This document shows positions 1 through 64,000 of a stretch of DNA of 64,000 bases, piece by piece. This DNA comes from Terriglobia bacterium (lineage in GTDB: Bacteria; Acidobacteriota; Terriglobia; Terriglobales; Acidobacteriaceae), in contig JAIQEU010000004.1 of assembly GCA_020073665.1 (NCBI GenBank), positions 397,234 through 461,233 of the forward strand. Direction: 5' to 3'. The number at the start of each line of letters is the position of its first letter. Position 1 is the stretch's first letter. The notes beneath the pieces are model-generated. The model saw only the letters and a list, made by a program, of their open reading frames with translations. It was not told where the DNA came from and ran no database searches. The translations under genes and the position numbers were made by a program.

Positions 1-1
1 G

Positions 2-355
2 GTGTGGGCGCTGGCCGATTTCGGATTTCGCGCGGTGATCGCGCCGTCGTTCGCGGACATTTTTGCCAACAACTGTGTAAAGAATGGCGTGCTCACGGTA
101 GTGCTGAGCGAGGAGCAGATAAGCGGGATCGTTGACCGTGCCGAGAAAACTCCCGGCTACCAATTGACCATCGACCTGGAGCAGCGAACGGTGGCGGATG
201 GGCAGGGATTTTCGGTCACTTTCATGATCGACGAATTCACTCGGCACTGCCTGCTGAATGGACTCGACGATATCGGGCTCACCCTGCAACATGAAGCTGA
301 GATTGCGGCATATGAAGCGGTGCGCGAGAAGCGGCAGATGGCCGGGCCTCAATGA
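2..355 (+). CDS. leuD: 3-isopropylmalate dehydratase small subunit, 3' part
   Basis: This is the C-terminal 117 residues or so of LeuD, the swivel-domain subunit that works with LeuC to isomerise 2-isopropylmalate to 3-isopropylmalate in leucine synthesis in the cytoplasm. The segment reading WALADFGFRAVIAPSFADIFANN is the conserved substrate-loop region that follows the SSREHA motif; that motif and the true start lie outside the window, so the gene is cut by the window edge and not broken. The stop codon falls inside a degenerate copy of the palindromic repeat seen later in the window (about 348-380). The family call is secure. Confidence 0.93.
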   Translation: MWALADFGFRAVIAPSFADIFANNCVKNGVLTVVLSEEQISGIVDRAEKTPGYQLTIDLEQRTVADGQGFSVTFMIDEFTRHCLLNGLDDIGLTLQHEAEIAAYEAVREKRQMAGPQ

Positions 356-380
356 GCGTAGTGGGGATTTTTCAACAACT
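348..380. repeat. Degenerate half-copy of the palindromic intergenic repeat
   Basis: The segment GGGGATTTTTCAACA, preceded by TCAATGAGCGTAGT, matches one arm of the repeat copies at 56296 and 61526. It overlaps the leuD stop codon. This is the only copy found outside 48.7-61.6 kb. Confidence 0.5.
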
Positions 381-409
381 ATGGTCCCGTTGTAGCATTT
401 TGGAAAGCC

Positions 410-856
410 ATGTTGCCTGACGTGCGTAGATTCATCAGCGTTGAAATGATTCGGGATGGCGGCTCATTTGCGGCCAAATTCGAAAGCAGTGACGGCAATC
501 AATACATTCTCTTTACGAAGGTTCAATTTGCTAATGTTGGCACTCCGAAAAGGGACGAGCACGGCTACAATCAAGAAAGGGAATTGGTAGGTTACGACGA
601 GCCCGTCATCATTGACTGTGACCCGGCAAAGCGTCCACAGGATACAGAGAAGGTACGCCATAGCGTCCTGTCGGGGCCTGCAAGCCGAGTTCCTTGGGAT
701 CAAGCACGTAAAATCATTGGCAAAATCGGAGACCTCGCACAGGGCCTAAGTCCGATACCAGCAGGCTGGCTGAAGCAGATGACAGCCGTTGTAGAGGGTG
801 AGGGCCATCCACCGCCCGGTTCGAAAACGCGATCGACATGGCATCGAGGTCGCTGA
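410..856 (+). CDS. Hypothetical protein, 148 aa
   Basis: A small soluble protein that I do not recognise. The N-terminal half (VEMIRDGGSFAAKFESSDG, then NQYILFTKV) reads like an antiparallel beta-sheet. The C-terminal half is more polar and contains a possible helix around the segment WDQARKIIGKIGDLAQGL. A weak GGAAAG Shine-Dalgarno lies a few bases before the ATG. It stands alone, 54 bp downstream of leuD on the same strand. No signal peptide or membrane segment is seen. It is supported only by length, start site and plausible protein composition. Confidence 0.5.
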   Translation: MLPDVRRFISVEMIRDGGSFAAKFESSDGNQYILFTKVQFANVGTPKRDEHGYNQERELVGYDEPVIIDCDPAKRPQDTEKVRHSVLSGPASRVPWDQARKIIGKIGDLAQGLSPIPAGWLKQMTAVVEGEGHPPPGSKTRSTWHRGR

Positions 857-966
857 GCCGTGAAGATGATTGACGCTATCAGGCGAATTTCACCCACAAT
901 ATCCGACTAGCGACACGCAAGCGACATATAACTAGAGAATTGCGCGATCCTTGCAAGGTTCCTCGC

Positions 967-3444
967 CTACACCGGAGGCCCTGCCGGCGCCCCCGACGGC
1001 ACCAGCTTCGGCGTGTTCTCCTTTGGATTCTGCAGGAACAAATCAACCTCATGCTGCAGGTGCACCATGTCCGGGTTTTCGCCCGCCATGATATGCAGCA
1101 TGACCTTGGATTTATTTACTCCGGCCAATGCCGCTGCGCGGATCTCCGCCGGGGCGTCGGTATTGGCAGCCAACACCATCAGTCGCTCGGTGATCTCGGC
1201 GCGCAGGACTGTAGTGATTGGATCCGTCTCCGGCCTCTCCACCGGGTACACCTTTCTGATCAAAACAGCAATAACATCGTCCGGCGTCGGAACACTCGCG
1301 TCCTGAGCCGACATCACCTTCAACCGCTCCAGCCGCCGCGGGTCAAGTAAGCCCCCGACCACAATCTCGGCAACCGCACGTGCTCCGTCTTGCGGTGAAT
1401 ACAAGTATCCAGCGGACGAAGTAAAACGCTCGGAATCAGGCTCTGTATTCTCGAGGGGAGCCAATGCCTTCCAGAGTTCGGGAGCAATTCCTAGCTCATT
1501 CGGTTCCAGCGCCTTCAGCAACAGACTCAGTGCTTCTTGCTGGCTTTGACCCGGCCAGATCGTCAGCGGAGTCTGCCCGTCGCCCGCGAGCGACAGCGGA
1601 ATCTTCGCGCCTCCGACCACATTAATCGCCGAGGCCAGGGCGTAGCGATGGAACAGGTACACCAGCGGGAATCGCGACGCCAGCATGGAAACCGGTTCGC
1701 CCGGCCGCAACATTTGCGGACCGTAGTTTTTCAGCAGCGCGTCGCGCACCGGCAGCACTTCCTTCAGCCACGCGATCGGATCGGGCCCATCGTCATAGGC
1801 ATTCCATCGCGGATCGTCGTTGTTGCCCCACACAATTCCCTTCGCGATGTTCGCCCGGACAATTGCGTCCAGACGCGCGTGCTGCTGCTCGGGCGTCGCG
1901 CCCGGCTTGTCCTGGCTGTAGCCCCACTCAATGGCAAAGCGGTCGTAGCTGCCGGTGCCCTGCATGTAAGCGTCAGAAAGATCGGCGGTGCCATCCGGAC
2001 GAATGCGCACTCGCGGAGCAAAGTAATCCATCACCGAACCCCGGCCGTAGGTGCTGGCCACAAAATTGTGGCCCAGGCCCAAAACATGGCCCATTTCATG
2101 GCAAGTGAGCAAGGCGATGCGATTCAGCATCACTTGTTCGGCATTCAGCTTGGGGTCGAGGTTGTCGAGCGCCGCGAAAGCATCGAGAGCTTGCTCGGCA
2201 GTACGGCCCGGCGGCGTGGTTGCGTCCCAATAGTTGCTGGCCGTGCGCATGCGATGCGAATCAAGTTGGACTACGGCGTGAACAATCTCTCCCGTACGTG
2301 GGTCAGCGTGCGACATGCCCACCGACCAACCCCGGCCGGAACGATTGGTCCACTGAATCGTAGGGTAGCGAATATCGAGCGGATCGGCACCTTCGGGCAA
2401 GTCCTCAATGCGCAGTGCATTTTTGAAGCCGGCCTGCTCGAACGCCACATTCCACCACATGGCACCGCGGCGGGCGGCTGATCGCATGGGCTCAGGCATG
2501 GCGCGGTCAAGATAGAAGACGATTGGCTTGACCGGTTCGCTCACCGCTGCATGCGGGTCCGCCTTCTGCAGACGCCAGCGGTTCACCAGGCGACGCCGCA
2601 GCGGAGCGTCAAAGGGTTGGGAGAAATCCTCGAAGCTGGGGCCGAAGAATCCTACCCGCGGATCCTGCTCTCGCGGCTCGAAGCCGGGCGCGGGCAGCGC
2701 TACAAAAGAGTGATGCTCGCGAACACTGAGGGTATGCGCATCGGGCTGGTTGAGATCACTTTCCGAATCAGAGCTGAACGTCAGCAGCATCTCGACTTCG
2801 GTGTTGAGCGGAAAACTTCCGGTGTGCTCCAGATCGACCACGCTGCGCTCGGCATCAAGTCTCCAGTTCGCTCCTTGGGATGGCTCCTGTCGCACCAGCG
2901 TGCCGCCCACCGCGCGAGTCGGCCGCCGCAGTTGCGACAGCAGGTCGGTGGCATCTCTCATCAGCAAGGCGCTGGCATTCACCAGCACGGTACCGTCCTG
3001 TTCGGCCTCCACGGGAAGAGCAGCCAGCACTGACGTGGGAAAGCTGAACTCGACCGAGTGCTTCAGTTCCGCGCTGCCTGCGGTGGCGCGGAAATCGGTG
3101 TTTTCCTGGATCACCAGCACACGCATGCCGACCCGGCGTAAACGGCACAGCGCCGCCCCTGAGAACGAACTGCGATCGGCAAACACTTCCGTGGATCCGA
3201 TGCCGCTGCCCAGCCCGTTAAAGTACAGGAACTCGCGGGCGAGAGCCGCCGGAGACAATTCGAACAGGATGGCGCCCTTTTTCTCGTCCCAGTAATAAGG
3301 GAAGAAGCCGTCGTGCTTCTCGAGGCCTGCAACGCGAGACGCAAGGGTAGTTTTTTCGCCGGCTGGCGTGGCCGGAGTCTGGGCGGGCGCAATCCCGCAA
3401 GTAAGAACGCACATGAGGACGAGGAGGCAAGCAGATCGCTTCAT
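967..3444 (-). CDS. Secreted zinc-dependent metalloprotease (DUF5117/DUF4953 type)
   Basis: An exported zinc peptidase of 825 aa. It starts with a clear signal peptide (MKRSACLLVLMCVLTCGIAPAQ). The zinc motif HEMGHVLGLGHN near residue 447 is the extended HExxHxxGxxH form of metzincins, and VMDY downstream fits the Met-turn region. The long N-terminal part resembles the DUF5117/5118 region found in front of this protease domain in Acidobacteria and Bacteroidetes; substrates are unknown. It is divergent from the YjbQ gene with about 105 bp between them and appears monocistronic. Length and domain order are normal for the family. Confidence 0.88.
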   Translation of the reverse strand: MKRSACLLVLMCVLTCGIAPAQTPATPAGEKTTLASRVAGLEKHDGFFPYYWDEKKGAILFELSPAALAREFLYFNGLGSGIGSTEVFADRSSFSGAALCRLRRVGMRVLVIQENTDFRATAGSAELKHSVEFSFPTSVLAALPVEAEQDGTVLVNASALLMRDATDLLSQLRRPTRAVGGTLVRQEPSQGANWRLDAERSVVDLEHTGSFPLNTEVEMLLTFSSDSESDLNQPDAHTLSVREHHSFVALPAPGFEPREQDPRVGFFGPSFEDFSQPFDAPLRRRLVNRWRLQKADPHAAVSEPVKPIVFYLDRAMPEPMRSAARRGAMWWNVAFEQAGFKNALRIEDLPEGADPLDIRYPTIQWTNRSGRGWSVGMSHADPRTGEIVHAVVQLDSHRMRTASNYWDATTPPGRTAEQALDAFAALDNLDPKLNAEQVMLNRIALLTCHEMGHVLGLGHNFVASTYGRGSVMDYFAPRVRIRPDGTADLSDAYMQGTGSYDRFAIEWGYSQDKPGATPEQQHARLDAIVRANIAKGIVWGNNDDPRWNAYDDGPDPIAWLKEVLPVRDALLKNYGPQMLRPGEPVSMLASRFPLVYLFHRYALASAINVVGGAKIPLSLAGDGQTPLTIWPGQSQQEALSLLLKALEPNELGIAPELWKALAPLENTEPDSERFTSSAGYLYSPQDGARAVAEIVVGGLLDPRRLERLKVMSAQDASVPTPDDVIAVLIRKVYPVERPETDPITTVLRAEITERLMVLAANTDAPAEIRAAALAGVNKSKVMLHIMAGENPDMVHLQHEVDLFLQNPKENTPKLVPSGAPAGPPV

Positions 3445-3549
3445 AGGCTGTTCTTATACATCACATCGCGGAGCCGCTCAAAGCCCGCGCTCGACCCCGG
3501 CTCGGCACTTCTCATACACTGAGAGCGGGGCTATTCGCATCGAAAGGCC

Positions 3550-3951
3550 ATGCAACGACTGACCATCAAGACGCGCAAGAAACGTGAGGTGTTAGACATC
3601 ACCGAGGTGTTAGAGAGCCTGCTTGGCAAGGGTCCGGGAACGAAAGCAGGAGTCTGCCATCTGCTCATCCTGCACACCACGGCTGCGCTGACCACAGCCG
3701 ACCTCGATCCCGGAACCGATCTCGACATGCTCGATGCTTTCGAGGCCATGATTCCCAAGCTGCGCTACCGCCATCCCCACAATCCGGCTCACGTCCCGGA
3801 TCACATCCTGTCGTCAATGATCGGCACCTCGGTGACGCTGCCCTTCGACCATGGCAAGTTCCTGCTTGGCACCTGGCAAAGGGTAGTCTTGGTGGAACTG
3901 GACGGTCCGCGCGAGCGCGAACTTGTAGTTACAGTTACACCTGAGCAATGA
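3550..3951 (+). CDS. YjbQ/UPF0047 family protein (secondary thiamine-phosphate synthase-like)
   Basis: A complete 133-aa member of the YjbQ (UPF0047) family. Motifs visible are the histidine-containing LLILHTTAALTTADLDPGTDLDML segment, the HNPAHVPDHILSSMIGTSVTLPF segment and the C-terminal GTWQRVVLVELDGPRERELVV strand, all typical. The family is small and cytoplasmic; some members show weak thiamine-phosphate synthase activity, but the physiological role is unsettled. A GAAAGG element precedes the ATG. The next feature is tRNA-Ser. Confidence 0.88.
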   Translation: MQRLTIKTRKKREVLDITEVLESLLGKGPGTKAGVCHLLILHTTAALTTADLDPGTDLDMLDAFEAMIPKLRYRHPHNPAHVPDHILSSMIGTSVTLPFDHGKFLLGTWQRVVLVELDGPRERELVVTVTPEQ

Positions 3952-4001
3952 GGAGCATCCGAGCCAGCAGAAACCTGCTAAACTGCTGACAGCAAAGGCG
4001 C

Positions 4002-4091
4002 GGAGGGATGTGTGAGTGGTTGAAACAGGCGGTCTTGAAAACCGCTGTACCCGAAAGGGTACCGGGGGTTCGAATCCCTCTCCCTCCGCCA
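4002..4091 (+). tRNA. tRNA-Ser(UGA)
   Basis: A full 90-nt class II tRNA. The acceptor stem GGAGGGA pairs with TCCCTCC, followed by discriminator G and an encoded CCA. The anticodon stem GCGGT/ACCGC encloses the loop CTTGAAA, giving anticodon TGA (reads UCA). The long variable arm TACCC-GAAA-GGGTA is typical of serine tRNAs, and GGTTCGAATCC forms the T arm. No integrase or attachment-site duplication is seen next to it. Confidence 0.97.
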
Positions 4092-4349
4092 TGCAGGTCT
4101 GAGTCGCAGAGAATTCCGGCGGCATTGCTATGAAGACCACTTGAAATCGCCGCAATTCTGCAACTCTCACCCTCAAACGGGACCGGCGACAGTGTCCCGC
4201 TGACCCCTATCGGCAACCTTTCGCGCTTTTTGTCTCTGGAGGGCACATCAGCAAGTCCGGTTTCAGACTCCTCCCGACGAACACAATGCGCCTGTTTGCG
4301 ACAACTACCTGCATCCAGTTGCAGGCAGGGAGTGTCCGATCGTCGAGAG

Positions 4350-4412
4350 GATAGCCGAGTGAGAAGCAGGAGTCCTGCGCAGCATCGAAAGGGCAGTCTA
4401 ACCTCGGCTATC
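4350..4412. other. Nested inverted repeat / possible structured RNA upstream of uspA
   Basis: GATAGCCGAG (4350-4359) and CTCGGCTATC (4403-4412) are a perfect 10-bp inverted repeat. Between them lies a small perfect hairpin, GCAGGA-G-TCCTGC. The segment is in the 484-bp gap between tRNA-Ser and uspA, which otherwise has no gene. There is no T-tract, so it is not a standard terminator. It could be part of the uspA leader or of a short RNA; no known family is recognised. Confidence 0.4.
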
Positions 4413-4452
4413 GTGTCTCGATGCGACCCACACCAGGGATGCCGCATTGCTA

Positions 4453-4468
4453 TGTGATAGGAATCACA
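4453..4468. promoter_or_regulatory. CRP/FNR-type palindrome upstream of uspA
   Basis: TGTGATAGGAATCACA is a perfect TGTGA-N6-TCACA site of the CRP/FNR superfamily, 107 bp before the uspA start. Similar sites precede four other genes in this window. Confidence 0.6.
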
Positions 4469-4575
4469 GCCTCACGTGCCCCCTGCTATTAAGCTAGTAG
4501 GCGTCTTCTATCCCAGGTCTGCGTACTGGTGGCGGTCGCGTATGTGGCCTGCTGCCAGCACCAAAGCAGGAAGTC

Positions 4576-5007
4576 ATGAAAATCCTACTGGCAATTGATG
4601 ATTCCAAGTTCTCGGAAGCTGCGGTGAAGAGCCTTGCCGGGCAGTTCCGGCCTCAGGATACCGAGGTCCGGGTATTGCACGTTGTGGAGCCGACTGCGAT
4701 CTCTGAGCCTCCACAGATGGCAAGAGGATACTATCCGGAACTGGAGGACCAACTCCCGCATGGGCACGAAGTCGTAGATCGGGTGGCCAAAACGCTCTCC
4801 TCCGCTGGCTTCAGAGTGACCACCTCGGTCGCGACCGGCGACGCGAGGAGCGTCATTCTGGATGATGCCGAGGAATGGCACGCTGACCTGATTGTTCTGG
4901 GCTCTCATGGACGCAAGGGGCTGGGACGCTTCTTCCTGGGCAGCGTTTCAGAAGCTGTAGCCCACCACGCACGCTGCTCTGTGCAGATTGTGCGGATTCC
5001 ATCGTAA
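4576..5007 (+). CDS. Universal stress protein, UspA family
   Basis: A single-domain 143-aa Usp protein. It starts MKILLAIDDSKFSEAAVKSL, the beta1/alpha1 of the fold with the Asp that contacts the nucleotide, and ends with the ATP-binding signature GSHGRKGLGRFFLGSVSEAVAHHARCSVQIVR (G-2x-G-9x-GS pattern). Such proteins bind ATP and support survival under starvation or low oxygen. Start is set by AGGAAGTC before the ATG. A CRP/FNR-type palindrome lies about 107 bp upstream, which suggests induction by a global regulator. It stands alone between tRNA-Ser and the TonB receptor. Confidence 0.95.
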   Translation: MKILLAIDDSKFSEAAVKSLAGQFRPQDTEVRVLHVVEPTAISEPPQMARGYYPELEDQLPHGHEVVDRVAKTLSSAGFRVTTSVATGDARSVILDDAEEWHADLIVLGSHGRKGLGRFFLGSVSEAVAHHARCSVQIVRIPS

Positions 5008-5277
5008 GCAAACAACTCATCTTGCCGGCGCCACACCGGGTTCCTTGACAAAGAGCACTGGGATGTCACTCTTGGACAAGTCGGAGTCACTGCCAGACAA
5101 GTATTCTCTGATGCAGTAGAAGTACCCTGTCTCTCAGCTTTGACCTCCAAGTCGAAGTCGGGCCCAACAGCGCGCTGCGCACCGTCTCGAGTGCTGTCGT
5201 CGCAGCCGAACACCCCCCTGCGTCCCAAACTACGAGGTCGCTGCCAAACAAAACCGAATTCCCCCAGGAGGATGCCC

Positions 5278-8200
5278 ATGAAGCGTGTTGAGCAGGTTAT
5301 GTTTTTTTTGGTGGCGTTCTTGCTATCAGTGACCAGCGCTTTCCCCCAGGCTTCTTCTACTTCGTTGCGGGGGTCCGTGACCGACCCCAGCGGGAGCGTA
5401 GTCACAGGGGCCACGGTGGTATTGGCCAACGCCGAATCCAAGACCGAACGCACCGCCACGACCGGGCCCCAGGGAGAGTACCAGTTCCTGTTCGTGCCCC
5501 CGGGAACTTACATCCTCACCGTCAGCGCCTCGGGCTTTGCACGCTATCAGCAGACCGGGCTACAGTTGCTGGTGAACACCCCGGTTACTGCGAACCTACA
5601 GCTTAAGGTTGGGGCGACAAACGAAAGCGTCACTGTGACCAGTGAAGCGCCGGCTTTGAACTTGGTGGATGCCTCGATTGGCAACTCGTTCGACCAGGTG
5701 CAAGTCACGCAGATTCCGCTCGATGCCCGCAACGTCCCCGACCTGCTTAGCCTGCAGGCGGGGGTTGCCTACACCGGCGACCGTCCGGACATCGACAAGG
5801 ACCAGGACACGCGGAACGGCGCGGTCAATGGCGCGCGCAGCGACCAGAGCAACATCACGCTCGACGGCGTGGACGTGAACGATCAATCCAGCGGGTATGC
5901 CTTCACTTCCGTGTTGCCCACCACTCTGGATTCAGTCCAGGAATTCCGCGTCACTACTTCGAACTACAACGCTGACCAGGGAACCGGTTCAGGAGCACAG
6001 GTTTCGTTGGTCACCAAGAGCGGCACGAATTCCTGGCATGGCTCGGCCTACGAGTACCACCGCAACACCGTGACCAGCGCCAATGACTATTTCGTCAAGG
6101 GAGCGGAAGTGGGCAGCGGTCAGCCCAACGTACCCGATAAGTTGATACGGAATATCTTTGGTGTGTCAGTGGGCGGTCCGATCCAAAAAAACCGTCTCTT
6201 TTTCTTTGCCAACTACGAAGGGACAAGGCAGCGGGAAGAGCAAAGCACGGTGCGTACTATTCCGACTCCCACCCTGTGCGCGGGACAGCTTCGCTACAAC
6301 GACGTGAGCGGCGGGGTTACCACACTCACCCCAACCGACATCGCGAACCTGGATCCACTCCAAAGCGGCTACAACGGGCAGGGGCCTGGAATCAACCAGG
6401 CGATCCTCAATGCCACTCACACGGGTTACTTTGACAAGACGTTCTGTACCGGGCAGTTTGCCACCAATGACACCTCGGTAGGCGACGGGCTGAATTATTC
6501 CGGATATCGGTTTCGTGCACCCGTTAGCCTGAATAACAACGCCTTCATCGCTCGTCTCGACTACCACCTCACGGCCGACGGCAGACAAAATATCTTCTGG
6601 CGGGGCGCTCTGCAGAACCTCAACAACCCGCAGGCGCCGTTTCTACCGGGATCCCCACCGGAACAGACGGTGACCGACCATAGCAAAGGTTTTGTCGTTG
6701 GCTACACCGTGGTATTGAACCCGACGATGGTTAACACCTTTCACTGGGGATTCACCCGCCAGAGTACGGGCTTCCAGGGGAACGCCAACCAGGAGTGGAA
6801 TGTTTTCTATGGCTTGGACCAGGGGATTGTCTACAGCCACAACGCGCAGACCCCGGTCCACAACCTCATCGATGATTTTTCCTGGACCAAAGGAAAGCAC
6901 ACGCTGCAGATGGGGACGAACATCGGTTTCGTGCGCAACCCGCGGGTTAGCTATGAACATTCCTTTAACATAGGCAAAGGGGCCACCAACTGGATGTCCC
7001 CGACCGGTTTCGCCAACACTGCCCAACACGATCCCAATAATCCCCAGTTCTGCTTCGCAGGAGGCAGCCCGCTCGACCCCTGTCACGCCACCGACCCCAA
7101 CACCGGCCTTCCGTTTCCGGAGCCTACGTCCACTCCGCAGTTCGACTATCCCATCCTGGGCTTGCTGGGAATGGTTTCCGACATCGTCGGGAATTACAAC
7201 TACGACAAGAGTGGCAACCCGTTGGGCTCGGGAACTCCCGTGCAGCGGAAGTATGGGCTCAACTGGTACGAGTTTTACGGGCAGGATTCCTGGCGGGTCA
7301 AACCAAACTTGACCATCACCTACGGACTGCGCTGGTCGTTGTTCCCTCCGCCGTGGGAGGTCAATGGATTCCAGGCGTCTCCCACTTGCGATCCCACGGT
7401 GAATGGCGGGGTATGTCCCTCCTGGGCCTACAATCTGGGGACCGAGTTCGCACACAATGCCCAGGCGCAGAAGCAAGGCATTGGGTACGATGCGACGCCG
7501 CTGGTGTCGTTCATTCTGGGAGGACCGGGCAATCCTGGGCCCGGTTTCTATCAATTTGAAAAATCTGATTTCTCGCCGCGCGTCTCGTTCGCTTATTCGC
7601 CGCGTGCCTCAGGCGGCTGGATGAGGAAGATGTTCGGCGACTCGGACAAGACCGTGATCCGCGGCGGATTCAGCAAGGTCTATGACCGGCCCGGCATGCA
7701 ACTCCTCAGCACCTTCGACGCCAATGCTCCCGGCGGCCTGTCTGCAACCGTGCAGAATCCATGCTGCAGCGCAACCTTGCCTACGGGAATTCCCGGGCCT
7801 TCGCCTTCGGATCCTTACGATACTGCCGACGGTGTACCGCGGATCACGAACATCAACCAGATTCCTGCGACCAACTCGTTCGGTGACCAGTTCCTGACGC
7901 CCGCGCCTCCCGGGCAGTTCCCGCAGACACCGCCATCGTCTGGCCAAGCCATTACCTGGGGAATTGACCAATCCCTCAAGACCCCGTATGCGTATGCCTT
8001 CGATTTCTCCGTGGGCCGTGAACTGCCGAGAAACTTCTCGCTGCAACTGTCTTATGTCGGACGCTTGGGGCGCAACCTGCTCACCCAGCGTGACCTGCGG
8101 CAGCCAATTGACATAGTCGATCCCAAGACTGGAATCGATTATTTCTCCGCCGCCACCGCCTTGGCGAAGGTGGCCATGGCCCAACTCGCGCGTCCGGCCC

Positions 8201-9396
8201 CAAATAACGTAATTGATCCCACCCAGGTCACCAACAATTCGGTTGGCAAGACCTATCAATTCTGGCAAGACTTGATTCCGGCGCTCCCCAATAACTCTCT
8301 GTCCTATCAGAGCCTATACACCGGGTTTACAGCAACACCGGGGCCGAACGGGCTGATTCAGGCGATTTACGATCTGTATTACGACCCATCCCTCTCCTAT
8401 CTCGGTAACGAAGTCGTGGGCCTTGGCTACACCGACATTTATTACGGGCTCACGGACAGCAGCGGCAGCGGGGCCGCCTATGGCTTCAAGGGCCCGGCCT
8501 GTACCGACCCGCTTGGCGTCGGATTTTGCCCCGGCACTTCGCTGAACAATCAGGCAACCAGCATGTTCGCGTGGAGTTCCATTGGCAAGTCCAACTACAA
8601 TGCGCTCCAGGCCACGCTGCGGAAGCAGTTCGGTCATGGCGTTCAGTTCGACCTTAACTACACCTATTCCAAATCCATAGATTTCACCTCCGCCGCGACC
8701 CGCCTCGGCTTCAGCTCGAGCGTAAACGTGGGCGCGCCTGGAAGCCGCCTAGCCAACGGTTTTTCTCCCGATTCGCGCCGCGGTGTCTCGGACTTCGACA
8801 CTACGCACCAGATCAATGCCAACTGGATTGCTGACCTGCCCTTCGGCAAAGGCCGGCACTTCGCCGGTGGTGCGGGCTCGGTCACCGACGCCTTTATCGG
8901 AGGCTGGCAGCTTTCTGGGGTAGCACGCTGGACCAGTGGATTGCCCTTCTCTGTGGACAACGGCAATTTTTGGGCGACGAACTGGGACGAACAGGGCATC
9001 GCACAGCAGCTTTCCGGAGTAAAAACTGGGGCCTTCAAACAGCCTGACGGCTCAGTCAGCGTTTTTGCGAATCCTGCTGCCGCGTTCGCAAGCTTCCAGC
9101 ATCCTTTCCCGGGGCAAAGCGGCTCGCGCAATGTCGTCCGCGGGGACGGATACGCCGGCCTGGACATGGCGCTCAACAAGCGCTGGAAATTGCCCATGGA
9201 AGGCCACAGCCTGCAGTTCCGCTGGGAAGTATTCAATGTTCCCAACCTGCACCGCTTCAATGTGCTGTCGGGCCTTGGCACCCAGGCATGCGCTTGCATC
9301 GCGTCCCTGCAGCAGCTTCCGCAATCGTTCGGGAGCTACACCGGCCTGCTGACGCAACCGCGTGTCATGCAATTCGCGTTGAGATACGAATTCTGA
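5278..9396 (+). CDS. Oar-like TonB-dependent outer-membrane receptor with carboxypeptidase-regulatory domain
   Basis: A 1372-aa outer-membrane protein. A signal peptide (residues 1-24, ending SAFPQ) is followed by a carboxypeptidase-regulatory-like beta sandwich (about 27-110; SLRGSVTDPSGSVVTGATV), a TonB plug region (about 130-260; ITLDGVDVND, VQEFRVTTSNYNAD) and a very long beta-barrel ending in the terminal aromatic RYEF. This architecture is greatly expanded in Acidobacteria, where it probably imports large ligands or oligosaccharides; the ligand is unknown. The frame stays open back to 5140, but AGGAGG at 5266-5271 with 6-nt spacing and the signal peptide fix the start at 5278. Confidence 0.93.
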   Translation: MKRVEQVMFFLVAFLLSVTSAFPQASSTSLRGSVTDPSGSVVTGATVVLANAESKTERTATTGPQGEYQFLFVPPGTYILTVSASGFARYQQTGLQLLVNTPVTANLQLKVGATNESVTVTSEAPALNLVDASIGNSFDQVQVTQIPLDARNVPDLLSLQAGVAYTGDRPDIDKDQDTRNGAVNGARSDQSNITLDGVDVNDQSSGYAFTSVLPTTLDSVQEFRVTTSNYNADQGTGSGAQVSLVTKSGTNSWHGSAYEYHRNTVTSANDYFVKGAEVGSGQPNVPDKLIRNIFGVSVGGPIQKNRLFFFANYEGTRQREEQSTVRTIPTPTLCAGQLRYNDVSGGVTTLTPTDIANLDPLQSGYNGQGPGINQAILNATHTGYFDKTFCTGQFATNDTSVGDGLNYSGYRFRAPVSLNNNAFIARLDYHLTADGRQNIFWRGALQNLNNPQAPFLPGSPPEQTVTDHSKGFVVGYTVVLNPTMVNTFHWGFTRQSTGFQGNANQEWNVFYGLDQGIVYSHNAQTPVHNLIDDFSWTKGKHTLQMGTNIGFVRNPRVSYEHSFNIGKGATNWMSPTGFANTAQHDPNNPQFCFAGGSPLDPCHATDPNTGLPFPEPTSTPQFDYPILGLLGMVSDIVGNYNYDKSGNPLGSGTPVQRKYGLNWYEFYGQDSWRVKPNLTITYGLRWSLFPPPWEVNGFQASPTCDPTVNGGVCPSWAYNLGTEFAHNAQAQKQGIGYDATPLVSFILGGPGNPGPGFYQFEKSDFSPRVSFAYSPRASGGWMRKMFGDSDKTVIRGGFSKVYDRPGMQLLSTFDANAPGGLSATVQNPCCSATLPTGIPGPSPSDPYDTADGVPRITNINQIPATNSFGDQFLTPAPPGQFPQTPPSSGQAITWGIDQSLKTPYAYAFDFSVGRELPRNFSLQLSYVGRLGRNLLTQRDLRQPIDIVDPKTGIDYFSAATALAKVAMAQLARPAPNNVIDPTQVTNNSVGKTYQFWQDLIPALPNNSLSYQSLYTGFTATPGPNGLIQAIYDLYYDPSLSYLGNEVVGLGYTDIYYGLTDSSGSGAAYGFKGPACTDPLGVGFCPGTSLNNQATSMFAWSSIGKSNYNALQATLRKQFGHGVQFDLNYTYSKSIDFTSAATRLGFSSSVNVGAPGSRLANGFSPDSRRGVSDFDTTHQINANWIADLPFGKGRHFAGGAGSVTDAFIGGWQLSGVARWTSGLPFSVDNGNFWATNWDEQGIAQQLSGVKTGAFKQPDGSVSVFANPAAAFASFQHPFPGQSGSRNVVRGDGYAGLDMALNKRWKLPMEGHSLQFRWEVFNVPNLHRFNVLSGLGTQACACIASLQQLPQSFGSYTGLLTQPRVMQFALRYEF

Positions 9397-9413
9397 GCGC
9401 ATAGCATTCAACA

Positions 9414-9441
9414 CGGACGGCCATGAGATTATGGCCGTCCG
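9414..9441. other. Perfect hairpin at the receptor/permease junction
   Basis: CGGACGGCCAT (9414-9424) and ATGGCCGTCCG (9431-9441) form an 11-bp perfect stem with the 6-nt loop GAGATT. It lies 18 bp after the TonB-receptor stop and is not followed by a T-run, so it is at most an imperfect terminator. It overlaps the first possible ATG of the permease (9431), which argues for the start at 9449 or for translational control. Confidence 0.5.
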
Positions 9442-9448
9442 ATCCCTT

Positions 9449-10816
9449 ATGACAACTCTGGCTCGCAAGCTGCGCTTGGTGGACTACTTCACGCTGGCAT
9501 TTGGCGTGATGGTGGGTACCGCCTGGCTGGTCGTCATGGACGACATTCTGCAGCGCGGTGGACCGCTCGGCGCTATCCTCGGCTTCACCGCCGGAGCGCT
9601 GATTCTGCTGCCGATTGGTTATGTCTACGGTCAACTGGTAAAGGAGATCCCCGATGCCGCCGGCGAAGCCGCCTACGTGGCCCGGTTCTTCTCTCCGGGG
9701 GTGAGTTTTGCAACCGGCTGGATGATGTTCCTTAGTTATTTCCTCACCTGCCCCTTTGAGGCTTTAGCTGCCGGACGGATCAGCGGTTACCTGTTCCCCT
9801 CGTTGAACTCGTACGAACTGTACCGCTTGGGCGGATATCCGGTGTACCTGCCCCACATGGTGCTCGGGTTGACCATCACGGTACTGTTGACCTGGCTGAA
9901 CTATCGGGGGATTCAAGCCAGTGCCCGGCTGAGCAAGACGACCACGTTCACGTTTCTCACGCTGGTCATCATCTTCGCTTTGGCTGGAGCAAAACACGGA
10001 TCCGTCTCAAACTTTCATCCGCTGTTCAGCCACGCACCGCTTCTGTCCATCCTCTTAGTCTGGCAGGTCGTGCCCTGGCTGGTGTCGGGCTTTGAGTCGG
10101 TGGGCAAGTGCGCGGAAGAGGCCAGCCCGAGTTTCAAGGGAAGAGACTTCTCCGTGGCCATCCTTCTCACCATCTTCGCCGGGCTCACGTTTTTCTGGGT
10201 GGTGATCGGTGCCGTTTCCTACGTGGCTCCCTGGCAAAGCCTGAGCAGTAACCAGCAGTTCCCGACGGCGGTCGCCTTTGAACGCGCGCTACACGCCCAC
10301 TGGATCGTTGTCCTCATTATGGGATCGGCGCTGGTGGCACTGGTGCAGGCTTTCAACGCCAACATGGTGGCGTCCTCTCGTCTTCTGTTTGCCATGTCGC
10401 GCCGCAATTTGCTCAACCCGAGGATGAGCCGGGTTCATTCCGTCAACCAGACTCCATACATTGCGATCATCTCAATTGGAGTTGCGACGGCGCTGACCAT
10501 CTTCCTCGGAGAGGCTTTACTGGTACCGATCCTGGAAGTCGGCGCCGTTTCGGCGGCAGTGGCCTGGATGGCCGCGTGTGCGTCATATTACAAGATGAGG
10601 CCGCCGTGGCCCCGGCGGGCGGCAGCGGTGTTTGGCCTGATGGTCACGTCCGTCATGATCCTGGTCAAACTGGTTCCCCTGGTTCCCGGCCACTTCAGCT
10701 CGGACGAATGGATCGCCCTCGCCATCTGGGGAGTGCTGGGCGCCGGCATTCGTGCTTCACGGCAGCGTGAACAGCGCCAGGAACCTGAGATGGCCGTGGC
10801 GAATGTCGAAAGCTAA
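9449..10816 (+). CDS. APC-superfamily amino acid/polyamine permease
   Basis: An inner-membrane transporter of about 455 aa with some 12 hydrophobic segments. The N-terminus reads LRLVDYFTLAFGVMVGTAW, the TM1 unwound-helix region of the APC fold, and the segment IPDAAGEAAYVARFFSPG matches TM3 surroundings of amino acid permeases. Two ATGs are possible: 9431 lies inside a strong hairpin, so 9449 is used here. It is followed after 44 bp by an FAD-dependent amine oxidase-like gene and a convergent AraC regulator. This arrangement is like putrescine or amine uptake and oxidation (PuuP-PuuB), but the substrate is inferred from context only. Confidence 0.87.
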   Translation: MTTLARKLRLVDYFTLAFGVMVGTAWLVVMDDILQRGGPLGAILGFTAGALILLPIGYVYGQLVKEIPDAAGEAAYVARFFSPGVSFATGWMMFLSYFLTCPFEALAAGRISGYLFPSLNSYELYRLGGYPVYLPHMVLGLTITVLLTWLNYRGIQASARLSKTTTFTFLTLVIIFALAGAKHGSVSNFHPLFSHAPLLSILLVWQVVPWLVSGFESVGKCAEEASPSFKGRDFSVAILLTIFAGLTFFWVVIGAVSYVAPWQSLSSNQQFPTAVAFERALHAHWIVVLIMGSALVALVQAFNANMVASSRLLFAMSRRNLLNPRMSRVHSVNQTPYIAIISIGVATALTIFLGEALLVPILEVGAVSAAVAWMAACASYYKMRPPWPRRAAAVFGLMVTSVMILVKLVPLVPGHFSSDEWIALAIWGVLGAGIRASRQREQRQEPEMAVANVES

Positions 10817-10860
10817 GTCGCACCCATCACGTTCAGCCCGTACGACCCGGTTCGCGTGAC

Positions 10861-12246
10861 ATGACCGATTACTCCAAGCACAGCTTCTGGCTCGAGACCT
10901 CGGGCGACGATCTTACGCCCCGACCCGCACTCGCCCGCTCCACCGAAGCCGATGTCGTCATCCTGGGCGCCGGTTATACCGGACTTTGGACTGCCTACTA
11001 TCTGCTGAAGACCAATCCTGGCCTCGAAGTCGCTGTGGTTGAAAAAGAGATTGCCGGCTTCGGCGCTTCCGGGCGCAATGGCGGATGGTGTTCCTCCAAG
11101 TTCCCCGTGACCCCGGCGATGCTGGAGCAGCGCTATGGCCGCGATGCGGCCCGGGCCTTGATGCTCGCGATGAACGGGTCGGTCGAGGAAGTGGCCCTCG
11201 TCTGCGAGGAAGAGGGCATTGACGCGCACTTCCATAAAGGCGGGATTCTCACGCTGGCTCGTGGAGAGCACCACCTGCCGATGCTGCGCTCCGCCTTCGA
11301 AGCATATTCCAGGCTGGGACTCGGCCAGCAGTATCGTTTGTACAGCGCGGGTGAAGCCCAGGAGCGCGTGCGCGTGACCAATGTTTGCGGTGCGTTGTAC
11401 GCCTCGGAAAATGCCAGCATCCATCCCGCCCGCCTGGTTCGCGGTCTGGCTCGCGCGGTTGAAAGGCGCGGAGGAGTGATTTACGAGAACACTGAGGTCA
11501 TGGATTTTGAGCGCGGAACTGCTCCGCGGCTGGCGGCGCCGTCCGGCGAATTGCGGGCCCGTCAAGCAATAGTGCTTGCCGGGGAGTCGTATCTCTCGCG
11601 CCTGCGCAAGCTCCACCGCGCCGTCTTGCCGGTCTACTCACTGATCGCGTTGACTGAACCGTTGACCGCGGCGCAGTGGGCGCAGATCGGGTGGCAGAAC
11701 CGGGAAAGCTTAGCGTCCTGCAACTACACGGTTGACTACCTGTCCCGAACCGCCGATGGGCGAATCCTGTTTGGCAGCCGTGGGGCGCCTTACCGCTTCG
11801 GGTCCAGGATCTCCGACGAGCAGGATCGTCACGCCGAGACCCATGCCCGCATCCAGCAACTGCTGGTCGAGTGGTTCCCCGTGCTGAGGGGTGTGAAGTT
11901 CACCCACGCCTGGGGAGGTCCAGTGGGCATGCCGCGTGATTGGATGCCGATGACGGAGTTCGATCCTGTGACAAAGATTGCAACGGCGCGAGGGTACACC
12001 GGGCAGGGTGTTTCGACCACCAACCTGACTGGCCGGATCCTGGCAGAACTGATCTCGGGTAAGCGTACCGAACTGAGCCAGTTGCCAATCGCCCAACGAC
12101 GGTCGCCCAATTGGGAATACGAGCCTTTGCGGTGGCTGGCCGTGCGCTATATGCAGAACGCCTTCCTTCGTATTGACGAAGCTGGGAAACAGGGGAAGTC
12201 CAGGCCGAAGGACGCCGCCGTAGCAGAATTTCTGGGAAGGCACTGA
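10861..12246 (+). CDS. FAD-dependent oxidoreductase, DAO family (PuuB-like)
   Basis: A 461-aa flavoenzyme of the D-amino-acid oxidase fold. The dinucleotide motif VVILGAGYTGLWTAYYL starts near residue 31, followed by VVEKEIAGFGASGRNGGW, the signature of gamma-glutamylputrescine oxidase and related amine oxidases. The C-terminal GYTGQGVSTTNLTGRILAELI segment closes the FAD site. It probably oxidises a secondary amine or amino acid taken up by the preceding permease, with which it is likely co-transcribed. The exact substrate cannot be read from the sequence. Confidence 0.87.
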   Translation: MTDYSKHSFWLETSGDDLTPRPALARSTEADVVILGAGYTGLWTAYYLLKTNPGLEVAVVEKEIAGFGASGRNGGWCSSKFPVTPAMLEQRYGRDAARALMLAMNGSVEEVALVCEEEGIDAHFHKGGILTLARGEHHLPMLRSAFEAYSRLGLGQQYRLYSAGEAQERVRVTNVCGALYASENASIHPARLVRGLARAVERRGGVIYENTEVMDFERGTAPRLAAPSGELRARQAIVLAGESYLSRLRKLHRAVLPVYSLIALTEPLTAAQWAQIGWQNRESLASCNYTVDYLSRTADGRILFGSRGAPYRFGSRISDEQDRHAETHARIQQLLVEWFPVLRGVKFTHAWGGPVGMPRDWMPMTEFDPVTKIATARGYTGQGVSTTNLTGRILAELISGKRTELSQLPIAQRRSPNWEYEPLRWLAVRYMQNAFLRIDEAGKQGKSRPKDAAVAEFLGRH

Positions 12247-12272
12247 GGTCTGGCCGGTCAGCTCGATCCCGG

Positions 12273-13304
12273 TCAGTTGGGCTTGGAACACCTCAACTCG
12301 GCTATCTCCGTGCGCAAGAAATCGCGTACCCCCTGATCCCGCTCGTCATTCCACGTTTTCAGGCCAGCTTGGGTGCGGAAGACTCGAGGACAGAGCCCAA
12401 ACTGCCTGCGGAAGGACCGGCTGAAGTGAGCCGAATCGCTGAACCCCCAAAGAAAAGCGATCTCCGTGATGCTTCGTTCGCGCAAACGGGGATCTGCCAG
12501 GTCGCTACGGCATTGTTGAAGCCTGCGCCCTCGAATCCAGCCTCCCACGGTGTGTCCTTTAAGGGAGAACAGGCGATGCAGATGTCGCACAGAAATACCG
12601 GCGGCCGAGGCGATCTCTGCCGGCCCCAGCGAGGGTTCCGCCAGGTGGGCCTCTATAAAGGTCTGAATGCGCAAGCACAGTTCGGTGCCCTCGTGTCCGA
12701 TTCCCCGATCTTCCCTGAGACGCCCGATACAAGCGGACAAGATCTCGAAGTATCCTTCCAGAACCGCGCCCCCTTCTTCCGGCTTTAGGAGTTCGGCTTC
12801 GTCATAAAGTGACGTGGTGAGATGAAAGAGCGTTGCCCCCAGGCCCGCTTTTCCTGGAATCCGCCGGGCCACAGGAATCTCGCTCATCCGCAGGCGGTTC
12901 TCCATCATCCAGCGCGGCACTCGCAGGTAAAGGCGGGTACACTCGCCCGGACAGTCGGACGACCAGGGATGTCCGGAATCGATCAAGGTACTGTCCCCCG
13001 GTTGCAGGATTACCGCGGCGCCATCTTGCGAATAACGCCGCACGCCCCGCAGTTGCGTGATGACAATGCAGCACCGATTCTCTGAACGCGCGGTTTCGGG
13101 GGGTGTCTTCATGAACGAGATGGCGCTGGAGGAAAACCGGGTCCACTCCAGCCCCCCGATTTTTCGGCTGTCTATGGAACCATGAAATAGAAGGTTCTTG
13201 GGGAAATGCATGCGGCAATCGCCGCAGATTTGCCGTGCCTTCCACTGCCAAGCATCTATCCGGTCAGAAGGCGAAAGTTGTCCGGTTGAAAACGGCTGCG
13301 ACAT
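12273..13304 (-). CDS. AraC-family transcriptional regulator (FeaR-like)
   Basis: A 343-aa regulator. Residues about 20-210 form an AraC-binding-like sensor domain (VILQPGDSTLIDSGHPW is its cupin-like core), and residues about 215-325 are a double helix-turn-helix (GPAEIASAAGISVRHLHRLF, then SITEIAFLWGFSDSAHFSRSFRRQFG). It is convergent with the oxidoreductase, 26 bp from its end. Regulators of this type often control amine degradation genes such as feaAB, so it plausibly controls the permease-oxidase pair, but no operator was identified. Confidence 0.9.
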   Translation of the reverse strand: MSQPFSTGQLSPSDRIDAWQWKARQICGDCRMHFPKNLLFHGSIDSRKIGGLEWTRFSSSAISFMKTPPETARSENRCCIVITQLRGVRRYSQDGAAVILQPGDSTLIDSGHPWSSDCPGECTRLYLRVPRWMMENRLRMSEIPVARRIPGKAGLGATLFHLTTSLYDEAELLKPEEGGAVLEGYFEILSACIGRLREDRGIGHEGTELCLRIQTFIEAHLAEPSLGPAEIASAAGISVRHLHRLFSLKGHTVGGWIRGRRLQQCRSDLADPRLRERSITEIAFLWGFSDSAHFSRSFRRQFGLCPRVFRTQAGLKTWNDERDQGVRDFLRTEIAELRCSKPN

Positions 13305-13586
13305 TTTGCCTCAATCTCTCCAGTCGGCCACCGGAGGGCATGGCTCGAATAACGACAGCCACAGTCAGGCTAGTTTTCCCCACTTGGCGTTCAGGCCAAC
13401 ATTGGAGCGTCACGCTAGCACAACATGCGAACTCGGTGCAAGATGAATTTCTCTCTTCTTGGAGGCGCTGTTCTCTCTAAAGAATCCAGGGGTTTCGCCC
13501 GCAGCAGAAGCCAGGTCCGCAGTAGAAAAATGCCCGAGAAGGGAGCTTCAAGAAGAGCAGCCACTAAGCTCTTGTCGGGCGACTGG

Positions 13587-13606
13587 GGACGGCAAGAGTG
13601 CCGTCC
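13587..13606. other. Short perfect hairpin upstream of mscL
   Basis: GGACGGCA (13587-13594) and TGCCGTCC (13599-13606) form an 8-bp stem with loop AGAG, without a T-run. It lies in the 380-bp gap between the AraC gene and mscL, in which no gene is seen. It may be a dispersed palindromic unit. Confidence 0.35.
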
Positions 13607-13684
13607 GTAACGAGCCTGCTGAGACAATTGCGGGCCCAAGACGAGGAAATTCCCTGTATTATCGCCCTGTTTAGGAGGTGTGCA

Positions 13685-14212
13685 ATGGCGACAGGAGACG
13701 ACCCGATTCTCGGCAGTCTCGGAATGGCTCACTTGGGCAGCCCCAAAGCGCTCCTGGGGAAGAAAGGTGGCCGGATGCTCGACGAGTTCAGAGATTTTGC
13801 ACTGCGCGGCAGCATGCTCGACATGGCGGTGGGCATCATCGTAGGCGCAGCCTTCGGGAGAGTTGTGAGCTCTTTCGTCTCCGATGTCCTGATGCCTCCG
13901 ATTGGCTTGTTCACCGGCCACTCGGATTTCTCCAACAAGTTCATCAACCTCTCGGGACATGCCTATGCCACCCTCGCCGAGGCGAAAGCTGCGGGTGCCG
14001 CCACCATCAATTACGGCGTCTTCTTCAACGCTTTGTCCGACTTCTTGATTGTCGCATTTGTGGTATTCATGCTCATCCGCCAGGTAAATCGCCTGAAGAG
14101 CGAACAAAAGGCATCCGTTGCCGTGATGAGGGACTGCCCATTCTGCCTCTCTGCCGTCGCGCTCAAAGCCACCCGCTGTCCGCATTGCACCTCCACACTA
14201 TCGGCGGCTTAA
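13685..14212 (+). CDS. mscL: Large-conductance mechanosensitive channel with C-terminal zinc-ribbon tail
   Basis: A 175-aa inner-membrane channel that opens under membrane tension to release solutes during hypo-osmotic shock. The MscL core begins near residue 30 (MLDEFRDFALRGSMLDMAVGIIVGAAFG, TM1), with TM2 around FFNALSDFLIVAFVVFMLIRQVN. Two features differ from the E. coli protein: an N-terminal extension of about 29 residues, and a tail with two CxxC pairs (CPFC and CPHC) that should bind zinc. AGGAGG at 13673-13678, 6 nt before the ATG, fixes the start at 13685; the frame is open further upstream. It precedes the PPDK-like gene on the same strand. Confidence 0.93.
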   Translation: MATGDDPILGSLGMAHLGSPKALLGKKGGRMLDEFRDFALRGSMLDMAVGIIVGAAFGRVVSSFVSDVLMPPIGLFTGHSDFSNKFINLSGHAYATLAEAKAAGAATINYGVFFNALSDFLIVAFVVFMLIRQVNRLKSEQKASVAVMRDCPFCLSAVALKATRCPHCTSTLSAA

Positions 14213-14215
14213 GGT

Positions 14216-14231
14216 TGTGCGCGGCATCACA
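14216..14231. promoter_or_regulatory. CRP/FNR-type palindrome upstream of the PPDK-like gene
   Basis: TGTGCGCGGCATCACA matches TGTGA-N6-TCACA with one mismatch. It sits just after the mscL stop and 102 bp before the start of the PPDK-like gene. Confidence 0.5.
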
Positions 14232-14333
14232 GACAGCCGGGCTTTCCAAATTGCAGACTCAGGCGTATTCCCGGCCAGGTGCCTGGAAGGCAAGTACGCT
14301 TCGTGTTGGCTGGCTCGGCCAGAATGACTCACT

Positions 14334-17009
14334 ATGGAAACCGTCACCGGGACGAGAATCCGCGACTTCAGGGTCCGCGGAAACTACTTTAACTGGCGCA
14401 GCCTCCTGTCCCGCCGGGACCTGCACTCTTCGAAGAGAGAAAATGTAGTTCCGAACTATCCTGGATATTCTCCTCCCGTCGTGGACTTCGGCCTTAACGA
14501 CGGCACAACCAGCAGTATCACGGTCGGCGAATCCGATATCCCTCTTCTGTGTGACGATGATACGGAGAAGGCGAAGAGATACCTTTCCCTGATTCTGCAA
14601 GCCCGTCAGGGCGACCCCGGCGCCGCCAAAGAGCTGTCTTCCGCCGCGCAGGAATATCCGTTTGGAGGAGGGGGGCGTATCCAGCCCTCCGAAAGCCCCT
14701 TCGTGGTTCCCTGCACCAGCAGTCAGGCCCACTCCGAGCAGGCCATAAGTCAAAAAGCGTTCATACTTCTGAAACTGTGCCAACTCGGCTATCCCGTGCC
14801 GGACTTTGTTGTGCTTACCGCGCAGGCCTACATCGATCGGGCTCAGCATCTTGAGAAGCATTTTGCGGAGGCCCTTAAGCAACTCGAGATCGTCACCATG
14901 CAGAACCTGGGGGATGACCGGAGCCCGCTGGTGTTCGCCATCCGCTGCGCCACGGGTCACTACATTCCTGGAGTCATGGACACCTACCTCAACGTCGGGG
15001 TGACGGAGAAAACGTTGCCCTGCCTGGAGAGGATGTATGGCCGGGTTGCCGCACACAAGATGTTTCTGAATAACTTGAGGAACCTCTGTCACGCGCTCGA
15101 CCGTGACGAGTACGCGCCGGTGGTCAGTGCCGTCAGGTCTGACCTCTCTCCTGATGAGGTCGCCCGGTTAGTGGAGCAGATGTCAGATATTCTCGGGAAA
15201 ACTGACCGAAGACTCATCGAGGATCCGTTTGCGCAAGCCGCCTTCTTGGTAGGACAGGCCTACAAGCATTTTGAAGAGAACCAGGAACTCGTACTCGCAC
15301 TCTGCCGAGGAACGGAACATTATCCCAGCCTCATTCTGCAGAAAATGATCTGCACGGTCCGGCACGAAAACGCTTATGCCGGCGTCATCTCCAGCCGCCA
15401 TACTCAGACGGGATTGGGTAGAGAGCTCCAGACCGCCCGCAATATCTTCGGCGAAGAAATGATGACGGGAGCGGCGGAGGTCGAATCCACCGTTTTTGGG
15501 GACAGAGAGGCCATTAAGGGCGTCTTTCCTGCCGTGTATCACTTCGCCCCCCATCTTTCCGATCTTGAAAGAGAGTTCGAGTCTCCGGTGACCATCGAGT
15601 TCGCCGTGGAAGCAACGGAAAGGTATCAGTGGTTTGCGCTCCTGCAACTCAATGAAACCGGAATGGCAGGTCGAGCCGCCCTCACCTCGGTGGTGGACAT
15701 GCATAAGTCGGGGACGATAACCCGCCAACGGGTGGCCGAACTCATCCGGCCCTACCACATCCGGCAGCTGACCAGCGACACCATCGACCAGGAGGTTTTC
15801 GACACGCTCCACAGTTTCTGTTCCGGCGTGCCCGTTCTACCCAGATCCGCCGTGTCGGCTCGCGTTTATTTCACGGGCGAAGACGCTTTGCGAGCCAAGA
15901 GCCAGGGAGAGAAGGTGTGCCTGTGTAAGAAGAACTTTGTCCCGACCGACACGGTCGTGATGCGCGAAGTGGACGCAATCATAAGCCTGACCTCGGCTGC
16001 CATCCATGTGGTCACGATCTGCCAAAGCCTGGGTATCCCAGCCCTGCTGAACCTGGAGAAGAACGGAGTTTCGTTACAGCCGGGTGGTGGCCTGGTCAAT
16101 TGCCGGGGAAAGGAAATCAAGGAAGGAGACTGGATCACGATTTCGTCGAGACGCAGATCCCTCTACGAGGGGAAAGCCAAGTTCACGCCAGCGAGGCTCT
16201 TGCGCTACATGAAAGGGGAACCGGTCCAGATGGACGAGGATGAAAGAAGAGCCTTCGCTTCCATCGCCTACGCGTACCGCTACTACCAGCAGCTGACCAG
16301 GGGCCTCGAGGTGGACCAGATTTCCACCCTCAGCGAAGTTACCCGGCTGGTGAATTTCGAACTCCGCGGGGAATCCGAGGAGGCAAAGCAACTTGTAAAC
16401 GGCTGGTTCGACGACCGCGAGACCCTGTACATGGAAGAGGTTTTGAAAAGCGATATTGGCGACCACCTGGGGCAAAGCAACGTCTTCGACCGGCTCACCC
16501 TCGACCGGAAGGTCAGGTTCTTCAAGGCGGCTCTGGCAAAATGTTCCCGCAATCATATCTCCGGCTACGAGGCGGGTGCCTTCATGCTGGGCCGGTTCTT
16601 GTCTTCGCGCTATCCCGTCGCTTTCTGGAAGTGCTTCAGCCCCTCAGAAATCGGTTTGCTGGTGAACGAGTGGGTTCTCTTCGAGAAGTACATGCAGCTT
16701 CTGCACAACGTGGGCGAGAGGAAAGTCCTTCTGGCTCGTAAACAGATTCTCAAGGACGGGCTCGGCCAGATCGCGCTTCACCCGGGCAACGTGCAGTGCC
16801 TCATCACGCTTAAGCTGAGCGGCGCACGCTTAGAGGAGGCCCGGGAGTCCCTGCCCACATGGACCGATCCCCAGTCCGTGAGGGTGCTGGAGCTTCTGCA
16901 GCAACCCTACCGTGCTTTTTATGACTTCAATGCAGCCTGGTCCGTGAGCCAGCTCGAGAAGATCTGCCGCGAGGAAAACCTTCCCCTTCCCCGTCCGGAA
17001 GCCACCTAG
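14334..17009 (+). CDS. PPDK-like protein lacking the PEP-binding barrel (ATP-grasp plus phosphohistidine domain)
   Basis: An 891-aa protein related to pyruvate phosphate dikinase. After about 130 residues of unknown kind, the ATP-grasp region starts (LLKLCQLGYPVPDFVVLTAQAY, 146-166), with PGVMDTYLNVG at 212-222 matching PPDK PGMMDTxLNLG, and AYAGVISSRHTQTG at 347-360 matching the GTGVAFTRNPSTG lobe. The mobile phosphohistidine domain is at about 498-615, with the expected catalytic His at H558 in TSAAIHVVTICQSLGIPA, although the usual GGMTSH context is altered. The C-terminal PEP/pyruvate TIM barrel is absent; residues about 630-891 are a helical region I cannot assign. The acceptor may therefore not be pyruvate. 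The gene is convergent with the M50-enolase gene, and a CRP-like site lies 102 bp upstream. No good ribosome binding site is seen at the ATG. Confidence 0.82.
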   Translation: METVTGTRIRDFRVRGNYFNWRSLLSRRDLHSSKRENVVPNYPGYSPPVVDFGLNDGTTSSITVGESDIPLLCDDDTEKAKRYLSLILQARQGDPGAAKELSSAAQEYPFGGGGRIQPSESPFVVPCTSSQAHSEQAISQKAFILLKLCQLGYPVPDFVVLTAQAYIDRAQHLEKHFAEALKQLEIVTMQNLGDDRSPLVFAIRCATGHYIPGVMDTYLNVGVTEKTLPCLERMYGRVAAHKMFLNNLRNLCHALDRDEYAPVVSAVRSDLSPDEVARLVEQMSDILGKTDRRLIEDPFAQAAFLVGQAYKHFEENQELVLALCRGTEHYPSLILQKMICTVRHENAYAGVISSRHTQTGLGRELQTARNIFGEEMMTGAAEVESTVFGDREAIKGVFPAVYHFAPHLSDLEREFESPVTIEFAVEATERYQWFALLQLNETGMAGRAALTSVVDMHKSGTITRQRVAELIRPYHIRQLTSDTIDQEVFDTLHSFCSGVPVLPRSAVSARVYFTGEDALRAKSQGEKVCLCKKNFVPTDTVVMREVDAIISLTSAAIHVVTICQSLGIPALLNLEKNGVSLQPGGGLVNCRGKEIKEGDWITISSRRRSLYEGKAKFTPARLLRYMKGEPVQMDEDERRAFASIAYAYRYYQQLTRGLEVDQISTLSEVTRLVNFELRGESEEAKQLVNGWFDDRETLYMEEVLKSDIGDHLGQSNVFDRLTLDRKVRFFKAALAKCSRNHISGYEAGAFMLGRFLSSRYPVAFWKCFSPSEIGLLVNEWVLFEKYMQLLHNVGERKVLLARKQILKDGLGQIALHPGNVQCLITLKLSGARLEEARESLPTWTDPQSVRVLELLQQPYRAFYDFNAAWSVSQLEKICREENLPLPRPEAT

Positions 17010-19402
17010 ATCGCATGGGCCACTTCAAGGACCACCACCGCTGACTTGATCCCGTAGAGATGATCGCGGTCAATCGTCGATTCCATCTCGCGCAGCACCT
17101 CGGGAAGTTCCTTACCGTCCCTCGCGGCCACCAACCGCCCGAGTGCGAGTGAGAGCGACAGGACCGCATTCATGCCCAGATTCGCCTTTCTCTGCATGAT
17201 CTGGATCTTCTCTTCTGCCGAGGCGAGACAACCCTTACCGCCGTACCGTTTGGCCCTCATCCACAGGTCTGCCAGTTCGCGATTCTCCTTCGTGATCGTC
17301 TCCCCCTTGATGTTGCCGGCGAAGCGATAGGTTTTCTCTTTTTCCTTGAACACGAAATAGTTGGGGAATTTTCGCGTCAGGGGATTGGCCTCGATGATGC
17401 TGTCCACCAGGTGGACCGCCTCATCCGTCCCCGCCGAGGTGCCCAGGGGCGTGGCCGCAGTAAATTTCATCCCGTTGTCGAGCATGACCACAACTCCCAC
17501 CGTCGGTATGCCGGCGTTGGTCGGCTCCTCGTGAGCAGAGATGTCGGCGATGGTGATATCAGGATCGAGTTTCCGGGTAATCTTTGTACCTTTCTTCGCC
17601 ATTTCCATCAGCTCGACGATTCTTCCGTACTTGACCAGCCTCTCCGTGTTCGCCCCACCCCCACATTTCAGGCCCAGGGCGCCAACCGCGAAACTGATGT
17701 CGGCTTCCATAACCTCGTTGGGAGACTTGGATCGGTGCGAGACCACCAAGGCAAGCCCCAACTGCTTCGCCTTACGAGTGGCCAGCAGGGTCTCACTGAG
17801 AGTGCCGATCTGGTTGGCCTTGATCAAGGCAGTATTGATGAGCCCCTGTTCGGCGCATTTCTGGATGGTCGAATCCTTGGTCGTAACCAGATCGTCCCCG
17901 ATAATGAGGATCTCCTGGTCGAGGGCTTTCATAAGTTTCTTCCAGCCCTCGAAATCATCCTCCGCGAAGGGGTCTTCCAAAGAAACGATAGGATATTTCT
18001 TGACCCAGCGAAGGTACAATTCCACCATTTCGTCCGTGGTTAAGACCTTGGGATCCTCGGCTCTCCAGAAGAGGTATTGGCCAACCGACTCTTTCTCGCC
18101 GGTTTTCTCCCGGTAGGCATTGCTGAGTTCGCTGGCGGCGGGATCGAGCGCGAGACAAACGTCGCGGTCGGGGACAAATCCGCATTCTTCGATAGCTTGG
18201 ACGGCTACCCTTAGTGCCCTCTCTTCCGGGAGCAGGTCACCCTCCTGCTTGGCGTAGGAGGCGACGATGCCTCCCTCCAGGCCAATACCCACAAAATTGA
18301 GCCCTTCCGTGTCTTGGATAATCTGGATCGCCCGGCTTTGCAGCAGGTTGGTGACCCGTTGGGCCTCAATGTAGTCCTTGGCGGTAAGTGGTAGGAACAT
18401 CAACTCCTGGAAACTCAGGTTGCCGCCCATTTCTTCGGTGTGGCGACCACCCATGATGGAGTTCCGGAACTCCCATGGGGCGAACACGAATGTTCCGTCG
18501 GCGAGTTCCAGTTCCTGAAGCCGGTGCAGCCGCAGCTTACGCCTGAGTTCGGATGGCTTGACCGGACGCGCTTCTTGCGTTTCGCGAGCCGGTTCTGCCG
18601 CCCTCACTTCCGCCGCCTTGGCCGCCGCCTCTCGCTGCCTCTCCCGGAAAGCCTTGTATTTCCCTGCGTCCGAGAGCAGGAAGTCGAAGAGCGCCACAAC
18701 GCCAACGGTGAACAGCAACCTTCCCCCGTAGACCGCCGCCGGATACGCTCTGTACAAGCCAAACAATATCAGGGCGATTCCTGGCAAGAACGTGGCCTGG
18801 CTGAGCACTTTGCTCGCCTTTGGCCCCGCGGCCGAAACCGCCAGGTTCTGGGTCTTGACGCCGGGGTGGTAGCTCCCCGACTCCTTATGTACCCCCTGAA
18901 AGGCTCCGTACGGGATCTTCACGAACATCTCGACATACCAGAGCCACCTGCCCAGCAGGCCTTGCTTCAGTTTTTGCTCGGCAGGCCCCGCCAGCTCCGG
19001 TCTCAGGTTGTTGGTTTTGACGGCGGATAAGTAATGGCCCATCTCGTGGATGGCGATGTTCGAATGCCATGCTGCGTACCACATCAGGCAGGAAATCACC
19101 ACTTCAACGCTCAGGAACATTTCACGCATCACATCGAATCTGGTTCCCACGTGAAGAGGGATGCTGAGCAACGAAGTCAGGAAAGCGGCATGAAAGGAAA
19201 CCAGCTTATGGTTGGCGATGATCCAACCACGATCCAGACGCGGGGTGTCGCTCGGCGAGGGGATAAATGTGAACATACGTCGCTCCGGGAGCCCGCGCAA
19301 CGATCGACCGATCCCGGTCAAGAACTGTTTCCAGCGAATACCGGCATGTCGATGCATAACGTTAACAAGGGGACCTTCAAACGGCGCGCGGGGCTTCAGC
19401 AT
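17006..19402 (-). CDS. Membrane M50-like protease domain fused to a circularly permuted enolase
   Basis: A 798-aa two-part protein, numbered from the ATG at 19402 (GGAG 6 nt upstream; a TTG at 19432 would add 10 residues). Residues about 60-250 carry hydrophobic segments and the zinc motif HEMGH (119-123), like site-2/M50 peptidases. A charged linker (about 250-300) leads into an enolase TIM barrel (about 301-602) with the expected active-site residues: H321 (GGRH), E333 (FQE), E376 (LEGG), D420 (ALD), E476 (SLED), D503/D504 (GDD), K528 (LIKANQIG), H556-R557-S558 and K579. The enolase capping domain then follows at about 616-790 (GIPTVGVVVMLDNG, GTSAGTDEAV, NLGMNAVLSLSLA), although it precedes the barrel in normal enolases. 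This suggests membrane-tethered 2-phosphoglycerate/PEP interconversion. The call rests on motif alignment by eye. Confidence 0.85.
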   Translation of the reverse strand: MLKPRAPFEGPLVNVMHRHAGIRWKQFLTGIGRSLRGLPERRMFTFIPSPSDTPRLDRGWIIANHKLVSFHAAFLTSLLSIPLHVGTRFDVMREMFLSVEVVISCLMWYAAWHSNIAIHEMGHYLSAVKTNNLRPELAGPAEQKLKQGLLGRWLWYVEMFVKIPYGAFQGVHKESGSYHPGVKTQNLAVSAAGPKASKVLSQATFLPGIALILFGLYRAYPAAVYGGRLLFTVGVVALFDFLLSDAGKYKAFRERQREAAAKAAEVRAAEPARETQEARPVKPSELRRKLRLHRLQELELADGTFVFAPWEFRNSIMGGRHTEEMGGNLSFQELMFLPLTAKDYIEAQRVTNLLQSRAIQIIQDTEGLNFVGIGLEGGIVASYAKQEGDLLPEERALRVAVQAIEECGFVPDRDVCLALDPAASELSNAYREKTGEKESVGQYLFWRAEDPKVLTTDEMVELYLRWVKKYPIVSLEDPFAEDDFEGWKKLMKALDQEILIIGDDLVTTKDSTIQKCAEQGLINTALIKANQIGTLSETLLATRKAKQLGLALVVSHRSKSPNEVMEADISFAVGALGLKCGGGANTERLVKYGRIVELMEMAKKGTKITRKLDPDITIADISAHEEPTNAGIPTVGVVVMLDNGMKFTAATPLGTSAGTDEAVHLVDSIIEANPLTRKFPNYFVFKEKEKTYRFAGNIKGETITKENRELADLWMRAKRYGGKGCLASAEEKIQIMQRKANLGMNAVLSLSLALGRLVAARDGKELPEVLREMESTIDRDHLYGIKSAVVVLEVAHAI

Positions 19403-19575
19403 GGCGTGCTCCAGTGAGATGACGTTGGCCAAGCTAGACTGGCTACTCAGCGGCAGCGCTGCTATTCGTCCGCACTCCGCAGACTTGCTGCCTCAATTCG
19501 AGAATTACTCATTAAATCAGCTTGGAATCAGCGTGCATTCCTCTCAGATTCTCTACGGTAGGCAGCTGCTCGGTC

Positions 19576-19591
19576 TGTGACCCGTATCACA
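19576..19591. promoter_or_regulatory. CRP/FNR-type palindrome upstream of the M50-enolase gene
   Basis: TGTGACCCGTATCACA is a perfect TGTGA-N6-TCACA site, 173 bp upstream of the ATG at 19402 (143 bp from the alternative TTG). It lies on the gene-free stretch between the M50-enolase gene and the malic enzyme terminator. Confidence 0.6.
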
Positions 19592-19692
19592 ACCGGGAGA
19601 AGTACCCGGCCCAGCAGGGCTGCTCATGCTGTCGCGATCCATGGTTCCCCGTGGAACCTTGAAAACCGGCGCTCGAAGGAGTGGGACCAAAA

Positions 19693-19724
19693 GAGAGGGA
19701 GTTCCGAGCTGGGAACTCCCTCTC
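19693..19724 (-). terminator. Rho-independent terminator of the malic enzyme gene
   Basis: GAGAGGGAGTTCC (19693-19705) and GGAACTCCCTCTC (19712-19724) form a perfect 13-bp stem with a 6-nt loop. On the minus strand the stem is followed by TTTTGG. It lies about 125 bp beyond the malic enzyme stop codon. Confidence 0.75.
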
Positions 19725-19848
19725 GCTTAACCGCAGCCCTTCTCTTCCGCCTACCGAACGATCTTCAGCCTGACCAGTAGCCTGGGTTCACTGCGGCCAG
19801 TGAAAAAGGAAACATGGCCAGCAGTGTTCCAAATACCGTAGGCGCGGA

Positions 19849-22152
<2,304 letters not shown>

Positions 22153-22273
22153 AACATCCCTCCTCGGTCGCTGATTTGCCGTCGGAGACTGCGCAATACG
22201 GAAGAGTTGATCGACCGCATTGCATGCGCCAGGGGCTCACCTAAAATTCTCGCCCCACCTCCGTGGCCGAAGC

Positions 22274-22289
22274 TGTGACCTGAATCACG
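22274..22289. promoter_or_regulatory. CRP/FNR-type palindrome upstream of maeB
   Basis: TGTGACCTGAATCACG matches TGTGA-N6-TCACA with one mismatch and sits 121 bp upstream of the malic enzyme start. The rest of the 442-bp gap to the next gene shows no gene or repeat. Confidence 0.55.
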
Positions 22290-22594
22290 GCATCATGCCC
22301 ATTTCTGGTTGTGCCTTGGCACTCCTCCTTCTTCATCACAGAAAACGGGCGCCAGGCGTGGTACAAGAGAAATAGGCCGGGGGTCGCCCGAAAGTTGCCA
22401 CTCAACCCCTGCGGTCCAAGCGGGCTAGAGGGCGGCGACGCCCGGCAATCTGCTGCCCCACAAGCTCCGCAGTTGTTCTGTCCGATCCGTTGCCGGTAAC
22501 CACCGTCCCCTTTACGCCCGCGAAGGTTCTTGGCGCTGGATCGCGCAACCTGGGCGCGCCGGTTCTCTGTGAGGAGTTGCGGGGCTGCCCGGGT

Positions 22595-23884
22595 CTAGAC
22601 CAGATACCAGTTTCCCCGGGTTAGCGGCAAGCCACTTCGCCCGTTCAGCGGCTTAGCGAGCAGGGTCTCATAAAGGTTGAGGCGACCGTTCCGGAAGCAA
22701 TGAGCCGCGCCCGCCATGTAAAGACGCCATATGCGGTAGGTGGTCTCGTCAGTCACGCGGCGCGCCTCCTCCGCATGAGCTTCCAGGCGCTGGATCCAGC
22801 GGTGCAGTGTCAAGTCATAGTGCTCGCGCAGGCTTTCGACATCTCTCACCTCAAATCCGCTGAGTTCCGCAGCTCGCAGGCAGGTGCTGATCGGTACCAG
22901 TTCAGCGTCGGGAAACACATAGCGGTCAGTAAAAGATGGCCCTCGCCTCTTGTAAGTCGCGGAGTAGGCAATTCCGTGGTTCAGGAACACCCCTCCCGGT
23001 CGCAACAGGCTCCAGGCCCGGCGAAAGTACTCCGGCAGAAGCGCTTCCCCGACGTGCTCAAACATGCCGACACTGACGATCTTGTCGTATTGCTGGTCGG
23101 GTTCAATATCGCGGTAGTCCGACACCTCCACGCGGCATCGGTCGTTCAGACCGGATTCCTGCAAGCGATGTCGTGCCACCTCCGCCTGCGGCACGCTAAG
23201 TGTGATTCCCACAGCTTGCACGCCGTAGTGAGCGGCCGCGTGCGCGATCAATCCACCCCAGCCGCAGCCGATGTCCAAGAGACGCTCGCCGTGTCGGAGG
23301 CGCAGCTTCCTGCAGATGTAATCCAGCTTGCGCGCCTGGGCGGAATCCAGGTCGTCCGCCGGCGTGACAAAATAAGCGCAGGAGTAAATCATGCGCTGGT
23401 CCAGCCAGAGTGCGTAGAACTCAGTCGGGAGATCGTAGTGATACCTGACGGCTCGTCGGTCCCGGTCTTCGGAGTGGACCCTACCCCACAATGCAGGCCC
23501 GTGCAGGCCAGCTGTGCGTCCAGTCGAAGGCAGCTTCTTTAGTCGCTTGGCAAGCTCGAAACTCTCCCCCAGGCTGCGCTCCTGCCCGAGCAGGTAGTCG
23601 GCCAGTTCGAAGGCGGCTTCCACGTCGCCCTCGATATCGAAATCGTCGTGAATGTAGGCCTCTCCCAGCGCGAGTTCGCTGGGCGAGATGAACATCGCGC
23701 GCAGCGCTTCCGGGTGCTTGAGAACCAGCGTGAAAGGCGGCTGCTCCTCCATTCCCCAAGTAGTGCCATCCCACAGTCGCACTTGGAAGTCGCGCCTCGG
23801 GTAATCTGCTAATAGCGCTTCCAGGAATTCGACGCACACCAGGGATGGCGTTGCCCCGAATAGAGACTTCGCCAATGTGCCCAT
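22595..23884 (-). CDS. Cyclopropane-fatty-acyl-phospholipid synthase family methyltransferase
   Basis: A cytoplasmic or peripheral-membrane SAM-dependent enzyme of about 429 aa that adds a methylene bridge to unsaturated acyl chains of phospholipids. The SAM site LLDIGCGWGGLIAHAAAHYG and the CFA-specific segments RRAVRYHYDLPTEFYALWLDQRMIYSCAYF and SVGMFEHVGE are clear. The N-terminal 120 residues are the usual lipid-interacting domain. Two ATGs compete: 23896 and 23884; GGAGG 5 nt upstream favours 23884. Cyclopropanation usually marks stationary phase or stress, which fits the hsp20 gene nearby on the same strand. Confidence 0.92.
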   Translation of the reverse strand: MGTLAKSLFGATPSLVCVEFLEALLADYPRRDFQVRLWDGTTWGMEEQPPFTLVLKHPEALRAMFISPSELALGEAYIHDDFDIEGDVEAAFELADYLLGQERSLGESFELAKRLKKLPSTGRTAGLHGPALWGRVHSEDRDRRAVRYHYDLPTEFYALWLDQRMIYSCAYFVTPADDLDSAQARKLDYICRKLRLRHGERLLDIGCGWGGLIAHAAAHYGVQAVGITLSVPQAEVARHRLQESGLNDRCRVEVSDYRDIEPDQQYDKIVSVGMFEHVGEALLPEYFRRAWSLLRPGGVFLNHGIAYSATYKRRGPSFTDRYVFPDAELVPISTCLRAAELSGFEVRDVESLREHYDLTLHRWIQRLEAHAEEARRVTDETTYRIWRLYMAGAAHCFRNGRLNLYETLLAKPLNGRSGLPLTRGNWYLV

Positions 23885-23997
23885 ATACTCCTCCATTGCG
23901 CCGCGATGGTGCCCCGCCAGCCTAATATCTGGCGTAACTTGGCTTCGGTGATTCCAAACTCTTCGGAATCGCCATGGCCCCCCAGTTCAAAACCAAC

Positions 23998-24162
23998 CTA
24001 CTGCAGCGTGCTGGCGACGCTGGAGAAGGCGGTATTGGCATTTGAGCCGATCAATCTCAGCGTACCCACGACGAGCACGAGAATCACCGCCAACATCACT
24101 GCATATTCAGCAATGTCCTGGCCTTCTTTCTCTCTCCAGAGACCGCGCAGAAAGCTAACCAT
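23998..24162 (-). CDS. Flp/Fap family type IVb pilin
   Basis: A 54-aa prepilin-like peptide. Basic N-terminus (MVSFLRGLWREKEGQ), then the Flp signature EGQDIAEYAVMLAVILVLVVGTL, where a prepilin peptidase would cut before the hydrophobic helix with the conserved Glu-Tyr pair, and a short hydrophilic end. GGAGG 5 nt upstream of the ATG at 24162 fixes this short reading; the frame is open further back to 24309 but without pilin features. No tad/rcp assembly genes are in the window, so it is an orphan whose assembly machinery must be elsewhere. Confidence 0.88.
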   Translation of the reverse strand: MVSFLRGLWREKEGQDIAEYAVMLAVILVLVVGTLRLIGSNANTAFSSVASTLQ

Positions 24163-24295
24163 ACTGTCCTCCGGACGACGATTTGGGCCTAAATCAGTTG
24201 GCTCGGCTTCTTGGCCGTTTCCCACTTGGTTCATCGCACGAGCCTTTAGGGGCCGCGCTGCGGCGACCACACCCTGCGAGCGGGTCGATGGCCTT

Positions 24296-24826
24296 TTAAG
24301 CCGCAGCAACTGCGGTCTCGACCTTGTGCCCGGCCGCTTTGGGGAGCTCGAATTTCAGCAACCCCGCCTGCAATTCGATCACTGCAGTCTCCGGGATCAC
24401 CGGCGATGGAAGGTCGATGAACTGCAGGATCTGGTCGGGATACCAGTCGATGTACTCGACTTTTCCTCCTTCGGATTCGGTTACTCTCGTTTCCCTCTTG
24501 CCCAGGATCATGATGCGACGCGGTTCGACGCTGACCCTGAGCTCATTCTCGTCAAAACCCAGCACATTAACGCGAACACTAATGCGATCGCCTGATTCCG
24601 AAATGGAAATGGACACCGGGCGCAGCAACTCTGACTCGGCACGGAACCAGTCTTCCCAGTCGTGACCGTGTTCACAGCCACGCGTCTCAAACAACTCATA
24701 GGCACGGCGCGCGATGGCAAGCTGCACCTCTTGCATCTCCCAGTGAAGGTCTTGGGGATTCCGTGGGCTCAACAATGTAGCGGGGGGCTCAGATGGTGGC
24801 TGGTAAGACGCCTTCTTGGATTTCAT
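24296..24826 (-). CDS. DUF2934-Hsp20 fusion, small heat-shock protein
   Basis: A 176-aa protein. Residues about 34-68 (VQLAIARRAYELFETRGCEHGHDWEDWFRAESELL) match DUF2934, a short helical module common in bacterial stress clusters. Residues about 70-170 form an alpha-crystallin-like beta sandwich (ISISESGDRISVRVNVLGFDENELRVSVEPRRIMILGKRE), the ATP-independent chaperone fold that holds unfolding proteins. GGAGG 5 nt before the ATG fixes the start. The stop overlaps the upstream open frame of the pilin but not the pilin itself. A weaker CRP-like site lies about 147 bp upstream, in the region shared with the divergent MarR/Hdr operon. Confidence 0.85.
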   Translation of the reverse strand: MKSKKASYQPPSEPPATLLSPRNPQDLHWEMQEVQLAIARRAYELFETRGCEHGHDWEDWFRAESELLRPVSISISESGDRISVRVNVLGFDENELRVSVEPRRIMILGKRETRVTESEGGKVEYIDWYPDQILQFIDLPSPVIPETAVIELQAGLLKFELPKAAGHKVETAVAAA

Positions 24827-24973
24827 AACATCCTCCTTCGGATGCTGCGCTGAAGGAGCATCGCTCGGCCTCTTGTCGCGGTCGGCACAGGCGGGGGCGA
24901 GCCGTCATGAACAGTTTGTGTGAACGAGAAACACGTATACATCTTCATTTTCATCGCCACTCAGCCGCGGTGC

Positions 24974-24989
24974 AGTGACGAGCATCACC
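24974..24989. promoter_or_regulatory. CRP/FNR-like palindrome upstream of hsp20
   Basis: AGTGACGAGCATCACC retains the core GTGA-N6-TCAC of the other sites but with both outer bases changed. It lies 147 bp upstream of the Hsp20 start and about 85 bp before the MarR promoter. Confidence 0.4.
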
Positions 24990-25071
24990 CAGAGGGGTGT
25001 CAGGCGGGGAATTCCGCTCGCTCCCCAACTCCACTTTCGTCGGAAAGTAACAGATTCTATTTTAGTTAAGT

Positions 25072-25102
25072 TGCTTGACAGTTAAGCACATATACTTATA
25101 AC
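25072..25102 (+). promoter_or_regulatory. Sigma-70 promoter with overlapping palindrome, Hdr/Mvh operon
   Basis: TTGACA (25075-25080), a 16-bp spacer and TATAAC (25097-25102) form a near-consensus promoter 77 bp upstream of the MarR gene. An inverted repeat, TGCTT (25072-25076) with AAGCA (25084-25088), overlaps the -35 box, and the heptamer AGTTAAG occurs twice around it. This is where a MarR-type repressor would be expected to act on its own operon. Confidence 0.6.
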
Positions 25103-25178
25103 ATAACAGCCAAAAGGGGCTTCGGGATCTCGTGGCACAAGCAGCATCTTGGAGCTGACTGAAGGGAGCTGACCTACC

Positions 25179-25763
25179 ATGGCTGACAATGCCCGGGTCG
25201 CCAGAGATTTCTTGGGCAGTGCACACGTGTTCGCCACTGCCGTACGTGACGTCATGGAGGAGCGGCTGCTGCATGAGGTGGTTGGCCCGCAAGTGAGCGT
25301 TTCGCAGTTGAAAGTGCTGACCCTCCTCGCCAGCACAGACACGCATACGATCGGAAACGTGGCGGCGTTCCTGGGGGTAAGCAAAGCAGCCGCCAGCCAG
25401 ACCGTAGACCGGCTCGCCCGCCGCAAGTGGCTGCGGCGCATCGTAAGGGAAGCCGACCGAAGGACCACTGACCTCTTCCTGACCGAATCGGGCCGGCGGC
25501 TGTTGGCGGCGTATGAATCGGCCAGAGCGAAGAGATTGGCAAAAGTGTTTCGGGGCTTTGCGCCGACCGAGCTTATTCAGGTCGCTGATCTACTGGACCG
25601 AGTGTCGGCGCAGATTGTCAATCACACAGCCAAACCGGAGGAGATTTGTCTGCAGTGCGGGATCTATTTCCGTGAAAGGTGCTTGCTGCGGAATCTTACC
25701 GGTCGCACTTGTTTCTACCAGAGGCATCGCGTCAGGAATGAGACTCGCGGTGTTGTGACGTGA
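25179..25763 (+). CDS. MarR-family transcriptional regulator with cysteine-rich tail
   Basis: A 194-aa regulator. Residues about 45-140 are the winged helix (SQLKVLTLLAS, GNVAAFLGVSKAAASQTVDRLARRKWLRR, READRRTTDLFLTESGR). Beyond the MarR fold it has a C-terminal extension with cysteines in a CX2CX7CX9C pattern (CLQC, ERC, RTC; about residues 155-175), suggesting a bound metal or iron-sulfur cluster and redox or metal sensing. It is the first gene after a strong promoter with an overlapping palindrome and lies 75 bp upstream of hdrC on the same strand, so it probably autoregulates the Hdr/Mvh operon. The ligand is not known. Confidence 0.88.
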   Translation: MADNARVARDFLGSAHVFATAVRDVMEERLLHEVVGPQVSVSQLKVLTLLASTDTHTIGNVAAFLGVSKAAASQTVDRLARRKWLRRIVREADRRTTDLFLTESGRRLLAAYESARAKRLAKVFRGFAPTELIQVADLLDRVSAQIVNHTAKPEEICLQCGIYFRERCLLRNLTGRTCFYQRHRVRNETRGVVT

Positions 25764-25838
25764 GAAAGTCGGCGGTCGCAGAAGCTCCTGTCTCGGCGAA
25801 CCGTTGAGCGCTGAGCTGACAGTGAGCGGGGTTGGAGT

Positions 25839-26429
25839 ATGGAGCTCAAACGCACTGTCAAGTTTGAAGCCGATCGCGATCCAGAATTTGCCCGCTGGAT
25901 CAGCCATACGGTGGGTGGAGAGCGGATCCGGCACTGCCTGCAGTGTGGGCTGTGCAGTGGAAGCTGCCCCCTGTCCCTGTACATGGACTACACCCCGCGA
26001 CGGCTGATGCACCTGTCGCGCGAAGGCTTCAAAGAAGAGGTTCTCAGCAGTTCTTCCATCTGGTTGTGCACCGCCTGCTACGCCTGCATGGTGGAGTGTC
26101 CCAAGAAAATCAACATCACCCACTTGATGTACGCGCTCAAGCAACGCGCCATCGAGGAACGGTTCTATCCCAAACGCTTTCCTATCCCGGTGATGGCACA
26201 ACAGTTCTCGCGCATGGTGCGCGGTTCGGGACGGATTACGGAAAGCTGGCTCATCGTGCGGGTGTTTCTGCGCACCGCTATCTGGCGCCTGCTGGGTATG
26301 AGCGGATTGGGCCTGAGGCTGTTCCGCGCAGGGCGCATGACGCTCAAGCCCGAGAAGATCGAGCGCCGGGCAGAGATTATCTCCATGCTGGACTCGGTTG
26401 CCGCAACCCGGAAGGAGTTGGCGTTATGA
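25839..26429 (+). CDS. hdrC: Heterodisulfide reductase subunit C-like iron-sulfur protein
   Basis: A 196-aa cytoplasmic ferredoxin-type subunit. Two [4Fe-4S] motifs are visible: CLQCGLCSGSCPL (about residues 32-44) and CTACYACMVECPK (about 76-88). In methanogens HdrC carries electrons between HdrA and HdrB; HdrB and HdrA follow directly, so the same role is likely. Its stop overlaps the hdrB start (ATGA at 26426-26429), which shows translational coupling. The substrate in a bacterium cannot be CoM-S-S-CoB and is unknown. Confidence 0.9.
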   Translation: MELKRTVKFEADRDPEFARWISHTVGGERIRHCLQCGLCSGSCPLSLYMDYTPRRLMHLSREGFKEEVLSSSSIWLCTACYACMVECPKKINITHLMYALKQRAIEERFYPKRFPIPVMAQQFSRMVRGSGRITESWLIVRVFLRTAIWRLLGMSGLGLRLFRAGRMTLKPEKIERRAEIISMLDSVAATRKELAL

Positions 26430-27301
26430 AATACGCCTACTATCCCGGCTGTTCGCTGCGAGGGACTGGGCGCGCCTACGAAGAGTCGCTGCTGGCCGTG
26501 TTCCAAGCCCTGGAGATCGATTTGCAGGAGCTGGAGGATTGGAATTGCTGTGGTGCCACGACCTACATGTCGGTGGATGAGCTGACGTCCTACGCGCTTG
26601 CTGCGCGAAACCTGGCTCTTGCCGAGCGCGACCATATGAATGTTGTCGCGCCATGCGCTGCCTGCTACCTGGTGCTCAATAAGACCCAGCGCTACATGCA
26701 CGATTATCCCGACATCAAGCTGGTCGTCAGCCGCGCGCTCGCCGCCATTGGTCTTCACTACGACGATCACGTCCAAGTGCGGCATCCGTTGGATATCTTG
26801 CTCCACGAAGTTGGTCTGAAAGCCATTGCCGCCAAGGTCAAGACACCTCTGAAGGGCCTGCAGGTCGCACCCTACTATGGATGCCAGATCGTAAGGCCAT
26901 ACGCTACGTTCGATGACCAGCGTAACCCAACTTCCATGGACCGTCTGTTGGAAGCGTGTGGGGCAAAGATTGTGCACTATCCGCTGAAGACCCGCTGCTG
27001 CGGTGGCAGCCAAAAAGGCACGCTGCCGGAAATTGGACTGGAACTCATCCGTCATTTGCTGACCGAAGCGCAGAACAATGGCGCCGACGTGATCGCTACG
27101 GTTTGCCCGCTCTGCCAGTTCAATTTGGAATGCTTTCAGAAAGAAGCCGGGAACCATAACCATCCGATCTCGATGCCGGTTTTGTATTTCACCCAACTGA
27201 TGGCGCTGGCTCTAGGCGCATCCGGGGAAGCGATCGGCCTGCAGCGTAGCCTGATCCCCATCGAGCCGCTGCTGGCCAGGAAAGAAATCGCCTATGCCTG
27301 A
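26426..27301 (+). CDS. hdrB: Heterodisulfide reductase subunit B-like catalytic protein
   Basis: A 291-aa protein with two CCG domains, the ligands for the unusual non-cubane [4Fe-4S] clusters that split a disulfide: YPGCSLRG ... WNCCGATTY ... PCAACYLV (about residues 8-83), then YYGCQIVRP ... LKTRCCGGSQKG ... CPLCQFNLE (about 153-234). This is the disulfide-reducing subunit. The start is set by the ATGA overlap with hdrC; the frame is open upstream to 25943 but that part is a shadow of hdrC. The stop overlaps hdrA by 8 bp. Confidence 0.93.
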   Translation: MKYAYYPGCSLRGTGRAYEESLLAVFQALEIDLQELEDWNCCGATTYMSVDELTSYALAARNLALAERDHMNVVAPCAACYLVLNKTQRYMHDYPDIKLVVSRALAAIGLHYDDHVQVRHPLDILLHEVGLKAIAAKVKTPLKGLQVAPYYGCQIVRPYATFDDQRNPTSMDRLLEACGAKIVHYPLKTRCCGGSQKGTLPEIGLELIRHLLTEAQNNGADVIATVCPLCQFNLECFQKEAGNHNHPISMPVLYFTQLMALALGASGEAIGLQRSLIPIEPLLARKEIAYA

Positions 27302-29312
27302 GATTCCCAGTTCGGCGATTGAGTCCAGCCGTGAGCGGCCACGCATTGGTGTATACGTGTGCCATTGCGGCACCAACATCGCGGGCATTGTCGACGTAAG
27401 GGCAATTGTCGAATTCGCGGCCAAACTTCCTGGCGTCGTGGTCTCGCGGGATTACAAATACATGTGTTCGGACCCGGGTCAGGCACTGATCCAGCAGGAC
27501 ATCGCCGAACACCATCTCAATCGGGTGATCGTGGCCTCCTGCTCGCCCTTGCTGCACGAGGCTACATTTCGCCGGGTCCTCAGTCGCGCAGGTCTCAACG
27601 CCTTCTTGCTGCAGATGGTGAACATCCGGGAGCACGTTTCATGGGTCCACCTCAACCAGCGGGAAGCAACGGAGAAGACGAAGGACCTGGTTCGGGCGGC
27701 GGTGCGGCGTGTTTCCCTGCACAAACCATTGCAGAAGCGGCGAGTTTCCATCAATCCTCATGTTTTGGTTGTGGGGGGTGGTATCGCCGGGATTCACGCC
27801 GCGCTGACGCTCGCCGAGGCGGGCAAGCAGGTGTACCTGGTAGAGCGTGAGCCCACTATCGGCGGCCACATGGCCAAGTTCGACAAGACCTTCCCCACTC
27901 TGGACTGTGCCGCCTGCATTCTCACACCCAAGATGACGGCGGTCGGTTCCCATCCCCGCATCCATCTGTGGACCTACTCGGAGGTGGTTCGGGTGGAAGG
28001 GTACGTGGGCAACTACAAAGTCAAGGTGCGGCGCAAACCGCGATACGTGATCGAAGATCTTTGCCTCGGCTGCCAGGAATGCGTGACTGCCTGCGTCTAC
28101 AAGGAGGCCAAGAACCCCGACGAATTTAATCTCGGCTTAAGCAAGAGAAAACCGGTCTACCTGCCTTTTCCCCAGGCCGTACCCCAGAAGGTGGTGATTG
28201 ACCCCCAAACCTGTATTCAGTTCAAGTCGGGGAAGTGCAAGAAGACATGCGTGGAGGCCTGTGGAGATCGCAAAGCGATCGACTTCACGCAGAAGGAGAC
28301 TATCGAAGACATCGAGGTTGGAACGATTATTCTCGCGACTGGCTTCAAAACCTTCGATCCGGTGCGCAATCCTTATTACGGCTACGGCCGCTACGCGAAT
28401 GTGTACACGTCTCTGGAAGTGGAGCGTCTGATCAATGCTTCCGGACCGACTGCAGGCGAGATTGTGCTGCGCGACGGTGGGCAACCCAAGGCAGTGGGCA
28501 TTATCCATTGCGTCGGTTCGCGCGACGCCAACACCAACCGCTGGTGCTCCAAAGTGTGTTGCATGTACTCGCTGAAACTCGCTCACCTCATCAAGGAGCG
28601 GACTGGCGCAGAAGTTTACAACTTCTACATTGACATGCGAACACCCGGGAAGGGCTACGAAGAGTTTTACGATCGGCTGCTCGATGAGGGCGTGCACTTC
28701 GTACGCGGCCGTGTTGCCGAAGTCAGCGATTGGGCCACACATCCCTCGGAGAAAGGAAGGTTGGTGATCCGCGTCGAGGATACCCTGGCAGCCTTCGTGC
28801 GCCGCATTCCCGTGGACATGGTGGTTCTCTCTGTGGGAATGGAGCCACAACCGGACGCCCAGGACGTGCGTCGCCTGTTCAACATCAGCTGTTCGACCGA
28901 AGGTTGGTTCCTGGAGCGGCATCCCAAGCTGGCGCCGGTAAGCACATTCACCGAAGGCGTGTACATCGCAGGCGCTTGCCAGGGGCCGAAGGACATTCCC
29001 GATTCCGTGGCCCAGGCAGGGGCGGCAGCGGCCGAGGCAATGGCTCTGATTGATGCGCAGTTCGTAGAACTGGAGCCCTACACCGCTTTCATCTCCGAGG
29101 ATCAGTGCTCAGGATGCAAGACCTGCATCCCGCTTTGCCCTTACCAGGCGATCTCGTACATGGAGGAGAAGAAGAAAGCCGCGATCAACGAGGTGCTGTG
29201 CAAGGGTTGCGGAACTTGCGTCGCAGGCTGCCCCTCGGGATCGATCCAGCAAAACTTCTTTGAAGATGAGGAAATCTTCGAAGAGATTGAAGGGGTGCTG
29301 GCCTATGCGTAA
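27294..29312 (+). CDS. hdrA: Heterodisulfide reductase subunit A-like flavoprotein
   Basis: A 672-aa flavin and iron-sulfur subunit, expected to bifurcate electrons. An N-terminal Cys domain (VYVCHCGTNIAG, YMCSDPGQ, ASCSPLLHE) precedes the FAD fold (VLVVGGGIAGIHAAL, about residue 158) and the cluster segment TLDCAACILTPKM. Ferredoxin-like motifs follow: CLGCQECVTAC (about 257-267) and a CX8CX3CX3C motif at about 306-321. At the C-terminus two classic [4Fe-4S] motifs are seen: CSGCKTCIPLCP and CKGCGTCVAGCP. It overlaps hdrB by 8 bp and mvhD by 8 bp, so the subunits are made together. Confidence 0.94.
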   Translation: MPEIPSSAIESSRERPRIGVYVCHCGTNIAGIVDVRAIVEFAAKLPGVVVSRDYKYMCSDPGQALIQQDIAEHHLNRVIVASCSPLLHEATFRRVLSRAGLNAFLLQMVNIREHVSWVHLNQREATEKTKDLVRAAVRRVSLHKPLQKRRVSINPHVLVVGGGIAGIHAALTLAEAGKQVYLVEREPTIGGHMAKFDKTFPTLDCAACILTPKMTAVGSHPRIHLWTYSEVVRVEGYVGNYKVKVRRKPRYVIEDLCLGCQECVTACVYKEAKNPDEFNLGLSKRKPVYLPFPQAVPQKVVIDPQTCIQFKSGKCKKTCVEACGDRKAIDFTQKETIEDIEVGTIILATGFKTFDPVRNPYYGYGRYANVYTSLEVERLINASGPTAGEIVLRDGGQPKAVGIIHCVGSRDANTNRWCSKVCCMYSLKLAHLIKERTGAEVYNFYIDMRTPGKGYEEFYDRLLDEGVHFVRGRVAEVSDWATHPSEKGRLVIRVEDTLAAFVRRIPVDMVVLSVGMEPQPDAQDVRRLFNISCSTEGWFLERHPKLAPVSTFTEGVYIAGACQGPKDIPDSVAQAGAAAAEAMALIDAQFVELEPYTAFISEDQCSGCKTCIPLCPYQAISYMEEKKKAAINEVLCKGCGTCVAGCPSGSIQQNFFEDEEIFEEIEGVLAYA

Positions 29313-29787
29313 TCGCGACCTCACGCCATCCGAGAAATCTCAGGCGACCTTCGAGCCCAGGATCGTTGCCTTCTTCTGCAACTGGTGTACTTACCTGGCC
29401 GCGGACCTGGCCGGGACTTCGCGCATGAAGTATGCGCCCAATGTGCGCGTGATTCGGGTGATGTGTTCCGGGCGAGTCGACCCGCAATTTGTGCTGGATG
29501 CGTTTGCCCACGGAGCCGATGGCGTGTTTATCGGCGGATGCCACCCCGGCGACTGCCATTACCAGGAAGGCAACTACAAGACATTGCGGCGTTTTCACCT
29601 GCTCAAGCGAGTGCTCCAGCAGATGGGCATCGAAGATGAGCGTTGCCGCCTGGAATGGATCTCGGCGGCAGAGGCCGAGCGGGTGCGCAGCACCATCAAC
29701 GACATGGTGGAGAAGGTGCGGGCTCTCGGGCCCCTCGATCTGATTCCGACCGAAGAAAAGGTCTCCGCAGAGGAGGTGGCGGTGTGA
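29305..29787 (+). CDS. mvhD: MvhD-like [2Fe-2S] subunit linking hydrogenase to Hdr
   Basis: A 160-aa protein of the MvhD (FlpD) family that transfers electrons from the hydrogenase to HdrA. The signature cysteines are in FFCNWCTYLAADLAG, RVMCSGRVDPQF and GGCHPGDCHYQEGNY. The ATG at 29305 overlaps the hdrA stop by 8 bp; the open frame begins upstream at 29260 but that part belongs to hdrA in another frame. Its stop shares one base with the next start. Its presence between Hdr and hydrogenase genes is the mark of an Hdr-Mvh complex. Confidence 0.93.
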   Translation: MRNRDLTPSEKSQATFEPRIVAFFCNWCTYLAADLAGTSRMKYAPNVRVIRVMCSGRVDPQFVLDAFAHGADGVFIGGCHPGDCHYQEGNYKTLRRFHLLKRVLQQMGIEDERCRLEWISAAEAERVRSTINDMVEKVRALGPLDLIPTEEKVSAEEVAV

Positions 29788-30788
29788 TGCCGGAGAAACC
29801 CAAAGTGGCGTTCTACTGGTGCGCATCTTGCGGCGGCTGCGAAGAAGCGGTAGTTGATCTGGCGGAGGCCATCCTCGATGTGATCGCCGCGGTGGATATC
29901 GTCTTCTGGCCGGTAGCCCTGGACTTTAAGCGTAAGGACGTGGAGGCGATGCCGGAGGGCTCCATCCTGGTGAGTTTTGTGAACGGCGCCATCCGCACTT
30001 CGGAACAAGCAGAAATGGCGCACCTGTTGAGAAGCAAGTCGAAACTGCTGGTGGCCCTGGGGGCCTGCGCGCACCTGGGTGGAATTCCGGGCCTGGCCAA
30101 TTTGTTCGATCGAGAGAGCATTCTCAAAGCTGTCTATCTGGAGGCGCCCAGCACCGTAAATCCTGAAGGGAGTCTGCCGACCACACATCATAAAGATGAC
30201 GGACACAGTGTGGAGTTGCCCGGCTTCTACAACACTGTGCAAGCACTCAACCAGGTCGTGGAGGTGGACTATTCCGTGCCCGGCTGCCCACCCACGCCGA
30301 GGATTTTCCGCACCGCGCTGCAGACCTTGTTGGGTGATGAGTTACCCGCTAAAGGCACGGTGCTGGCTCCCGATTGCGCACTTTGTGATGAGTGTCCGCG
30401 GAAGGACAGTAAGCCGGAGCAGCTATCCATTGTCGAGTTTAAGCGTCCGCAGCAGCTCCTGATCGACGAGCAGAAATGCCTGCTGGCACAGGGCTTGCTT
30501 TGCATGGGCCCGGCGACGCGCGCCGGCTGCGAGGCACTTTGTGTACGGGGCAACATGCCTTGTTCCGGTTGTTGCGGTCCCACCAGCCGGGTGAAGGACC
30601 AGGGTGCGAAGATCCTGTCCTCGCTCGCCTCCCTGGTGGCGGGCAAGGAGGCGGCGGAGATTGACCGTATCCTGGCCACCATCCCTGATCCCGTAGGAAC
30701 GTTTTACCGTTACAGCCTGCCGGCTTCGCTACTGCACAGAAAGCAGCTGGATAGGGCGTCACTGCATGAAGCAGCGGCTTCCAAGTGA
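29787..30788 (+). CDS. mvhG: [NiFe]-hydrogenase small subunit (MvhG-like)
   Basis: A 333-aa small subunit carrying the iron-sulfur relay of the hydrogenase. The proximal-cluster motif WCASCGGCEE is at about residues 11-20, with GACAHLGG and VPGCPPTP further on. The C-terminal part has extra cysteines (CALCDECP, LLCMGPATRAGCEALC, PCSGCCG) for two more clusters, as in group 3 enzymes. There is no twin-arginine signal peptide, so it is cytoplasmic. AGGAGG at 29771-29776 serves the ATG at 29787 or the in-frame GTG at 29784. It is 9 bp from the large-subunit gene. Confidence 0.9.
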   Translation: MPEKPKVAFYWCASCGGCEEAVVDLAEAILDVIAAVDIVFWPVALDFKRKDVEAMPEGSILVSFVNGAIRTSEQAEMAHLLRSKSKLLVALGACAHLGGIPGLANLFDRESILKAVYLEAPSTVNPEGSLPTTHHKDDGHSVELPGFYNTVQALNQVVEVDYSVPGCPPTPRIFRTALQTLLGDELPAKGTVLAPDCALCDECPRKDSKPEQLSIVEFKRPQQLLIDEQKCLLAQGLLCMGPATRAGCEALCVRGNMPCSGCCGPTSRVKDQGAKILSSLASLVAGKEAAEIDRILATIPDPVGTFYRYSLPASLLHRKQLDRASLHEAAASK

Positions 30789-30797
30789 GGTGGATCT

Positions 30798-32357
30798 ATG
30801 GCCGACCAAGGCCAAGAGGCGTTGCAGAAAACCTGGCAGGAAGGCGCTGCGAAGGCCAATACCGAGTACGTCCGCCGGCGCATCACCATCGATCCCATCA
30901 CCCGCCTGGAAGGTCACGGCAAGATCGACATCTTTCTGGATGAAGCCGGACAGGTGGAACGCGCCTATTTTCAGGTGCCCGAGTTGCGGGGATTTGAAAA
31001 GTTCGTGCAGGGCCGTCCGGCGGAAGAGATGCCCCAGATCACCTCGCGCATCTGCGGGGTGTGCCCCACCGCACACCATATGGCTGCGACCAAGGCCCTC
31101 GACGCGCTCTACCAAGTAGACCCTCCCGCTGCCGCAAAGAAGATCCGTGAGTTGATCTACAGCACTTTCATAACGGAAGACCACGCGCTTCACTTCTATT
31201 TTCTGGGTGGACCTGATTTTGTGGTGGGGCCAGAAGCGCCTGTTGCCGAACGCAATGTCCTGGGAGTTATCGGGAAAGTGGGGGTGGAAACCGGCAAGAA
31301 GGTTATCGCCATGCGGCGGCGGTTGCGCGAGTTGATCGCGTTGGTCGGTGGCAAAGCCGCGCATCCGGTTTTCGGGTTGCCCGGCGGGGTTGCCAAGCGC
31401 GTCACGCCTGAAATGCAGAAACAATTTCAAGACGTGGCGGCGGAAGCCGTGGAGTTTGCCCAATTCACTCTCCGGCTGTTCGAGGATGTGGTGCTCAAGA
31501 ACACCGACTACGTGAGCCTGATTCTGTCGGACATCTACACCCATCGCACCTATTACATGGGGTTGGTGGACGAGAGCAATCGGGTAAGCTTTTACGACGG
31601 CCAGATCCGTGTAGTCACCCCCGAGGGCAAGGAATGGAAGAAATTCCGCTCCGAGCAGTATCTGGAAAACGTAGCCGAGCATGTTGAGCCTTGGAGCTAC
31701 GTCAAGTTCTGCTACTTAAAGCCAGTCGGGTGGAAAGGTTTCATCGAAGGCGCGGAGAGTGGCATCTACAGCGTGGCTCCTTTGGCGCGTCTGAATGTCA
31801 GCCATGGCATGGCGACACCGCTGGCACAAGAGGCATACGAAAAGTTTTTCTCAACCCTGGGTGGCAAGCCGGTGCATCACACCCTGGCGAACCACTGGGC
31901 GCGGGTGGTCGAGTTGCTTTATGCAGCCGAGCGAATGAAGGAACTCGCCGCGGACCCGCTTCTGACCGATGACAACATACGAGTTCTGCCGACGGAGAAG
32001 CCGCGGGAGGGCATCGGCGTCGTAGAAGCGCCGCGGGGGACGCTCATCCACCATTATCAAACTGATGAGAACGGGTTGATCCAGAAGGCCAACCTCATCG
32101 TGGCCACGCAGAACAATGCTGCGCGTATCGCCATGAGCGTAGAGAAGGCGGCCAAGGGACTGATCTCCGGAGCGAATGTTCCAGAGGGCGTGCTCAACAA
32201 AGTGGAGATGGCGTTCCGGGCCTACGATCCCTGCCACGGCTGCGCCACGCACTCCCTCCCCGGGAGCATGCCCTTGTTGCTTCGAGTACGTAACCACGCA
32301 GGGGACACGGTCGCGGTTCTGCGACGCGACTTCGACGGGAGCGTGCATCGTGAGTAG
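30798..32357 (+). CDS. mvhA: [NiFe]-hydrogenase large subunit (MvhA-like, group 3)
   Basis: The 519-aa catalytic subunit that splits or makes H2. Both nickel-binding cysteine pairs are present: RICGVCPTAHH (about residues 82-92) and DPCHGCATH near residue 480. About 30 residues follow the last motif, which would be removed by the maturation protease encoded next. It starts after GAGGTGG. The 3' end overlaps the protease start by 8 bp. Pairing with MvhD and HdrABC points to a cytoplasmic H2-dependent bifurcating complex, not a membrane uptake enzyme. Confidence 0.94.
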   Translation: MADQGQEALQKTWQEGAAKANTEYVRRRITIDPITRLEGHGKIDIFLDEAGQVERAYFQVPELRGFEKFVQGRPAEEMPQITSRICGVCPTAHHMAATKALDALYQVDPPAAAKKIRELIYSTFITEDHALHFYFLGGPDFVVGPEAPVAERNVLGVIGKVGVETGKKVIAMRRRLRELIALVGGKAAHPVFGLPGGVAKRVTPEMQKQFQDVAAEAVEFAQFTLRLFEDVVLKNTDYVSLILSDIYTHRTYYMGLVDESNRVSFYDGQIRVVTPEGKEWKKFRSEQYLENVAEHVEPWSYVKFCYLKPVGWKGFIEGAESGIYSVAPLARLNVSHGMATPLAQEAYEKFFSTLGGKPVHHTLANHWARVVELLYAAERMKELAADPLLTDDNIRVLPTEKPREGIGVVEAPRGTLIHHYQTDENGLIQKANLIVATQNNAARIAMSVEKAAKGLISGANVPEGVLNKVEMAFRAYDPCHGCATHSLPGSMPLLLRVRNHAGDTVAVLRRDFDGSVHRE

Positions 32358-32898
32358 CGCGATCAAAGAAGTTTCGGAAACATCCTCGTCAACCGCGTTG
32401 CAGAACGTCACCATGCGTGTCTTGTGCCTCGGCAACGACCTACTGAGCGATGACTCCCTGGGCAGCGTGGTGGCAGAGCAGATTCGGCAATTCGCGCCGC
32501 CCGAGGTGGAAGTCCTCAGCACGCCCGAGGCTGGTTTCCATTTGCTGGATTACGTTTTGAATGCTCGTCGTCTCGTGGTGATCGATACTGTGCGGACAAG
32601 CACTGCTCCAGCAGGAACGATTCACGTGTTCCGCGACGGCGATCTGAAAGTCGTGCCGGGAGGATCACCACATTACGTTGGACTATACGAGGTGCTCGCG
32701 TTGGCGAGGCTATTGGGTCTCCCAGTCGCGGAAGAAGTAGTCGTCCTGGCGGTTGAAGCAGCAGACTGCACCACCGTAGGCGGAGAGATGCATCCCGCGG
32801 TTCGCGCCGCGATACCGGCTCTCATAAGAATGGTTCGGGACAGTATGCCTGGGGGAGCGGGTCGATCTGCGACGAAAACCATGGTTGTGGCGGTCTGA
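32350..32898 (+). CDS. Hydrogenase maturation endopeptidase (HyaD/HycI/FrcD family)
   Basis: A 182-aa protein from the GTG at 32350, which overlaps the large-subunit stop by 8 bp; an internal ATG at 32413 would give 161 aa starting exactly at the family core MRVLCLGNDLLSDDSLG. That motif with the conserved Asp residues, then VVIDTV and HYVGLYEVLALARLLG, is typical of the nickel-dependent peptidase that trims the large-subunit C-terminus after metal insertion. The target is clearly the preceding mvhA product. No hypABCDEF genes are in the window. Confidence 0.88.
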   Translation: MSSAIKEVSETSSSTALQNVTMRVLCLGNDLLSDDSLGSVVAEQIRQFAPPEVEVLSTPEAGFHLLDYVLNARRLVVIDTVRTSTAPAGTIHVFRDGDLKVVPGGSPHYVGLYEVLALARLLGLPVAEEVVVLAVEAADCTTVGGEMHPAVRAAIPALIRMVRDSMPGGAGRSATKTMVVAV

Positions 32899-32974
32899 AT
32901 GGATCTTAACCGCGTGCCGGTCTTTGTGCATAAGCGGCAAGTTGCGTCCAGGCAGAATCCCGGAGGAGGGAGCC

Positions 32975-34090
32975 ATGAAACGGCTGCTGAGTTGGCCGCG
33001 GTGGAGCTTCTGGACCTGGTGCTGCACGCTTCTTGTGGCGAGCGGCGTTTGTGCCTACTACCTGCGGACGGTTCAAGCTGCAGGTTCCGCCTCCCACCTG
33101 CGCGACGTTTTTCCCTGGGGCCTGGAGGTTGGTCTGAGCGCGCTGTGCGGGATGGCGCTCTGTGCCGGTGGTTTTACAGTAGCGGCTACCATTCGTATTT
33201 TGGACCTGGATAGTTACAAGTCCATCGTGCGCCCCTGCTTGCTGATGGGCTTCCTGGGGTACCTCGTCGCTTTTCTGGGTTTCATCACCGGGACGGGTCA
33301 ACCCTATCGCATAGGGCTGCTGATTACGTGGAACTCACACCTGGTGCTAACCGGCGCAGTGTGGTCGTTAATCCTCTATGGAGCGGTATTAGCTGTGGAG
33401 TTTGCTCCGGAACTGTGCCAACGCTTTGGTTGGCGTGAGCCACCGCGGCTACGCTGGCTCGGTATGCCGTTGCTGCTTCTGGCTTCGGTCCTCTCGGTAC
33501 TGCACCAAACTTCCATGGCGGACCTGCTGTTGGGCACACCCAACAAAATCTCAGCGCTATGGTCGACGCCACAACTACCATTCCTCTTCTTTGTTTCTGC
33601 GGCTTGCGCGGCCTTGGCGGCAGTGATCTTCGCCTCCTGGCACACCAGCATTGCCTTCGGCCGGGGACTGCCCACCAACCTCATAACCGGGATGAGCAAA
33701 GTCCTGGCAGCACTTCTGTTCTTCTACCTGGGTCTGCGCTTCGCCGACTCCATCGCCAGAGGGATTCCTCTGCTGGTGCAAAAGAACGATCCGCAGAGTC
33801 TTCTGTTCGGCCTGGAGATTGGACTGTTCTTTGTGCCCATGTGGCTGCTGATTACGGAGCGCGATCCAGTTAACCCCCGCGTGGTCTACTACAGTGCTGC
33901 GATGGTCCTGGCGGCGCTGATCACCAATCGTTTGAATACTTGCATCACTTCAGTGGAAGCCATGACAGGTACGAGATATTCACCCAGCTGGAATGAGTTC
34001 ATCATTACCTATAGCGTAATAGCTCTGGGTATTGCAGCGTTCAGCATGACGGTCAAACGTTTGCCAGTATTTTCGGAGTCTCAGAAATAA
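32975..34090 (+). CDS. NrfD/HybB-like integral membrane protein
   Basis: A 371-aa membrane protein with about 9-10 hydrophobic segments, similar to the NrfD/PsrC/HybB family that handles quinol chemistry without haem. Segments such as HLRDVFPWGLEVGLSALCGMALCAGGF, GLLITWNSHLVLTGAVWSLILYG and VLSVLHQTSMADLLLG are typical of HybB. GGAGGAGGG precedes the ATG at 32975; the frame is open back to 32885 but that part is not protein-like. In this operon it could link the Hdr-hydrogenase complex to the quinone pool, which is unusual since Hdr-Mvh complexes are normally soluble. No periplasmic iron-sulfur partner is seen. Confidence 0.85.
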   Translation: MKRLLSWPRWSFWTWCCTLLVASGVCAYYLRTVQAAGSASHLRDVFPWGLEVGLSALCGMALCAGGFTVAATIRILDLDSYKSIVRPCLLMGFLGYLVAFLGFITGTGQPYRIGLLITWNSHLVLTGAVWSLILYGAVLAVEFAPELCQRFGWREPPRLRWLGMPLLLLASVLSVLHQTSMADLLLGTPNKISALWSTPQLPFLFFVSAACAALAAVIFASWHTSIAFGRGLPTNLITGMSKVLAALLFFYLGLRFADSIARGIPLLVQKNDPQSLLFGLEIGLFFVPMWLLITERDPVNPRVVYYSAAMVLAALITNRLNTCITSVEAMTGTRYSPSWNEFIITYSVIALGIAAFSMTVKRLPVFSESQK

Positions 34091-34165
34091 TCTGGGCCCC
34101 ATAATTGTGGTCACTGCATTTAAGCATTTCGTGGATTGACAATAAGGGTGGTGGTGGAGGTGTCT

Positions 34166-34612
34166 ATGATCCGAAGCGCGGTAGCAACCTGGAAAGGAGG
34201 TCCGGGAGCCGGGGAAGGCTCGGTTTCGACCTCCAGCGGAGTGATTTCCAATGCCTTGTATTCTTTCGGTTCGAGCACCGGCAATGAACCCTGCACAAGT
34301 CCGACGGAGATGTTGGCCGCAGCCGTGGCTTCCTGCATGTCGCTCATGGTCACGCAGGAGATGGCCAAGGCAGGGCTCAAGCAGGAGTACGTAACAACCG
34401 AATCGGTGCTGACCCTGGAGGAACAGAAAGGACGCTGGGAGATCACCGGAATTGCACTAAATGTGACCGCTGGCATTCATGACATGGATGCGGAGAAGCT
34501 CCGTCGTGCGAGTATGAGCGCAAAACACAAATGCCCGATCTCTCGCGCGCTGAACATCCCCGTGAAGATGACCCTTAACCTGCAGTCGCCGGTGCATGCC
34601 GAAGCAGCCTGA
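34166..34612 (+). CDS. OsmC family protein
   Basis: A 148-aa OsmC/Ohr-fold protein. The two redox cysteines are visible in AAAVASCMSLMV and KHKCPISRAL, matching the thiol peroxidase site that reduces organic hydroperoxides or persulfides. The segment GNEPCTSPTEMLAAA is the usual opening of the helix. GGAGG 5 nt before the ATG fixes the start. It lies 75 bp downstream of the NrfD-like gene on the same strand and is probably in the same operon. In this setting it may handle low-molecular-weight thiols or persulfides, but that is inferred from the neighbours. Confidence 0.87.
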   Translation: MIRSAVATWKGGPGAGEGSVSTSSGVISNALYSFGSSTGNEPCTSPTEMLAAAVASCMSLMVTQEMAKAGLKQEYVTTESVLTLEEQKGRWEITGIALNVTAGIHDMDAEKLRRASMSAKHKCPISRALNIPVKMTLNLQSPVHAEAA

Positions 34613-34711
34613 GCATTCGTGGCAGACGGATGTCGGGTCGACCTTTGCGAAGGTCTCGGCTTCTGCCGGCGCGGCGGGTCAGAGCTTGGCCAGGATCGCC
34701 GAGGAGAGCTT

Positions 34712-35407
34712 ATGTCTATCCTGCTCGTGCTGCTGACGTTCCTCCTGATCGTAGTTTCCGGTTATCTACGAAGGCAGAAGGCGCAGTGCGCTGTGGCTCG
34801 GGTGGAGGTGCGTACCAGCCCGGGGCAAACACGCGAAGACACGTTTGCAATCCCCCCTGGTTATTGCTTTCATCCCAGCCATACCTGGGTCGTAAGCGAG
34901 GGGCAGGAAAATGCCCGGGTCGGCCTCGATAATCTTGTGACCTGCCTATTCGGCGAGATCAACCACATAGAAGTTATCGGGCTGGAGCGATGGGTGCGCC
35001 AAGGTCAAAAGCTGATAACGGTGTTCGGAGCGGGCGTCTCGGTGGATCTGTTGTCCCCGGTGGAAGGCGTGGTGAAAACGGTGAACCAGGCGGCCTTGCG
35101 GAATCCTACTTTGGTTGTGAGCAGTCCGTACCGAGCTGGTTGGATCGCTTTGATCAAGTCGCCCGAGATGGTTATCAATCTCAAGAACCTGCTGCAGGAC
35201 GCGATGGCCGAAGCATGGATGCGCAATAATTTTGCACGCTTGAATGGCCTGCTTACACAGGCTTTGCCAGCCTTGGCGCAAGACGGTGGGACGCCGCTCC
35301 GCGGCCTGCTAGCGAGGGTTCCGCCTGAACTGCGATACGAACTGGTACAGGAATTCTTCCCTACGGTCCCACTCTCGAGAGCACAGCCTGTATCGACATC
35401 GTCGTGA
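34712..35407 (+). CDS. Membrane-anchored GcvH-like protein without the lipoyl lysine
   Basis: A 231-aa protein. A single N-terminal membrane helix (SILLVLLTFLLIVVSGY) is followed by a glycine cleavage H-like domain at about residues 45-155 (GYCFHPSHTWVV, VGLDNLVTCLFGEINHIEVIGLE, LLSPVEGVVKTVN). In ordinary H proteins the lipoyl lysine sits in ESVKAVSD; here the aligned segment reads TVFGAGVSVDLLSP, with glycine at the lysine position. It should not carry lipoate, so its role must be structural or different. GGAG precedes the ATG. It closes the Hdr/Mvh operon. Confidence 0.78.
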   Translation: MSILLVLLTFLLIVVSGYLRRQKAQCAVARVEVRTSPGQTREDTFAIPPGYCFHPSHTWVVSEGQENARVGLDNLVTCLFGEINHIEVIGLERWVRQGQKLITVFGAGVSVDLLSPVEGVVKTVNQAALRNPTLVVSSPYRAGWIALIKSPEMVINLKNLLQDAMAEAWMRNNFARLNGLLTQALPALAQDGGTPLRGLLARVPPELRYELVQEFFPTVPLSRAQPVSTSS

Positions 35408-35466
35408 AAGACGAGTAAACGGAACTGCAGAGCAACCCGATCATCGTCCCTCAGCCGCGCGGCTGG

Positions 35467-35661
35467 TCAACGGCGAAGCTCTTGAATCGATGCTGCCCGC
35501 AAGCGGCTCAAGATGGACTCGAGCAACTTCTCATTCTTGCGCAGGCCCAGCTTGAACTCGTGGTGGTCGGTGTGAGAGATCTCTTTCTGAAGCTCCCGAT
35601 GGCGCTGCTCAAGAATGCTCAACAGAAGTTCTTGTTCGTCAGTGGTTAGTATCAACTCCAT
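35467..35661 (-). CDS. Small conserved-looking protein, 64 aa
   Basis: A short, highly charged, probably all-helical protein (LTTDEQELLLSILEQRHRELQKEISHTDHHEFKLGLRKNEKLLESILSRL). GAGGAGG shortly before the ATG is an excellent ribosome binding site, which supports a real gene. It is convergent with the GcvH-like gene. The function is unknown; small proteins of this look often accompany stress genes in Acidobacteria. Confidence 0.75.
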   Translation of the reverse strand: MELILTTDEQELLLSILEQRHRELQKEISHTDHHEFKLGLRKNEKLLESILSRLRAASIQELRR

Positions 35662-35756
35662 GATTCCTCCTCGACAGCTCCTCCGTCCCGCGCGCTTCCA
35701 TTGAGGCCACTCAGCCGTTCAGCCAACAGACGAGAAGGCCGCGCTAAGCCCGAATG

Positions 35757-36245
35757 TCACGCAGAGGGCGGTAAATCGCTGGACCAGGCGTCGGCGGCTA
35801 GCAACCACGTCTTTCCAACACGTCTCCAAACACTGAGGTACTTGCCGTGATCCTCCTTCTTGGTCCCGTCATTCTGAGGAATGGTCATGCGGTACGTTCC
35901 CACATCCCAAGCGATGGGGCCTTGTTGCTTAATGTAGGTAACTTCGAACGCCAGGTCGGATACACCATGACCGAGCGGCGCCTTCAGATATTCCCGAATG
36001 GCGTCGCGCCCGTGAACGGCTTCGTGGTGCGGCGGAAGGTACACTGCATCTTCGGCGTAAGCCGCAACCACTCCGTCCAGTTCCCCTGCATTCCAATGCC
36101 GGGCCCAGTCATCCCCGATCTGGCGGATGGTGGCAGCTGTGGTGACCCGATGGCGCGTAACCGCCGCGGCTTTACGCCTCGCTCGCACGGTGCGGTTCAC
36201 TCTACCTCTAGCGCTTCTGGAGCTCTTCTTCACGGTCGATGGCAT
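35757..36245 (-). CDS. SnoaL/DUF4440-like (NTF2-fold) protein
   Basis: A 162-aa protein. The first 35 residues are very basic (KKSSRSARGRVNRTVRARRKAAA). The remainder is an NTF2-like cone: IRQIGDDWARHWNAGELDGVVAAYAEDAVYLPP, HGRDAIREYLKAPL, WDVGTYRMTIP and KYLSVWRRVGKTWLLAADAWSSD. The family includes small hydrolases, isomerases and ketosteroid-binding proteins, so no specific function follows. GGGAGG 6 nt upstream of the ATG at 36245 is better than the ATG at 36266. The 272-bp gap before the next gene holds nothing recognisable. Confidence 0.8.
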   Translation of the reverse strand: MPSTVKKSSRSARGRVNRTVRARRKAAAVTRHRVTTAATIRQIGDDWARHWNAGELDGVVAAYAEDAVYLPPHHEAVHGRDAIREYLKAPLGHGVSDLAFEVTYIKQQGPIAWDVGTYRMTIPQNDGTKKEDHGKYLSVWRRVGKTWLLAADAWSSDLPPSA

Positions 36246-36517
36246 GACGGGCCTCCCTTGGAACAACTTTTACAGAAGTGGGGTGACGTCTTCGTTTCGT
36301 TTTGGCTGTTTTCCTTTGGGCCGATGTGTCGCTTCCACGGGTTGCGAGAACCATCGCTCGGTTCTAACCCGCTGGTCGCCTTGCGCAATGGGTGCTGATT
36401 TTGCCGATTGCCTTCGGCCAGCCAGCATTCTGGCAGCAGTGGACTCCGCCAGCGCCTCGCCCCGATTTGAAAAATGTCTCTGCATTGGTTTCTCCTTTCC
36501 CATTCCCTGCTGGAGGG

Positions 36518-37210
36518 TCAAGCAGCGCGTGGTATCGAGCCGATGCCGCTTTCCAGCAGGCGTTGTACATCTTCATCGCCGACTTGGCTGAAGTCCTGAT
36601 ACCACTGCGACACGGCAAAAAACAGTTCTGGTTCTGCCACGCTAATGACCTCGTCTGCCTCCATCCGGATCGCACTGCAGCCGGAGGCTGGAACAACGGG
36701 CACGGCTACCACAACTCGCGCCGCCTTCCGTCGACGGATAGCTGCAATCGCAGCCAGAATGCTGCATCCGGTTGCGATGCCATCGTCCACCAGGATGACG
36801 GTCTTTCCTGCCAGCTCCCGCGGTGGGCGGCCGCCTCGATATAACCGTTCGCGGCATTCGAGTTCCCTTCGCGCGGCCGTAGCCGCCTTCCGGATGTCCT
36901 CTTCGGAAATGTGCAGTCCCGCGACCATCGAGACATCGAGCACCTGCACGTCGCCCTCGGCAATCGCACCCATGGCCAGTTCCTGGTTCCACGGGGTACC
37001 GAGCTTGCTGACCACAAGAACATCCAGCGGGATGCCCAGGGCATCCGCCACGGCGAAAGCCACGGGCACGCCACCCCGAGGAAGCCCCAGTACCATCACG
37101 TCGTTGCAACCGGAGTATGCCAACAGCCTCCTCGCGAGCACGTGCCCTGCTTCGACTCGATTCGTGAACGGGAGCACTTCAAGGTCTTCGTCTTCTTCTC
37201 GGAACAACAT
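36518..37210 (-). CDS. Phosphoribosyltransferase family protein
   Basis: A 230-aa type I phosphoribosyltransferase. The PRPP-binding loop VILVDDGIATGCSILAAI (about residues 136-153) is canonical, and VMVLGLPRGGVPVAFAVADALGIPLDVLVVSKLG is the pyrophosphate-loop region. This subgroup (with KLGTPWNQELAMGAIAEG) is found in stress and dormancy clusters and has no proven substrate. The flexible hood region is short. It lies between a receiver-domain protein and a SnoaL-like gene on the same strand, which may be one transcription unit. Confidence 0.88.
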   Translation of the reverse strand: MLFREEDEDLEVLPFTNRVEAGHVLARRLLAYSGCNDVMVLGLPRGGVPVAFAVADALGIPLDVLVVSKLGTPWNQELAMGAIAEGDVQVLDVSMVAGLHISEEDIRKAATAARRELECRERLYRGGRPPRELAGKTVILVDDGIATGCSILAAIAAIRRRKAARVVVAVPVVPASGCSAIRMEADEVISVAEPELFFAVSQWYQDFSQVGDEDVQRLLESGIGSIPRAA

Positions 37211-37290
37211 GGCTACGACCTTTGTTGCGTATGCGGATCACACGCTCTAGCCATTCAGTTCACCGCCATCCTGCACACCGCGGCTGCACC

Positions 37291-37665
37291 TCAGGCTGCC
37301 GTGTGGGACCGAACTTCCACCTCAGCGGGAAACAACGCAGACAACGCGGACAGAAGGCCCGCGCTGCCCTCCAATGCGTATACCCGGCCTGTCGCCGGAA
37401 CCTCGGCGTCTCGACCGGCCCCGCAGACTAAGAGAACCGGGGTGTTCGCCTTCTCCTTGGCCTCGACTGCCAGCACGTATTTTTCTTCGGCTGGAAATCG
37501 GTGCCCGACAATCACAGCGTCAAATCTCTCGCGATTCAGGAACTCCAACGCCTTCTTGACACTGGTGGCTGCCGTCACGTCGTAACCAGCTTCCTCCAGG
37601 GCAGTCCGCCGGCTCTCTGAAACCATCGTGTCGAAAGACACACATAGAATCTTTCGCTCGGGCAT
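37291..37665 (-). CDS. Receiver-domain protein lacking the phospho-acceptor Asp
   Basis: A 124-aa stand-alone CheY-like protein. It opens with ERKILCVSFDTMVSESRRTALEEAGYDVTAATSVKKALEFL, the beta1-alpha1-beta2 of a receiver, but the strand that should end in the phosphorylated aspartate reads FDAVIVGHRFP, with glycine at that position. The beta1 acidic pair is also changed to SFD. It is therefore likely not phosphorylated and may act as a pseudo-receiver. GGAT precedes the start. No histidine kinase is nearby. Confidence 0.82.
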   Translation of the reverse strand: MPERKILCVSFDTMVSESRRTALEEAGYDVTAATSVKKALEFLNRERFDAVIVGHRFPAEEKYVLAVEAKEKANTPVLLVCGAGRDAEVPATGRVYALEGSAGLLSALSALFPAEVEVRSHTAA

Positions 37666-37740
37666 AGTGATCCTTTCCCCGGCATCGTGGCCGGTTATTC
37701 GCTCCAGTAGAAGGTCGCGCCGCCATTGGGCAGCGGCTTG

Positions 37741-38091
37741 TTACGCCGCTACCGCCGGCTTGCCAGGACGGATTTCCACTTTCTTTTCCTCCGTCGCAGC
37801 AGGCTTTATGCTAGCCAGCTTGGCAAGCGCCTTACCCGTCAAAACCGTCAAATGGATGGTCGCTATCGCGCCGAAGATAGCGGGCACGATGTACACGTTC
37901 TCAATTCGCCAGAGCCAGTGTCCGAATACGGGTGAGCCGAGCCAGGCCCCTACCCAACCCAGAATCAGCTTCCCGAAGAAAGCGTCATTCCCCTCAAGAA
38001 ACCGATAGCGAATCACGTTGTGGTAGACAGCAGCAACGACTGCCCCAATGAGAGTGAGAATCAAAAAGGAAAGCAAGCTCATTCCCAGCAT
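37741..38091 (-). CDS. Small membrane protein (GlsB/YeaQ/YmgE-like)
   Basis: A 116-aa protein with three hydrophobic segments (SLLSFLILTLIGAVVAAVYH; KLILGWVGAWLGSPVFGHWLW; IVPAIFGAIATIHLTVLTG) and a Lys/Glu-rich tail. The glycine pattern of the central helix resembles transglycosylase-associated (YeaQ/YmgE) stress membrane proteins, but the match is loose. GGAGG 7 nt before the ATG at 38091 fixes the start; the open frame to 38223 is not used. Confidence 0.7.
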   Translation of the reverse strand: MLGMSLLSFLILTLIGAVVAAVYHNVIRYRFLEGNDAFFGKLILGWVGAWLGSPVFGHWLWRIENVYIVPAIFGAIATIHLTVLTGKALAKLASIKPAATEEKKVEIRPGKPAVAA

Positions 38092-38418
38092 ATGTGTACC
38101 TCCTTTGGGACCAGGGGAGACCAGAGTGGCCTTCCTGAAGAACGAGGTCCGGAACTGGGTCAAATGAACAGCGCCGAATCGAAGTCCCAAGTCGAGGCTT
38201 GATCCGCAAATTGATCTTTTCATCTTTAATTCTAGGCCGGCACCATCGCAGACTCAATACTTCCGGCAAGTGATGATCAGGGATTGGGGGCCCAAAACGG
38301 GATTCCGGCCTTTCTCTGTGGGTACAGAGCGGCGACGGTGAGTACAATAATGACGTCACACTCGGTTGTGATTGGCCGCGCGGATTGCGCCGGGGGGGGC
38401 CCGAGGGAACATCCCCAG

Positions 38419-38470
38419 CTGAGGTGGCCCATGCCAGTGTTGATCTTGCCCACCTCAGTCCGTTTTTTTT
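38419..38470 (+). terminator. Rho-independent terminator-like structure in a gene-free region
   Basis: CTGAGGTGG (38419-38427) and CCACCTCAG (38450-38458) form a 9-bp stem with a 22-nt loop, followed two to three bases later by eight Ts. No gene ends just upstream on the plus strand; the 800-bp gap 38092-38893 has no convincing CDS. It could end a small untranslated RNA transcribed from about 38300, or be an attenuator ahead of mddA. Confidence 0.5.
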
Positions 38471-38893
38471 CCTTGTTGTAACGTTGCTGTGCATTGCCAA
38501 CACACTCGAGCCACGAACACTTCGTCGAAAATGAGTTCTAACGCGCTGAAACCGCTAGCCCTGCTCTCAATCGCGGAAGCACTCGATCCAATCTACTCAG
38601 TTCCCTCGTTGATTTGTGTCGGTTACTGCCGGATTGCCCGTCACTCAGGTGTAACCCCTGGATCCTTTTACAAATCATCTACAAGTCGCTGACAAGAGCG
38701 TGACATGTCTCGGTCCGCCGCGCGGTACTTTGATCTTGCACCGGGCCTGCGGTCGGGCCGCGGTTAGGCGAGATTCTTGGTGGAAAATGTTTACCCTCCA
38801 CAAGAGTTTTGCGCCGAAGCAGAAACAACCCATATCGAGCGCCGTCAAATCCCCCCTGGCAGCTGCTGATCCGCACAGTCTCAAGGAGAAGAC

Positions 38894-39676
38894 ATGTTGA
38901 GCCGAACCGCTGCGTTTTTTTATGGTGTTGCCTGCTATCTCGCGTTTTTTGCAACTTTCCTGTATGCGATTGGTTTTCTAGGAAATTTCGGCGTGCCGAA
39001 GTCCATCGATTCGGGACCACAGGTACCCTTCACCTATGCCTTGGCGATCAACTCTGCACTGCTGGGATTATTCGCTCTGCAGCACAGTGTGATGGCCCGA
39101 CCATGGTTCAAAGCGGCGTGGACCATGATTGTGCCGATTCCGGTTGAGCGCAGCACGCATGTACTGTTCTCCAGTCTCGCCTTGCTGCTGTTGTTCTGGA
39201 AATGGCAGCCCATGGGTGGGGTGATCTGGAATGTGGGCAGCACCTTCGGACGGCTCGCGCTGGAGGCTCTGTACGCCGTTGGCTACCTGACCGTGCTCGC
39301 GACCACCTTTCTCATCAATCATTTTGATCTATTCGGGCTGCGCCAAGTGTGGCTGCATTTGCGCGGGCGCGCATACACATCCATCAAGTTCCGTACCCCC
39401 GGCCCATACCGCTATGTCCGGCACCCCTTATATGTGGGATGGCTGCTGGTGTTCTGGTCGGCCCCGGTGATGACATCGGCGCATCTGGTCTTCGCCATCG
39501 CCACCACCGCGTACATACTCGTAGCGATTCAGTTCGAGGAACGAGACCTCGTCCGAGTTCATGGAGAGTACACCGAGTATCGCCGCCGGGTCCCAATGAT
39601 CCTGCCCACTGGTTCCACTCTGCGACGAGACAGCACTGATGTGCTCGGAAGGCCCGCGCCTGAAATGGAAACGTAG
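38894..39676 (+). CDS. mddA: Methanethiol S-methyltransferase, MddA type (NnrU-like)
   Basis: A 260-aa integral-membrane SAM-dependent methyltransferase with about six hydrophobic segments. The sequence closely follows MddA as I recall it: AFFYGVACYLAFFATFLYAIGFLGNFGVPKSID, LQHSVMARPWFK, PIPVERSTHVLFSSLALLLLFW, FLINHFDLFGLRQVWL, FRTPGPYRYVRHPLYVGWLL (SAM-binding segment) and QFEERDLVRVHG. MddA converts methanethiol to dimethyl sulfide, a route independent of DMSP. It stands alone, preceded by GGAGAAGAC. The main alternative is another isoprenylcysteine-methyltransferase-like enzyme, but the many shared motifs favour MddA. Confidence 0.85.
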   Translation: MLSRTAAFFYGVACYLAFFATFLYAIGFLGNFGVPKSIDSGPQVPFTYALAINSALLGLFALQHSVMARPWFKAAWTMIVPIPVERSTHVLFSSLALLLLFWKWQPMGGVIWNVGSTFGRLALEALYAVGYLTVLATTFLINHFDLFGLRQVWLHLRGRAYTSIKFRTPGPYRYVRHPLYVGWLLVFWSAPVMTSAHLVFAIATTAYILVAIQFEERDLVRVHGEYTEYRRRVPMILPTGSTLRRDSTDVLGRPAPEMET

Positions 39677-39981
39677 GTTGTTTCGGAGATCCAGTCAACT
39701 CGCATCCGTGCGAGTCAGAGCTAATTGGCTGCGAAACGCTGGCGTTAAAGATGGCCGTCCTTATTAATGGCTGCCTGAGGGGGTGGATACGCGCACGGCG
39801 GCCGCCCGGGCAGTCAGTGGCGTTTGGATTGGACGTATTTCCTTAATTCCAATTCCCGAAATGGTTGATCACAAGGCGTATGATGGATGCGAAACGCTGA
39901 GAGTTGCAGTTCCTATAGCGGTTTCCCCCGGAAGTTGATCGTCTCGGGCTCCCGGTGACAGCCAGCCGACAGGAGGTCGAA

Positions 39982-40821
39982 ATGAAGGATCACACACTCA
40001 TAACCCTGCTTTTGTCGACGGCCCTTGCGCTTCCCGCGTTCGCGCAGCAGAGCAGCTCAAGTTCAAACGCGCCCCTTCCTTCACAAAGCGAGAACACGAT
40101 CTGCAATGAAGAGCTGCAGCCCGCGTCCAGCGGGGACTTCTGGAACGGTGCCGAACCCAATCTCGCAAATCTCATCGGGCACCCACTTGCCGGCAAGAAG
40201 TATGTCCAGGGGCAGGTTCAGCCCATCCAGGACTGCGTCAATAAACTGGATGACGTGGCCGCGTCCCACACCAACATGATCAAGGACATCGATGGCCGCA
40301 GCCACCAGGGCATTGAACTGGCTTCCGCCAGGGTCAAGGAGGCCGATGAGCACGCCATCGACGCGGACAACCGCGCGAAGACCGCGCAGCAAGCGGCCAC
40401 TCAAACCACGGCCCACCTTTCAACCGTGGAGCAAGTTGTCGGCAACATCGACCAGTACATGGGCGGCACGCAAACTGAGATTGACTTCCGTCCCGGCCAG
40501 ACCGTCCTGAACAAGAAGGCGAAGGAGGCTCTCGACCAGATGGCAGCTCCGCTGAAGGATCAGCGCAGCTACGTGATCGAAGTCCGCGGTTTTTCCTCGG
40601 GCCACGGCCAGGCTGCGATTGCAGCTTCGCAGCAGATGGCGGGCTCGGTCGTGCGTTACCTGGTGCTCACCCACAAGATCCCCGTCCACCGCATTTACGT
40701 GGTGGGAATGGGCAACGCGCCGGTAGCAGCCGTGGCCGGAACCAGGGCTAAGCGTGCGAGTAGTGGACGGGTCGAAATCAGCCTGCTTAAGAACGATCTG
40801 GTGAGTTCAGTGCAGCACTGA
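39982..40821 (+). CDS. OmpA-family protein with coiled-coil region
   Basis: A 279-aa exported protein. A signal peptide (MKDHTLITLLLSTALALPAFAQQ) is followed by a low-complexity stretch, a helical probable coiled-coil (about 85-155; many Ala, Lys and Asp, e.g. RVKEADEHAIDADNRAKTAQQAATQTTAHL) and an OmpA-like peptidoglycan-binding domain (about 165-270; EIDFRPGQTVLNKKAKEALDQMA, VIEVRGFSSGHG, VGMGNAPVAA, GRVEISLL). AGGAGG at 39971-39976 sets the start at 39982. It should tether the outer membrane to the wall. It stands alone; the 305-bp gap before it shows nothing else. Confidence 0.87.
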   Translation: MKDHTLITLLLSTALALPAFAQQSSSSSNAPLPSQSENTICNEELQPASSGDFWNGAEPNLANLIGHPLAGKKYVQGQVQPIQDCVNKLDDVAASHTNMIKDIDGRSHQGIELASARVKEADEHAIDADNRAKTAQQAATQTTAHLSTVEQVVGNIDQYMGGTQTEIDFRPGQTVLNKKAKEALDQMAAPLKDQRSYVIEVRGFSSGHGQAAIAASQQMAGSVVRYLVLTHKIPVHRIYVVGMGNAPVAAVAGTRAKRASSGRVEISLLKNDLVSSVQH

Positions 40822-41061
40822 TACCATCCGCTGGCGGTGACGGTGCGACTCGTCGACGCGAGACGTCAGAAAAGCAGCCGACGTCCGCTTTTGTCCCCGG
40901 CCTACAACTAGCGACCGCGCCTCCGCGTCTCGCTCACTGGCCTGCCACGCACGCTCAACGGTGAGGCCCGTCACTGTATTCACCGGTGCCACTGTGTTAT
41001 TCCGCACAGGGATGAGTTGTGCCGCCACGCAGCGATCTAATTCATCACCGTCGTAAAGGTC

Positions 41062-41895
41062 GTGTCGGCGGAAAAGAGGTTCGTTGTGCCAGTCATCACA
41101 GTATCCAGAGGATCTTTTAGCGGAGGCAAGATGCTGGCCGAAAGCCTTGCCCAGAGGCTCGGCTATCGCTGCATCGATCGAGATCAGATTATCCAGAAAG
41201 CTGCGGCATGGGGCGTGTCTCAGGATGACCTGAGAACAGCCATCGCAAGGCCGCCGACTTTTCTAGGGCAGTCCCACCACACAAAGTACATTTACCTCGC
41301 CTTCATTCAGGCGGCACTTACCGAGGAAGTCAGAACAGGGAACGCGATCTACCACGGCCTGGCCGGGCATTTGCTGCTCGGCAAGGGACCCCACGTCCTG
41401 CGGACCCGCGTCATTGCTCCCATGGAATTCCGCATCGGCAGGCTGCAGGACCGACTCAAGTGCAATCGGAAGGACGCCATTGCATACATCGGAAAGATGG
41501 ACGATGACAGGCGCAAGTGGACCCGATTCCTCTACGACGTGGACTGGGAAGATGCATCACTTTACGACATCGTGCTCAACCTGGAACACATGAATTTGGA
41601 AGAAGCATGCGACGTTATCTGTGCTGCGTCGCGGCTGAAGTACTTTGAGATGACTCCAGAAAGTCAGAGGGCCATTAACGATCTCGCCACGGCTAGCCGC
41701 GTCAAGGCAAACCTGGCCATGAATCCTGCCACATCAAACCTTCGGTTTGAGGTGGTGGCGCAAGGCGGATCGGTATCCATCGAGGGAGGCGTCGTTGGTC
41801 CTGATCAGGCCAAGAAAATCGGCAGCATTGTCCGGGCGGTCCCTGGCGTCACGGAAGTCCACATGGACCAACTGGCGCTCGTTACTCACTTTTAA
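41062..41895 (+). CDS. Cytidylate kinase-like protein with C-terminal BON-like domain
   Basis: A 277-aa protein. Residues about 8-195 resemble the cytidylate-kinase-like family (PVITVSRGSFSGGKMLAESLAQRLGYRCIDRDQII, where the P-loop lysine is kept but the loop is SFSGGK, not GxxGxGK). Residues about 205-277 look like a BON-type alpha/beta domain (ANLAMNPATSNLRFEVVAQGGSVSIEGGVVGPDQAKKIGSIVRAVPGVTEVHMD). The combination is uncommon. It starts at GTG 41062 after a weak AAAGG. A weak CRP-like palindrome with two mismatches (40993-41008) lies upstream. The substrate is unknown. Confidence 0.8.
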   Translation: MSAEKRFVVPVITVSRGSFSGGKMLAESLAQRLGYRCIDRDQIIQKAAAWGVSQDDLRTAIARPPTFLGQSHHTKYIYLAFIQAALTEEVRTGNAIYHGLAGHLLLGKGPHVLRTRVIAPMEFRIGRLQDRLKCNRKDAIAYIGKMDDDRRKWTRFLYDVDWEDASLYDIVLNLEHMNLEEACDVICAASRLKYFEMTPESQRAINDLATASRVKANLAMNPATSNLRFEVVAQGGSVSIEGGVVGPDQAKKIGSIVRAVPGVTEVHMDQLALVTHF

Positions 41896-41995
41896 AGCCC
41901 AGCTTCGCCTCTCTGTCGATTTGTGCGAGGCTCGGTAGCCACGGCAAACCGATTACGGTTGCCCGAGTGACGGGCTATCCGGAAGCATGGGTAGC

Positions 41996-43348
41996 CTATT
42001 TCACTCGTCCCACAATCAGGTCGCTAGGCCCGGGGAGGTTGATCCGGCATACCCCGGTGAATCCCGCAGCCTCCATCCAGCGCGTGTATTCGGACTCGCT
42101 GTAACTGGCACCGTCGCGGGTGGCGACGAGCATGTTCAGTGAGAACAGTGCCGCCTGTTGCGGTCCGGTTTTGTCAGGATTGAGGATGAAGTCTTGCACG
42201 ACGAGGCGGCCGTTCGCCGCGAGCGCCTGCCGGGCACGGCGGAAGATGTCCCGGTTCTGCTCCTCGGAAAACATGTGGCAGATCGCGTTAAGCATGATGA
42301 TGTCATAGCCGGAGCCAAAGTCATCTTGGAGCATGTCTCCCGCGCGAAGGCTGACTTGCGCTGAGACACCGGCCTGGCTGACATATTCAGCAGCGAGGGG
42401 CACGACCTCCGGGATGTCGAGGATCTCGCACTGCGCATCGGGACAAGCTTTTGCGAGCGCGATGGAGTATGCGCCGGAGCCACCGCCGAGATCGAGGATG
42501 CGATGAACGCCGGCCGTGCCCAGGGCCTTCACAACCAGTGGGGCGCGCTCCTTGGCGTTGCGCTGCATGGCGGCGATGAAGTTGCGCGTCCATTCGGGGG
42601 TATCGCGACCGATCGGGATGCGCGTACCACTGCGCACGGCGTCGGTCAGCGTGCTCCAGCGATGCCAGATGTTGGCGGTATGCAGCAGACCATTGCGGTG
42701 GTTGTCTTGGGAGCCCTGAACAAAGAAACGTGCTGATTCGGGCTGGTTCCTGTAATCGTTGCCGCTCTTGGAGAGAAGTCCGAGGGCAACGAGTGCGTTG
42801 AGCAGCATGCCCACGGCGCGCGCATTCGCATGGACCCTCGTCCCGATCTGTTCGGCATTGGCTCCGTCCCCAACGGCGGTAAAGATGTCGAGTTCAAGCG
42901 CTGTAAGAATGCACCGACTCGGCATGTAGCCGCGGATCATCTGGTCGAGGCGATCGGGCAGCATCCCTGCTTTCTCGCGGGCAGCCATCGCGGCACGGAA
43001 CTTTTCTCCATGCTCGAGCGACATGGCCTTCATCGCCGGGGCATCATTCCACACGAGACGATCGACGGGCTTGCCATCGTGCAGATGCGTACCGACAATT
43101 TCGGATACATCAGCGGGTTGCACACGCCGGTACCACACCCCTTCCGGATAGACGACCATCACGGGACCTTCATCGCACAACCCCATGCAGCCGCAGGTAG
43201 TGAGTTGTACATGGTGGTTGAGGCCGCGTGCCTGTGTCTCGCGATCCAGCGCGTCGAACACGGCGGATGACCCGCTGGCCGGGCAGGACGGGACGCCTTC
43301 TGGCTTTTGTTGGGTGCAGACGAACAGGTGAAAGCGGAACGGTTCCAT
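41996..43348 (-). CDS. [2Fe-2S] ferredoxin-methyltransferase fusion protein
   Basis: A 450-aa two-domain protein. Residues 1-95 are a thioredoxin-like [2Fe-2S] ferredoxin: FHLFVCTQQKPEGVPSC gives the first cysteine pair and TTCGCMGLCDEGPVMVVYPEGVWY the second. Residues about 125-450 form a SAM-dependent O-methyltransferase of the small-molecule type, with a winged dimerisation region (LTALELDIFTAVGDGANAEQIG) and SAM motif ILDLGGGSGAYSIALAKACPDAQCEILDIPEV. Such an iron-sulfur-methyltransferase fusion suggests a redox-linked methylation or an unusual metabolite. Neighbours give no substrate. GGAG precedes the ATG. Confidence 0.87.
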   Translation of the reverse strand: MEPFRFHLFVCTQQKPEGVPSCPASGSSAVFDALDRETQARGLNHHVQLTTCGCMGLCDEGPVMVVYPEGVWYRRVQPADVSEIVGTHLHDGKPVDRLVWNDAPAMKAMSLEHGEKFRAAMAAREKAGMLPDRLDQMIRGYMPSRCILTALELDIFTAVGDGANAEQIGTRVHANARAVGMLLNALVALGLLSKSGNDYRNQPESARFFVQGSQDNHRNGLLHTANIWHRWSTLTDAVRSGTRIPIGRDTPEWTRNFIAAMQRNAKERAPLVVKALGTAGVHRILDLGGGSGAYSIALAKACPDAQCEILDIPEVVPLAAEYVSQAGVSAQVSLRAGDMLQDDFGSGYDIIMLNAICHMFSEEQNRDIFRRARQALAANGRLVVQDFILNPDKTGPQQAALFSLNMLVATRDGASYSESEYTRWMEAAGFTGVCRINLPGPSDLIVGRVK

Positions 43349-43687
43349 CGTGGTCTCCGATCGTCGATTGATGGTAGCGCTTTATTGTCGGCGACGCAGG
43401 GCCAGTCGGAAAATCGCGGCGAAATGCGGCTCGGTGATTCCGCGTAAGTCGGGGGACGAGGGGTGCCGGGCTAACTTCCGAATGGCCGACCATCCGCCAA
43501 CGACCTCGTCTCTCGCTTCCGACAACTCCGTTAATGGGTCAGGAAATCAGCGAATTTTCACCGCTCAGCAGACCATATGCACTTTGCGCACGCTCTGATG
43601 GACCGAGGGCAGTGGACCTTCCATCCGGGAAACTGGTTGATTACGTGCAACGGGCCGCAGCTATCGTAGACCTCGCCGAGCAACCGG

Positions 43688-44086
43688 TTAGACATCTCTC
43701 AGTTGGGCCTCATCCATCCCGAAGTAGTGTCCGAGTTCATGGAGCACAGTCTGCCTGACTTCGTGACGGATTTCGCTTTCATTGGAGCAGACGGCCTCGA
43801 TGTTCTTCTGGTAAAGGACAATGCGGTCCGGACCGATAGACAGGTCGAAGACACTTCTTCTCGTAGCCGGTACGCCCTGGAAAACGCCCAGGACCAGACT
43901 GCGAGTCTTGTGGGGCCCGCCGTTCTCGCCCGTCCCACGGCGTTTTCTCCGCGTTCTCTGGGGAGGCTCGTCCTCAACCAAAACCGCGAGGTTGTGCATT
44001 TGTTTGCGAAACTCCTGCGGAAGGGCATCGAGTACTTCCGCAACGAGCTTAACGAAGCGTTCCCGTTCCACCTTGGCACACCTCAC
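43688..44086 (-). CDS. Small metallopeptidase, zincin-like (PF06262 type)
   Basis: A 132-aa cytoplasmic protein with the motif HELGHYFGMDE near the C-terminus, the HExxHxxGxxD form of the minimal zincin family. The N-terminus RERFVKLVAEVLDALPQEFRKQMHNLAVLVEDEP is typical. The start is uncertain: GTG at 44086, or GTG at 44071 with GAGG about 9 nt upstream, which would start the protein exactly at the family border. Length is slightly above the usual 115-125 aa. The biological substrate of the family is not known. Confidence 0.85.
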   Translation of the reverse strand: MRCAKVERERFVKLVAEVLDALPQEFRKQMHNLAVLVEDEPPQRTRRKRRGTGENGGPHKTRSLVLGVFQGVPATRRSVFDLSIGPDRIVLYQKNIEAVCSNESEIRHEVRQTVLHELGHYFGMDEAQLRDV

Positions 44087-44497
44087 TGCTGAGTTCTTTT
44101 TTACCGCACCCGCACGTCAGTGTGCCAGGCCGCTGAGCCGTGTGACCGCGACCTCCGAATGCAGGGGATTTCACCATTTAACTTTCTGCGGAGCTTCCGG
44201 GATGTGGGAAGTATAACCCTGAACGGTCAACCCTAAGAGTGCTGATGAAAACACGAATGCGGCTCTTTCAGGCTTGAGATCGGTGCAGACTGCAGAGGAT
44301 TAGATCGGCAAGTATTTGTGAGATGGGCGGTAAACTTACAGGCATGGCTGCGACCTGAACTCGCGTCCCCACGACAAGGTAAATGAATCGCTACCGCCAG
44401 GCCGCTGCTGCATGCTCGAGTTGCCAAAAAAGATTGTCCGACGTTGAAAGAGCGGATTCCGAGAGTGTCCACGAACTGCTCGAGGAAGGTGTTCATA

Positions 44498-46876
44498 ATG
44501 AGCATCAAAACGCGCCTGCTTCTCTATACCGTTGTTCTGCTTGGTCCTGCCTTGCTCTTCTGTCCGCATGCACATGCACAAGAAAACTCATCTTCATCGG
44601 CCAGATCTGCCGAATCTACAGACAAGAGTGTACCGTGCACCATCGCAAACACTTCTGTAGCGGATGCGGGATGTGAGAATACCAAGGCGGTGGATGTGTC
44701 TCCTCAAGGGCATCTTCCACTAGCGGTGCCGCACGGACGTCCCAGTATCGGCCTGGTTCTTGAGGGCGGTGGGGCCTTGGGCCTCGCCCATATCGGCGTC
44801 TTACGATGGTTTGAAGAAAACCACATTCCTGTGGACAGACTCGCTGGGACCAGTATGGGCGCATTAGTCGGCGGTCTGTATGCTTCAGGACGATCCGCGA
44901 ATGACATACAAAACATTGCGACGAGCGGCGTTTTCAGTGGGATTTTTACGTTGGAGGAGGCATACAGCGATGTAGGTTATCGGCGGCGGCAAGATCGGAG
45001 AGAACTTCCTCAAGCTCTCTCGCTCGGCCTAAAAGGGGGAGTGAGTCTCCGCAACGCCGTGCTCACGGATGCTGGACTGAACGGTTGGTTGCGAGATCAA
45101 TTCAACGCCTATAACAGCGAAGGCATTGCTTTTGATGAATTGCCCATCCCGTTCCGCTGTGTAGCGACGGACCTCAATACTCTCGAACCAGTTGTTTTCC
45201 AGGGTGGCTCGATGCCACTGGCAATCCGCGCCTCAATCTCGATCCCAGGCATTTTCCCACCGGTCAGCTATCACGGACACTACTTGGTCGACGGCGGCAT
45301 CATGGACAATCTCCCAACCGACGTTGTCAAGAATGACCTCCATGCTGATGTCGTCATCGCCGTACACCTTTCTACGTCCGCTCTCACCGAGAGCGACATC
45401 AATTCCATTGTGGCCATTCTTTCCCGCACCTTTTCCTCTGGAGTTGCCCGTACGGAACGGGCAGGCAAGCAGCTGGCAGACGTTGTTCTGGAGGCGGCAA
45501 CGGACAAATTCTCGTCGACGGATTATTCCAAAGCAGCGCAGCTGGTTCAGGCGGGCTATCAGGCGGCGGAGCAACATCGCACCGAATTAATGCGGTATCA
45601 CCTGAACGACTCCGACTGGGCCGCATATCTGGCTGCACGTCGCAGCCATATGCGCTCCGCACCTGGAACGCTCCGCCAGGTGAAGACTGAAGGCGGCTCC
45701 CGAGGAGCGCAGGCAACGGTCGCGCTTGACGTCGAACCACTGGAAGGCAAACCCATCGATTCCCGGGAGATTACCAAAGCTCTGCGGCATGTGCAGGGAA
45801 ATGGCAGTTACAGCGCGTCATTTGAAACCTTCTCCGCGGCACAGCCGAGGACGGTGGATGCAACCGCAGCACAAGCCCCGGATAGCGGGATTCTGGTTCG
45901 TCTCACGGAAACACGGAATGGCCCGCCGTTCCTCTTGCTCGGAGCCGACCTGACGGCGACGACCTCAAACGTTACCCGAAGCTCGATCGATTTTCGCTTA
46001 ATTCATCAAGACTTGGGCGGTTTCGGCTCCGAATTGCGAGCCGATGTGCGCGTGGGTTTCCTGACCCAACTTTCGACGGAATACTATCGCCAGTTGACGT
46101 TGAGTGGATTCTTTCTCCAGCCACACCTTGGCATCATTCGCCAGCCGGTATACATGTGGGCCGACCAAAAGCGGATGTCGGAGCGGTTCGAGCAGCAAGC
46201 TGGTGGCGGTCTCGACTTTGGACGAGCCTTCAGCCGTAACATGCAGCTCGCATTCGAGTGGCGCATGCAGGCTCTGCGTTGGCACCTGACAGCAGGAGAA
46301 GACAGCAGCACCAATCTGTCCGGAACCGCACAGACGGGAACCCTGCACTTCACCTATGACAGTGCTGTGTCGGGCGCCGTTTCTCCTAGCGGTCTGCGTC
46401 TGGATATTACCGCTGGGGCTCTATTCCACGGGGTAAGCAGCGAGAATGCCCCGCTTGTCCAGATCCGTATGTCCAAGACGCATACGTTTCGGGAGAAGAA
46501 CATAATCGGCTTCAGGTCGGAGGTCAATACTTACTTCCGCCGAAATGTCGCGGACCCTTTGCGCTTCACGCTGGGCGGTCCACTTCGACTTGCCGCTTCT
46601 TCGATCGACGAGTATCGCGGGACCGACGACTTTCTGGTACGTACGGGATACCTGCGGCGAATCGCCGCCCTTCCGTTGGGACTCGGGCAAGGACTGTATG
46701 TGACGGTTGGTTACGAGGCAGGAGAGATTTGGTCTCCCGAGCATCCCGCTTTCCTTCGCCAGGACGGGATCACAGGAGTGGTGGCCGCCACGCCGCTCGG
46801 AGTCCTCACAATAGCTACCTCCATCGGAGATGCTGGGCGAAGAAAAGTATTTTTTACCTTAGGGCGCCTCTTCTAG
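44498..46876 (+). CDS. Patatin-like phospholipase with outer-membrane beta-barrel
   Basis: A 792-aa exported protein. After a signal peptide (MSIKTRLLLYTVVLLGPALLFCPHAHAQ) comes a patatin domain (about 85-290) with the oxyanion GGGALGLAHIGVL, the nucleophile elbow GTSMGALVGGLYASG and the catalytic Asp in VDGGIMDNLP. The C-terminal part (about 390-792) shows alternating hydrophobic strands like a surface-antigen or Omp85 barrel. This matches PlpD-like type Vd autotransporters or related lipases, which hydrolyse phospholipids. GAGGAAGG lies upstream of the ATG at 44498. The 411-bp gap before it holds no gene. Confidence 0.9.
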   Translation: MSIKTRLLLYTVVLLGPALLFCPHAHAQENSSSSARSAESTDKSVPCTIANTSVADAGCENTKAVDVSPQGHLPLAVPHGRPSIGLVLEGGGALGLAHIGVLRWFEENHIPVDRLAGTSMGALVGGLYASGRSANDIQNIATSGVFSGIFTLEEAYSDVGYRRRQDRRELPQALSLGLKGGVSLRNAVLTDAGLNGWLRDQFNAYNSEGIAFDELPIPFRCVATDLNTLEPVVFQGGSMPLAIRASISIPGIFPPVSYHGHYLVDGGIMDNLPTDVVKNDLHADVVIAVHLSTSALTESDINSIVAILSRTFSSGVARTERAGKQLADVVLEAATDKFSSTDYSKAAQLVQAGYQAAEQHRTELMRYHLNDSDWAAYLAARRSHMRSAPGTLRQVKTEGGSRGAQATVALDVEPLEGKPIDSREITKALRHVQGNGSYSASFETFSAAQPRTVDATAAQAPDSGILVRLTETRNGPPFLLLGADLTATTSNVTRSSIDFRLIHQDLGGFGSELRADVRVGFLTQLSTEYYRQLTLSGFFLQPHLGIIRQPVYMWADQKRMSERFEQQAGGGLDFGRAFSRNMQLAFEWRMQALRWHLTAGEDSSTNLSGTAQTGTLHFTYDSAVSGAVSPSGLRLDITAGALFHGVSSENAPLVQIRMSKTHTFREKNIIGFRSEVNTYFRRNVADPLRFTLGGPLRLAASSIDEYRGTDDFLVRTGYLRRIAALPLGLGQGLYVTVGYEAGEIWSPEHPAFLRQDGITGVVAATPLGVLTIATSIGDAGRRKVFFTLGRLF

Positions 46877-46952
46877 TTGGCAATTCGCTCTGGCTACAGA
46901 AGCTGATGGCAGTTGCAAGAGAAAGTTTCCCCAAACTGCGTGTACTTGAGGC

Positions 46953-46976
46953 TTCTCGGGCCGCGCGCCTCGGGTA
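46953..46976. repeat. 24-bp GC-rich palindromic element, copy 1
   Basis: The core TCGGGCCGCGCGCCTCGGG, part of a 24-bp block, recurs exactly at 57933-57956. It contains GAGG and CCTC arms that can form a hairpin. This copy lies between the patatin gene and the MttB-family gene, where two convergent transcripts end. Confidence 0.6.
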
Positions 46977-47028
46977 ATCTCGAAAAGCACCTCGGGCCGG
47001 GGGCAAAGGAACCTGCCAATATCCAGGC

Positions 47029-48489
47029 TCATTCGTCTCCTGTTGGCAGAGCCTCCATCCCGTGGCGTCGGGCTTCGCGCCGCATCAGGCGCGTCAGTTC
47101 CTGCTTCGTTTCCTCCGGCAGACGTGAGGGCTGGGATGCCGCAACGATTCTCGAAACTTCCCGCGCGGCGCGTTCCCTCAATGTCAAAGCGCCTTGCTCA
47201 AGCCATTGCTCGCGGTTGGCGCGATCGATGACCGCGCCTGGAAAGGTAATTTCCTCGCGCAGGTGGCGGCGAGTGTGAGCCGCGATAAGCAGCTGCTTCT
47301 TGTGCCGCAACTCCTCGAAAATGGGGATCGAGGGGAAATCTTCCCGGGGTTCGATGCCGCGCAACAGGCGGTAGCTCATGCCGCAAATCTCGTTGTCAAC
47401 CACAAGCTTCTCCAGGCTTTGGCAGCTTTCAAAATCCAACATTCCCGGACCCGAGATGCTATTTATTCCCGAGAGCGCCGCCAGGGTGGCGCCCATGGCC
47501 GACTCCAAACCGGCCTGTGCGTCCAATTGCTTCGCGTCACTGAAAGCAATGTAACCCTGGGTGGGCATGGCCAGCCGCTTCCCGATCTCGCTGTTGGCAC
47601 AGTCGAGCATCATGGTTTCCACCGCGCCCATGGGAGTGGTCTCAAAACGGACGTCGAAGATGGCAGGGGAGCCGCCATACAGGACGGCATGGCCGGGTTT
47701 CACCAGTTGGCTGATCACCACACCGCTCAGATTCTCGGCGGTCTGCTGGACAAGGCTCCCCACCAGGGTGACAGGCGCCATGAATCCTGAAAGCGGCATG
47801 GAGATTAATTCCACTGGGATCGACCAGCGAGCACAATCGACCAGGTTTTGGCTGGTCACGTCGCTCCACTTGAGCGGCGCCGTAGGGCAGCAGGAAAAGA
47901 TGGTCAGCGGCTTGGCCCGAAGCGCCGATTCACTGCCACGCACGGCGACTTGGAAGTCCTTCATGATTTCAAACGATTCAATCGTGAAAGCGCCGGTGAC
48001 TACCGGCTTCTCACCGTACAGCAGGCTCAGATAGAGCCGGTAACTGTCGGAGATCTTCTCGTGAACATCAGCCGGGATCAGCGCTGTACTCTGAGAAGCA
48101 ATGTGCTGCAGGCCGCTGGTCAACCTGACGTAGCGGATGTAGTCGGCCGTCGTAGGCCTGCGCATTTCTCCGCTCCGGCTGTCCAGAATATTAAGTGACG
48201 TCGAGCCGGGAGTGAAGTAGACGCTGTCACCCTCGAAGTTGTGGGTTTCGTTCCCAAGAACATCGAAGAGTTTGAAGGAGGGGGGGACGGTAGCAAGCGC
48301 TCTGTCGATGAGATCTTCTGTGAAGCGAGCGTAGCACGTATCCTTGTCCACCCGGGCGCCATGGTCGGCGAGCATGCTGAGCACGGCGTTGTTATGAATC
48401 TCAACACCCAGCTTGCACAGTACCTCCCTGGCTTCGGCAATGATTTCATCGATCAGTTCATCTCGCAGCAGCCTGGTGACCGGTCTCAT
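47029..48489 (-). CDS. MttB-family (trimethylamine/betaine-type) methyltransferase, non-pyrrolysine
   Basis: A 486-aa cytoplasmic TIM-barrel protein of the MttB superfamily. Motifs include EAREVLCKLGVEIHNNAVLSML, YFTPGSTSLNILDSRSGEMRRPTTADYIRYVRL, the glycine-rich ELISMPLSGFMAPVTLVGSLVQQTAEN and VLYGGSPAIFDVRFETTPMGAVE, and a MGATLAALSGINSISGPGML segment. The frame has no in-frame TAG where pyrrolysine would be, so it is a non-Pyl member, a group that includes glycine-betaine demethylases. No corrinoid protein or MtbA-like gene is adjacent. GAGG before the ATG at 48489 is used; an upstream ATG exists. Confidence 0.87.
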   Translation of the reverse strand: MRPVTRLLRDELIDEIIAEAREVLCKLGVEIHNNAVLSMLADHGARVDKDTCYARFTEDLIDRALATVPPSFKLFDVLGNETHNFEGDSVYFTPGSTSLNILDSRSGEMRRPTTADYIRYVRLTSGLQHIASQSTALIPADVHEKISDSYRLYLSLLYGEKPVVTGAFTIESFEIMKDFQVAVRGSESALRAKPLTIFSCCPTAPLKWSDVTSQNLVDCARWSIPVELISMPLSGFMAPVTLVGSLVQQTAENLSGVVISQLVKPGHAVLYGGSPAIFDVRFETTPMGAVETMMLDCANSEIGKRLAMPTQGYIAFSDAKQLDAQAGLESAMGATLAALSGINSISGPGMLDFESCQSLEKLVVDNEICGMSYRLLRGIEPREDFPSIPIFEELRHKKQLLIAAHTRRHLREEITFPGAVIDRANREQWLEQGALTLRERAAREVSRIVAASQPSRLPEETKQELTRLMRREARRHGMEALPTGDE

Positions 48490-48779
48490 GGGCTTCCTCG
48501 AGGAGTAATCACAGCGCCAGTTCGGGCCCGCACTCTGGGCCCGGGCCGACTCCACTGGGGCCGCCACCGCGCCAGCCCCAGATACCCGAAAATGTCAACC
48601 ACATTGATTTTCCCGCCCAAGGGAGGAAGACGATACCTATAAATCGAAACGCAGAGTGATTGCGTTCCCAAGATGGGACTTTGAACTCGGGTGTTCGAGA
48701 TTCGCGCGCGATTCGGGACGAGTGGTTGGCCACTCCGAAGTGATCGGTCTGCGCCGTTGGGCTGGATTACTGCTTAAGT

Positions 48780-48840
48780 ATCGCCATTACACGCCAACCG
48801 GGAAGTCGGTTGGTGGTGTAATCGTCTGATTTCGTCAACA
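48780..48840. repeat. Palindromic intergenic repeat, copy 2
   Basis: ATCGCCATTACACGCCAACC pairs with GGTTGGTGGTGTAATCG across a short loop, then CTGATTTCGTCAACA. It fills most of the gap between the MttB-family gene and the DUF1801 gene. This variant has an extra GCCAACC/GGTTGG stem. Confidence 0.75.
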
Positions 48841-48897
48841 ATCACCCTGCAAGGCGGGGCTTGGACTTGAAGTGGAAGTTCTCGTAGCATTGCCCAC

Positions 48898-49305
48898 ATG
48901 AAAAAGGCGAAATCTGGCAATCGCAGTTCTGTGGCGAAAGGTAAAGGCGCTCCGAAAAACGTTGATGAATACCTTGCTGGTGTCCCGGAACCCGCCCGTA
49001 GCACCTTGAACAGGATTCGCGCGGCGATTCGATCCGCTGTGCCACCGGAAGCTACCGAGACCATCAGCTATCGGATTCCTGCGTTCAAGTACAAAGGAGT
49101 GCTGGTGTGGTTCGCCGCGTTTTCGAACCACTGCAGCTTGTTCCCCACTGCTTCGGTTGTTGAAGCGTTTAAGCACGAACTTAAGGGCTTCCCCACATCC
49201 AAAGGGACCATCCAGTTCCCCACGGACAAGCCACTGCCGACTGCACTTGTTAAGAAACTGGTGAAGGCGCGGGTGGCGCAGAACGAAAGCAAGAAACGAC
49301 GCTGA
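48898..49305 (+). CDS. DUF1801 / YdhG-like protein
   Basis: A 135-aa protein of the YdhG (DUF1801) fold, related to the frataxin-like iron chaperones of Bacillus. The N-terminal 18 residues are basic; the domain proper runs NVDEYLAGVPEPARSTLNRIRAAIRSAVPPEATETISYRIPAFKYKGVLVWFAAFSNHCSLFPTA, then GTIQFPTDKPLPTALVKKLVKARVAQN. The acidic residues needed for a frataxin role are not obvious, so the function is left open. It has its own start and stands alone between two palindromic repeats. Confidence 0.88.
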   Translation: MKKAKSGNRSSVAKGKGAPKNVDEYLAGVPEPARSTLNRIRAAIRSAVPPEATETISYRIPAFKYKGVLVWFAAFSNHCSLFPTASVVEAFKHELKGFPTSKGTIQFPTDKPLPTALVKKLVKARVAQNESKKRR

Positions 49306-49435
49306 CCGGGTTGCCCCTTCGAGACCTGTTCATGACTTCGAACACGTTAACTGCCCGCGTACCATCTAAGCTGACTCAACGCCTTGGTTAACGCACGACC
49401 TCGGTACGGGGGACTGGAAGCCACGTTCGTGGTAG

Positions 49436-49460
49436 TTGGTGTAATCGCCTGTTAACAACA
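49436..49460. repeat. Palindromic intergenic repeat, half-copy
   Basis: The segment GTAATCGCCTGTTAACAACA preceded by TTGGT is the right arm of the repeat. The left arm is not recognisable. It lies between the DUF1801 and S41 peptidase genes. Confidence 0.6.
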
Positions 49461-49498
49461 GTTGGCTCGAACGATCGTCAAATGTCACAATTGGACGC

Positions 49499-50809
49499 AT
49501 GTTGCCAAGTGTCACGTGCGCCGTTGATCTCATTCGCAGCTCCGAAAGGGGTCTTTTGCTGCCCCACTCCTGTGTAAATGTCCTCAGGTGCCTGCTGATC
49601 GCGATCCTACTGGTGTCATGCACTACCTCTCGCGCGGAGAACATCAAGGCGGAGCGTCGTAGAGCCGAACAAATTCTCAACCTAGTCTCTAAAGACGTAC
49701 AAAATAACTTTTACGACGACGCTCTCAAGGGCCTTGACTGGCCAGCGTTAACGGAACAAGCTCGCCAGCGGATTCGTGGCGCTGAGGAACTTGGAGAAAT
49801 GTATGGCGCGATCTCTGCCTTGCTGTATCAATTGCATGACTCGCACACCGTTTTCATCCCGCCGAAGCGAAAGATTAAAGCGGTCTATGGGTTTAAGGCA
49901 AAACCTTTTGCTAACAATATTTTTGTGTATGAAGTGGACAAAGATGGACCTGCTGCAAAAGCCGGACTGCAATTGGGCGATCAGATCGTAGGAGTGAATA
50001 ACCTCAACGCGGTGCGCGAGACCTTTTTTGACATGATGCGATATTTGACGGTTCTCGATCCGAGAGTCGAGTTGGACGTGGACGTCGCGCAGAATGGACC
50101 TACTCGAGTCGTGAAGGTGCCCGCCACAGTAACTCCCCAACCGCCACAATATTTTTTCAGCTTTATCGAAACGGGCCGCGACAGCGATGCACAAGAGCGT
50201 CTCTATGATTTCAAGAGCTACGACAATGGAATCCAGTACTTGCGGGTTCGGGCCTTTCTCATGCCCCCCACAGAGATGGTAGGGATGATAAAGCCCCTCA
50301 GAGATGCGAAGGCTGTGATCCTGGACTTGCGTGGAAATGGTGGGGGAAGTCTTTCCACGATGATCGATTTTATGGGGCAATTCGTACGCGAACCTTTTGA
50401 GATGGCAACTTCGGTTTCCCGGAAGAAGTCGGAACCGATTCGCGTAAAGCCTCTCTCTCCGCACATTACATCCCCGCTGTACATTCTGCTGGACAGTGCC
50501 TCGGCAAGCGCGTCTGAGATGGTCGCGAGAAGCATGCAGATTCACAAACGTGCCGTATTGATAGGCGACCGGTCCAGCGGGCGTGTTAACAGCGCTCAAT
50601 TCTTTTGGCAACCAATCGGGTCCTGGGAAGCAGTGGAGTTCGGGACCGAAATCGCCGTATCAAAGGTAGTGATGGAAGGCGGGGAAGAATTGGAGAATCA
50701 AGGTGTTACTCCTGATGTCTTCTGCGTTCCTACTCCCGAGGATCTGCGAACAGAAAGAGATCCTTGTTTGGATCGCGCTCTCGCAATGGCGCGCTCGGCG
50801 AAGAATTGA
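49499..50809 (+). CDS. S41-family (tail-specific-protease-like) peptidase with PDZ domain
   Basis: A 436-aa exported protein; a hydrophobic segment with a possible lipobox (LLIAILLVSC) occurs at about residues 31-41. A PDZ domain lies at about 125-205 (FVYEVDKDGPAAKAGLQLGDQIVGVNN). The S41 core follows (VILDLRGNGGG, LLDSASASASEMVARSMQIHKRAVLIGD). The serine in SASASE is kept, but the lysine found in GKG of Ctp enzymes is arginine here (SSGR), so the activity may rely on another base or be lost. The start is uncertain because an internal ATG or GTG could serve. The gene stands alone between repeats. Confidence 0.85.
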   Translation: MLPSVTCAVDLIRSSERGLLLPHSCVNVLRCLLIAILLVSCTTSRAENIKAERRRAEQILNLVSKDVQNNFYDDALKGLDWPALTEQARQRIRGAEELGEMYGAISALLYQLHDSHTVFIPPKRKIKAVYGFKAKPFANNIFVYEVDKDGPAAKAGLQLGDQIVGVNNLNAVRETFFDMMRYLTVLDPRVELDVDVAQNGPTRVVKVPATVTPQPPQYFFSFIETGRDSDAQERLYDFKSYDNGIQYLRVRAFLMPPTEMVGMIKPLRDAKAVILDLRGNGGGSLSTMIDFMGQFVREPFEMATSVSRKKSEPIRVKPLSPHITSPLYILLDSASASASEMVARSMQIHKRAVLIGDRSSGRVNSAQFFWQPIGSWEAVEFGTEIAVSKVVMEGGEELENQGVTPDVFCVPTPEDLRTERDPCLDRALAMARSAKN

Positions 50810-50893
50810 CAGCCAGTTCTCTCCTGTAGATCCGTGTAGATCAATCAGAACGTCAGCCGCTCCGGGCTGCTGTTGGTCGCCGCGAAATGAGCA

Positions 50894-50960
50894 GTTGGCG
50901 TAATATCGCCATTACATCCATAACCAATCAGTTATGAGTGTCATCGCCTGTTTACAACAA
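50894..50960. repeat. Palindromic intergenic repeat, copy
   Basis: GTTGGCGTAATATCGCCATTACATCCATAAC is followed by GTTATGAGTGTCATCGCCTG and TTTACAACAA, giving the same order of blocks as the copy at 53223. It lies in the 460-bp gap 50810-51269, where nothing else is seen. Confidence 0.75.
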
Positions 50961-51269
50961 CCATTGCGATCTCCTGCCCGACAAGCCGTTTCCGAACAAG
51001 CGGATAGCTTCCGGGTTGCCCGTCATCCACCCGGAATCGGCGGCAAGTGCCAACGGAGCTTCCAGCTCGCACAACGGGACTTGTCGGGCGACACTCTCTT
51101 GCCTTGGCTCGTTCGCGAGTGTGCAATCTTGACCAGACAACACATCTGGAAGCTGTCTAGGATTGTTGTAACCACAAAGACCCATCGTGCCGCACTTCCG
51201 CCAACCTTGAGCCCTTGCGATTGAAAGAAAGGCGCTGGCCCACCCCAGACCCTTAAGGAAGGAAATCCC

Positions 51270-51785
51270 ATGCGGGGCGTAGTTCTCTCGCTTTCGCACC
51301 TTTCTTCGGTTCTGGTGGTCAGCTTGTTGGTGCTTTCCTCACACGTCCTGTGGGCGCAGAGAACGTCGCCATTAGAGGACACCACTGTCCAACTTCCTGA
51401 TGCCCCTCATGTTCATCTTACCTACAAAAGGTCACCCTTGAGTTTCAGGCAAATTCAGGGCCAGACCGAGTCGGGGATGAGATTCTCCGCCGATCACACG
51501 GGCTACGATCGTCTGCCTAACTACACCAATGCCGTGCTGGGCCAGGACATAAGAACGGCTGAATTCTGGGGCAAGAACAGGTACTGCAGCACTTCGACCA
51601 ACAGGATGACGTTTGCTCCAGCCTACGACCACGTACATCATCAGACGATCCATGGCGCCAACGACTTGGAGCACTATGGCCACCACATCCCATGGGCTGG
51701 CTCCATCGTTCAGCGAATCGGTCAACAGGCTAAAGCTCACCCGCATATCACAAGTGTAGTCAAGACGGTCCAACCACAATTCTGA
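51270..51785 (+). CDS. Secreted hypothetical protein, 171 aa
   Basis: An exported protein: SSVLVVSLLVLSSHVLWAQ is a good signal peptide ending near residue 30. The mature part is rich in His, Asn, Tyr and Thr (YDHVHHQTIHGANDLEHYGHHIPW) and has one cysteine. No known family is recognised; the histidine clusters might bind metal. AAGGA a few bases before the ATG supports the start. It is flanked by palindromic repeats on both sides. Confidence 0.7.
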   Translation: MRGVVLSLSHLSSVLVVSLLVLSSHVLWAQRTSPLEDTTVQLPDAPHVHLTYKRSPLSFRQIQGQTESGMRFSADHTGYDRLPNYTNAVLGQDIRTAEFWGKNRYCSTSTNRMTFAPAYDHVHHQTIHGANDLEHYGHHIPWAGSIVQRIGQQAKAHPHITSVVKTVQPQF

Positions 51786-51943
51786 TTGTTTGCTTGTCAT
51801 CGCACACTGATCGGGATGGTTTGGCGGATGGCCCCACTCTCGTCCGATCGGCAGTCTGCGCTTGTGCCCGTAGCTGTACAAGAGCGGGATTGTAAGAAGG
51901 GAAAGACGAGGTTTTGGGCGACCGGGAAGCGCCAAGCGGTCAC

Positions 51944-52005
51944 TGTTGAAAGATCGCGATTACACTCATTGACCGGGTTGTGAGTGTAATCGCCTGATTT
52001 CGACA
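51944..52005. repeat. Palindromic intergenic repeat, best-preserved copy
   Basis: The arms GCGATTACACTCA (51956-51968) and TGAGTGTAATCGC (51981-51993) are perfectly complementary around a 12-nt loop. The outer ends TGTTGAAA and TTTCGACA are also nearly complementary, so the whole 62-bp unit is a long imperfect palindrome. It lies between the 171-aa and 373-aa secreted-protein genes. Confidence 0.85.
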
Positions 52006-52045
52006 GTTATGCCCGACGTGTGCTGCTTCGTATATCCTTGTGCCC

Positions 52046-53161
52046 ATGAATCCAGACTACTTGTGGCTGACAGGTGCTATGCAACTGCTGACGTTCTTCG
52101 TCGTCGGGCCAGCACCTCCACGAACTCGATGGTCGCGCCATGCGCGCCTGGCCAGAGCGGGTACTCTAGCTCTTTGTCTGTTGGGCTGTTGCCTGCCAGT
52201 TGCGGGTCGTCCGGCACCCAGGCTGGAGGTATTCCCGAAACACTTCCTGCTGCACCCCGGCGAGCAGATTCACTACACGGTCTGCGAATCCGGTGAGGGC
52301 AAGCAACCTCGCTGCCCCGATGCCGAGTTCGCTAGCAAGAACCCTGAGATCGTGCGTCTGATCAAGCCGACGGGGCTGTTCGAGGCCCTACGGCCCGGAC
52401 GTACCGAGGTCGTCGTGCGCACTCCGACCTCAGAACGGCGAGTCATTGTCCAGGTGGCAGGTCGCGCTGAGACGCCGATGTTGGCGGTCCCCCAGAGTAG
52501 CGTGCGGGAGATCGTCGCCAAGGACTTGCTCTTTGTCGGGCATGCCAACCTCGACGGGTTCGACCATACGGCCGTCGCCAAGCCCGGAATCGACCGTCTG
52601 GTGCAAGAGGCCAAGAAGAAGGGCTGGACGGTTGTCTACTGGGTCAGCCAGGAATACCCAGACTGGTACGCCGCAGACCGGCACCCTGACTACGCGATTA
52701 TCAGCGAGGGACAAGAGCATCAGATCCGTGTCGAGGCTGAGCGGGTTGTGTTTACCGGCGGGGGCTTCATGTTTTGTCTCGCAAGGAACGCGCAGATGAC
52801 GCTCCATAGCATGGTCAAGAACAATGTTGCTTCGCGCATCCACTTCGTTTTTCCGGCAGAGGCCATCTGGAGGGGATCGGCTGATAAGGAACCTTATCCA
52901 GCACCGATGGTTTTATTGACGACGTCGTTCGCCCGCTATGCGAACGACGCGCAGGCCTATGACGAAGTTGTCGTCCCGTTCCTCGATCGCGTGATCATGC
53001 AATTCCCGGTTGCGGGCTATCCTGCGGACCCACCCGCACCGCCCTTGAGCGATCTGCTTAAGGATTGGAACATTGTGGTCCGCTTCGGCGACCGGTTCGA
53101 GCGGGTCTACCGGCGCGGGGATTCGAACAAGACCCTGCTGGTCGAGTTCCAAGGCGCGTGA
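52046..53161 (+). CDS. Exported hypothetical protein, possible lipoprotein
   Basis: About 371 aa. A hydrophobic stretch with a lipobox-like end (LALCLLGC, about residues 42-49) follows a long polar N-terminus, so translation may really start later than the ATG at 52046. The next 90 residues form a beta-rich, Ig-like region (LEVFPKHFLLHPGEQIHYTVCE, GLFEALRPGRTEVVVRTPTSERRVIVQVAG). The remainder (VREIVAKDLLFVGHANLDGFDHTAVAKPGIDRLVQEAKKKGWTVVYW) looks like an alpha/beta fold with no motif that I recognise. It stands alone between two repeats. Confidence 0.7.
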   Translation: MNPDYLWLTGAMQLLTFFVVGPAPPRTRWSRHARLARAGTLALCLLGCCLPVAGRPAPRLEVFPKHFLLHPGEQIHYTVCESGEGKQPRCPDAEFASKNPEIVRLIKPTGLFEALRPGRTEVVVRTPTSERRVIVQVAGRAETPMLAVPQSSVREIVAKDLLFVGHANLDGFDHTAVAKPGIDRLVQEAKKKGWTVVYWVSQEYPDWYAADRHPDYAIISEGQEHQIRVEAERVVFTGGGFMFCLARNAQMTLHSMVKNNVASRIHFVFPAEAIWRGSADKEPYPAPMVLLTTSFARYANDAQAYDEVVVPFLDRVIMQFPVAGYPADPPAPPLSDLLKDWNIVVRFGDRFERVYRRGDSNKTLLVEFQGA

Positions 53162-53222
53162 ACGGGGACCAAATTCAACATCTGGTTTGGCGAGCCCTTC
53201 CTGGAGGTGTAGGGAAAGAATG

Positions 53223-53293
53223 ATTGGCGTAACATCCCTATTACACTCATTGACCCTGGGGTTCTGAGTGTGATCGCCTGTTTACTTCAACAA
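53223..53293. repeat. Palindromic intergenic repeat, copy
   Basis: ATTGGCGTAACATCCCTATT, then ACACTCATTGACC, then TTCTGAGTGTGATCGCCTG, and TTTACTTCAACAA. It has the same block order as the copies at 50894 and 51944 and lies directly before the protein kinase gene. Confidence 0.8.
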
Positions 53294-53408
53294 TCCACTT
53301 TCTTCTCCGACCAGCCTGTCTTTCAGCCCGCTGGATGATCCCATTGACGCACGCGCACACTAGGCCTACGATTTGCCTTAGAGGGTGAGGGGAAAGGTTT
53401 CTTTCCCC

Positions 53409-56234
53409 ATGGCCAGCCGAGTGTCAGGCCAGGATTTATTCGTCGGCATGGAGCTGGGCCACTACCGCATCGTCGAAAAGATCGGCGCCGGCGGCATGGG
53501 AGAAGTCTATCGCGCCCGCGATGAGCACCTCGCCAGGGATGTTGCCATCAAGGTCCTTCCGCCCGGCACGCTCATCGACGAATCCGCCCGCAGGCATTTT
53601 CACAAAGAGGCTCTGATTCTCTCGCAGCTCAACCACCCCAACGTTGCCACCATCTATGACTTCGACACGCAGCGGGGCGTGGACTTCCTGGTGATGGAGT
53701 ACATCCCCGGAATTACACTCAGCGACAAGGTGGCTGCCGGACCGATACCGGAGAAGGAAGTTCTTCGCTTGGGAGTGCAACTCACCGAAGGTCTGGCCGC
53801 CGCCCATGAACACGGGGTCGTTCATCGTGACCTGAAGCCCGGCAACTTGCGGGTTACGAGCGACGGCCGGCTGAAAATTCTTGACTTCGGGCTGGCCAAG
53901 CTGCGGCGTCCAGTCACGGACAGTGCCGCAACGGAGAGTTTCAGCGAGACCCAAACGATGGCCGGGACTTTGCCCTATATGGCGCCGGAGCAGTTGCTGG
54001 GCGGAGAGATCGACGCTCGGACTGACATTCATGCGGCCGGGTCGGTGCTGTATGAGATGGCGACGGGGCAAAGGCCGTTTGCTGATGTGGAAGGCTCGCA
54101 ACTGATCGGCGCGATTCTGCGCAAGCCGCCACTAGCACCTGCCGCTCTCAATCCCAGGGTGTCTCCGGAACTGGAGCGGATCATCGGGAAGTGCCTGGAG
54201 AAGGAACCGGAAAACCGTTACCAATCGGCCAAAGAGCTGGCGATTGATCTGCGACGACTGCTCACGCCGAGCACGGTTAAAGTGGCCGAGGTTCCTGTCG
54301 CGGGCAGGAAATTCTGGAAGGTTTTGGTTCCCTCTACCCTGATACTTGTTGCCGCTGCCATCGGGGCAATGTTGTACTTCGGCTCGCAGCGCGTCCACGC
54401 CCTGACGGAACGTGACACCATTGTTCTTTCCGATTTCGACAACAAGACCGGTGACAGCGTATTCGACGACACGCTGAAGCAGGGACTCTCGGTACAGCTT
54501 GAGCAATCGCCTTTTCTCGCTCTGATATCGGAGCGCAGGGTGAACGAGACGCTGAAGCTGATGGGCCGTCCCGCCGGTGACCGGTTGACGCCGGAGGTCA
54601 CGCACGAGGTCTGCCAGCGCACGGGCAGCAAGGCCATGCTGACCGGCTCGATTGCGGGGCTGGGCAGCCAGTATGTGATTGGCCTGAAGGCAGTGAACTG
54701 CAACACGGGCGATGTGCTGGCGGAGGCGCAGGAGCAGGCGGCGGGCAAGGAAGCGGTGCTCAAGGCTCTGGACAACGCGGCAGTCAGTTTGCGGAGCAAG
54801 CTGGGCGAGTCGCTCAGCTCGGTGCAGAAATTCGCCACGCCGGTGGAGGAAGCGACCACGCCATCGCTGGAAGCACTGAAAGCCTACAGCCGGGGAGTAA
54901 AGACGTGGAATGCGAAAGGGAACACCGCCGCGCTGCCCTTCCTCAAGCGGGCGGTAGAACTCGATCCGAATTTTGCCATGGCCTACATGTGGATTTCGGG
55001 GGTTTACTTCTACCTCAACGAAGTGGGGCGGGGAGCCGAGAATGCGCGCAGGGCTTACGACCTGCGGGAGAAGGTAAGCGAACGGGAGCGGCTCAACATC
55101 GAGGGGAACTACTACACGGCTGCTACGGGAGAGCTGGAGAAGGCGGCGCAGACCTTCGAACTGTACCAGCAGACCTACCCCAGAGACTACCTGCCTTGCG
55201 CGAACCTGGGATATATTTCCGCCTACCTGGGGAACTGGGGAAAGGCATTGGAGGAATTTCGAGAGGCGATGCGCCTGGAACCAAACAGAGTGGACAACTA
55301 TGTCAACCTCGGTTTCGCCTACACGAACCTCAACCGGCTGGATGAAGCGGAGGCGGTGTACAAGCAGGCGGAGGAGCGCAAGCTGGAGAACGAGTTCCTG
55401 CTCGTGAACCGCTACCAGTTGGCGTTTCTGAAGAGCGATACTACGGTACAGCTGGCGCAGTTGGTCTCAGCCGCTATGGGAAAGCCGGGCGCCGAAGACT
55501 ACCTGCTGGCCATGCAAGCGGACACGGAAGGTTGGTACGGCAAGCTGAAGGACGCGCACGAGCTGACCGGGCGGGCGATGGATTCAGCCCAGCACAACGA
55601 CGCCAAAGAGACGGCCGCAACCTATCAGGCAGCGGCAGCGCTGCGCGAGGTGGCATCGGGTAACCTTGAGCAGGCGCGTGCCGAGGCCAATGCGGCGTTG
55701 AAGCTGGCCCCAAACCGCGATGTGCGGGCCATAGCGGCGCTGGCTCTGGCCCGGGCAGGCGATACGGCAGAGGCAGAGAAGCTGGCGGCCGCACTCGACA
55801 AGACGTTCCCGCTGAGCACGGTGGTCCAGAGGTATTGGTTACCCACGATCCGGGCGGGGGTCGCCCTAGAGCGCAGAGACCCGAACCGGGCAATTGAGCT
55901 ATTAAAGGTGGCGAGCACGATCGAACTTGGCTTTCCAACAAACCTCACGATGCTCTTGTGCCCCGCTTATTTGCGGGGGGAAGCCTATCTCATGCTGCAC
56001 AACGGCAACCGAGCGGCGGCGGAATTTCAGAAATTCGTTGACCGCCGAGGACTGGTGGCGAACTTTCCATGGGGCGCACTGGCCCGCCTCGGCTTGGCCC
56101 GGGCCTACGCCCTCCAGGGCGACACGGCCAAAGCCCGCGCCGCCTATCAGGACTTCCTCACACTCTGGAAAGACGCCGACCCCGATGTTCCCATCCTGAA
56201 GCAGGCCAAGACCGAGTACGCGAAGTTGCAATAG
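53409..56234 (+). CDS. Membrane Ser/Thr protein kinase with C-terminal TPR region
   Basis: A 941-aa Hanks-type kinase. The kinase domain spans about residues 18-285: IGAGGMGEVYRARD (P-loop), VAIKVLPPG, HRDLKPGN (catalytic loop), DFGLAKL, and APEQLLGGEIDARTDIHAAGSVLYEMATGQRPF. A single membrane helix (about 300-325; VLVPSTLILVAAAIGAMLYFGS) follows, then a beta-rich region (ERDTIVLSDFDNKTGDSVFDDTLKQGLSVQLEQSPFLAL) and many TPR-like repeats from about residue 490 to the end. The kinase is cytoplasmic and the TPRs should be on the other side of the membrane. Acidobacteria carry many of these; targets are unknown. The ATG at 53409 is the likely start. Confidence 0.92.
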   Translation: MASRVSGQDLFVGMELGHYRIVEKIGAGGMGEVYRARDEHLARDVAIKVLPPGTLIDESARRHFHKEALILSQLNHPNVATIYDFDTQRGVDFLVMEYIPGITLSDKVAAGPIPEKEVLRLGVQLTEGLAAAHEHGVVHRDLKPGNLRVTSDGRLKILDFGLAKLRRPVTDSAATESFSETQTMAGTLPYMAPEQLLGGEIDARTDIHAAGSVLYEMATGQRPFADVEGSQLIGAILRKPPLAPAALNPRVSPELERIIGKCLEKEPENRYQSAKELAIDLRRLLTPSTVKVAEVPVAGRKFWKVLVPSTLILVAAAIGAMLYFGSQRVHALTERDTIVLSDFDNKTGDSVFDDTLKQGLSVQLEQSPFLALISERRVNETLKLMGRPAGDRLTPEVTHEVCQRTGSKAMLTGSIAGLGSQYVIGLKAVNCNTGDVLAEAQEQAAGKEAVLKALDNAAVSLRSKLGESLSSVQKFATPVEEATTPSLEALKAYSRGVKTWNAKGNTAALPFLKRAVELDPNFAMAYMWISGVYFYLNEVGRGAENARRAYDLREKVSERERLNIEGNYYTAATGELEKAAQTFELYQQTYPRDYLPCANLGYISAYLGNWGKALEEFREAMRLEPNRVDNYVNLGFAYTNLNRLDEAEAVYKQAEERKLENEFLLVNRYQLAFLKSDTTVQLAQLVSAAMGKPGAEDYLLAMQADTEGWYGKLKDAHELTGRAMDSAQHNDAKETAATYQAAAALREVASGNLEQARAEANAALKLAPNRDVRAIAALALARAGDTAEAEKLAAALDKTFPLSTVVQRYWLPTIRAGVALERRDPNRAIELLKVASTIELGFPTNLTMLLCPAYLRGEAYLMLHNGNRAAAEFQKFVDRRGLVANFPWGALARLGLARAYALQGDTAKARAAYQDFLTLWKDADPDVPILKQAKTEYAKLQ

Positions 56235-56295
56235 TCCAATAATGAGGCGGACCCACGGACCGCTGCAGCTCTAACGAGTGAACGCGGGGCGATTA

Positions 56296-56344
56296 CTGTC
56301 GAAAAATCCCCATTACACTTATTGACCCGGTTGTGAGTGTAATG
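56296..56344. repeat. Palindromic intergenic repeat, copy
   Basis: CTGTCGAAAAATCCCCATTA, then CACTTATTGACCCGG and TTGTGAGTGTAATG. It lies between the kinase and a convergent small gene, where two transcripts end. Confidence 0.75.
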
Positions 56345-56380
56345 TGGTCCACACCCCAATCCCAACTGGGAACCATCCGT

Positions 56381-56728
56381 TTACTGCTTAGGCGCCGGTA
56401 TCTTCTCGACGCGTACCACGGTACATTTCACCTGTTTCCCGGACGTGGTTTTCAACTTGCCCTTGTCACCGTCGACTTCATACTTCACATCGCTGCCCAC
56501 CACGAAGTCAGTCGCCTTCAGAGAGGTTTTCGGACTGGTCCGGCAGGTGTAATGGCTCCCCGAAGCCTCGAAGATAAAATCGTACTGCTGGTTCTTTTTC
56601 TCCTTAGTATCGGTAGTGCCCGTTGGCTGGACATCCTTCAGGGTTGTCGTTCCCGCATCCTTCTTGGCCGCACTTGCAGTGGATGCGCCTACCATCGTCA
56701 AGAGCAGCACTGCAATCCATCTGCGCAT
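56381..56728 (-). CDS. Small secreted hypothetical protein
   Basis: A 115-aa exported protein. MRRWIAVLLLTMVGASTASA is a signal peptide; the mature part (KKDAGTTTLKDVQPTGTTDTKEKKNQQYDFIFEASGSHYTCRTSPKTSLKATDFVVGSDVKYEVDGDKGKLKTTSGKQVKCTVVRVEKI) is beta-rich with two cysteines that may form a disulfide. GGAGG about 7 nt before the ATG at 56728 sets the start; the longer frame to 56926 is rejected. Function unknown. Confidence 0.75.
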   Translation of the reverse strand: MRRWIAVLLLTMVGASTASAAKKDAGTTTLKDVQPTGTTDTKEKKNQQYDFIFEASGSHYTCRTSPKTSLKATDFVVGSDVKYEVDGDKGKLKTTSGKQVKCTVVRVEKIPAPKQ

Positions 56729-56922
56729 CGTCCAACCTCCAGAATCCGACGCGTCATTGTACATGAGTCGAAGAGACTGTCGGGAACTAGCGCCTGCCCG
56801 TTGGTGATGTGACATCGCCATTTCGCAAGTAATTCCCAAGTGGTGGAATCGCCTTCCACACCATGGCTTCTCAGGGTCCGCTTCCCGCCTTTGCGCCGCC
56901 ATCACTGCGAAGCGCGGCATTT

Positions 56923-57753
56923 TCACATGCCTGACGCTGGCGTATTACTGGAAGCGAGTTGAAGATCGATTCTGAGACGGGCGACTCTGATATAAGCAGA
57001 GTTTTCTGTTCTGCCGACTTGGACAACGATTTGGTTCAGGTATCCAGGAGGCTGCGCGGCATTGTTGTCTGAACAGATGCGAGGAACAGCCCAGCCAGCC
57101 CCCGCCAGCGTCCCTACCCACAGCAGGAGGGTAAGGATCTTGATCCCCACTCCAAACTCTCCTTCAACCACCGCAGTACCGGCGCAAATGTCTCCCAGCC
57201 GTTGATGGAGTCTGGAGCAACCCGCGGACATTGCTCCCACTAGGTAAAAGCCCAATCCGTCCACGATCCGCAGCCCGTTCCGAATCGCCGAGGCAGCCAA
57301 TGCCGTCCGCCCACCGGTTCTCACCACTCGGATTCCGACGATGGCCTTACCCAGCGTGGCGCCCAGGCCGGCTTCAAGCAGCCACCCGTAAGCAAACAGG
57401 ACCCCGGCATTGAGGATCCCGGCGATCACAAGCGAGGCGCTTGTCAGATTCAACTCGGCTCCCTCGACCGTACCCCATCGCATAAAGACCCAGGCATCCA
57501 CGATGGCCAGCAGCCCGAAAAGAACTATGGTGTCCAGCACAAACGCGACAAACCGGTCGCCTAGTCTTGCCGGTCGGACTGAGGCGGGATTTCGCACCGC
57601 GGCCCGTGCCACGGGCGGGGGCGTGGGTGTGGTTTCGGGGATGATCACGCCTGACTCTTCCAGCAGATATTGTGCCGGCGGAATCACTTCACCGCAGGAT
57701 CGGCAACATTGCGAGCGTGCGCTGGTTTGCTGGTGACAGTGCGGACATTCCAT
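56923..57753 (-). CDS. RDD-family membrane protein with N-terminal zinc ribbon
   Basis: A 276-aa protein. It begins with a zinc ribbon (MECPHCHQQTSARSQCCRSCGE, two CxxC pairs) and a proline-rich linker. Then comes the RDD domain: RLGDRFVAFVLDTIVLFGLLAIVDAWVFM, a second helix LVIAGILNAGVLFAYGWLLEAGLGATLGKAIVGIRVVRTGG, and a third hydrophobic segment near FYLVGAMSAG. A fourth helix follows, then a short C-terminal tail. RDD proteins are small membrane proteins, some acting in ion transport; function here is unknown. The ATG at 57753 starts exactly at the zinc ribbon; 57780 is an alternative. Confidence 0.83.
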   Translation of the reverse strand: MECPHCHQQTSARSQCCRSCGEVIPPAQYLLEESGVIIPETTPTPPPVARAAVRNPASVRPARLGDRFVAFVLDTIVLFGLLAIVDAWVFMRWGTVEGAELNLTSASLVIAGILNAGVLFAYGWLLEAGLGATLGKAIVGIRVVRTGGRTALAASAIRNGLRIVDGLGFYLVGAMSAGCSRLHQRLGDICAGTAVVEGEFGVGIKILTLLLWVGTLAGAGWAVPRICSDNNAAQPPGYLNQIVVQVGRTENSAYIRVARLRIDLQLASSNTPASGM

Positions 57754-57932
57754 GGTTTTGCCAGGGCTTGTGTGAAACATCTCAAGGTTACGCCCAGTTT
57801 TGTGGATTACAGCGTCACGAAAGGACAGCTTCAGTGGGTGTTCCTTCGGCCCATCCAGCGCTGAACGGCCGCCATGACCAGAACCCTACCCTGAATCGTC
57901 CTTTGGGCAAAGTGATGCGAGCGACTCGAGGT

Positions 57933-57956
57933 TTCTCGGGCCGCGCGCCTCGGGTA
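57933..57956. repeat. 24-bp GC-rich palindromic element, copy 2
   Basis: Identical over 24 bp to 46953-46976 (core TCGGGCCGCGCGCCTCGGG). It ends 13 bp before the start of the anion transporter gene, so in this copy it would lie in a 5' leader. Confidence 0.6.
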
Positions 57957-57969
57957 CACTGCATTCGTC

Positions 57970-59244
57970 ATGAGCTCGCCCTCTCTCCTGCTAGCGGCTG
58001 TACCGGGTCTAACTGGCCCTCTTGCCGAGTGGCAGGTCACTGCCGGCTACGCCGTTTTCGCTGTCAGCTACCTCGTGTTCGCCTTAGGCAAGCTCCCTGG
58101 GATGAAGATTGATCGCCCCGGCATGGCGATCATCGGCGCCGTACTCATGGTTGCCTTCCGCATTGTGCCCGCTGCCGAAGCGCTGCGCTTCATCGACTTC
58201 GGCACGCTGGTACTTCTGTTCTCCATGATGCTGGTGGTCGGCTACCTGCACTTGACAGGCTTTTTCGATTGGGTAACCGAGCAAATCGTCACACGTCTGA
58301 AACCGCACCATTTGCTCCCCACCGTCATCTTTATTACCGGCTTGCTCTCAGCCTTTTTCGTCAACGACATCATCTGTCTGGTCATGGTGCCGTTCGCACT
58401 TCTCGCTACCCGCCGCATGGGATTGAAACCGCTGCCGTACCTGCTGGCCGTGGCAACTTCGGCCAACATCGGCAGCGTCGCCACCATTACCGGAAACCCC
58501 CAGAACATGCTGATCGGCTCGTTCTCCGGGCTGACGTACCGCCACTTCCTGTGGCACCTGGGACCGGTGGCGCTGATCGGCCTGGGGCTGGATTGGCTGA
58601 TCATCCACCGAATGTGTGGCAACGATTTTGTGCCCGGAGACGCCGAAGCCGTCGCAGCTGTGGCGCCACATGTCTCGACCCGCGAGTTGCGCAAGCCCGC
58701 CATCGTGATTGCCCTCGTGCTGGCCGGCTTTCTTGCGGGCGTGCCGCCGGCCATGATGGCGGCCATCGGGGCCGCGCTCATGCTGATCACGCGTACGCGC
58801 AATCCGCGGTTGGTCTACGACGAAGTCGATTGGGGGCTGCTGGTGTTCTTCGTCGGTCTATTCCTGATCGTGGGTGGTGCGGAGAACTCCGGGTTGACCC
58901 GTCACCTCTTCGAGATCGCGGAGCGCTCCAATCTTCAGAACGCAGGGATCTTTACGGCTGTGACCGCGGTGTTGTCGAACCTGGTCAGCAATGTGCCAGC
59001 AGTGATGCTGCTCAAGACGCTCGTACCGGCTTTCGACGATCCGCACACGGGTTGGCTGGTGCTCGCCATGGCCAGCACGCTGGCGGGCAACCTGACCATC
59101 ACAGGTTCAGTCGCGAACCTGATCGTCGTGGAGCGAGCGCACGGCGAAGTGCGCATCGGTTTTTGGGACTACTCGCGCGTCGGTATTCCAGTCACGCTGG
59201 TGACGCTCGCGGTCGGATGGGCTTGGCTGGCCTGGGTGCGTTGA
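57970..59244 (+). CDS. ArsB/NhaD-type ion transporter (SLC13/CitMHS-like)
   Basis: A 424-aa inner-membrane transporter with about 10-11 hydrophobic segments. The two repeat signatures are visible: FVNDIICLVMVPFALLATRRMG ... ATSANIGSVATITGNPQNMLIGSFSG and, in the second half, NLVSNVPAVMLLKTLVP ... ASTLAGNLTITGSVANLIVVERA. The pairing of SNxGSxATxTGNPQN with GNLTxTGS is typical of the ion transporter superfamily that includes ArsB, NhaD and dicarboxylate carriers. The substrate cannot be fixed; no arsR or arsC is nearby. A GC-rich palindrome sits just upstream of the ATG. Confidence 0.9.
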   Translation: MSSPSLLLAAVPGLTGPLAEWQVTAGYAVFAVSYLVFALGKLPGMKIDRPGMAIIGAVLMVAFRIVPAAEALRFIDFGTLVLLFSMMLVVGYLHLTGFFDWVTEQIVTRLKPHHLLPTVIFITGLLSAFFVNDIICLVMVPFALLATRRMGLKPLPYLLAVATSANIGSVATITGNPQNMLIGSFSGLTYRHFLWHLGPVALIGLGLDWLIIHRMCGNDFVPGDAEAVAAVAPHVSTRELRKPAIVIALVLAGFLAGVPPAMMAAIGAALMLITRTRNPRLVYDEVDWGLLVFFVGLFLIVGGAENSGLTRHLFEIAERSNLQNAGIFTAVTAVLSNLVSNVPAVMLLKTLVPAFDDPHTGWLVLAMASTLAGNLTITGSVANLIVVERAHGEVRIGFWDYSRVGIPVTLVTLAVGWAWLAWVR

Positions 59245-59354
59245 GCAGTCGGACACATGCCGCCAACATCTCATTTCAATCTCCAAGCGGCGTCCCTCTT
59301 GCTGAGTCAGAGTGTCTATAATCGAGGGCCAGCCCCAGGAGAGACCTCAGGATC

Positions 59355-60485
59355 GTGCAGGCACAAATCAAACTTGGACGCATCGCTGGCATTGCTGTTG
59401 GGCTGCACTACAGCTGGTTCATCATTGCGCTGCTGATTACTCTCTCTCTGGCGGGTCATTTTCATTCGGTTACGCCGCAATGGAGTAGCAGTGTGGTCTG
59501 GGCTTCGGCCATCATCACCAGTCTATGTTTCTTTGCTGCCCTGTTGATGCATGAATTGGCCCATTCTCTGGTTGCCAAGGCGCACGGCATGCGGGTTCAA
59601 GCCATTACTCTCTTTGCGCTGGGGGGCATTTCACAGATCGAAAGCGATGTCCCTGACGCCAAGACCGAATTCTGGATGGCAATCGCCGGTCCGATTACCA
59701 GCACGATCATCGGTTGTGTGTTCTTGGGAATAGCATTTTGGTCGGGCTGGCGACCAAGGGCGGCACCAGCTCAGCCGGCAGTCGCCGTGTGTCTCTGGCT
59801 GGGCTACATCAACCTGGTTCTTGCTGCTTTTAACATGATCCCAGGTTTTCCGCTCGACGGTGGGCGGATCTTGCGAGCGGTGGTCTGGCGGATCACCAGC
59901 AACGCCGACGGCTCCATGCGCGTGGCGGCTAAAGCCGGCGAGGCAGTGGCTTTCGCCTTCATAGTGCTGGGGCTGATGCGCTTCTTTGTGGGCGCGAGCT
60001 TTGGTGGCCTTTGGTGGGCTTTCATCGGCTGGTTTCTTCTGGATGCTTCGCGCACCAGTTACGCACAGACGGAACTCCTGGCTGAGCTGCGAGATCGGCG
60101 AGTGGGAGAAATGATGGAGCGCGATTGCCCAACCGTGGACGGCACGTCGAGCCTCCAGGAGTTCGTTGATAGGTACCTGCTCCCAACAGGTGGCCGCTGC
60201 TTCATTGTTGAGCAAGGCGATCAGGTCGTTGGGCTGATTACGCCGAATGAAGTAAAAGGCGTGGAACGTGCCTTGTGGCCGTCTCGAAGGGTTGACAGCG
60301 TGATGCGGCCACTGCAAGAACTGCACGTTGTCACACCGGACACTCCTGCGATCCAAGCGCTCCAGATGATGAGCCGCGAGGACGTCAACCAACTGCCGGT
60401 GGTTTCGAACGGGAGACTGGAAGGCATCTTCTCTCGTCGCCATGTTTTGCGTTTTCTTCAGATCCGTGGCGAACTTCTGAGGTGA
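59355..60485 (+). CDS. Site-2-type zinc metalloprotease with CBS domains
   Basis: A 376-aa membrane protease of the M50 family, group III. The zinc motif HELAH (about residue 66) and the second ligand segment NMIPGFPLDGGRILRAVVW (about 155) are present, with about six hydrophobic segments. A pair of CBS domains follows at about 250-370 (VGEMMERDCPTVDGTSSLQEFVDRYL; VDSVMRPLQELHVVTPDTPAIQALQMM), which probably bind adenine nucleotides. It cuts substrates within the membrane. Starts at GTG 59355. It is the second M50-like protein in this window but unlike the enolase fusion. Confidence 0.9.
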   Translation: MQAQIKLGRIAGIAVGLHYSWFIIALLITLSLAGHFHSVTPQWSSSVVWASAIITSLCFFAALLMHELAHSLVAKAHGMRVQAITLFALGGISQIESDVPDAKTEFWMAIAGPITSTIIGCVFLGIAFWSGWRPRAAPAQPAVAVCLWLGYINLVLAAFNMIPGFPLDGGRILRAVVWRITSNADGSMRVAAKAGEAVAFAFIVLGLMRFFVGASFGGLWWAFIGWFLLDASRTSYAQTELLAELRDRRVGEMMERDCPTVDGTSSLQEFVDRYLLPTGGRCFIVEQGDQVVGLITPNEVKGVERALWPSRRVDSVMRPLQELHVVTPDTPAIQALQMMSREDVNQLPVVSNGRLEGIFSRRHVLRFLQIRGELLR

Positions 60486-60568
60486 GTGGATCTGAGTCTC
60501 CACTAGCCGCGATCCGTTGGCTGCGCGGCAAGGCTCTTCACCGCACGCCGTTCCCTGCGTCGCCGAGA

Positions 60569-61192
60569 TCACTCGTTCTCGGCGGTGACCCCGACTACAT
60601 CCTTTACCAGTTCCTGTCGTGTCTGTTCCGCGCCATGGAGCACACGCACCCGGCGCGCCGCGATGTTGACGGGGTCAAGCCGGAGAATTTCCCCGTGGCT
60701 GACCTGGATCTGAAAGCGGAACCAGTCGGTCCGGAACAGGCGGCCGGAAGCATAAAAAGTCACGGTGGCGGCGATCTGGCCTTCGTAGTCGTCGCCGGTG
60801 CAGGCAAACAGATGTTTCCCCAGTTCGTCAGTCCAGGTGCTGCCGCCGACCAGCGGTTCATTCAGGAAAGAGCGCAAAGAAGGCACTCCCATCGACAGCC
60901 GGCGCAACTGCACTATCTGCAACAGCACAGAAATCTTGGCTAGGTTGGTGACCACGATTTTGGCCTGACGAGAGGAGAGCTTCTCCAGCTTGATGTGCAG
61001 CTCGGGTGACCATTGGCGCTCGAACTCCTCGCGCGCCAGCGCCAGGCTTTTGTCGCTGGCCTCGGCGTAGCGCAGGGTGGCGCGGGCCAGCACCAGGCTG
61101 AGAATGGTGGTCGCCACGGTCGCAATCAGTGGAATGTACGCCACAATCAGGGTAAACGGGATGCTGTGTTGGCTGAACCATTGCATGTACAT
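60569..61192 (-). CDS. Hypothetical membrane-anchored protein, 207 aa
   Basis: A protein with one N-terminal membrane helix (about residues 10-40; FTLIVAYIPLIATVATTILSLVLARATLRYA), a short helix of charged residues (about 42-60) and a beta-rich soluble domain to the end (WSPELHIKLEKLSSRQAKIVVTNLAKISVLLQIVQLRRLSMG). GGAAGG lies about 11 nt upstream of the ATG. It is convergent with the CBS-protease gene, 84 bp apart. No family is recognised. Confidence 0.7.
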   Translation of the reverse strand: MYMQWFSQHSIPFTLIVAYIPLIATVATTILSLVLARATLRYAEASDKSLALAREEFERQWSPELHIKLEKLSSRQAKIVVTNLAKISVLLQIVQLRRLSMGVPSLRSFLNEPLVGGSTWTDELGKHLFACTGDDYEGQIAATVTFYASGRLFRTDWFRFQIQVSHGEILRLDPVNIAARRVRVLHGAEQTRQELVKDVVGVTAENE

Positions 61193-61525
61193 CGCTGGCT
61201 GGTCCTTCCTCTCCCCTCGTCGTCGAGGCCGGATTGCACAAGTCTAGCGAGGCCCGGGCAGAGCCGGACAGTTGCCTAAGGTCCAGGCTCACGACCGAGA
61301 CTTGGTCTAGGCCTATAGTGACCTTGAGGCGTCCTGGCAGCGTATGGGAGAAGCAGCGGCGAACGGGGGTCTCCAGCCAAAATCCCGAACGAAGCCGAAG
61401 GGATCATAGTGAAGCTGGCGAGATTCGTCGAAGCGCCCCAGTCCCCAAGGCATGATGGGCAGTGCACCCTAAGGTCCCGCATCGAACATCCCGTCCTGTT
61501 GAATGAAGTGCCCTGACAAGAATCT

Positions 61526-61585
61526 GTGTAAACAAGCGATAGCGCTCAGAACCCCGGTTGTTGGTGTAATGGCGATTTTTCAACA
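61526..61585. repeat. Palindromic intergenic repeat, reverse-oriented copy
   Basis: TGTAAACAAGCGATAGCGCT followed by CAGAACCCCGG, then TTGGTGTAATGGCG and ATTTTTCAACA. Read backwards it matches the copy at 53223, sharing CTCAGAACCCC. It lies in the 760-bp gap 61193-61952, where no convincing gene is seen. Confidence 0.65.
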
Positions 61586-61952
61586 GTCTGGGCGGTCAGC
61601 CTGGCGTAGCATGTTTACTGCCTTCACTTCTGGTGGGCCTTCTGACGGGAGTGACTCTCAATGTTTGATCCGCCGACCCAGCGTTATCCAAAGAAGTGGA
61701 AAGGAGATATCTATAGATTTCAAGCTGATGTTTGTTTATCACGGCAGCATGATGGTCCTCTTCATCGGGGGGGCAAAACCTCTCGGTCCGTCAAGAGATC
61801 AGGATCCGAATACCTGATTTCGGTGCCGGACTATCAGGCGCCGGCGTCCCTGGCGATTTACTGGTAGGAGTTGAGCCATGTAACTGAACCCGGCAACATT
61901 CCCGGCCTGCTCCAACGGCCGGCCCCAAGAAGGGATGCACGTGGAGGATGAC

Positions 61953-64000
61953 ATGGAGACACGAGGACTCGTTCGCAAGCTTCTGGGAGCCGCGGTTTTC
62001 GTGCTCCTAAGCCATTCCGCTGTTTGCCACGCCCAGGAGGTGCCTAAACCGGCCAACGCCTTCTACCAGGCCTACGTCGTTGCGCCCTCGTATGAGTACG
62101 AACTGTCGGGCCGAAAAGACAGGGTCAAGGGCTATGTCGTTAGGCTCGATGCGCCGGAGCGGCTGGCCTCGCCGGGATTGGTGATTCTCGTCAGTGGCGT
62201 TGCGCCGGGGGAAGCTTATGCGACTGTCAACGGTCACAAGTACGATCTTCCCGGCCAGATGGGAGAGGCGACTGGACCGGCCCGAGACACTGGAAAGAAT
62301 CAGCCCGGCAAGGAAGGTTGGTATTCCTTTACGAGTGGAGACGACATCACAGGCAAGATCGTGATACCTCTCAGTCCCACCCACCTGCAAGCCGGCCTGA
62401 ATGAAATCGAGTTCTTCAAGGGCCCCGATGCTGATGGGTACGAGGTGATCGACGCGCGCTTGGAATCCGTCCCGTACAGCGTACCCACGCTGATCGGCCA
62501 GACCTATCACCTTCTGGGCAGAGGAAGGTCCGCCACGATCCGCGACTTCGACTTTGTTTTCAATTACAGGAGTGAAAAGAAGCGTTCGCTCGAAGACATC
62601 CCTACATGGGCGCGTCGCGGAAAGGTAAATTTCTATCGGGCGGGAGTCGATTGGGACCATCTTGACCGGATGTTCGAAATGTTCAAGGAAGCACACATCA
62701 ATCTGGTCGCGACCCACGTGCCAATCGACACGTCAAGCGAAGAATATCGCCGCGTGAAGGCCCTCATCGACCGCTGCCACGCAAACAATATCCGGGTGAC
62801 GGCGTTCAATTCCCTGGGAGGTCTTGGCGTTCGCGATGTGCTGATGCACCCCGAAAAACGAAGTTGGATCAGCCGGGATGAATACGACAACCTGCGATGG
62901 CGCGCGCTGAATGACACCTTCGCCGCCGATTTGCAGAATGAGGACTATCGCCGCAACGCACTGAAACAAGCTGCGGTGGCAATCGACGCCGGGGTCGATG
63001 AACTCTATTACGACTGGTCCATCGGGGGGACCGGCGACGTCATTCACTTCCTGGACGAAGTTCGTCAACTCGCCGCCAGCAAGAACAAGAACGTTTCGAT
63101 CTTCGGCAACTGCAAAGGCAACATCCTGGTCGATGAAGTTGCGGACCTGACCAAGACCGAAGGCACTAACGAAGCAGGCGTGTGGGACGGCAAATGGGTA
63201 CACAACATTGCGCAGGCCAGGTTTTATTACGCCTCCGGTTACGGCGTGAAGGCATACGAGAGCAAGTATGAGGGCGCCGACCCAGGCGTACCGAATCCCG
63301 GCGCACACGACGTGCGCGATGGAATGAAGGTCGGGTGGAGAAAGCCGATCGCCGAGGCGTCAGCGTTTCAGTCCCATTTCGCAATCGCCGAGGCCGGCCA
63401 GAAACTGCTGCACGGCTGGATCATGAAGGACAACCCAATCGCGGTTCAGACGTGGGAAGACATCAGCCGTTACTTCACCTTCTTGTCAGACCACCAGGAT
63501 CTTTACACGAACGTCGCTTGCGTCAGCAAAATCGCGGTGGTCTCCCCGCCACACATTCCGAGCTTCGAGGTCTCGCTGAAACGCGACAATCTCTACAACG
63601 CGCTGGCTGAGACTAACGTGATGTACGACGTTGTTCTGCTGCACCGCTTAACGCCCGAACTGCTTTCGCCTTACAAGGCGATCATCATCCCCAACATCCC
63701 CTATATGGATGCGGACAAGATCGCAGCTCTCCGTGCATACAAGAAGGAGGGCGGAAAAGTCTACACCATCGGAAGCAGTCGTGAACTACGGGAGCTCGCT
63801 GACCTGCAATCCCCAGCATCGATGCTGGACGAAGCACAGAATGAGCCAGGTCGCCGGGAACTACTCGCCAAAATCAACCAATTGTCCGGCGAGCAGGTGA
63901 TTACGATTCCCGGAACCAAATACGTTGCGGCCAACGTGGTTAAGAAAACGGATAGTGACCGGGTCATATTGCATTTCGTCAATTACCACACTCCGCTCAA
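61953..64000 (+). CDS. Secreted TIM-barrel protein, putative glycoside hydrolase, truncated by window end
   Basis: An open frame of at least 682 codons with no stop before the window ends. GGAGG 5 nt before the ATG and a signal peptide (MET-RGLVRKLLGAAVFVLLSHSAVCHAQ) define the start. After a beta-rich N-terminal domain (about 35-215) comes an apparent TIM barrel (about 220-520): RAGVDWDHLDRMFEMFKEAHINLVATHVP, ALIDRCHANNIRVTAFNSLGG and the likely acid-residue strand DELYYDWSIGG. A glutamine-amidotransferase-like domain follows (VVLLHRLTPELLSPYKAIIIPN, GGKVYTIGSS), as in beta-galactosidase trimerisation domains. It looks like a carbohydrate-active enzyme; no specific family is claimed. Confidence 0.75.
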   Translation, partial: METRGLVRKLLGAAVFVLLSHSAVCHAQEVPKPANAFYQAYVVAPSYEYELSGRKDRVKGYVVRLDAPERLASPGLVILVSGVAPGEAYATVNGHKYDLPGQMGEATGPARDTGKNQPGKEGWYSFTSGDDITGKIVIPLSPTHLQAGLNEIEFFKGPDADGYEVIDARLESVPYSVPTLIGQTYHLLGRGRSATIRDFDFVFNYRSEKKRSLEDIPTWARRGKVNFYRAGVDWDHLDRMFEMFKEAHINLVATHVPIDTSSEEYRRVKALIDRCHANNIRVTAFNSLGGLGVRDVLMHPEKRSWISRDEYDNLRWRALNDTFAADLQNEDYRRNALKQAAVAIDAGVDELYYDWSIGGTGDVIHFLDEVRQLAASKNKNVSIFGNCKGNILVDEVADLTKTEGTNEAGVWDGKWVHNIAQARFYYASGYGVKAYESKYEGADPGVPNPGAHDVRDGMKVGWRKPIAEASAFQSHFAIAEAGQKLLHGWIMKDNPIAVQTWEDISRYFTFLSDHQDLYTNVACVSKIAVVSPPHIPSFEVSLKRDNLYNALAETNVMYDVVLLHRLTPELLSPYKAIIIPNIPYMDADKIAALRAYKKEGGKVYTIGSSRELRELADLQSPASMLDEAQNEPGRRELLAKINQLSGEQVITIPGTKYVAANVVKKTDSDRVILHFVNYHTPL

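Follow-up and report, generated by a model that had tools for sequence, protein, structure and literature searches.

A circularly permuted enolase joined to a predicted M50-like membrane region in Acidobacteriota and other bacterial phyla

Few enzymes of central metabolism are as conserved as enolase, which interconverts 2-phosphoglycerate and phosphoenolpyruvate (PEP); it is soluble and has a fixed domain order, with the capping domain (Enolase_N, PF03952) preceding the TIM barrel (Enolase_C, PF00113). Site-2 proteases of peptidase family M50 (PF02163) possess an HExxH motif and a distal aspartate, and we know of no described M50 example that has a metabolic enzyme as partner domain. Pyruvate phosphate dikinase (PPDK) consists of ATP-grasp and phosphohistidine domains and a C-terminal PEP/pyruvate barrel. 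In the 64,000-nucleotide stretch of a Terriglobia genome analyzed here (the window), two adjacent convergent genes resemble, and differ from, these three systems (Table 1).

The first gene encodes a protein in which an M50-like region is followed by the enolase barrel and then by the capping domain. As in canonical enolase, both enolase domains score above the Pfam cut-offs, and the tested catalytic set is likewise invariant; the two barrels superpose with an rmsd of 1.8 over 278 residues at about one third identity. In contrast to canonical enolase, the order of the two halves is reversed, an M50-like membrane region is present, and the protein falls in a separate clade. The NCBIfam enolase equivalog TIGR01060 gave 228.6 bits in two stretches, which missed its cut-off of 300. 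The HExxH motif and distal aspartate are shared with M50 proteases, whereas the window copy scores below the PF02163 cut-off and the partner domain in this family is a metabolic enzyme. The second gene shares the ATP-grasp and phosphohistidine domains with PPDK, but no PEP/pyruvate barrel was matched by Pfam up to E = 1, and the C-terminal part is mostly helical in the predicted model. The profile of this partner family matches only residues 18–515 of PPDK, the position aligned to PPDK residue 337 is not Arg, and the score against NCBIfam TIGR01828 (PPDK) was 124.9 bits, far under the cut-off of 843.45. Among the matches listed from 5.39 million open papers, a scope outside which subscription papers and preprints fall, there was no description of a permuted membrane-linked enolase, in keeping with a preliminary description of this locus, which knew of no enolase with such a layout.

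Table 1. Features of the permuted enolase locus (positions in the window; residue numbers of the respective protein).
Feature	Position	Strand	Residues and basis
Permuted enolase gene	17006..19402	-	M50-like membrane region, enolase barrel and enolase capping domain
M50-like predicted membrane region	18593..19237	-	Residues 56-270; sub-cut-off Pfam Peptidase_M50; predicted helices in the P0001 model
HEMGH, HExxH zinc-binding motif	19034..19048	-	Residues 119-123
DFLLSD, candidate third metal ligand (D240 or D245)	18668..18685	-	Residues 240-245
Enolase TIM barrel (Enolase_C)	17573..18493	-	Residues 304-610
Enolase capping domain (Enolase_N)	17105..17551	-	Residues 618-766; active-site loop Ser656; incomplete in the window copy
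Gap junction, 49 capping-domain residues (147 nt) absent relative to relatives	17224..17225	-	Comparison with homologues
Overlapping stop codons of the convergent genes (CTAG)	17006..17009		ORF reading
Convergent partner gene, dikinase-like, ATP-grasp and phosphohistidine domains	14334..17009	+	891 aa; Pfam, NCBIfam, alignment, model
Partner H558	16005..16007	+	Invariant in 23/23; aligned with PPDK His

The reading frame of the permuted enolase stops at 17006 and is open from a TTG at 19432 (808 aa); the preliminary description had placed the start at the ATG at 19402 (798 aa), and the close relative P0001 starts at this same Met. Residue numbers follow the latter start and agree with the P0001 numbering as far as residue 726. 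Pfam matched Enolase_C with 190.9 bits (4.1e-56) and, C-terminal to it, Enolase_N with 36.0 bits (9.5e-9; cut-off, 35), and a weak Peptidase_M50 match (17.7 bits, below the cut-off of 27.2) lay in front of Enolase_C. These matches agree with the swapped domain order and the fusion to an M50-like region that had been read from the sequence. The same description had expected a new linker between the old termini; in the predicted model of P0001, 12 linker residues connect the barrel's C-terminal helix (585–604) to the strand with which the capping domain begins (617–626). It had also asked for a second, normal eno. The genome of the window (5.42 Mb, 62 contigs) indeed harbors a canonical eno in normal order on another contig (G000:C54).

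The 13 enolase active-site residues tested were invariant in all 85 aligned members, including every catalytic residue named in the preliminary description. In the barrel these are H321, E333, E376, D420, E476, D503, D504, K528, H556-R557-S558, and K579. We take the tested set to be equivalent to yeast S39, H159, E168, E211, D246, E295, D320, K345, H373-R374-S375, and K396, with catalytic and Mg2+-binding roles. In a second alignment, in which E295 was not placed, the catalytic residues were kept in 76 of 77 members, the exception being the divergent locus L063. Next to the catalytic Glu, the window protein and its near relatives have GLEGG, whereas the canonical enolase of the same genome has GDEGG. 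The M50-type positions H119, E120, H123, D240, and D245 were also invariant in 85/85 members, and HExxH was found in 87 of the 88 distinct loci described below. The invariance of these motifs suggests that the metal centre may be in use. In the P0001 model, HExxH lies inside a long predicted helix (99–129), and a later helix ends with the invariant aspartates. In a crude scan for hydropathy, residues 199–247 of P0001 were the sole stretch flagged as membrane-like, and the HExxH helix, one of the long helices of the model, was not flagged. The exceptional locus (L063:1-2911, G090:C59) has HMxxH in place of HExxH, its enolase catalytic positions do not align, and a second M50-like stretch follows its capping domain; it reads as a degenerate or repurposed member of the family.

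The window copy itself is without 49 consecutive residues of the capping domain, and the gap is in frame. Three proteins (P0001, P0003, P0004) have zero or one mismatch to the window protein, yet they carry these additional 49 residues. Among the best 120 of 1020 homologues, the block is present in 119, and the only one that lacks it is P0002, the window's own entry. According to the P0001 model, the gap leaves the tested catalytic residues intact and takes out helices of the capping domain. Because part of this domain is absent, the window copy may be impaired or inactive, or it may be mis-assembled at the gap; no convincing repeat that could have mediated the gap was found at the junction in the window DNA. 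Owing to the missing 49 residues, which the preliminary description could not have seen, the window copy is not an intact example. An apparent loss of the capping domain in another locus (L139) was dropped, since its letters are masked.

When 5.8 billion proteins were searched, 7993 candidates were scored and 1020 of them were homologues at E ≤ 0.001. Of these, the best 120 all contain both enolase domains, 32 of them carry a precomputed PF02163 (M50) match, and their source names, where given, are 'enolase' or 'hypothetical protein'. In a scan of the phylum, the permuted enolase was found in at least 11 of 297 genomes; among the matches listed, the carriers are G000, G073, G121, G265, G088, G226, G203, G113, and G095, with divergent forms in G069 and G090. 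An alignment of the N-terminal region, run against 84,980 named genomes, found 128 relatives; 80 of them were taken on, all metagenome-assembled as judged by their titles. They belong to Terriglobia and other Acidobacteria, Elusimicrobia, Deltaproteobacteria, Planctomycetota, WOR-1, WOR-3, Cloacimonadota, Fermentibacteria, Krumholzibacteriia, Aminicenantes, and others. Among plasmid records, none contained a single stretch covering 80% of the protein; 1115 records matched partially, at less than 60% identity, and the five listed are annotated eno.

The phylum scan and the named-genome scan together yielded 92 loci, which were reduced to 88 distinct ones by removing three duplicates (L058, L068, and L060, equal to L133, L084, and L144, respectively) and L069, which has no M50 region. 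The order M50 region–barrel–capping domain, for which the preliminary description had proposed a homologue search, was found in all 75 loci with both enolase halves readable; the other 13 were left out of this count owing to contig ends, frame breaks, or masking. Enolase_N and Enolase_C were both matched by Pfam at E ≤ 0.001 in 50/50 members and Peptidase_M50 in 15/50 relatives; L065 scored 24.2 against the cut-off of 27.2. We conclude that the permuted enolase is a conserved and widespread family across phyla. An assembly error joining two genes, the refutation that the preliminary description had named, cannot account for the layout, because relatives in many phyla share it. More generally, it is hardly credible that the layout in the window is an artefact of assembly or a pseudogene: the gap in the window copy, set against 119 of the best 120 homologues, could be quoted for this, but the layout recurs in every readable locus, and the three proteins that otherwise match the window copy with zero or one mismatch are complete. 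Only the 49-residue gap, not the layout, may be an artefact. The removed locus L069 (L069:6971-9397, G143:C4) encodes a canonical-order enolase (364–804) with about 360 extra N-terminal residues, for which Pfam gave no match at E ≤ 0.01.

In a tree of 125 rows, for which the halves of the permuted proteins were rearranged to canonical order, the 75 permuted rows lay on one side of a branch with an SH-aLRT support of 100. The permuted enolases are thus one clade, separated by a long stem from the canonical clade, in which several rows have long branches. The tree does not fix the root among the canonical enolases, owing to the quick search, these long branches, the nine canonical loci left out, and the long stem.

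Does the permuted form replace the canonical enzyme? We took 50 of the 80 named loci and scored canonical-grade Enolase_C matches in their genomes. A canonical enolase was also present in 34 of the 50 carriers and was not found in the other 16, one of which had a further weak match of 32.6 bits. In seven loci (L094, L100, L104, L110, L114, L118, L124) a canonical eno lies directly downstream on the same strand, and in L064 it adjoins the permuted gene convergently; some bacteria thus carry the two enolase genes as neighbors. Within the family of the window, G265 (rated 100% complete) has the permuted form only; its genus mate G297 has both, so the missing canonical gene in G265 is perhaps an assembly gap. 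Across the 17 permuted-only genomes formed by the 16 carriers and G265, phosphoglycerate kinase (PGK) was matched in 16 and pyruvate kinase (PK) in 8, some matches being only partial; iPGM was found in 7/13 permuted-only genomes tested and PK in 8/8 further ones. Because PK, PGK, or iPGM matches are missing in some, several of these genomes are incomplete or differently wired.

We also compared genomes within the planctomycete order of G332. The permuted form occurs in 15 of its 118 genomes; six of these are among the loci read above, eight more display the M50 region, barrel, and capping domain, and the last one, at a contig end, displays the two enolase domains. Canonical enolase, judged by score and frame length, was found in 4/15 genomes with the permuted form (including a broken fragment in G419 and leaving a weak 25-bit match in G405 uncounted) versus 94/103 without it (at least two of the 94 being fragments only). 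The Fisher test gave p = 1.7e-7, or 6.7e-7 after subtraction of the two fragments, values that ignore shared ancestry and uneven completeness. Two chromosome-size assemblies are permuted-only: G332 (CP070678.1, 5.84 Mb), with PGK, iPGM, and PK present, and G449 (a single contig of 6.2 Mb), in which iPGM and PK were found. Since no other enolase was found in either, the permuted form is likely to be a working enolase, and in some carriers it would likely stand in for the ordinary one.

These results bear on what the enolase part does. It could be a non-catalytic or moonlighting module, for example a 2-phosphoglycerate/PEP sensor that controls the M50 protease while canonical enolase runs metabolism, and the 34 carriers that keep a canonical enolase, its position directly downstream in seven loci, and the invariance of all tested M50 positions are in its favor. 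A sensor, however, need not keep all of the catalytic residues, yet all 13 were kept in 85/85 members, and 16 carriers as well as the two chromosome-size assemblies have no other enolase that we could find; we regard a sensor as unlikely. Quite probably, the permuted protein is a true enolase held at the cell membrane, within a widespread M50-joined family. From residue invariance, the fold, and the genomes without another enolase, we infer enolase activity. Points against this reading are the 34 of 50 carriers with both enolases, so that the permuted form is often not the sole one, and the missed TIGR01060 cut-off; for the M50-like membrane region, the low PF02163 score of the window copy, the matches in just 15/50 relatives, and the unflagged HExxH helix also count against it.

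If it is a true enolase, the simplest role of the N-terminal M50-like region would be that of a membrane anchor, and the permutation would put the entry strand of the barrel beside the membrane region and the capping domain at the free end. The M50-type centre would be that of a still-active intramembrane metalloprotease, perhaps one that releases, clips, or regulates the enolase. The proteolytic or stress control of the enolase put forward in the preliminary description found no direct support here. Such a rebuilding of a glycolytic enzyme, with a move to the membrane, would be rare: a natural circular permutation, one clade over many phyla, fused to a membrane protease-like region and apparently able to displace the canonical gene. 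It makes testable the idea of a glycolytic step tethered and proteolytically controlled at the membrane, and it would explain why some planctomycete and candidate-phylum genomes seem to be without an ordinary enolase.

The dikinase-like gene, which the preliminary description did not mention, adjoins the permuted enolase, or is fused to it, in 34 of 62 testable distinct loci (8 fused, 20 convergent, 6 otherwise). In the other 28, where both flanks exceed 3 kb, it was missing; the remaining 26 of the 88 loci were left out owing to short flanks. The idea of a general partner was rejected on account of these 28 loci. The 4-nt overlap of the stop codons recurs in 7/20 convergent loci, and H558 of the partner aligns with what we take to be the phosphorylated histidine of PPDK. 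In the planctomycete and WOR-3 genomes, all seven tested scored at most 66.6 bits against the partner, versus at least 1325 bits in three positive controls. None of the six permuted-only genomes tested among them has a true orthologue, so the partner is not required there. The permuted-only genomes G265 and that of L089 do have it.

Here a further alternative enters, namely that the protein belongs to the enolase superfamily but acts on another substrate and is made near the dikinase-like partner, and is not a glycolytic enolase. The long stem branch, the GLEGG motif, the missed NCBIfam eno cut-off, the lack of a detected PEP barrel in the partner, and the presence of the partner in G265 and the genome of L089 would all fit such an enzyme. 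Against it, the tested residues with which enolase binds 2-phosphoglycerate or acts on it, among them the second catalytic Lys and the His-Arg-Ser triad, are kept; in one order, canonical enolase is missing from most genomes that have the permuted form; and the partner orthologue is found in 0/6 of the tested planctomycete and WOR-3 permuted-only genomes. Another substrate is accordingly rather improbable in our judgement. For a true enolase, the neighborhood or fusion of the two genes suggests that, in Acidobacteria and some other lineages, it would act with the dikinase-like ATP/phosphohistidine protein. The partner, fused in eight loci, suggests that PEP formation and phosphohistidine chemistry are connected in a way not described before. 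A bolder and decidedly doubtful idea is that the two proteins are one membrane-bound phosphoryl-transfer machine, in which a barrel-less PPDK would borrow the enolase barrel, an ATP-derived phosphohistidine would be exchanged with the enolase-bound three-carbon acid, and the intramembrane protease could cut the complex loose.

Some loci carry further regions or neighbors. In the fused protein of L058/L133, which like that of L144 has ~2100 residues, a long stretch (residues ~870–1640) without a Pfam match above cut-off lies between the capping domain and the dikinase-like part, and a like stretch, also without such a match, forms the N-terminal part (residues 1–670) of the separate L061 partner (L061:5741-9280). 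In the WOR-1 loci L106, L120, and L134, a diverged dikinase-like protein (848–922 aa) is encoded upstream on the same strand as the permuted enolase, and L106 has the usual partner as well. In the window, the upstream neighbor (19849-22152, minus strand) encodes a malic enzyme with a phosphotransacetylase-type domain (malic, Malic_M, and PTA_PTB in Pfam), a layout that we take to be the known MaeB type. This fusion is a further gene of C3/C4 metabolism adjoining the permuted enolase.
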